Assembly (NCBI RefSeq): GCF_040954835.1
Contig: NC_090723.1
Coordinates: forward strand, 1,808,001-1,872,000
From: Lepisosteus oculatus
Taxonomy: Eukaryota; Chordata; Actinopteri; Semionotiformes; Lepisosteidae
Length of the DNA: 64,000 nucleotides
Reading direction: 5' to 3'
The translations under genes were made by a program, and so were the position numbers. Below the pieces are notes generated by a model. That model made no database searches and had not been told where the DNA came from. It worked only from the letters and a program-made list of their open reading frames with translations. Within the stretch, counting starts at the first letter, position 1, and each line of letters begins with the position of its first letter. This document shows positions 1 through 64,000 of this stretch, in pieces.

Positions 1-495
1 GTTGTGGACTAAGACAGAAAGCCCTACAAATTAAAAACAGTTGTGTTTTTTTATGGACCCTCTCGACATTTTTTACTGTTCTATTTTCTCAGTTTATATC
101 GTTGACCTGTTGCCATAAATCAACCGTTCCCAGCGTCAGTCTCGACTGTATTTGTTTTGACAGTCTGAATTAAAAATGGTAAATTTTATTTTAAAATATC
201 GTCATAGCCTCATGGCTCCAGAAAACACGCTTCATGTTTCTGAAATACCAATAAATGCTGGACATCACACCATACGCGTGTTTTCTTTACATGTGTTCAT
301 TTATATGTATTAAATAGTAACATTGCATAGCAACATTGTTAACAGTCGTTCTACTAGGTATTATGAACACTTAAGCATAATTTCGGAAATAATGTTGAAA
401 CTTATGTGTAAAGCACAATTTATTTGATCTTTCCTGGGGCACACAGTCCCCTGCTGGCAATCAAACCTCTTCGCTGTTCATTGCTTTAACTACCG
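1..495. other. Non-coding, nothing recognised
   Basis: AT-rich sequence with no supported exon or repeat on either strand. It lies downstream of limd2, about 10 kb beyond its stop codon. Confidence 0.5.
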
Positions 496-752
496 GGCGC
501 ACAGTGCACCGTGAATAGCATCCCTGCTTCAGGGCAATGAGACCCTGGGTTCAGTTCTTGACCTGGGGTGCTGTGTGTGTGGAGTTTGCATGTATTCCCT
601 GTGTTCATGTGGGATTTCTCTGGGTTCTCTAGCTTCCTCCACAGCCCAGAGACATGGAGTTTTTGGTCAATTGTCTTCTGACAAAATTAGGCTCTGGTGT
701 GAGTGTGTGTGCCCCGTATTGGATAAAGCAGTTAGAAAGTGGATGGAAATAT
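496..752 (+). repeat. tRNA-headed V-type SINE, degenerate
   Basis: Shows the order seen in all the main SINE copies here. First is a tRNA-derived head with a box-B-like GGGTTCA stretch. Next is the conserved central block (GTGTGGAGTTTGCATGT and CCAGAGACATG). Then comes the GTGTGAGTGTGTG bridge, and last the tail ending in GGATAAAGCAGTTAGAAAGTG. The central block is shared with zebrafish DANA and other V-SINEs. The tail is shortened by deletion. Confidence 0.8.
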
Positions 753-3700
753 ATCACAAAAAATGGTTTCCACTCTGCCTTGAAAATTTAAATACCTCTT
801 GCTGAAAAGCAGGTGCTTTATTTTCCCTTGGGGTTAGTATTGTAAACCCCAATTCGATTTTTAAGAACTTTATTTTCTTTTCACAAAAAAAATACAGGGC
901 ATCACGAATTAGAAAGCTTTACATTAATATACATACTTAAAACAGTATATATGATCACAATTTGGGTTTGTAAAGAATGCACTGTAATCTCTCTTCAGAG
1001 TTCTTGTCTGAGGATTTCAAGCCCTCCTGACATGACGTGCCTTCGAGTCCTAGAGTGTGCTGGCTGTGCTTCCGTAGAGTTCAGAGTTGCTGCAGAATCA
1101 TAATACAGTGGGTTTCATGAATCAACCACCCGTGACGTGAGTAGGTTTTAATATGTAACTTAGATCAGGGAAGAAAAGTTCCACTCTCCTCACATGGAGT
1201 CCAGTAGATTCTAACAGGTATTTTTAGTCAGTAAGAAATTAAGAGCAATCTGACCTCCTATACGAATATTTTAATCAATTAAATAATTAAGATCCAAAGT
1301 GAAACCAAAACTGGATGAGTCTCAGGGTCTAGAGAATCAGTGTTACCCATCCCTGTCTCTATATTGAGCTACTCTTGAACAAATGTAGTTTTTATCAGTT
1401 TTTAAAGTAATAATGTAGAACTTTACTGATCAGCCTAGAACAAGACATCCACCATACAGACGATCATGGATCAGTTACCCATCAGTTTCCCGAATGAAAG
1501 GATTCTTTTGTTGATCACGGAGGTGAGTATGTGCTTTCAAAAATGTTTTAAAAAGTTTAAAAATTGAGATAATATACAGTAGAAAGGTTTGGCTTTGCAT
1601 GGATAATACCTGCCTGCTCCTGACCTAAATAAATAAATGAACTACATCCCAACCATGCATTTCTGTTTCTACCCCATGCCTATGATCTGCAGGAAAAGGT
1701 GAGCTGAATGGTAGTATATGAGTGCAGCACCTCAGTGTCCAGTCTTGAATTGTTTGGCACACATATAATGGAATAATCCAAAAATAACAAATCATACTGT
1801 ACTTACCACTCATATTTATCTCAGTCACAAATTCCAATTGCAAGAGTGTAAAGCAAAATAAGCAAAATCTGACTTTGCTGTCCCAATGCCTTTGAAAGGC
1901 CACTTGTACAACCAAATATAAAATATCCCTTAATTGTCCACATCAAATAACATCCACACAGTATTTTTATTATTTTTTTATTGCGTGTAAAAAAAGAAAA
2001 ATACATTAAAAAATCAGAAGCCAAAGGACATTGTTTGGATGAGGAAATCCCACATACAGATTTATTTGTAGAGATCCTTTTTCCCACTATTATAGTCAAA
2101 TATCAAATACAAAAACATACAAAAAACTAAATAAAAACAGAACATCCCTAAAACTTCCTTGTGCTATAAGGCCACATCTTTAGTCCACAGATCAAGTTTA
2201 TAGAATAGAATTGTCGCCATGAAAAGCTTAAAATACAGAAGTCCAAACCTGGTACTGTACAGAAGTTCTGCTAGTAACCTACAGATCTGGAAGGCATGTT
2301 CATTTCTCGGAATTATCAACCCAGTTGATTCAAATAAGCCACTCGGCGCTCAGTCAGAATACAGGGCACTACAGCTCTCTAGGCTAAGGGCTGAACAGGC
2401 CTGGATCCTAATCTCTCAGCTCCTGATTCACAGTATCCCATTCCCAAGCCCTGGGGCTCACCGTGTCTTCAATTTCATGCAGTTTAGCTCTTGATTAATT
2501 GGCCTAGCCCTTACTTGCACTTTATTCTGCCAAATGACTGCAGAGTTCGCACTTCTTAGTTTTTAAAAACATCTCATGCTTTTAACGGTGGGTTTGCTAA
2601 AGAGCAGCTCTTCCTTATCCGCTCCTTAGCAGTATTCCAGGATATTAGATCTCCCATTTGATCCCATTACTGATAAATGAGTGCAGTGAAAAGAGCTGGA
2701 TACCCTACAGTACAGCTATGGACAGGATAGGTAACCTATTCCAGGTATATACAGTATATATGCAAAGATGTCTGGAAATCAGAACTTTTCAACTTTCATC
2801 AACCTGGAAAGACTCGGTTCTCCTCAGTAGCTCAGAGAAAAATTAAGAAATTGCCAGTTAAAGACGTACAGTCACACGTAAGAATCCTGCTGTGTCAAGC
2901 ATTTACAATAGACACAACTGAGATGAGACTCACTGAAACAGTATGGCTAAAAAAGGGGACCTCAGAAACCCAGCACTTGGTACAGAAGTAATCCTAAACT
3001 TCTAACCCCAAGCCACGACATTTAAGAATGGGAAACTCCTTAAAAGGCCGAATAAAACATCCAGTCCAATTACTGCAGGCAAGTAAGATCTGTTTTCTAA
3101 AGAAAATTGATCACACCAGCCCCGGGCTTGAGAACTGCGGCCAAAACATTACTGAATCCCCAGCATTGGTAAACCTCCATTCTAAATAGACCAGATAAAG
3201 CAATTTATTTGTGTTTTTCTTCCATTTCCTGGCACCAGTGCAAAAACATGCATACCTTAGAAAAGTGAGCATTTAAAAGAGACATGCAATACCCCAGGGG
3301 TATGGCACACAAAACTAACAATGTTCACAGTCCTTCTTTTTTAATTCACTAAAGGGTTCAGGCATTTGCAAAAAAAACACAGTTCACGCCTCAAATATTT
3401 ACAGTTCAAGGATCAAGTTCTCTAACACAGGTAACAACATGTACGGAATTACAGGAACTTTAAAAATTGCTTCATGCAGAATGAAAAAAAACAGACAATT
3501 CTTCTCTTGGCCTTGTCCATGTAAAACATCATCATCTTAAAATAGCAGACTGCACAGAAACGATCAAGTAAAAATTCACTGTGAGTGGCAGAGGGCTGGT
3601 AGTATATTCAGTATATAAGAAGTGGTATAATTTCTATTTTCCTAGTCCTATTCAAGTTGTATTCCTAAATTGTTTTGCATATTAGAATGGAAAAGGCTTG

Positions 3701-3890
3701 TGTTATACCCTTGTTAAAATCTGTAAAATATGTATACATATAGCATTTGATTCACATCTCAAAAAGTTGTTCTTAAACATCTTTACAGGTGTCTTTTACT
3801 TTATTTGTATAAAGTAAATAAAAGTATCCTCCTTTATATAATGTACATTTTAGTTATCAATCCAAATGTGCACAGTATTGTCAATTCAGC
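753..3890. other. AT-rich non-coding DNA, possible 3' UTR material
   Basis: No coding exon is recognised. Several minus-strand AATAAA signals (seen as TTTATT near 870, 1980 and 3795) followed by low-complexity A/T sequence resemble the 3' ends of long UTRs, but nothing ties them to limd2 or another gene. Human LIMD2 has MAP3K3 converging on its 3' side; I searched by eye for the MAP3K3 kinase C-terminus on the plus strand and did not find it. Confidence 0.4.
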
Positions 3891-3894
3891 TCCT

Positions 3895-4110
3895 CATTTC
3901 AGGACGGCAGCGTGGGTAAGAGTTCAGGTCTATAGACTGTCTGGGTGGTTGTGGGTTCAAATCCTGAGTGGTGGCACAGCTGCTGTAGCCTTGAGAACAG
4001 TACGTCACCCAGATTTCTTCACTAAAACCCAATTACAAACTAGCAATTACAATGAGCTGGGCTGGGCTGTATGACCTCCTGTTATTTGGAACCTTTCTGC
4101 TCTTATGTAT
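3895..4110 (+). repeat. Second-type tRNA-derived SINE
   Basis: Contains TGGTTGTGGGTTCAAATCC (box-B-like) followed by TGGTGGCACAGCTGCTGTA and GCCTTGAGAACAGTACGTCAC. This is the layout of a common fish SINE head, in which the CCTTGAGCAAGGTACTT motif follows the tRNA part. It differs from the other SINE copies in this window. The body after about 4050 is diverged. Confidence 0.65.
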
Positions 4111-5060
4111 GCTTCCAAATGATAATTCAAGGAGAGACTGGCCCAAAAAAGGACAGAATTCTCCATGCCTCACAGGAGGCAGGGGTGAAGAGAATTCGGA
4201 GCCAGGTGCTTGAGCATCATGTGGCTCTGTTGGATCGTGTGGCAAGAATAAACATCCCTGCATGTCTTCTCCATCCTCTCCGAGAGGCCTTTTGTGGAGG
4301 AAAAGTAACAAAAGAACAGCATTTGTGAGGAACGATTCCCAGGTTTGTCATAACTGTGGGAGTTTCAGAGTGGGCTAGACTCTTAAACGTAATCAATACC
4401 TGCTGTTTTTCTTTTAAAATGATCAATCATATGTGTTCTATACATAAAATTAAATCACCTGAAAGCTCGTCTGAACTGCTAGTACAGCCAGTTGATTTTA
4501 TGTCGTGGTTGCAATACACTGTTCTTCCAAAAGGTGGCAAAGTTCTATCCTCAGTATTTTAAGATGAGCAAGTCTTCTACTGTGTTCAATAAGGTCCAGA
4601 TTATGCAACTTTCCAAAATGAGCTCTCTCTCACACTCTACACTAGACACCAATTTTAACATTTACCACAATAAATTCACCCCTGTTTTTTTGATAAGAGA
4701 ACAAAAAACCTTTTAAAGATTAAAGAAACGGTTTAAGTCGCCCTTCATTCAATATGATATATGATAATATGATATCTTAATTCTGTTTGCTAGTAGCCAA
4801 CAAGGAATGATTCTGGAGAGCACCGACACGGAGAGTTTCTTGTGTGCTACAGTAGATGTTACATAATTCCAATAACAGTTAATTAAAAATCATTATTTAA
4901 ATCCTGACTGGCTGTGATATACGGTACATGTTCAACCACTACAAAATATCTGAAGGTATGTTCATGTGAACAACCCCTTTCTTCTCTTAGCAGGTGAATT
5001 GGATTATTTCCTTTTTTCACAAGGTGGTGATGAATCATCTTATTTATGCAGAACTTAGAA
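4111..5060. other. Non-coding, nothing recognised
   Basis: Short overlapping frames (up to 92 codons) on both strands lack similarity and splice context. A small AT-repeat (GATATGATATATGATAATATGATATC) sits at about 4753-4778. Confidence 0.5.
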
Positions 5061-5062
5061 CA

Positions 5063-5475
5063 TAAGAAAGGTTACAAATGAAAGGGGTCATTTGGCCCAT
5101 CCAGCTCATTTGGTAGGTAGTATAAAACACTGTATATTCAAGGATCTCAACCAGCGGTTTCCCGATGGCTTCAACAACATGGGTACCTTGTTCCATACTC
5201 CCACAACTCTTTGGGTATAGAAGAGCCTTGAGTTATTTTAGCACTTCCATATTGTTTGTCAATGGTCTTGAGGAATTTGAATATTTTGATCAGGTCACCT
5301 CGTAATCTTCTCTGTCCAATCTGTCAGAGAAGGACCTTATACCCTCAATGTAACTGGTTGGTTTTCTATGAGCTGATTACAGAGCAATGATATCTTTTCT
5401 GTAACCCTTCGACCACAACTGTACACAATATCGTAAATTACATCAGAATGCCCCACAATGTTTTTAAAATGTTCT
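5063..5475 (-). repeat. CR1-like LINE ORF2 remnant
   Basis: Belongs to the family copied at 15428, 20485, 24765 and 47588. On the plus strand it reads TTTGGCCCATCCAGCTCATTT ... TTGTTCCATACTCCCACAAC. On the minus strand this is the C-terminal end of a non-LTR retrotransposon ORF2 with a WNKLP-type motif. Frame is broken many times. Confidence 0.65.
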
Positions 5476-5479
5476 GGTT

Positions 5480-8400
5480 CACACGAGTAAATCTCCCATT
5501 GATCACCTCCCAGCAAACACTTAGCTAAATAATCAAATAATCACTTCCTGCAGCTCTCTGCTTAATATGGCAGACAACAAGTTATAAAATATGGGCCTGT
5601 GTGTCTGTTGTATAGGGATACTGTACCATGTTGAATGGCTAGATCCAAAATGAAACTCCTCTCAGCGCTTTGACCTTATGAATAACGCTGGTGGAAGATT
5701 TCACATTCTTAATATCATGAAAAACACTTCTTTCCTTCAATTCCCAAACAGCTCCTTCTAATGGCTTTACACAGTGCCCCAGCTAGAGAGGTTACCACAT
5801 GGAGCAACTTGAACGGCTCAGTAGATTGCACCATACATTAGTGAGGCTGTGTGACAATCTCTTCTCAGCAGAACTAATCATACAATTTATTAGCAATTAC
5901 TTTATCAATGCAGGGCCCTGATAACTTTCCAACATGGACACACACATCAAAGCTAAATGGTACTATTTCAAATTCTAAATAGTACAGCCTTTTTCAGCGG
6001 TCTTCGCGGTCGTCAACCAATGACAATCAGGTTAGCACCTTCTGTATCTAGACACAGGAACACTGTTCTGCCATCATCAAGGCAGACTTATCTCATCTCC
6101 AACCCTGTTTCTGGAGACCCCAAGTCGAGTTAGTCTTAAAGGGCGCCTAGAAGATTTAAGCAAGTAAGCTCTCTAATTTAAGAGAACACTGATGCTTGAG
6201 GGCTAAAGGGTATTGATATTTGGGTACCAGACAATTTCTTAATTAATTAAGCCAGACATTTGTTAAATTAAGTAGTTACAATGAAATTGTAAATAGTCTT
6301 TACAAACTGGTGATTTTAAGGAGACCTCTAAAGCCCACTTGGTTGGCGGGCTCTAGGACCAGGGTTGGAGAACGGTCTAGTACCTGTCTAGGCAAATTCA
6401 ACCTTAAAGTTAAGCAGCTTACGCAGGAAACCTGAAACAGAAAAACTGAGGATGCCCACTGGCCAACAGTCCACTTTGCTCTTGGATTATGGGCACTGAT
6501 AACAAAACTAAAATACCGCTAAACTGGAGGTCCAATGCCACCCACAGAGGGGGCAGATTGTGTTCCTGAGCACAGTCTGGAAATGTGAGGTAGAAATCAT
6601 CTTTTCCATCACCTAAATGTCAAACACTGGTTTGTGGTTTGTGTTTATGTAGTTCCCTGCCTGCTGCATGTCCTGAGATTCTGTGCGATTCTGGTCTTGC
6701 ACTTGTTCCTTCATCCCTCGCCACACGAACAGACTCCAAACACGCAATCTGGGTCATGTGGAAGCACACAGCCTGCTGTCCCAGACCCACACCTCTCTTT
6801 CACACACACTTCCTCCCAAGATAACGCAAGGCCTGTTCATACAGGGCACAACGAAAACAAGCCGAATTTACCCAACAGCATCTGATGGCTTTCCTTTCAT
6901 GTCCTCCAATTAGTCATCCCCTCATCTCGCAGCTGCAACCCCTGAAGCTCCACAGGAGAGATGAAGTTGACAACACAGCCTGGCAGAGGATCTGCACACT
7001 GTCTCCCCTCAGTCGAGCATGTCTGAGTGCTCTCTCCATCCATGTATTAGATATGTAATTTTCAGTGCCTGCAACAGCAAAGCTAGGGCTCAAAATAAGG
7101 CTGGTTTCTAACCTGGCACTGGTTTTTACACAGCTCTCTACAAGAGCAAGGAAAAAGTACAGATTAATTCCACATTGAAGAAATACAGAGTTTTGGCTGT
7201 TGATCCTGCTTCAAGCGTGTTCGGAAGAAGGTTCAAATGTCAAAACATTGTTTCTTCAGTGAGGAATTAAACTTAATTGTTCCTTTGCAGCGAACACATA
7301 CTGATGCAGCTCCCCAGTAGAGCCTCTATAAAACTGACCGAGCCTGGCAGAGTCACAGACTGCACTGCAGACACCCCCTACTGCTGGGAAGGACGTGGGA
7401 ACAGACACTAAAGGTCATCAAAACACTCAATATTTCATGTCTGAGAGAATCATCAACAACCAACCCTTTTCAGAAGTTTGCATTCACAATTCACAACCAT
7501 TCACAAAACTGAGTAACCCAGTATGGTGGACCAAATGCAGAAACTGTGATATCAGACCAGGAGTAGTTTATATTCTGCAAGGAAAGGGTACTGTCAACCA
7601 AGAGATGATATGAACCGCTCCTCCATTAAAAAACTCCAGGGTTTCAGATCATCAAACTTCATATGTTTTACCTCTTCTCACACGTGATTCTTAGAGTTTA
7701 GACCAGGGGCTGGAGCCCCAGTCTTCAGGGGATTACAGTCTCTTCTGGGTTCTTTGTACTTAAGTTCCCCATTTGCTTTAGGACATCCTTAACTTTCAAA
7801 AACTGAAACCTCTTCCGGGTTTAATGCATTTGATCATTTAAAGAGAACTGCAAAACCTTGCCTTATTGCTAGACTTTGGCCCTAGGGGACCGAAGTTAAG
7901 GGTCTCCTTGGGCATGTTCAGAAATGCCTCCCGTAGTAACTATTTCAGTCTAAAACGAGGACTCAAAGCCAGCTGGAGGGAAAATGAGCTGGACAGGGCT
8001 CTAGTACATACAGTGTAGGCTGGGGCACCGAACTCTGGGCAACACTGCCGATGTTCCAGTTAGTTCTCTTCCTCCCAGCTGAAATGGCTACAGAGCCTGT
8101 TCTTATTTCAGAATATTTAACGTGGCATTCCAAGCAGAATGAACAAGAAGACACACCCTCATCTGAGCTTACAGAACCATTCACATTCACTGGACAGGAA
8201 TTCAAAGGACAGGACTTCGCTATCACTTGCTCCACTCTCTTCACTTCAGCTATCAGAAACAGTGTCTGAAGCCTTCTTGGTTGATGTAGCCAGTGATCCT
8301 GTTACCTATGATATCACTAGGTACCTTCACTGAGTATTAGCTACCAATTATGTACAGGTACTGTATCTGTGCAGAACAAAAAGACTAGTGACCCAACAAC

Positions 8401-10636
8401 AAGACACAGGTACACAAATCCAACAAATAGGTCATAGAACTGATCACACTATTTATCATAATATCACTCATGATGCATGAATTCATCAGGATCAATTAAT
8501 GAAAGCGATTTTTCATGAAAAACTGAAGCACAATATCTGCTCTTTTTAGATGGAAGAGAATTCTCTTGCAGGGAAGCCATTAAGAGATCAGGTATGGGTG
8601 CTAATTTATTCCAGAGTATGCCTTGCATGTCGTTTTGGTTAACACCGACACATAACGTCATTTAAAGGAGTGTTTTTAAGTGCATGGCTTGTCTCTTATT
8701 GTATTTTATGTCTTGGCATTTTCATGCAATTGTGGGTTGTTCTTTACCTCTGGATTAACATTAATTTTAAAAAATCCACCAGAAACAAACAAACAAACAA
8801 AACAAATGCTCCTGAAAATACTGCATTAATGTAAAAAAGAAGGAAATGGCACATCTCATACAAAAATGGTTTCTTCTCTTCAACAGAAAGTTGAAAAAAA
8901 CTATTTTGGGAGCTGTATTTATATGGAATAATTTGACCTCAAAATCCCACTGTTTTGAAGCTTATCCGCAATACATTGTTGTTCCTGGCACAATTATTCT
9001 CACTAATATCCTGATTTTAAAGGTGCACATCAACCGAAGATAAAAAGATACGCATCTTGCCTGAAGCTCATTTAAAGCTCTTTTTTCTTTCACCAAGTTA
9101 AGAGTGTATATTAACTGTGAAGAATCTGTTGTGGGGAAATGAGGCCTCAAGTCACGAGCAGGAGGGAATGCCCTGCACAGCAAGAATAATGAAGAAAGCG
9201 CAAGAGCTTGCACAGAGGATCACAGATGATATGAACTTCATTCGTCCTGGCTTTGTAATACCTATTTCAATGTGCTCATTCACCAACGTGGGAAACCCAG
9301 CACGTTACTGGAAGTCTATTGCACAGAATGTTTAGTAAATAACATGACATAATTTGCAATTCACAGGTTTTAACAGTCCATACAGATAATTTCACACAAA
9401 CCCTTCTGCATTCTTGCATGCCATCCTGTTTTCCTGAATCAAAAATGTAGTAATTTGCTCAAGTCCCAGAGTACATTCAGTACATAGCTCAGGTTCACTA
9501 AATTCCTGACAGAACATGAGAAAACAATCCTGTATTAAAAGGTACGGAGTTGTGTGCTGTCCTTACTGATCGCAGCAAATAGAACCACTCATTTGCGGAA
9601 CACAAACAAAAATGTCAGTTTTCCACAGATGACATACATAGAATACCCTGTGATTTTACGGTGCACTAAAAAGCATTTAGTATACACCGTGTATCCTTAA
9701 GAGGGGTGGTCACTCTCATTCCAGAAATTCAGTTCTATGTGGAATCATTAAAGGCATATGAGTAAAGGCCTAGCTACTTGTAATACATTGGAATCTACAA
9801 GTTAAACAAATACTAAGTGAATATCAGTCACGGCTGCTCTTCCTGAGAGCCAGGGTTACAGCCACTATCTTCGACTACACCTAAACCTGTGGGTTTTTCT
9901 ATGTTAAATACAAAATGTCTGAGGACTTTATCCAAACTGTACTTTTCTTAGTCAAGGTCCACAGGGATCAATATTTATGCATATGATACTTTTGCCTTAA
10001 TGGAGAAGTTATTTTGTAAAACAATGTTTTGTTTGAAAACATTAAAAAGGGTTCATCACTGCTTGATGTATTTAGAAGATTTTTTTATGAAGCATAAAAT
10101 CAAGCATGTAAAATAACTTTAAACAACTTTTAAGGTTTGTTATTAGGGCCTGGACAGTACCTCAGAAGACAAAATTTTAAACTCAGTGCAATCACTAAAG
10201 TGGAATACAGTACATTGTGTTGAGAGAGAATTCTAAAAACTAAAACTGTAATGGGAAAGCCTTATGATCCTGAAAATCTAAAATACTACATTTACAGCAA
10301 AATAAAGAAGCCAGGTGGCTCAAGCTTTACCCTGTGTGCTTTTGAGGATGCAAGAATTTCAGCACTTCCTGTCAGTAAACAGAAGGTGAAAGGTCACTTC
10401 CTGTTTCTAGGGCTAGCTGATCTCACATTCATTATGTGGAATGCTGGTTGTGGGATACCTGGGCTGGATATACAAATTTAAAATAAAGATATGCCATTTC
10501 TAAAAAGCTTTTTCTTTTAAAAAAGAGATACAATTTGAAAGGGGAGCAGTGGGAGAAGATGGCAGTTTAAGGGCTGAGTCTCTGTGGTGCACAGCAGGGG
10601 GGTAGGGTAGGGGGCGCTGTGGGGCCGAGGCGGAGG
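5480..10636. other. limd2: Non-coding DNA downstream of limd2
   Basis: No coding exon is recognised on either strand. The part next to the stop codon is presumably limd2 3' UTR; the nearest plausible minus-strand poly(A) signal is the TTTATT near 8597, but closer non-canonical signals cannot be excluded. A short (AAAC)n run is at 8783-8802. Apart from that I see no recognisable dispersed repeats, which is unusual for this window and compatible with UTR or conserved sequence. Confidence 0.4.
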
Positions 10637-35945
<25,309 letters not shown>

Positions 35946-36560
35946 CTGCGTGTTCTTGTCACGGCGCGAAGGCAAAGACAATATTTCTCGTTTTCAAGAT
36001 GCTGCACTCGGCGCGTTTATCATTCGCTTTTTCCGCAGACGCCTGTTCTCGCGGCTGCCCTCTCTTCGCGACTGCTGCCCGGCTTCCTGCGCTCCCCTGT
36101 TTGAGAGTGGTTTTGAGCAGCAGGATGTTGTCTGCAATTGGCCGACAGCACTCCCCCCCTCCGCACCCGAATCTGCACGCTCAGTTCTCCTTTTGTGCGC
36201 GAAGGGCTGTACAACAATGAAGGAGCCTCGGCGTACCTCACAGGGAAACCCTACAGGGAATAGTTTCAGCCAGAGAACTGCAGCCCAACCGGCCTGTTTT
36301 TTACATGCATGCTCACGCTGACAAACCAATGCTTTTTTTTTATGAAGTCACCACAGCTGGGTGGGAGGGCGATTTGAGCCGAGGGCGTGTGGACCATTTA
36401 TCCACAGGGTAAAAGAAGGAGACTGTCGAACAGCGGGGTCACTTCTGGTTTGTAGGCACACAAGATTTGTCGGCGTCTTTTCAACTTTGGCAAAGTTCAA
36501 ATTGTTACCAAGCTGCAGGCGTCTCTTACTGGGCGAGGGTTTACAGTAATCGAGTACTGT

Positions 36561-38478
36561 AATCGTTGTACGTGGGATTCACTTGGCATAATTGTCGGTA
36601 AGGATGGCAGGCTGGGGTCAGGTTTATTTTTGCAAATAAATATGTGAGCGTCACTCACAATGCAGTGTTGGACTTATGTGTATCTGTCACTGTTAATGGG
36701 CAGCCGTTCTTCCCTTGTTCACAGGGTACTGGTGGGGACACTGGCTTTTGGGAAAGTGGAAGAGTAGTTGTTTGAATGGTTGCAAATGAAGACCATGATC
36801 CAAACATGTGAGGGAATGTCTCGTCTGTTCAGAACTGAATCTGAAACTGAACATTAACTCCCAGATGCTTTACAAAACTCTGTATATTTCTCATTTTATG
36901 ATATGCAAATTCATCTCAAAGCAAACAGTCAAAAATAAAAACCTAATTTTGATATGCCTCGGAAGTTTTCCTGGGGTTAATTGCGCCAGACGGGTTTCTG
37001 GACTACAGATTCTCAATACGTATGTGGGTCAGGGGTTCCATGGATTCTGTGAAGGTGATCTGTACTAGAAAAGTGTAAAAAGTCGCATCTGCACATCTAC
37101 ATATGCTGAGGTTACAGGTCCCCTTTGTTTCATAGAAGCGGTTTATGTGACGGTGCATAGTTCAGATCAGTGCAGACAGTAAAATCCGGAAGTCAGTGGA
37201 GAAGGACGACAAGGAACTGGGCAGGCTGACAAACGGGGGCGTGACGGCGGTGAACTGGTGCTCGGGGGCGTGGCAAAGGCAGACAAGCCCAAGGAGTCCA
37301 GGGCGAAGTCCAAGGTCCAAATCCGAGTGATTCATCCAAAACGAAACAAGACAAAGTTAAAAACCAGAACGGGATCCGGAACAAGGACAGGGAAATAAAA
37401 ACAGGATGATGAGGCCAGGCGCTCCGAGCTCCGGACTCAGCAGGGTCAGGATGCCGATAGGAGGCCTGTGCCCTCAAGCCGTGGGCTTAGGGTGGTAGGC
37501 GGACCTCTGGACGTCCGTCTTCCAATGCAGAGCCCATGTAGTAGTCCTGGATGGGACGCCAGTCCATCACTTCATCTGGGAATCCTTTATATCACATGCA
37601 CCACTAATGCTCCTTGGTCTGCAAACCAATAGCAGTACAGTACTGCAGTTCATAGTGGGACATAAGTACTTTGATACCTATAGAACGGTTTTACTTTTTG
37701 ATGTAAACAAATTCTGTTATAGAAAATACTGTCAGAAAGATAGACTGCTTATTAATTCCCGATGTCATTAAATAGCACTAAAATCAATTGCCAACCAACC
37801 TTGCAACACAGCCCAGTGAAATAACATTTGAATTCAACTAAAGTGGCTCCAGCTTCAAATGTAGGTGCCTCTTTCTTTCAGGCATTTGCAAGCTCTGCTA
37901 CATAGCCTGTAACTTCTAATCTGTGGCTTTCTATGGCTTTAACTTTCAAAGGCAAATAAAACCCGGGGATATCATTAGCTCAGGCAGCATGATTTATTTT
38001 AAAAGAAATTTAGAGCTGTCCGACAACATATTCACCAACAAACATTTAAAAGAAACACCTGTTTCTTCTCAAATCTCAAGATTTTAAAATTGTACATATG
38101 AGTTCTCAGCACACTGAGAGTAAAGGTAAGGTGCTTTAGGGCCATTCCTGTGCATTTTGCTCGTCATACTGTATCTAAATTTGACTTTTAGATTGGAATG
38201 CACTAGTCTGGTCTTGTATATTGCTCCATACTGTGGGAGATGGAGACAGGGTAGCAGATAATAAATGTCTGGATTCCCATTTTTTCAACAGATTGAATTC
38301 TGGTAGTATTCTACACATAGTGTACTGTAGGTCTGAAGACAAGCTTAGCTTTATCTTTCTTTTTTTTAGATTTTAGTTTTAGCCAAAATCTTAAGAAGAT
38401 CAGCTGCATAGAAAATTAGCTCAAAACTGCAGTTTCAAACCTAGAGGATCTGCTGACCAAATAACAAAATATCCTGGA
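36561..38478. other. Intergenic; GC-rich patch of unknown origin at 37180-37500
   Basis: Between the divergent genes. At 37180-37500 an abrupt GC-rich segment appears (GACAAACGGGGGCGTGACGG; AAAACCAGAACGGGATCCGG; AACAAGGACAGGG). It looks like mobile-element or minisatellite debris but I cannot name it. A SINE tail scrap (GGGACGCCAGTCCATCACTT) is at 37553-37573. The remainder is AT-rich. Confidence 0.35.
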
Positions 38479-38830
38479 GTGTGTTTGAGCTGCCTGTCCT
38501 GCTTCCAGACCTGCGGGCTGATTTGTCCTCGAGGGCCAGTGTGCACTGGCCGTGTTCCCCTGCGAGACGAGGCGAGACGACACAGGCCCGTGCTCAGCCC
38601 AAGGACGGCCCCGGCCTTCATTGGAAACAGATGTGGGCGGCTCTGGTTTCAAGCAGGACGGAGAAGGGGGGTCACGAAGCCTGGGAAAGCACTACCATCT
38701 GGAGAATTCCTGGGAACCCTGTACACTGGGAAGATGGAAGAGAGCCATTTCAGCAGGGACAGCCATACAGATATGAAAGCTGTCAAGCCGAAACTGGAAG
38801 CCAGGCGACGTTGTGAAATTTGAGAGAGAG
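38479..38830 (+). other. GC-rich open segment, unidentified
   Basis: All three forward frames and one reverse frame are open for 66-114 codons here, because the sequence is GC-rich and stop-poor. Composition differs sharply from the AT-rich flanks, suggesting an inserted element. There is no motif, start context or splice evidence. A real gene is unlikely. Confidence 0.3.
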
Positions 38831-40039
38831 CTTATTTAGTAAAATGAGGTCAGCCCTATAAATGAGACAATAAAATGGCTGGGTTAAGAATAACTCAAAC
38901 TAAACGTGCCTCTTTGTTAATGACCTTAGACCGAATTTTTTTAATGAAAGGGAACAATCACAGTTCATGTTTCATAGAACTCACTTAATCCTGACACAGA
39001 AGTTCAGAACCTCAGAGATTTTCCCAAACCACTAGAGACTAAGTTACAGCCATATTCCAAATAATTGAAACCAGTCACAGCCTCCCTGTTCATACACCTC
39101 TGTCCAATGTGGGGGTCCTGTTTTTGGAACCATAATTACAAAAAAAAATCACAATTTCGAGCTCTACAGTGCCTCATCACAGAAAGGTTAGCTCTGGCTG
39201 GGCCTGCCAGATGTGCACAACAGCTGTCAAAACACCAGGGGGCACTGTTCCATGATAAGCTGAGAATGCTCTGGCCGACACATCCCTATCAACCTCCAGT
39301 GACAACCAGTCACAGTCGGCTAATAACATACTCCGTGATATATACAGTGATATCTTGACTGGAGGGCCAAACTACATTCCACACAACCGCTTCATTAGTG
39401 GACCTCAGTTTAATTCTAATCCAAGCTTTGTCATCCTCTGGGGTAAATTTGTTTTACGATACAGTCCAACGAAACAAGGAAGACAGACATTACCAGCAGA
39501 GAAGACTTTACCACAATGTTACAGGAGATAAGAGAGTTACTTTACATTGTCTGACAGAGATTTAGCTGCAGGGATGAAACATTTCCTGTCTGTTACTTTT
39601 ACAACAGAGGTGCCTCCCAGATGGAAGTAGTGTAAATTCACAATGAAGGGGGTGAGACACACATCCTATAAAGCTCTTGGCCTTTATTTACCACTCTTTG
39701 TTTGCAGAGAATATTTCAGTTGATTGGATTTGCCCCTCAGTATTTAGTCACATGTGATGAGCTAGCTATGGCGAACCCAACACAACAGGGACGACTCGGC
39801 ACTAAACCAGTTACAGTGCAGCTGATATACATAGTAGAGTATAGAGAGGTATACAGTTAGAAACCCAGACTGGCTGCAAAGACTTTCTCTTTCATCAGAG
39901 CTGGGGACGCAGCTGGATTCTTCAGAAGGGGATGGATTGTACAGGCCAGAGACAGCTGCTCAACAGGCTGCAGGTCTGGCCCTGTGGTCCAGAGGTTGTT
40001 AGTCTGAGACTGAATGTCGGTGTTCACTTTATCATTAGA
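38831..40039. other. Intergenic, nothing recognised except a CTCF-like motif
   Basis: No exon or dispersed repeat recognised. ACACCAGGGGGCAC at 39232-39245 matches the CTCF core at 13 of 14 positions. Confidence 0.35.
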
Positions 40040-40378
40040 TTATACTCTGCATGCATCAGAAGGCAAACACAGGCACAGACACTCACAGGGGCCAATTTTT
40101 CCAAAAGCCAATTAATCCACCAGCATGTCTTTGGACTGTGGGAGAAAACCGGAGCACCTGGAGGAAATCCACATGAACACGGGACAACATACAAACCCCA
40201 TGCAGACAGCATGTGACTTAAAATTGAGCTTTTTCTAGATACTAATTCCATTCAAGGTATAGGATATTGTTTCTTTCCCTTGTTCTGCACTCTAATGCTG
40301 TGTGACCAGTACATTCATGTACTGTACATGCCTGGAGCTGCAAGGCAACAACACAAATCACTGTGCCACCAGGCTGCT
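40040..40378 (-). repeat. V-type SINE split by a second element
   Basis: The bridge and central block are at 40040-40212 (CCAATTTTTCCAAAAGCCAA; GTCTTTGGACTGTGGGAG). The missing head appears at 40330-40378 (GAGCTGCAAGGCAACAACAC, CACTGTGCCACCAGGC). Between them lie about 110 bp unrelated to the SINE that recur at 42877-43021. Confidence 0.78.
40216..40322 (+). mobile_element. Short unnamed insertion element, copy A
   Basis: AAATTGAGCTTTTTCTAGAT ... ATTCCATTCAAGGTATAGGA ... AATGCTGTGTGACCAGT ... CATGTAC also occurs, diverged, at 42877-43021. Its presence in the middle of a SINE shows it is mobile or was inserted. It is too short to code for anything and no terminal repeats are clear. Confidence 0.6.
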
Positions 40379-41867
40379 CTGGCTAGATACCAACAGAATG
40401 AAATTAAAAAGAATGAGTGAAAATTTCTCTAATAAGACATTGCCACCTTCATGGGGGTTTTGGTTGTTAATATAATAGGTTAACAAACAACTGTCATTTT
40501 CCGAATTGTGCTTTTTTAACTTGGGGACCATGTCTTCCTGAAGAAAAAGTTAATAATTTATAGAATACTAGCGCCTGCCTTTCCAGCTGTAGCACTTTAA
40601 GCAAGAAGAGGTCATAAAAAACCTGTGTATTAATAGAAAGGACTTTTTTTTCTTACTCTGACGATTCCTGTACACTCATCTCCAAGCTCAATGAAGCTGC
40701 TCCCCCCAAACCCAGCTGTGTGGAGCTTCATCAGAGACCAACACTGCTGAAGAGCGCCCACTAGTGGCAGGATATTCAAAATACATGAGACCAGGAGATT
40801 ACAAGATCAAATAGTAAATCGATGTATCGATAATATAGAGATCGAGGGGAAGAAAGGAAAGAAAAAAAAAGCACTTAAGATGAATATGATCTGATTTACG
40901 AAACCGCCGGTTAGAGGTTTATTGGATCAAAATCTAACCACAACACACTACAACTACTTTGTATAGTTGTGCACGTTATTATACTAAATTGTATGTATTT
41001 GTGTATTCACTGTCGTGAAATGTGTCCACTGTCATTTTTATTTTAACTAAACCAAATAGATTTTATGCTCTGAACGTGCATTTCTAAGGTTTCGTCATGC
41101 GAACGAATTAAAACCCCCAAACGCAACGCCTCCGATTACCTGATAGGGCCAGGAATAATTCAACCGGCCAGTCGTTTCCCTTCTTGTTATGTACGCCGAT
41201 GTTTAACTGCACGTTAGACCAAAGAGGAGTGAGAATCATCATGTGCGTGCAATACGCTGATTATCTGTAATGTTTTTAGATAGCTGTGATCAGACTGAGA
41301 CTTCTGCTGCATAACATGAAATATAAAACAAACAAAAGCAGACTCAAAGCTTCAACGACATCTGCCGTGTTTTCAGCCATTACCTCAGCTCCGTGAAGTT
41401 GAGCCCCTACAGACAGCACAAACGATGAAACCCACCTCGTTCGTTAGTGCAGCTTTTGTGCCGATTTGTTCCGTTGAAAGTAGCGTTTGTACTGCTTTCG
41501 TGCCCAAGATATAGCACCTTGTTTTCCCGGTGATGACGTGACCATGCACGGTGACTTTGACCTCCAGTGACCCCGTCTGCCGAGTTCAAGCGCTCTGTTA
41601 CTGTTTAGCTCGTACCCTTAACATTATAAAGACAATCGATATCCATAAACAATCAATATCCATAAACCTATGAGCCTCCTTAGATGTGAATAATACTAAG
41701 ACATGACACATGGTAATACCATCTATGACATAAACCTGTGGTTGGAATGTATGTAAAATCACCGTAATTGTAAGATCTATGGTTTGTATTTTCTAAGACA
41801 CGTTTTCCTTTTCTTTCCGTGCTGTGACACACTGTTGCTTCCATACCGATGTTGCAAAGATAGGACG
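40379..41867. other. Intergenic, nothing coding
   Basis: CpG is moderately raised at 41100-41230 and 41400-41590. TATCGATA, the fly DREF-site palindrome, occurs at 40825-40832, and a 17-bp tandem (AATCGATATCCATAAAC / AATCAATATCCATAAAC) at about 41634-41668. No exon recognised. Confidence 0.4.
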
Positions 41868-42266
41868 TGTCACGATATATGGACTTTGTGTCACGACATG
41901 GGCTCAGCATATCCTGTCAGGGTATGTACTATTGCAACATATGGACTACTTGTCGCGATATGGGGGCGGGGCATTCTGCCGGGTGGGGGGGGTTTATGTC
42001 ATATCGCGATATACAGGCTTCATGTCGCGACATGGGCGTGACAGTTTGTGTCATATCGCTATATAGGGTCTTTCATGTCGCGACATGGGGCGGGACACTT
42101 GTGCCGGGATATGCCATATCGCGATATACGAGGCTTCATGTCGCAACATGAAGGGGGATGGGGTTGTCATATCGCGATATATGGACTTAATGTCGCGACA
42201 GTGGCGCTATGACAGTGATGCGCCAGACGCAAGGGGTATCGCGATGTGCGCATTCTTATCGTGACA
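41868..42266. repeat. Array of seven paired CpG palindromes (TATCGCGATA / TGTCGCGACA)
   Basis: Centres of the paired 6-bp cores (TCGCGA and its decayed forms) are: 41872/41893, 41934/41955, 42006/42027, 42058/42080, 42121/42143, 42174/42195 and 42241/42261. Spacing within pairs is 21, 21, 21, 22, 22, 21 and 20 bp. Spacing from pair to pair is 52-72 bp. The left member is usually ATATCGCGATAT, the right CATGTCGCGACATG. TGTCGCGATA at 41951, TGTCGCGACA at 42023, 42076 and 42191, and the reverse form at 41889 match the ZBED1/hDREF consensus TGTCG(C/T)GA(C/T)A exactly. GC-rich linkers (GGGCGGGGC, GGGTGGGGGGGG) separate pairs. Frames of 80-94 codons across it are by-products of the repeat. Confidence 0.85.
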
Positions 42267-42876
42267 GGCTATCGGAGTCGTGAACGCGCTGTGGATGCCA
42301 TGACATTCTTTGTCTGCACAACATGGTGACACTTTTTTGCACGTTCCCCACAACGTTTTCAGGAACACTTTTTTTCCCCTGTAGATATTAAAAGCAATTA
42401 TTTTCCGTAAGATTTTCGAAGTAAATTACGGCAATGAATCACACGGTCTCAGTTCTAGTGTGTCGTGACTGATACACAGCTAAGGCGACAGATTTCCACC
42501 TTGCCAGCGGTTGAGGACTTTTGGCGAGGAGGTAATAGGCTTGTTTTGCCTGCCTTCTCCGCATTACAGTACGTAATACAGGATTTTATTGATTACCTAT
42601 GGATTACTTTTAATTCTGTCACGGTTTTCTATATATTTCTTCAAACGCAAATGATGTCAGCTGCCATGAACTGCCTTACATTGTACAGCGTGTCTCACAC
42701 GAATGTTAGTCGTCTGTGCGTTTGGGTTTCTGTAGACTGGTGCTCAAAACCCAGCAGAGGGAGCAATTGATACACCAATTGATTAGGTCTGAAGAATATG
42801 AAGTCCACCGCCAGAGGGAGACATCGTCATGTTTGGTATTAAAACCGTTTTCCCCTTCTCAGTGCGTGTGAATTTA
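42267..42876. other. Intergenic, nothing recognised
   Basis: TGTCGTGACT at 42460-42469 is a one-mismatch version of the ZBED1/hDREF site. The 101-codon frame at 42465-42770 has no recognisable motif. Confidence 0.35.
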
Positions 42877-43021
42877 ATTAAATCGAGCTTTTCTAGATAC
42901 GAATTCTATTCACGATATAGCACATTGTTTTTTTTTCTTTTAGTTGAGTTAATCTCTTCCGCCATATTAGTGTGCCATCTTTTCTGTGCTATAATGCTGT
43001 GTTACCAGTTCACTAATGTAC
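42877..43021 (+). mobile_element. Short unnamed insertion element, copy B
   Basis: AAATCGAGCTTTTCTAGATA, ATTCTATTCACGATATAGCA and AATGCTGTGTTACCAGTTCA align with copy A at 40216-40322. This copy has about 40 bp more in the middle (TTTAGTTGAGTTAATCTCTT). Confidence 0.6.
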
Positions 43022-43414
43022 AAAACATAAGGCAGTAAAAAGCCATTCTGAAGTCATTACAGCATGTGTGGGTTGCTGAATGAGCAGCCTGGGTAGAGTC
43101 TGGGTGTGACTATAGAGGAGTCATCTCTAGAGGTATGAAGAGCTTACTTAAGGGACTCCACAGCCTAAATTAATGGCTTGCAGCAGACACTTTCCTCCAA
43201 AGCAATTTACAGACACTAAAAAATAAACTGTGCATCGATGTCTGCTGCAGCAGTAATTCCTCTCTCATCTGAAAAAAAGCAAATAGTGATACTCTGGGTA
43301 TATTAACTCAGTGGTAATGAATGCTTGTTCTTCAAGAAAGGATCAAGCCAAATGCTTGCTTGTCACATTAAGGTCAAGTTCTATGTTAATAATAATAACA
43401 TATTATCAAACACG

Positions 43415-43735
43415 AACGGCACGGACGTGCAGTGGTTAGCATTGCTGCCTCGCAGCGCTGGGGTCCTGGGCTCAATTCTGGACCTGGGGTTTTATCTGCG
43501 TGGAGTTAATATGTTCTCCTTTGGGTGGGTTTCCTTCCAGAGTCCAGCACTAGTAGATAATTGGCTTCTGGGGATATTGGCTCTGGAGTGAGGAGTGAGT
43601 GCGTGTCTGGGAGTGCCCTGTGATGAACTGGCATCCTGTCCACAGGGTGTTGTGCCTTGCTCCTGTTATTTCTGGGATAGGCTCCTGCTCCCCTTCAACC
43701 CTGAACTGGGAGAAACAGACAGAAAGGGGCTGGTT
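43415..43735 (+). repeat. V-type SINE, near full length
   Basis: Head (GTGGTTAGCATTGCTGCCTC, GGCTCAATTCTGGACCTGGG), central part (GTGGAGTTAATATGTTCTCC) and tail (CCTGTGATGAACTGGCATCC ... GATAGGCTCCTGCTCCCC) are present. The middle is diverged. Confidence 0.82.
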
Positions 43736-43879
43736 ATCAAACTGAATGTGTAAGGTGATCATGAAGTACTGTCATGTCCTTTAGAAAGATCTGCCCTGAC
43801 ATGGTCACTGTAACATACAGTGCACTTTTAAGAATTATTTGAAACTGAAGAAATTCCAGCTTGCTTTTCTTCACATTTT

Positions 43880-44625
43880 CAGCTCCAATGAGTCTTCTTT
43901 CTGAAGTGACTGGAACTGGATTGTTAGTGAAGATGTTAAGATGCTCTTCTTTAAATTACCCTTCAACCAGTTCTCATGCCTGAACAATTGCAACTGCTCC
44001 CTTCTGGCTGGCCATCTGTGCAGTGTCTCCAGCTCATTCTTCTGCTCCTCCTGGTCTTTTCTCTGCCTTCCAAACACTAGTTCTTGCCCACTGCTGTCTT
44101 TGACTCTCTGCCGCAGTCTGTCTCCAGTCCCTCCTACATCCACTGCTCCTCCTTAACCACACTGCCTGTTCCTCTTCTCCAGTCCCCCACCTCCCGGGTC
44201 TGTTCACTATCATCCCTGGATCTGCAGTAATGGAATAAACTACCCATTGAAATCACAGCCCCTCAGTCCCTGGTCACCTTTAACTACCCATTGAAATCAC
44301 AGCCCCTGAGTCCCTGGTCACCTTTAACTACCCATTGAAATCACTGCTGTGAACTTTTACCACCGGCTTATGCTGCTCTCTGCTCCCTGCTGCTCTTTCT
44401 GTCCTGTAATCAATGATTCCTAACCTACACAATGTTTACCTCTCGATGGACATTGTAGTCACAGACACGGCCATTTTTAGATGTGCCTGGCCCACTGATT
44501 TGCTTTTCTTGTCATTTGTACGATTAACTTTCTTTGTCACTATATTTGAACGATTGTCATTTTTAGAATTTAGCTATTGTTGCATTATTGTGTAAGCCAC
44601 CCTGGATAAGAGTATCTGCAATAGT
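43880..44625 (+). repeat. L2/Rex-like LINE 3' end with internal tandem duplication
   Basis: At about 44230 the plus strand encodes WNKLPIEITAPQSLVTF, the C-terminal motif of L2-type ORF2 proteins. The tail near 44590 (TGTAAGCCACCCTGGATAAG, AGTATCTGC) is the usual LINE ending. The WNKLP segment lies in a 44-bp tandem repeat (about 2.5 copies, 44238-44346). The element ends just upstream of the receptor promoter region. Confidence 0.75.
44238..44346 (+). repeat. 44-bp tandem repeat
   Basis: Units begin TACCCATTGAAATCACAGCC at 44241 and 44285, with a partial third at 44329. Two units differ by one base (CTCAGT versus CTGAGT), so the duplication is recent relative to the LINE. 44 is not a multiple of three, so the coding frame is destroyed. 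Confidence 0.92.
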
Positions 44626-44629
44626 CTTC

Positions 44630-45343
44630 TCAGTGGCAGAGCACAAGCCACAGACAGCTGCTGCTGACAGGAAAGGGTTAACGCAGTGAGCACGCAAGCA
44701 GCCCTTCCTTCATTGAGCAGGCAGCCTGCTGCAGGAGTTGTCTAGTGGCTGAATGGAAAAGCATTATCTGACTATCTCTCCAGCGCTCCACATGACAGAC
44801 ACACACACCGAGAGCAGCCAGGCTGTGCAGAAAAGTCAGCACTCCACCGGCCCTGAGAGGACAGAGGGGCTGGCTGCAGATTTCAAAGCTAACAGTTCTA
44901 AAGGAGAGATTAAAAGAAGAGGAAAAGATTCTTTTAAGCATTTGGGTGCTCTCTCAAACTCATTTCCTCTTGGGGACACTCCCAGGGGCTGATAATGGTC
45001 CCTAAATTGTGCACAGCTTCTGCCAGGAAACTGCAAGAGGCAAAACCTTATCTTTCCTCCCGGAAAGGACAGCGAGTTTTTCGTGTGGCTCGTGTGTCGT
45101 TCCCAAAAACAGAGACGTAAAAAGTGAAATACGCAGAGAAGAAAACACGTTCCTCAGCTTGGTTTCTTTTCTTTGTTTTATGTGAGTGGGGTGCTCAAGA
45201 TAACTTTGGAGAACTTTGTGGGACAGGTGATAGAGGAATGTCTGGACCAAGAGACAGGGAGATCGGCCTGCGCTCAGTCTTCTCCTGATAGCATCTTCAC
45301 CACAGACTGCCTCTGGATCAGGGTGACCACGAAGAGAAGGGAG
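44630..45343 (+). promoter_or_regulatory. Putative promoter and 5' UTR of the PTH receptor gene
   Basis: The segment between a LINE 3' end (to about 44620) and the signal-peptide exon is free of recognisable repeats and has mixed base composition. I assign it as promoter plus UTR only from position. PTH receptors often have separate non-coding upstream exons; none can be identified here. No TATA box is convincing. Confidence 0.35.
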
Positions 45344-45412
45344 ATGTTCACACGGGCCTGCAGTGTTCTTCTTGCCTTTCTGGGCTCCATTCTCCCTGAT
45401 GTTTATGCACTG
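45344..45412 (+). CDS. pth3r: PTH receptor exon 1: signal peptide
   Basis: ATG to an exact GTGAGT donor gives 23 codons: [20 protein letters not shown] followed by YAL. This is a basic start, a hydrophobic core and a small-residue cleavage region. The exon ends ...YAL in phase 0, the same junction as PTH1R (AYAL|VDADD in human). This ATG has a purine at -3. An in-frame ATG at 45173 (T at -3) would add 57 residues before the signal peptide, which makes no sense for a secreted N-terminus, so I chose 45344. The 5' end of the exon and its UTR are not resolved. Confidence 0.85.
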
Positions 45413-48400
45413 GTGAGTCCCAACAGCTACACACGACACACAGAGTTAAAGACACTTTTACTGAAACGAGACAATTCCTCATGCTGCATCAGAGCAGCTC
45501 AGACAAAACTTAATTCCAAGTTTCTAAAAGACATCATATCCTGATTGAGCTATGTAACTGCTCTTTGAAATTCACACGGTGCTTGTGTTTAAGTTTTACA
45601 TGTTACAATGTTTCTTTTTTGCATCCCTGACTTTAAAAAAAGGTTTTATTCTGGGAGTTCATGGAACAAAACAGATCTGGGCTTGTGAAATCAGATAGGG
45701 CACAAACCAATTATAGCTGGCATCTTTATTGAATTGTAAGTCTGGTAGACCATCAAACCTAAACAAAACTATCCTGTGGCAATTCTTGTAAAAATCCTGC
45801 AGAATTCTTCTAGAATTCTAAAAACGCATTAAACAGGAACATTACAGTACCGTTCTTACCATTAAGAGATATTTTACAAAATACGCTATCAGAACAATTC
45901 TTATAAACATGAATGTATTGACAAATGGAGCTGTAAGGCCACGGTCAAGGTATTTTTAGTATACTGGTAGCTCTGTTTGATTTTACAGTTTCCTAAAAAA
46001 TATATGGTTGTTTTCACTATTAGTTATTTCACTATTATTAGTGTTTTCACTATGGCGGTTATAATATGTAAAGAAAAAGTAACTTTTAATTGTGTTTGCT
46101 CTATTTGTGTTGTTTTGTATAGAAAGGCTCGGTTCTAATTTATCAACTGTAAAATATTGGACAGAAAATGATTACATTTACATTAGATGTATGGATATTT
46201 TATTAAGTTTGTATTAGTGTAAAATTTTCTTTGAGTACCAAGAGACAAATCTCACATTACATTGTTCCAAATTCCTCTTTAAGATGCAAAACACAGTTGT
46301 TTCTTAAGGCAAGAAGAGTGAAAATAAATTTTACTGTCAGACACAAATATTTTAGGTAACTCTGCCTCCTGAAATAACCAAATACGGAGACAGATCACAC
46401 CATAAAGGAGATGTGTTTTAAACTGATTGCAAGAAAACAGCAGAGTGCCTGTTTGCTCTTTGCTGTCTCTTTCTTGTGAAGGCACATGAAGAAATTAATA
46501 TGGTGTTAATGCAGAAAAAGAGCTTTAATGGCACTGGTGGTGAACAGAGAGGGGCAATCTAATTTTCTTTTGGTAGTTTTTAAGTAGTGTATTTCAGTCA
46601 GGACCAATAAGGTACGATCGGACAGATAGTTTTTGATGCATAGTTGACAATAAGGTTGTACACACACCTACTATTGTAAACTAATAAAGATCACCCTGGC
46701 AGAAATACTGAATTGGCACAACACTTTTAAAAATGAGGGACTAGGCTACATTTAAAAAAGGTCTAATCACCGAGTGATCTATGAGACATAATATACTGTA
46801 TGTATCAATTGCTATTAACCTTAATGCATTACATTTACATTGAAAATGCACATGCTATGCTTCTCGTGAACGGTATCGTACTTGGTATATACAGTACAGT
46901 ATTTTGCGCATCCATGTGCAAATTAATTTTATGCAAGTAGAGAAAAGACTCAGATTAGTGCAGAGCCAAGAAGTAATTTGCAAGTCAGGGTGATTTTAAT
47001 GCACATATTGCTGCTACATTACAAAAAAAAAAAAGAAATTTGATGTTTTTCCCCATCTAAGACCTCTATTAAGACTTTTTTCATTCCATTTAATAAGTGG
47101 CAAAATAAACCTTATGTTGTTTTAATTATCTTAATGGTATTGGAATATGGTTCCTGCATACTTTATGTAGTAGAAGTCAAGGATAAATTTGCATGTCCAA
47201 TTGTTGCTTAAATATCTCTTGGCGGCAGAAGAGAACACAGCAGATCCCTTGCAATCATCCCTACTTTCTGCTTCCCTGACTGTTGTTTACTCAGTGAACC
47301 CTTAAAAGACTGTAAATTCATTTGCAGTTGATGTGATGTTTGCTGTCTTGACCCTCCAGGAACCATTGACCTTGTGAACCTCTGGTTTCCTCAGCTTGTG
47401 TCTGGTCTTGTCTGTTCTGGACACAGCACTGCTGCCACAGAAGGCTCTGGCTCCAGGTTTAAACCAGTATCGCTGAGAAGAGCCGTGAAAAAGTCACACA
47501 CATGGTTTTTTTTACCTTCATACAGTACTTGCATTTCATTCTCCCTTGGTGTTTTTACATCACATGCCAATATGATCAAAATACTAAGAACATGAGAATG
47601 GTTACAAAGCTGAGGAGGCTATTCAGTCCATCCGGATCATTTGACTTGTGGTCACTGATCCAAGTATCTCATTTAGCCATGCCTTGAACGAAGCCAGGCC
47701 ATCAGCTTTGGCTGGGTAGCTTGTTCCAGACCCCCGCTGCCTTTCTGTCAGACTCCTTTCCTCAGTTTCAAGCGCACCTCCCTGTTTCCACTTGCGTTCT
47801 CTGCTTCATGTTTCCCTGATGATTCTAAAGAATTCCACAGAACTTTCTCAGCATTTGAGGATTTTGAATACTTCAGTCTGGTTCCCTTGTAATTGTCCTT
47901 GCAGAAGATTAAAAAGATTCTTTTGGTCTCTGTGGTGTACACAATTTTACATATTTTAAATTAGGCCTTACTAGTGTATTGTACAAAAAAAATACACTAT
48001 TCCCTTGTGTACTATACACTAGAAATAATTGCCTTAAATAAAAGCACTGAAAAACACACAGGATGTACACTGCAGGTATTGTAACAAATCCAATCCTGAA
48101 AACAGGATTGTACGTTTATGCAGTTTATTACAGTCAAGAGGTATTTGTATTTGTAACAAAACATTCTCGACCTTCTTCCATTTTTTACAACATTTTAACA
48201 TCTCTGTCTTATTTTGCCTTGTGTTACAATCTTAAAGGAATTTAAATAAATGTCTGTCTTAAGGAGCCTTTCTTCCAGATATACACCCCATTTTTTTCAT
48301 TCAACATATTACACTGTTAGTTCAGTCTGCAGCCAAGTCATAACAGAGGTTATATGAGGTCAAAGGTCCTAGACTTAGACACTAAGTATTCTATTGATGT

Positions 48401-51400
48401 TTCAATAAAAACAGGGCATAATTTTTGGGAGAGATGCATTGCGATTTTTAGAAATTCTTGGTATCTTGGAAACTGTTACAGTATACAGAACAATAATTTA
48501 AAATTAACAGGATATAAAAGTGGCTGTGAAAACCGTCATGTATTAATCTATAAAAAAATGCCACTGGATAGGCATTTCATCAATAATGTTAAATGGTGAG
48601 TTCCTATTGGATCCTGAATGTATATTAAAGAATGTAACATTGTTGTTAGACTGGAGGCGGTCAAGTATTATTATAATTCTGGGTGACAACAATCACACAA
48701 GAAAAGAAATTGACAATTAAATTCCAGAGCACTGTAAATATTCCTAACTACATATTCTTTCCGCTCCATTGTAGTTCTTTTCCTCTTTCCCTGCTTTTTA
48801 TCCCCAAATCCCTAAGTCCTGACCCTTCCTGGAGGGAGACAGAAAACTGGGCAGAGGATCATCTCTCTGTTCTTGCATTCCACTTCCAAGATGCATTTAG
48901 GACAGCTTTTCTTGAAAGGCTCTGTCGATGGTAATATGTTATTTCATACAGCCTGTTTTTCTGATCCCATTTTGGACCAGACTCTATAATTAGTGGGAAA
49001 ACCCACTTGAAAAAGCACATTAAAAAAACTCTACTCATGTTAACAGGGAATTAAAATATAGAATCCTGCATTTTCCTACTTAGTTTAGATCTAATCTCTC
49101 GACAAAGGCCAGAGATGTGTTTACCCTTGGCTGACTGTCTCCTTCTGCCTTTCCTTCTGCCTCTCTGACAGGTCATCTCATTTGTCCTGACCGTTGTAAA
49201 ATTCCAGTGAAACAGTGAAATGAAACCAAAATGTTTCTCCTGAGAGGGGGCTGTGCTCTCAGAGGGACATGGCCTCACCCCAACAGTATCAAATGACATA
49301 AAACAGAAAATTTGCTGAAAACAGAAGCAAAGCAAGTGCAATGTCATCACTCAGAATGTCTAAGGTCAGATGTTGGTTTTGTTTAGCAAAACAGAAGGAC
49401 TTGATATGCAGCAATTTTTTGTTCTATCTGTAAGCACATTATTCACAAGCTGTTCAATATTTTGTTTTTCAGTAACCGTGTTTTGGCACACTCTTTTCAC
49501 TCTGAGTATAAATCAAACTTCCCTCTAACTCCAGAGTGTCACACTCAGCCCAGAATTAGTGACAGGCCCGCGTTTATCTTCCTCCCACTTTAAAAAAAAA
49601 CACTTTTTCCTAGTTAAGTGTCACCGAATGCCTTACCTGGCACCACAAGGGCACAGGGTAGTACTACATCAGAGAAGGGATGCCAGTCCATCGCAGGGCA
49701 GAAACCACTGCCACTGTATCTGTACTGCCAAATGCTAATCTTAATGCAGGAAATTCTGTTTTTATTTGTTCAATAAAAGGCCTATTTATTTAATTGGTGG
49801 ACATACAAGGATTTGACAATTCACACCAAATACGTTATGTAAACGCTGCACCACAAATTACAAGTTTTAAAATGTCAGCTGCATGAGACCTGTGAGCATC
49901 CAAACAAAAATATGATGAAGACAGGGTCTGGATGGATGCATGTCTGTCTGTTTCATACCTCTTGAGCCGGGAGGAAAGGGAAAACAGAAAGAGTGTTTGC
50001 AAATTCTAATGCACAGGAAATACAAAGAAAGTGAAAACAGAGAATCAGGGGAGTGAAGACTAGCACACAAGGGAACAAGAAGATTTATTGGAACAAGGCA
50101 GGACAGATAATTGTGCAGTTATTAAACTGGAGAAATCTGACAGCACTGATTGTTGGCTGTGCTTAAGAAACAAGCTGTTTGCTCTATAGGTACAGTGAAA
50201 TGAAATCAATACCATCTCTTCAGGAGATGTCAATAGAATTTGTTTACCCCCTGGCTTAAAACAATTCCAAGCGCAATCTCTCAGTGAAGCCTTTATTTAT
50301 GTGCTAGACCCTGGCAAACTACAAACTAGGGATTAGGGCTTTGCTATGAAAAAGTGTGAATTCATGTGCTTGTTAAAGGGAGTGATATTTTGATTAGATA
50401 AGATCATGATGACTAAATGGAGAAAAAAATCGATCATTGTGCTGTATGTGTGTGTACTTCAGAGCCCAAAATAAGTAGTTTTTAAGCATTGACTCTGAGA
50501 GGTGCAGAGTGGCTCACTCGGATGGCAGGGTTAAAACCTGTCGTAGCAGACTGGGTGCACAACAGGTTGAGTGTACCAGAGTTACAGAAGCGCCTGCTAC
50601 TCCACTCTGAAATTAGACAGTGTAAAACTCTGCTGCAACAGAAGATCCGATCTTGAGGGTCATCAGGATTATCTGTGCTCAGCTGGCTGCAGAGTGGCAC
50701 TGCGCGGCTCGCAGTCTGCTAGAGACCGGGATTGCAGCCTGGCGGGGGCAGAGGAGAGTCATGATTGTCCTCACGCGGAACTCTGCCAATGCTGAGGACC
50801 CGGCCTGTTGGCGTGACGGAGTTGCCTTCTGTCCAGAGAGTAGTCCTGTGTGGACAGAGCCCACAAAGCACTGGGGTTTAAGCCCTGCAGGGGCAGGCGT
50901 TTGGCGAGCACTGCCAGATTGTGTGGCTTGCGCGCGTCAGCCAGGGTATCCTCGGCATGCCCTGAAATGGTTCCCCCGTAACTTTGTGGGTGCCTCCTGC
51001 AAGCCCTGGACCTCACAACACATCAAGCAGCATCAGGCACGAATGGGCAGTTGTGCTGTGGGGAGCGTGGGGGAACAGAGCTGCACGTTGAGTGATAATT
51101 AGTGTCAAACACGAACAAAACTGTAGATTATAAATCTCAAAACAAGCAAAACTTTGAATTTTTGAAAGAGGACTTCAAAATCATTGGGTATTTTGGCTGG
51201 GAACAGTGGCTTCCCCCAGGCATGTAGTGAAGACACCCAGTGAAAAGCTGCAATGAAGACCCCTTAGACAAGTCTCTTCTGTTTCTGGACAGTTTTATAG
51301 ACAGCTTGAGAAATTATTCCCTTAAATAAAAGCACTGAAAAACACACAGCACAGGACGTACACAGCAGGAATTGTAACAAATCCAATCCTGAAAACAGGA

Positions 51401-54346
51401 TTGTACGTTTATGCTTCACATTACTTTACATAATGTTTGAGATCCCAGAATCACTTTACAAAACTCACTGCATTACAGTCAAAAGGTACTTTGGCGTCAT
51501 TCACTTACTCCAAACATTTAGAAGATCTTAGAATGAGATTTCATTTGGCTTTAGGGAAAATTGAAAGACATTAGTTGCTGTCAGCATAAATCCTATGACA
51601 CACTTTGTTCCATACCTTAAAATCAACAGTTAAATCAATAGATATTTCCAATATTTACTTTTTGTAGCCCTTTAAACGAACAGGGGAATGTGCTGAAGGG
51701 TAAGCTATAAGATCACTCTCATTAATAGTATGGATATACTCATAAATTGTTCATGTCTTTCCATGCCTACATGTAATATATAAATATACTGTATTTTTCA
51801 ACTCTTTTCTTAGAACAAAAGGCATGTTCCTTTCTTCCCTTCTTTAGTATAAAACATCACCCACTAGAAGAAGCTGTAAAATTGCCAATTGTTCTCAAAC
51901 TGAATAGGCCTGTCTTCGCTTGTCAAACTGTATTTCTGGGGAGAAATGACTTGACAAGTTAAATGTTTGTGAGAAATGAAGTATCACAAAGACCATCTGC
52001 TTTTCTAAGTGCTTAATCTTCTCTGTCACTTAAAAGCATTTGTTGGAGTGGTCTTGTTTACCAAATAATTTTATATTGTTGTTCACAGTGTGTGTGTCCT
52101 ATGTTACTGGCAATATCTTCAAAGACCAGTAATCATATCAGACAGGCTGCAGATATGACAAAACATCCATCTTGCTCTTTCAAAGTTTTACATTTTCTTA
52201 TTTTATTCTTAGAAACTTCACTCCACCATAGAAAGAAACCTAGATCTGACCCCTGTCTACCTATTTCAGCTTCAATTAAACCATCAAACAAGCACTCTCC
52301 CGTTTAAAGGTGAACAGAATGTCAGATTCCCGCCCCAAAATCTAGGATGGAAGTGTATAGTTATGCTGGCAGTTTACATGTTCACTAGGTTTTACCACAG
52401 TTGTCAGTGCTATACTGTGGTTTCAACGTCAATGAAAACACCATAATGTGCTATGTCCTGCAGTGGACATTATTTTTTCATATATTTGCATTGACTTTTT
52501 GCCCAATATATCATTCTAATTCCCCAAAACCATGCCATTGACTGCATAATAAAAGAGAGGTTAACACATTTTCAAAGTCTTCACGTATACATACAGTGTA
52601 CAATACAGTATATCTAATTTCTATATTTATAAGATCTTTACTTAAACAATCTCTTGAATATCATTTATTTATCACCGATCAATTCAAAACTTAAATACAA
52701 AATACAGTATTCAAAATGTATACAGATAATAAAATAATAATAAATAATCTTAATAAAACATAATTAAGAAAGTAAGACATTAATTAACTAAGTTCACATC
52801 TGCTCTTTTCAATCATACTGATGCTAGTTAGCCATCATGACCTCCTAATTATCCCCATCTCTGAACTGGCTTCATCACTCTGCTCTCCTCCTCACTGAGA
52901 GCTGATGTGTGGGGAGTGTACTGGCGCACTATGGCTGCTGTAATCTTCACTGTGAAATTATCCCGTAATAGTCACATGTTTAAATCACACACTGCATTTT
53001 CACTAACAATTCCAATTTTTAGAGTAAAAACTGTCTCAGAAGATCCCGACTGTTACCACAGGTCTTACCACAGGCTTCCCTTAAAACACGTCCTACCAGC
53101 AAAAATTTTATTAGTTTTCGGGACACAAAGATTCTAAACCTAGACCCAAAACACAAACATTAAAAGAGCAAAGCCCAGACTACAATGAGCACCTCTCACT
53201 GAGACAACCATCAAATAACACACACAAAATAGTGAAGGGGAACACAGGGTTCAGTTTATGAGACATCTCCTGGCTCCCCAGGGGTTAATGAAAAGCTGCT
53301 CAGAATCAACTCAGTGTACATGACTGTCTCCAGCACTCTTGGCTCATCGAGTTTTTATGACAAGCATTTACTGGAAGGAGCTACGGCCGTGTTCAGCAGC
53401 TGAACCCTTTGACAGGTTATGGGATGCATTCCGCTTTGGGGGTATTAGTTATTCATATCTTATCTACAGAAGCAGTTTCTTCTGGGGTTTTTGCATTCAA
53501 TCAACATGACAGCATGATCAGTGGCCCCCTTAAGGGTGTAAGTCTATGGGCTGAAATCGGACGATCCTATTGGTTAAAAATGGTTTTGGAATTCTGGGAG
53601 TTTAGAAATCTCCCTCAAGGGAAGCAAGAGCAAGGATGACAACAACACAACGGTAGAGAACACAGGATAGCGGATCACTCAGAAAGGTAACACCCTGCTT
53701 TATGCCTACATATCAAAGGGATTATCTTCATCATTTTAGATCTGAATGAGAGGCCATTCATTGTGAAGAAAGGGTGTTTCTTTCCCCTGAAACTTCCCTG
53801 CATACGAGCCCTCTTACAAGTACCAAAACATGACAGATTCAAATGTAAGCTATTCATTTAGCTAGTGTAAACCAAAACACCCAACAGAATATTTAGAAGC
53901 TAATAGCAAAAAAGCAGTGACGAGATTGGTTTCACTGCATGGACAGTGTATGGACTATGGAACAAAATCTTCTTTTTAGTTCACTCTGGCTTCTGTCCCT
54001 CTCGCATGAGTAAGTAAACATCCTGAGTCTGTTTCACTCATTATATTGCAGCATGTCAAACAACACTTTGAAGGGTCACGAGAAGCCATGACCTCAGCAG
54101 ATTGCGGCTGCAAAAAATCAATTTCTCCAAGAAAATGTCAGTACGAAAATGCACTAAATATCCGCTGTTGACAAAAATGATACAGACATCTGGAAATTCT
54201 AACAAGAAGGAAAAAGAGCCATAAACCAATGATTTGTGTGAAAATGCATTATTTATTTTAAAAGAGAGTCTTAGAGTGCATCTATATTTATTGATAATTT
54301 AATTCAGTAAAAATATGAGACAAGTAAGTTGCTGTGACATTTGTGT

Positions 54347-54399
<53 letters not shown>

Positions 54400-57300
54400 A
54401 GAACGTTCACCACACATCAGCTTCAGCAGCTGGTTCTTTGTGATGGGCCTGTCAGGGAGCAGCGGAGGGAGCCACTGTGGCTGAACAGTGGCATGAGCCA
54501 CGTGCTGGAGCATGTGGGAAAACTGGCCCTGGTGTGTGCATGTGTGTGTGCCCGGCGATGGACTGCTATCCTGTCCAGGCTGTACCCTGCCTTGCGCCTG
54601 TTGCTTGCTGGGATACGCTCCAGCTCCCCCGTGACCCTGAATTGGAAGGAGCAGTGAGAAAATGCATGGATGCCTAATTTCAGTTGAGCCACTGAACCCC
54701 AAGTGGGCAAAAAGTTTTACTGTTAGAGGGAACTTTGCTCCACATGTCTCTGCTGTTTGTCCCTGGCTGCGCCTCATCTCTAGTGTTGCTAATAAGGCCC
54801 ATTCATCAGCTTGCCTCAGATGATGGACAAATACAGATTGCCATTTAAATACCCCAAGTAAACATGTAGAACTTCTAGCAGGAGACAAACGTGATGAGAC
54901 TTAAGAGTATAAAGAATAAAGAGTACTGATAAAAACTTACATGTATTGACTCTTAATACTGATTGATGAGGGTTGCAGAATTCATACTGAATTACATATT
55001 TAATAAATGCTTAAAGGGGTGAGGTGAATTGGAGCCCAACTAAACAGGTCCAGAGGGATGTTAACACACACAGGGGGACTCCAGAGACATGACATCACAC
55101 GACCTATACAACATACCTGCGGGCTGCAGACTGGAGAGCACCTGCAGCTATCCCACACTGCCATGGGCAAGGCATGCAAACTCCACACAAAAAGACCCCT
55201 GGGGTCTGAACCCAGGACCACAGGTGTGTGAGATGGTACCGTTACCCACAATGCCTCCTTACACTTAAATGTCCTAAAGGAAGCAAAGGCTCACAGTGAG
55301 ATCAAAGAGGTAGCGAATATCAGAAATCAAAGTACCTGGAAATGTTGGTCAAATAGAACAAATATTCTATCATTCATCAGTCGATCATCAAAATTACTGC
55401 TCATGAATCTGATGGCCAGCCGGGAGAAGAAAGAGGCAATCAATCCATGGCCTTAATTCCCCAAAGAACATAAATAAACCCATAGAGCCTGACCAGCAAA
55501 CATCACACTGGCTGCGAAGACCAGAGGAAAATAAATCTCAGTGGCCACTGGCTCCACCTTTATAACCTCAGTGGACACAGACATTTCTTACTCACAACGT
55601 GTGACAGTTAATGTTTCTCTGATGTACAGAGAGGGTGGTCACAAAAGACGCCCACACAAAACATCACAGCAGTCTGAACGTGGTCACAAAAGCATCTTTC
55701 TGTAGGGTTGGGTGACGTGGAATTTAGCGTCTATTGCACAATACAGTGAAATGAAGCTGCTTTTAACCACTGTTTATTGGGCGAGCACCTCTCTGAAGAA
55801 ACAGTCATGTGAATCAAGTTCAGTCAAAATATCCACAGCCTTCCTCTGTCTGTTCTCACTCTCCCGGAAGTTTACAGACAGCATTTTGTGTTGGGGGGGG
55901 GGGGGGCAGTTTGTTAGAGAAGTAATTAAATAAGAGCAGCAGAGAACACCACAGAAACTACACAATGGGCTCATGAAATACTTCAGGCATAATGTAACTT
56001 CCCAAAACTTTAAATAGGATGGGGGTGTCTTGTAGTTTAATTTTGTTTTTCATGAAAATATGTAGCCACTGCCACTAAAATAAAATGATCTCATGCTCTC
56101 AAATATTTTTCAAAACAAAAAAAGCTGACATGTAATCCTATTGCTTAGCTTTCATTTATTTTTAGGATAATTGTTCTTTTTTGATTTTTTTCAAATACCA
56201 ATTTTACGCTAGGTCAATTTTTGAATTTCCAATTGTTCTTCAGCTTGGATCAGCACTATACTGTACAAGCACATTTGCACTGACCCTGAAGAGCAATGCC
56301 AGGATATTCACTTCTTCTTGCAAAGCAAACCCCAGAGCTTACAATGTATCTAAAACAATGGATACAGATCCCGCTGATAACACTACAGGCCCATAGGAAT
56401 TTCAGAAGCTGTTGACCTGTTAACCAAGGAATTCCTGGCTTACTTTGAATTCATCCAAATCTGATGACACAGCCAGTGAACTCTTAACCCCTTGGAATCA
56501 AGATTGTGTCCAATAGTGCAGGACCTGCAGGGTGATAATCACAGCATGCGGTTATCCACACAATCAACCACACCTCTACACCCACAGGGTGTACCTTTCA
56601 GTCCCTGTCCTCCTTCGCTGTGCTGCTGGCTGGGAGACACCTACATGATGTTTTCATCTCTTTTGACACTTGAAGCAGTTGAGGGGATTGCCGATTTATT
56701 CTAAATAGAAAATAAAAGGACAATTGAACTCACCAAAATCACAAAGCAAGGAAGAGATGAGGCCTGGAGCCTTGAGGTGTTTAAGCTATGTCTATTGTGA
56801 CAGTCCCATGCTTTTTCTGTGCCTGAGAACAGACATCTGCTAGCTTTGGTTAGTGGCTGTGAAATGTTCTAGCTACAAGGGAGCCACTGTGCTCTTCTCC
56901 CTGCTCAGTGAGTGTAGGCACTATGAAAATATAGGCGCCAAACATGGGAGACTTGCTGTGCAGCACTAGAGAGGTAGTGCCACATACTGCACCCGACAGC
57001 AAATATTTCACAACAGCCAGACTGAGACGATTAAATACACAGTATTTGCAAATTTAGCTTAGGCAACAACTACCTAATAACTGTCTGAGAGCTGCAATGC
57101 AGGAACTGAGCTGTCATAATACCCCAGACCCGTTGACAGCAGATGGATTACTCTGTACTAGTTCAGACTATGTTGTTGGCAACACAATGCCATCTATTGG
57201 TCCAGTTGTAAGAAAATAAAGAATGGTTTGCATTTCCACATAAAATCTGAACAAATGTGTGGCTGCGTCAAATTTTCAGATTGCTTCCTGTAACAGTTTT

Positions 57301-60300
57301 ACTGTTCCTTTTCCTGAGAGCTCATGTGTTTAATGGCTAAACTGATTTGTATTTATAATCAACAATTGTATTTCTGGGATCACTACCTGTCAATTGATCG
57401 TTTTTCACTGAAGACATTCATACCAACAAGGAGAGCAGTGCACAATCAGTGCTGGCTGCCATTTTCCCCACTGTGAGTCCCTTAATGCCCACAGTGGAGA
57501 TAACATGCACTGGAGGAGTGAGGCAGCTCGTGCTGAAAACATTCCTGAATCAAAGGTGTCTGTCACGACAATGAGGCACAGCTTTAATTTAGTCAGTTAA
57601 ATTAACACAGCCAGCTCTGGCAATATATGGTCAAATGTTCATTATCAATTGGTGATTCTTGACCACAGTTGGTTAATGGCCAGACTCAGATCTGAGCTGT
57701 GTGACACATAGAGGCCAAACTATATATTGAATTACAGCAGCACTTTTGCTGGGCGAAGATCTTTGATGGTAACATCTGAAATCAAAAGAAGTTACTAATA
57801 TACTGTAAGCAGCCCAAAGTCTGATCTTCGAGATACAGATCTGGAAAATGGTAAGGATTTGGGAATCTCATAAATAATCAAGAGGCATCTGTGACAAATT
57901 AAATAAATCATTGTCTAAATTAAGTTATAATTTGCTAAATTAACTTAAGACAGGACTGTAGCACACAATAGTTGGGTTCCACAGTTCCAAGTTGGGTAAG
58001 TGGTCAATGGAAGACAGCACAAACTCATGTTATAGTAAGTGTTCCTGTTTCTTGGTAGGTCGACGGAGATGATGTCATCACAAAAGATGAGCAGATCTAC
58101 CTGCTAATTGAAGCCAAAGCCAAGTGCAAGAGGAACATAGAGGCAGACCTGGAAAAAGACAAAGGTAACAGCACCACAATTTCTTAAAACCGACACTGGT
58201 GCATACTGAATGGATTAATCCATCCATGCATTTTATGACTTCATCTTCCAATCTAGGATTGTGGGGTAGCAGAAGCCTATCCTGGCAAGCAATGGGCACA
58301 AGGCAGGGTACGCCCTAAACGAGACACCAGTCCATTGTAGGGCACACACAGACATACCTGCATTCACACCCACCAGGGCCAATTTACCCAGACATCCATT
58401 AACCCAGTATATCTCTTCTTTGGACTGTGGGAGCAAACTGGAGCACCTGGGGGAAACCCACATGAACACGGGACAACATACAAATTCCACCCAGAGAGCA
58501 CTTAATGTCCAGAACTGAAGCCAGGAGCCCAGCTCTGCGCTAACCACTGCGCCCAGAAGCTGTTGATACGCCACCATATATTTTCTAAAAGTACAAAACC
58601 CATTACAGGTTAAAACAATCAGCAACATGATAACAGATAACGTTCATAAAAGTAGAAATAGAGAAGCAATCGATCTAAAGAGAAGAGTGAAGTGTTTATG
58701 CTGCCTCACTTCAGCCTTGTCACAAAACAGATGGTGATTGTGCTCCACTGAAACTGGTATCAATATTTTAATAACATTTCTTATATAACAAATTATAAAA
58801 AAACAACTGCTGATTCCAAACTTTTTTTTCTGAAAAAGAAAGCTACGATGAAAAACATAAAGTGAAAACCTGTAGTTAAATTGAAAAACCAGACTAAGAT
58901 CCAAAGGATAATGTAAAGGAGTCAATGTTATAGTTATTGTTGAAATGTAAAAGTGGAATAATGGTGCTAATGGTCTTTACTTTCAGAGCAAAATATGCAG
59001 AAATCGCTTGCCTTGAAACCTAAGGGAGAATTGTTTTCTAACCATGGGTTAAATATTTAAGAGTGACACAAGAAATTAAAGTTTTTGAAAAGGGAGGAGG
59101 CATTTTCTCCTTTTACTGGTAAATAATCCATCATAAAGCTAAAGATGAATACAGAGGAAATTGCATTTTTCAGATCAGATGTAAAGATGGTATTAATTAG
59201 CTTCAGGAACCTGGATGACAATTACTGAGGCAATAGGAGCATTCTAATTTCCTGGCAAAAGATATTACCATGGTAACGTGAAACTTCTCATTGTACAGGC
59301 AAAAAGACGAGAGCCTATTTAGGATTTGGATAAAAAGGCTAGCTTTTATCATTTTTTCATTAAATATAATTACAGTTTTAAGAGATCAATTAGCGAAAGA
59401 CAGCCCCTGGAAGTGTTTTTTGAACAGTGTTGCTTTTGATTTCATTGTATTTTTGATGAAGAATGAATGAAGTTTTTGCTCGATTTATCATGTAGGCCCC
59501 ACACAGTCCAATCTATGAATACTTCGATTGAATTGAAGGGTTTGAAAGACCCTAGCAAGGAAAGAGCACAATGCTGCATATTGGATTTTTACTTACAAAA
59601 TACTTAACAAAATGTTAGATTGTCTTTTTTTAAAAAAACAAACACATTTCAGACAAGGGACAGATTTCCTATTTATAACGGGGGAAAAAAATTAAAATCA
59701 ATTTTTATTGAAAATGTAACAACTTTGCAACAGATGTTTGATAAAAAAGGAAGAATGTGATTTAAGACCTAATCATTTTTTATTGTCAGGCAGTATCTGT
59801 CTTTTGTATCTGTATCTATCTCTTCACCCATATTGGTTCCTCTGTCAACTGATAATTACCAAAAACACAGACCTCCTCTTCAAAAGCCACAACTGAAATG
59901 GCTGTAGCTTCAGACATTCCAGGAAGACGTTATCTGCATTTCAGCAGAGTGAGTCTTCTTTTCTGTATACAAGAACACAAAGTATGTGCTGAGAGGCCAT
60001 TCCAGGGTAGCTAGTTGACAGCTGAGAGACAAAATTGTTTTCTTCTGTGTGCCAAAAAACAAATGGGGTGGTGGCAAAGAGAATGGTGGAGTATTTGATT
60101 CACCATTGAATTCTGTTTTGCCCTAGAAAGTACACTGTATGTACATAGTTTAAGGACTTGAGACAACATTTTTCCCATTCAGTCAAGCCAGTCTGGAAAT
60201 GTTTTCTTGGCGTGACAATGCAAGACCACACAGTGCAAGGCTTATAAAGGCACACGTTTGATCTCCTGAACATCAGAGGGATCATCTCATCCATGCTATG

Positions 60301-63300
60301 AACAGGGGACAACTGTTACCCACCAAACAACCCAGCATAAAGCATATGTCTGCTGTATGCGGTTGTACAATAAAAGTAGCAGGTCATCCTATGACAATCG
60401 ATCCAGAAGCTGACCAGATCTATACGTCAATACCTACCAGGGTTATGTTGATGCTCAGGGAGGTTAAACACATGCTAACCTTGTCAAGAATGGAATATTT
60501 TGAATTTTAATTGATTTTCATAATGTGTCATGGTTCATCCTGAAGTTTTGTTCATATTTCCTGTGTCTTTATTGATCCAAGGTTAGAATTCAATTTATTT
60601 TCAAATATACAAGACGTTTCTTTCTTTAATTCCATTAGACCTGAGTGTCCTGTTTTTATTGTGCATCAGTATATAAGTACTGTGTGACAGGCCACAGATG
60701 CACTTCAATTAACAGCCCTTGTCAGTAAGAGTCAGAAAAAACAGGAAACAAACACAGAATGATTAGGGAAATACTATGTTACCCCCATTGGATACATAGT
60801 TGAGCTACATAGTATTCACTAAGAACCCTTAGTGGAACCACACCTGCCAGGCCTTCACTTTTGAATGAAGCGTGTGCTTTTGTTGGTGTATTTTTACCAG
60901 CTGTGAAAGAGCTCAGCTGGCGTGTTTTCCTGATTTCAGATGGATCCTGCATGCCACAGTGGGATGGTATCATCTGCTGGCCCAGGGGAGCCCCCAGCCA
61001 GCTGGTATCGGTTCCTTGCCCAGACTACATCTATGACTTCAATCACAAAGGTGTGTCACTATGCTAATTGAATGAACGCTGGCCACACAAAGGAGGCAGC
61101 AAGAGAAACAGACCTTGCTTACTAACAAACCACTTATTGGTGCAGTTCCTGCCATCTATGAAAGAGTGTTACCCTGTACAGAGTAATTTTATTTCCTCCT
61201 CTTCTGATTAAATCAAATTCACAAACTGCCAATCCAGCTCTTGAATGAATCTTCCCCTCCTTCCTTCCAAGTACGAGAGCACTAATTTGTGATGGAAGGG
61301 TGGGTTTGATTTCTATCTGGCCTCAGCCTGGACATCCTGGGCAAGTCAATGAAAGAATCTGTCATTTTTTACTTTCAGCACCAGCTATCACAAATGAAAC
61401 AGAATACCTCTTCAGATTTGACCCTTAACTTTAGTCATTTAAAATAGGATTTAATTTGGTTCAATTAGAAGTACTGTGTATTTAAAGGAAAGCCAAGGTC
61501 ATGGATATGAGAAAATGATTCCATCCATTGGAAACACACAAATAACCAGAGAAAGGGAAACGGGATCCACCACAGTTCACATTTAGCCCTGGTGAGAAGA
61601 ATCACAGAGTAGACTAAAAAGTAAAGAAGGTAAACGTTTGCGTCCTTCTTTCATCTTATGAACAACAGAATACTTAAGTGAGCAGATGACTCCAAAAGAA
61701 AATATTTTATTTATGTAAGTCTCTCTGGCTTCAGACATCACAGAGCATAAATAAAATAAATGTAACCCTGGGAAGCAATTCGGGGAATATCAGGGCATGC
61801 ACCTCTCTTCCAACTGCAAGGACCACAGTGCTCTGTGCAGCAGGTCAAAGATCCCCTGGCTGACTTTCCCCTGACACTGTTGATGCAGCATCTGGTCAGT
61901 TATAGTTGGTTGTTTCCCAAAATGTAACTAATCAGACCTCAGTAGAACGAAAAAATAAACACTCGTTGTTGGAGTGTGTGATGCATTTTCATTGCCACCT
62001 GTGTCTGCTTACAGTACCTTCAACCGATCCCCCATTAAGAGCTGACCATTCAGAAATAAGGGCGAGTCAATTGGTGACGGACTGAGATCACGATGCTTGC
62101 ACTGGGGTATTTCTGAAACTCAGGACTGAGTAGACCAGGAGCCTAAATAAGCCAGCAGATCAAATGAAGACACCAGTTAGGACTGGAGATTCAGAGCTCA
62201 GCTGGAACACCAGCAGTCATGGGGATCCTTCAGAACCAGGGCTGGGGACTGCTGACCTGCAGGGTCCAGAGTACACTCTCAGCAGCAGTCAATTGAGCTG
62301 ATGAGAACCCACTGTATTTATTAAGTGGTTTGAATAAACACAACCTACTTTTCCCAACAGGCCATGCCTACCGTCAATGTGACATGTTTGGAAACTGGGA
62401 GCAGGTCCCTAGTGTCAACCGGACCTGGGCAAATTACTCAGAGTGCTCAACCTACCTCCTTTCCAATCACAAGAACAAGGAAGAGGTGAGTGGCACGCTA
62501 GGATGGGACAGTAGAACGTTATTTTAATTACATTACATTGTCAGTTTTGTAATATCCTAATAATATGCAATATTGGAGGGTGTAGTAGTGCAGGGGTTAG
62601 CATTGTTGCCTTGTAGCTATGGTTCTCAAACTGTAGTAAGCCAGATGACCCTGGAAATCTGTTGTGTGCACTGAAAAATTGGGACATGTTTTCAGATTTT
62701 CAGTTTTAATAAAATTATAAAATTAGTTTACATGTGAAATATGCAGCCTACATACTTAGCTACAACGATACAGTGAGCACTAATACTTGAGTATATAACT
62801 GTATACCATTGTATAGGAATGCGTGTTACGAACCTAAGTGACCAATTGTATTTAAAAAAAGTTACCTTCAGCAAACAGGGAGGTAGGAGAATGTGCATGA
62901 TTTTGGAACACTGCCAATCTTGTGAGCACAGGAAAGTGTGATGGATATCAGAAAAATGTTCTAGGTTAATTCAAGAAAAATACACAGAGCATCTCTGTGT
63001 TTCTCTCCCATGCGCATGAAATAAAAACTTCTTTTAACTTCTGAGACGGACTCCTGACTGTCCTTTAATGGAAAACGGGGAAAAATGCAAGCTTGCGGAT
63101 TGCTAAAGCAGGTGAGCCCCACATTATTGGTGAAGAACTTCGTTTACCGTTGGAAAAAGAGATGACATGTATTATGTGTGGAGAAAAAGCTGCTAAACAG
63201 CTCGACCTGCTGCCTCTTTCGAAAGACACAGTCACTCGTAGAATTATTGATATGGTAGATGATGTCAAAAGTACCTGATAGAGCGCGTTAAGATGAGCAG

Positions 63301-64000
63301 GTGCTTTTCACTGAAGTTAGATGAGTCTGTAGATGTTGTTGATTTGGCCAATTTGCTCGTTTTCGTTAGATACGAGTTTGAGGGCATGTCCCATGAGGAC
63401 TTTCTGTTCTGTTCTGGCCTTGGGTAGTTAGTAGTTTTATTATCCTTCTCAGCTAGATATTTTTCTGCCTTCCTTGAAGCCCTGAGAAGGCACGTTTCAC
63501 ACTGTTTCTGTCGTTACCTTTGTGCGACTGTCAAGGTACTGCAAGCAGCACTTGAACTCCACTAAAAATCCCTCTCTCATTTTAGACACAGTGATCAAGT
63601 CAGACGTTAATGACTTAAGGAATTAATGACAGAGAACAGAATAAGCATGTTCCTGTGTGTGATGTGAGGGCTTATAAATCTGTGTCCACATGTAACAGAT
63701 AGGTCATGTATATATCAGCTTATTGGACCAGAATATACAGTATCCTGGTTTCCATGGTGTTAAGGGGACAGCTGGGGTAAAGTGCATCACTCAGGGGTAA
63801 TACAGCAGTGTTTTGGGTGGACTTGAACCCACAACCCACATGTCCCCCCAAAGCATAACAGAGCATTTCAGCATTTCATTAAGACGTAAAGCATCTTGTC
63901 TGGCTCTCCATTTGACTGAATGGGGTGATTCAAACCAGTGGGAGTCTTCGCATTAAAATCATTAAGCAAACAAAAATCCTGATTGAAAATTAGAGTGGGA
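45344..64000 (+). CDS. pth3r: parathyroid hormone receptor, probably PTH3R (5' part; continues past window)
   Basis: Exons 45344-45412, 58059-58164, 60940-61050 and 62361-62485 join to a perfect 137-codon frame. It has a signal peptide (residues 1-22) and the hormone-binding extracellular domain of a class B G-protein-coupled receptor. All six domain cysteines are present (46, 62, 71, 85, 102, 124), with [23 protein letters not shown] and two N-glycosylation sites (N115-R-T, N120-Y-S). Exon phases (0, 1, 1, 0) match PTH receptors. There is no extra exon between the second and third, unlike mammalian PTH1R with its E2 exon. In this family PTH/PTHrP binding signals mainly through Gs (cAMP) and Gq at the plasma membrane, controlling calcium and skeletal development. 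Synteny with limd2 favours pth3r over pth1r or pth2r; the extracellular sequence alone cannot exclude pth1r. Membrane segments are not in the window. Confidence 0.9.
45413..47587. other. pth3r: PTH receptor intron 1, 5' part
   Basis: AT-rich with no recognised exon or repeat. The open frame continues a short way past the donor at 45412 but has no significance. Confidence 0.45.
47588..47968 (-). repeat. CR1-like LINE ORF2 remnant
   Basis: Family landmarks on the plus strand: GGCTATTCAGTCCATCCGGA, TGGGTAGCTTGTTCCAGACC, CTGGTTCCCTTGTAATTGTC. Same orientation as the copies inside limd2. Confidence 0.7.
48027..48150 (+). repeat. Intronic duplicate, copy 1
   Basis: CCTTAAATAAAAGCACTGAA ... ATCCAATCCTGAAAACAGGA TTGTACG ... 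ACAGTCAAGAGGTA is almost identical to 51313-51490. It lacks about 55 bp present in copy 2 just after TTTATGC. Confidence 0.9.
48151..50499. other. pth3r: PTH receptor intron 1, nothing recognised
   Basis: No exon seen. A SINE tail scrap (GGGATGCCAGTCCATCGCAG) is at 49678-49698. Confidence 0.45.
50500..51105 (+). other. GC-rich unidentified block in AT-rich intron
   Basis: About 600 bp with abrupt edges and much higher G+C and CpG than the flanks (GGCTTGCGCGCGTCAGCCAG; TGTTGGCGTGACGGAGTTGC). The start, AGTGGCTCACTCGGATGGCA then GGGTTAAAACCTG, faintly resembles tRNA-type A and B boxes. The forward frame 50653-51102 (149 codons, Ala/Arg/Trp/Cys-rich) has no similarity I recognise. Most likely an inserted repeat of a family I cannot name. 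Confidence 0.4.
51313..51490 (+). repeat. Intronic duplicate, copy 2
   Basis: Near-identical to 48027-48150 over about 120 bp, with an extra internal segment (TTCACATTACTTTACATAAT ... CACTGCA). Both copies have the same orientation, 3.3 kb apart. The low divergence implies a recent duplication. Confidence 0.9.
51491..52829. other. pth3r: PTH receptor intron 1, nothing recognised
   Basis: Strongly AT-rich, especially 52560-52800. No exon or named repeat. Confidence 0.45.
52830..52945 (+). repeat. 5S-SINE (SINE3-like) middle segment
   Basis: AGCCATCATGACCTCCTAAT, TATCCCCATCTCTGAACTGG, CTTCATCACTCTGCTCTCCT and GGCGCACTATGGCTGCTGT are the body of the element family at 11438 and 34315. Both head and tail are missing. 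Confidence 0.75.
52946..54346. other. pth3r: PTH receptor intron 1, nothing recognised
   Basis: No exon or repeat recognised. Confidence 0.45.
54347..54398 (+). repeat. (ATA)n microsatellite
   Basis: About 17 uninterrupted AAT/ATA units. A minus-strand frame (54346-54888, 180 codons) ends in poly-leucine because of this tract and is an artefact. Confidence 0.97.
54480..54676 (+). repeat. V-type SINE 3' part
   Basis: GGGAAAACTGGCCCTGGTGT, GCGATGGACTGCTATCCTGT and CTGAATTGGAAGGAGCAGTG give bridge and tail; the head is degenerate. Confidence 0.8.
55020..55257 (-). repeat. Strongly diverged V-type SINE
   Basis: Minus-strand central and head motifs remain (GGCATGCAAACTCCACACAA; GGGTCTGAACCCAGGACCAC; GTTACCCACAATGCC). 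The tail half is barely recognisable. Confidence 0.6.
55258..58058. other. pth3r: PTH receptor intron 1, 3' part
   Basis: A 14-G run is at 55893-55906. An isolated exact ZBED1/hDREF-type site (TGTCACGACA, reverse form) is at 57561-57570. No other feature recognised up to the acceptor at 58058. Confidence 0.4.
58059..58164 (+). CDS. pth3r: PTH receptor exon 2: start of extracellular domain
   Basis: 106 nt between a TTGGTAG acceptor and an AAAG|GTAACA donor, phase 0 in and 1 out. It encodes [20 protein letters not shown] followed by [15 protein letters not shown]. This is the N-terminal helix that contacts the hormone's C-terminal part, with the first conserved cysteine (AKC). The pattern VD-DDV-TK-EQI-LL is shared with PTH1R. 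A SINE on the minus strand begins only about 50 bp after the donor. Confidence 0.93.
58212..58557 (-). repeat. V-type SINE, full length, next to exon 2
   Basis: Full minus-strand copy. It runs from the tail (CCATCCATGCATTTTATGAC), CAGTCCATTGTAGGGCACAC, CAGGGCCAATTTACCCAGAC and TTTGGACTGTGGGAGCAAAC through the head (CCAGCTCTGCGCTAACCACT). It lies antisense, 48 bp downstream of the exon 2 donor. Confidence 0.87.
58558..60939. other. pth3r: PTH receptor intron 2, remainder
   Basis: No exon seen between exons 2 and 3, so the mammalian PTH1R E2-type exon is absent. A repeat-free stretch at 59040-59640 contains a perfect 12-bp palindrome TTACCATGGTAA (59275-59286), which resembles an RFX X-box. 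Confidence 0.45.
60940..61050 (+). CDS. pth3r: PTH receptor exon 3: extracellular domain core
   Basis: 111 nt, phase 1 to 1, TTTCAG acceptor and AAAG|GTGTGT donor. It encodes (D)[18 protein letters not shown] then [18 protein letters not shown]. It holds cysteines two to four, the invariant WD in the C-x(3)-W-D pattern, and the PTH-receptor-specific [16 protein letters not shown]2R normally has [13 protein letters not shown] here, so the Asp sides with PTH1R/PTH3R. The donor GTGTGT is weaker than the others. Confidence 0.95.
61051..62360. other. pth3r: PTH receptor intron 3
   Basis: 1310 bp with no recognised repeats or exons. Confidence 0.5.
62361..62485 (+). CDS. pth3r: PTH receptor exon 4: end of extracellular domain
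   Basis: 125 nt, phase 1 to 0, TTCCCAACAG acceptor and GAG|GTGAGT donor. It encodes (G)[19 protein letters not shown] then [20 protein letters not shown] and EE. Cysteines five and six and the glycosylation sites NRT and NYS are visible; [10 protein letters not shown] is a hallmark of PTH receptors. The next exon should start just before transmembrane helix 1 and was not found before 64000. Confidence 0.95.
62576..62626 (+). repeat. V-type SINE head fragment
   Basis: GTGCAGGGGTTAGCATTGTT and GCCTTGTAGC match the tRNA-derived head only. It lies 90 bp after exon 4. Confidence 0.55.
63060..63425 (+). pseudogene. hAT transposase fragment (ZBED5/Charlie-like), frameshifted
   Basis: Translation gives [40 protein letters not shown] and [11 protein letters not shown], then after a frame change near 63275 [20 protein letters not shown] and [14 protein letters not shown] with HEDFLFC. 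This is the conserved N-terminal part of the hAT catalytic region, including the DES-x-D aspartate, as found in ZBED5- and GTF2IRD2-type domesticated proteins and their parent transposons. No BED zinc finger upstream and no hATC dimerisation region downstream were seen. The frameshift and the stop at 63424 mark a dead copy in the receptor intron. Confidence 0.85.
63426..64000. other. pth3r: PTH receptor intron 4, window end
   Basis: Possibly further decayed hAT sequence up to about 63650. The exon carrying the first transmembrane segment is not present before the window ends. Confidence 0.4.

Follow-up and report, generated by a model that had tools for sequence, protein, structure and literature searches.

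The paired, CpG-containing palindromes at 41867–42267 (plus strand) in a 64,000-nucleotide stretch of Lepisosteus oculatus DNA, which is referred to here as the window, are almost certainly part of a DNA transposon. Comparison with the rest of the genome shows that they form an array inside the elements of a transposon family whose ends are long inverted repeats and whose insertions are flanked by 9-bp target duplications. In the copies of this family that were sampled, the palindromes mostly lie whole helical turns apart, both inside and between pairs.

The initial annotation of this region described seven pairs of TCGCGA-like palindromes with 20–22 bp between the members of a pair, and all 14 sites were located in the window as described. 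Two types of site, A (ATATCGCGATAT) and B (ATGTCGCGACAT), mostly alternate, giving seven A-B pairs; no strand is assigned to the individual pairs. Pair 1 (41867–41899) has decayed cores, TCACGA and TCACGA, starting at 41870 and 41891 with a spacing of 21 bp. Pair 2 (41929–41961) has TTGCAA and TCGCGA at 41932 and 41953 (21 bp), pair 3 (42001–42033) has two intact cores at 42004 and 42025 (21 bp), and pair 4 (42053–42086) has TCGCTA and TCGCGA at 42056 and 42078 (22 bp). The remaining pairs are pair 5 (42116–42149; TCGCGA and TCGCAA at 42119 and 42141, 22 bp), pair 6 (42169–42201; two intact cores at 42172 and 42193, 21 bp), and pair 7 (42236–42267; TCGCGA and TCGTGA at 42239 and 42259, 20 bp). 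From the second site of each pair to the first site of the next, the distances are 41, 51, 31, 41, 31, and 46 bp. Only eight of the 14 cores are intact, with decay in the outer pairs, and six of the 14 sites are perfect 10-bp palindromes. TCGCGA occurs nine times in the window, eight of them in the array, against an expected 1.35, and at least nine occurrences were seen in none of 100 shuffles. In none of 300 shuffles do the linkers, within or between pairs, align across units as well as they do here, and a tandem-repeat finder identifies 41992–42200 as a repeat with a 52-bp period. Both observations mark the array as a tandem repeat of degenerate units. The annotation had argued that it was not a simple tandem repeat, and had itself listed the alignment of linkers as an outcome that would count against this.

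The transposon copy that carries the array extends over 41387–42317 (plus strand), as judged from matches, copy coverage, and alignment ends, and is a left part with its right half missing. It begins with a terminal module (41387–41600, plus strand), and a conserved internal stretch (41601–41838, plus strand) leads from this module to the array. When positions 40800–41860 were compared with the organism's own genome (1.2 Gb, 813 contigs), with 40 of 951 candidates scored, 52 matches were obtained, and all 51 non-self matches were confined to 41385–41839. Both the module and array-derived sequence are present in all of the first 20 copies, which were chosen by the module. Coverage of the window by these copies rises from 0 to 18 across 41350–41400 and falls from 16 to 0 across 42300–42350, and alignments to other copies stop at 42315–42317 in all four copies tried. 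Since most other copies run 1–2 kb past position 42317 and the window copy does not, the window holds a left fragment of ~930 bp; array-bearing complete copies measure 1.6–3.6 kb. Selection in the other direction gave the same association, as all eight loci chosen by the pair pattern alone (all five distinct arrays) have parts of the module. Array size varies, and only two good sites remain in one copy (L020).

This dispersal of pair and module through the genome rules out a locus-specific, intergenic regulatory element. An ordinary satellite, in the sense of a long, homogeneous head-to-tail array, is likewise rejected: in the 20 of 20 module-chosen copies and five of five distinct pair-chosen arrays, short arrays lie within a larger dispersed element. 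No reading frame shared from copy to copy was seen in the stretch compared, where open frames shift between copies. One complete copy, L033, gave no Pfam match in ten frames of at least 60 aa, as expected if it is non-autonomous. Searches for RNA families returned none in the window and one match in L033, far under the gathering score.

Complete copies start with AGCTCCGTGAAGTTG and carry the same terminal module inverted at their right end (for example, L019, L028, and L033). The inverted ends of L018, L019, and L028 align over ~140–150 bp with 74–83% identity, those of L032 align over 50 bp, and those of L015 and L023 are shifted and have a composite form. A genome-wide search for exact termini with CCCCCC gave 56 occurrences, and the control gave none. 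Target duplications were assessed by comparing the nine bases outside the ends in 46 end combinations from 21 sequences. Agreement was complete (9/9) in L019 and L028, eight bases in L032, seven in L018 and L023, and six in L015; the other 40 combinations had 0–4 agreeing bases, and these include the candidate pairs farthest out in L013, L014, L020, L025, L027, and L029. Among copies tested later, L033 and L041 agree at 8/9 bases and L034, L035, and L038 at 7/9, which brings the number of copies with at least 7/9 to ten. These ten cases represent at most eight independent insertions, because L018, L019, and L041 share one insertion context. An alternative duplication of 8 bp matched poorly in the same end pairs. 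The target duplication of hAT elements is 8 bp, and a hAT element is ruled out by the 9-bp length found here. Judged by sequence, the family includes copies with other internal sequences. In L037–L039, L042–L048, and L050 the termini are common to the family, and similarity to the array element is not recognizable much past the terminal 100–200 bp; L034 is a miniature copy of 263 bp.

Several observations bear on how the copies multiplied. Ten of the first 20 copies, together with L041, are preceded by the same 36–700 bp of another repeat that ends CAAGGTAAA (L014, L016, L018, L019, L021, L025, L026, L027, L029, L031, and L041), and the right flank is also in common in L018, L019, and L041. 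A TATTTAAA motif lies directly upstream in most of the copies at this site. Copies in the CAAGGTAAA context probably multiplied together with the host repeat, not by separate jumps. Array copies are also clustered, with 21 of 40 lying within 1 Mb of another compared with ~2.5 expected, in a sample that consists of the 40 best matches to the window and is not random. The clusters are found on contigs C5 (37–40 Mb), C6 (41–44 Mb), C7 (2 Mb), C8 (11–13 and 46–47 Mb), C12 (7–8.3 Mb), and C16 (4–7 Mb). Clustering and the nested context of half of the first 20 copies indicate that copy number is partly the result of amplification by other means. Upstream of the element in L020 there are ~3.5 kb with frames open on both strands (up to 1157 aa); the first 600 bases of this stretch are GC-rich and it is probably repetitive.

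The surroundings of the window copy have features of their own. A CpG-rich island at 40801–42900 (observed/expected ratio ~0.8–1.4) reaches ~0.6 kb past the transposon fragment on each side, and its left 0.6 kb has no other match in the organism's own genome. The element may have landed in a pre-existing unmethylated island, possibly a promoter. Direct repeats with ~80% identity flank the CpG-rich stretch at 40221–40329 and 42880–43028, and pieces of a SINE-like interspersed repeat, which has more copies in the window, lie at 40054–40211 and 43418–43498. A 44-bp tandem repeat is present at 44238–44344 (2.4 copies, 98% matches). Of the two divergent genes between which the initial annotation placed the array, limd2 has a LIM exon at 11165–11323 on the minus strand, far from the array, which matches LIMD2 (PDB 2lzu, E 3.8e-19).

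The initial annotation had predicted that the spacing within pairs would recur elsewhere in the genome, and this prediction was confirmed. The exact pair TATCGCGATA-N11-TGTCGCGACA (spacing 21 bp) is found at 317 places in the organism's own genome, and a search in which the gap was free to take any length from 1 to 31 bp found 669 places; the reversed control gave none in either case. A spacing was counted as in phase when it differed by no more than 1.5 bp from a multiple of 10.45 bp, which applies to eight of the 31 spacings allowed in the open-gap search. Among the first 100 of the 669 places, listed on contigs C1–C5, 96 are in phase, near two, three, or four turns. The spacings at these 100 places are 20 bp (2), 21 bp (50), 22 bp (12), 30 bp (5), 31 bp (7), 32 bp (3), 39 bp (1), 40 bp (3), and 41 bp (17). 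This open-gap scan is the least biased test of phasing, and its places are related by descent and do not amount to 100 events. The architecture gave no match in viral contigs or in prokaryote genome contigs, collections that hold no fish and serve as controls only.

Phasing is also apparent in the individual copies. In 20 copies and the window, the distance from an A site to the neighboring B site is 21 bp in 76 of 97 cases and 22 bp in 18, and that from B to A is 31–33 bp in 23 of 91 cases and 40–44 bp in 60. When distances of 13–65 bp were taken from 25 sequences, those in phase numbered 217 of 232 from A to B and 182 of 214 from B to A, compared with ~29% by chance. The distances between all pairs of sites up to 170 bp apart are distributed as a comb with a period of 10.4–10.5 bp and a vector strength of 0.79. 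The distance between pairs, which had been described as free to vary, therefore falls mostly on helical turns and is quantized as well. Linkers of two, three, and four turns coexist and are common in the copies sampled, and intermediate spacings are rare. In the window alone, helical phasing is not significant when every one of the 14 sites is included (p 0.18); it reaches p 0.007 for the first 12 sites, a subset picked after the fact, and five of the six window linkers share one residue modulo 10 (p 0.0006). The shortened linkers fall, by eye, into at least three sequence classes. As these classes are few, there were few independent steps that landed on a full turn, and as they are shared by descent, the in-phase places go back to a much smaller number of independent events, which for the shortened linkers may be three. 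It is probable that the phasing reflects some binding function.

Binding of a dimer on one face of the DNA would be the natural reading of the fixed spacing within pairs. In sequence, the sites resemble the human element hDRE, TGTCG(C/T)GA(C/T)A, which is the in vitro consensus of ZBED1/hDREF (PMC8775481, PMC6179265). Five of the 14 window sites match it exactly, 11 match with at most one mismatch, and three have two mismatches. Intact B sites are exact hDRE sequences, and A-type sites (TATCGCGATA) are one mismatch away. DNA binding by this BED protein requires self-association through its ATC domain (PMC6179265). According to PMC3606216, ZBED genes derive from hAT transposases, and the ZBED1 orthologues given there include those of Fugu and stickleback. 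In these accounts hDRE is a promoter element, whereas here it occurs in arrays of ~4–19 good sites within a transposon. From the letters of the sites and their spacing, we tentatively read the array as a set of phased sites, carried by the transposon, for a dimeric BED-type protein, for which a host ZBED1-like factor is the leading candidate.

In the mechanism that this suggests, each palindrome would be bound by a protein dimer, and the quantized linkers would hold the dimers on one face of the DNA, leading to cooperative binding. The protein could, with less assurance, be a BED-finger factor of the ZBED1/hDREF type, itself a descendant of hAT transposases. Recruitment of a ZBED1-like factor would then give the element chromatin that is open and active in germ-line or dividing cells, and open chromatin would help the transposase to reach the ends of the element. 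A fragment of the type seen in the window would provide a ready-made ZBED1 regulatory site. Some of the evidence goes against recruitment of a host protein. Steps of 10 bp could arise without selection through microhomology deletion between GTC repeats that lie 10 bp apart, protection of CpG that depends on the array is not seen, and there remain the non-significant phasing of all 14 window sites, the hDRE mismatch of the A-type sites, the common descent of linker classes, and the clustering and nesting of copies.

The array might instead provide accessory sites that the element's own transposase binds as a multimer, raising the specificity and efficiency of transposition, which we regard as possible but unlikely. 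Precedents for such arrangements come from two systems. Galileo, of the P superfamily, has tandem repeats near its ends with extra protein-binding sites, and binding sites have been shown in the tandem repeats of its long inverted ends, where multimeric binding of the transposase has been proposed (PMC3688188). Its THAP sites, as described there, lie inside long inverted repeats, in contrast to the palindromic sites on one side found here. Hermes has many short BED sites past its tips, including a quasi-palindrome that BED domains bind in pairs and cooperatively (PMC10368747); it differs in being a hAT element with an AAGT motif and another arrangement of sites. Retention of the array in copies with no recognizable gene, such as L033, is also what accessory sites would predict. 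Against them, when three complete copies (L033, L035, and L041) were scanned over their full length, the sites proved to be one-sided, lying 0.6–1.3 kb in from the left end. Twelve of 39 copies have no site in the stretch examined, which for eight of the 12 covered just 1.2 kb inside the end, and two of the siteless copies, L034 and L038, have 7/9 target duplications. The 9-bp duplication is in addition unlike that of hAT elements, whose transposases carry BED fingers. As siteless copies have duplications and the sites are one-sided, the core site of the transposase is not the array, which is accessory, and for this reason recruitment of a host ZBED1-like dimer is favored over accessory binding of the transposase.

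The phasing could also have no function at all, if the array were a neutral minisatellite within the transposon in which founder units of ~52 and 62–63 bp were multiplied by unequal exchange. The classes of spacing would then be inherited, and the 10-bp steps would come from microhomology deletion. The linkers do align and fall into few classes, and Tetris provides an example of repeat expansion inside foldback ends (PMC4079207). What makes a neutral origin doubtful is the conservation of the sites, which are shown to be more conserved than the linkers. In 128 of 136 units anchored on the B site, the commonest base has a mean frequency of 0.94 in the A-site columns compared with 0.71–0.82 in those of linker and flank, with a mild bias because the register of the partner was set by best match. 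Both types of site, A and B, have retained their palindrome symmetry. At least three linker classes (by eye) are found at three turns, and the coexistence of two-, three-, and four-turn linkers with few intermediates also speaks against neutrality.

A further suggestion is that a protein bound to the array protects the element from methylation, in the manner of VANC, which acts through the tandemly arrayed motifs of VANDAL elements in Arabidopsis. The targets of VANC form tandem repeats in non-coding parts (PMC5735166), and the array would work much as they or as the internal sites of Galileo do; VANDAL is a plant system with an anti-silencing protein of its own. The CpG observed/expected ratio is 0.76–1.39 across 40.8–43.0 kb (400-bp steps), compared with 0.36 for the window mean, and is near 1 over the element in most copies. 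Terminal modules are ~94% identical to their consensus, and their CpG transitions are just ~2 times as frequent as other C/G transitions, against ~3–4 times in a small SINE-like control (seven copies, three CpG). These values favor protection, and the outer 300-bp flanks point weakly the same way (CpG ratio 0.66 in 12 array copies with their own flank versus 0.44 in 12 arrayless copies, p 0.06). A larger flank effect (0.87 versus 0.48, p 0.001) was rejected as confounded by copies in one CpG-rich host repeat. However, over the first 200 bp, where the comparison concerns CpGs in the terminal module and not in the palindromes, the ratio is alike in 25 array copies and 12 arrayless ones (0.95 versus 0.86, p 0.41). 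The arrayless set excludes L049, which is a right end, and L020, which has its two good sites. CpG transitions amount to 9.2% in array copies and 14.1% in arrayless copies (p 0.047). Other C/G transitions rise alike, from 4.8 to 8.7%, so the CpG excess of arrayless copies is no larger (1.6 times, versus 1.9 times with the array). The idea in the initial annotation that CpGs survived because a protein protected them is thus not supported, as high CpG is found over the whole element and also in arrayless copies. The moderate age of the family may suffice for their retention, and an anti-silencing role for the array is improbable.

BANP binds the CGCG element TCTCGCGAGA, a methylation-sensitive promoter element of which the palindromes could be variants. 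That the array consists of such elements is hardly credible. The TCGCGA core is in common, the looser motif TMTCGCGANR can be fitted on one strand to five of the 14 sites, and three CGCG elements stand 21 and 11 nt from each other in the DENR promoter (PMC6192621). However, TCTCGCGAGA itself is matched by no site, all 14 having two to four mismatches, and the same source contrasts hDRE with TCTCGCGAGA and keeps the two apart.

The initial annotation knew of no described element with this architecture, which was too strong a statement. The site resembles the ZBED1/hDREF element, and transposons with site arrays or minisatellites close to an end have been described before, as in Galileo (PMC3688188), VANDAL (PMC5735166), Hermes (PMC10368747), and Rehavkus (PMC6446971). 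In the length of its duplication, in its long, composite ends, and in having a minisatellite by one end, the element has the architecture tabulated for Rehavkus and Foldback elements (PMC6446971). The transposase of Rehavkus is of the MULE type and has a PHD finger. Rehavkus and the Mutator-Foldback elements Tm1 and Tetris are described with long or composite inverted ends and with minisatellite or tandem repeats by an end, and the 9-bp target duplication of Rehavkus and Tm1 is found here too. The units differ from those of Rehavkus in having paired CpG palindromes in helical register. Rehavkus is reported from arthropods and annelids in PMC6446971, which doubts Mutator elements in vertebrates, whereas the present family occupies a 1.2-Gb, CpG-depleted vertebrate genome. 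Literature queries with the exact letters TGTCGCGACA, TATCGCGATA, and TATCGCGACATA gave nothing relevant by title, and none was found that joined Rehavkus with a fish genome. The combination of features was in none of the titles and abstracts listed, in a search that covered subscription journals thinly, and an earlier description or database entry is possible.

In its most specific form, the proposal is that a vertebrate Foldback/Rehavkus-like family built a phased array of palindromes recognized by the domesticated, hAT-derived ZBED1, and so seeded multi-site ZBED1 hubs throughout the genome; this we put forward as a speculation that is rather unlikely to hold in full. Binding by a ZBED1-like host protein would mean that one transposon exploits a regulator with its origin in another. 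Binding by the transposase of the element itself would provide an example, in vertebrates, of multi-site ends of the Foldback type, with a bearing on Mutator-like elements in vertebrates, a question raised in PMC6446971. Hundreds of copies that vary in the number of sites and the length of linkers provide a natural experiment on cooperative DNA binding.
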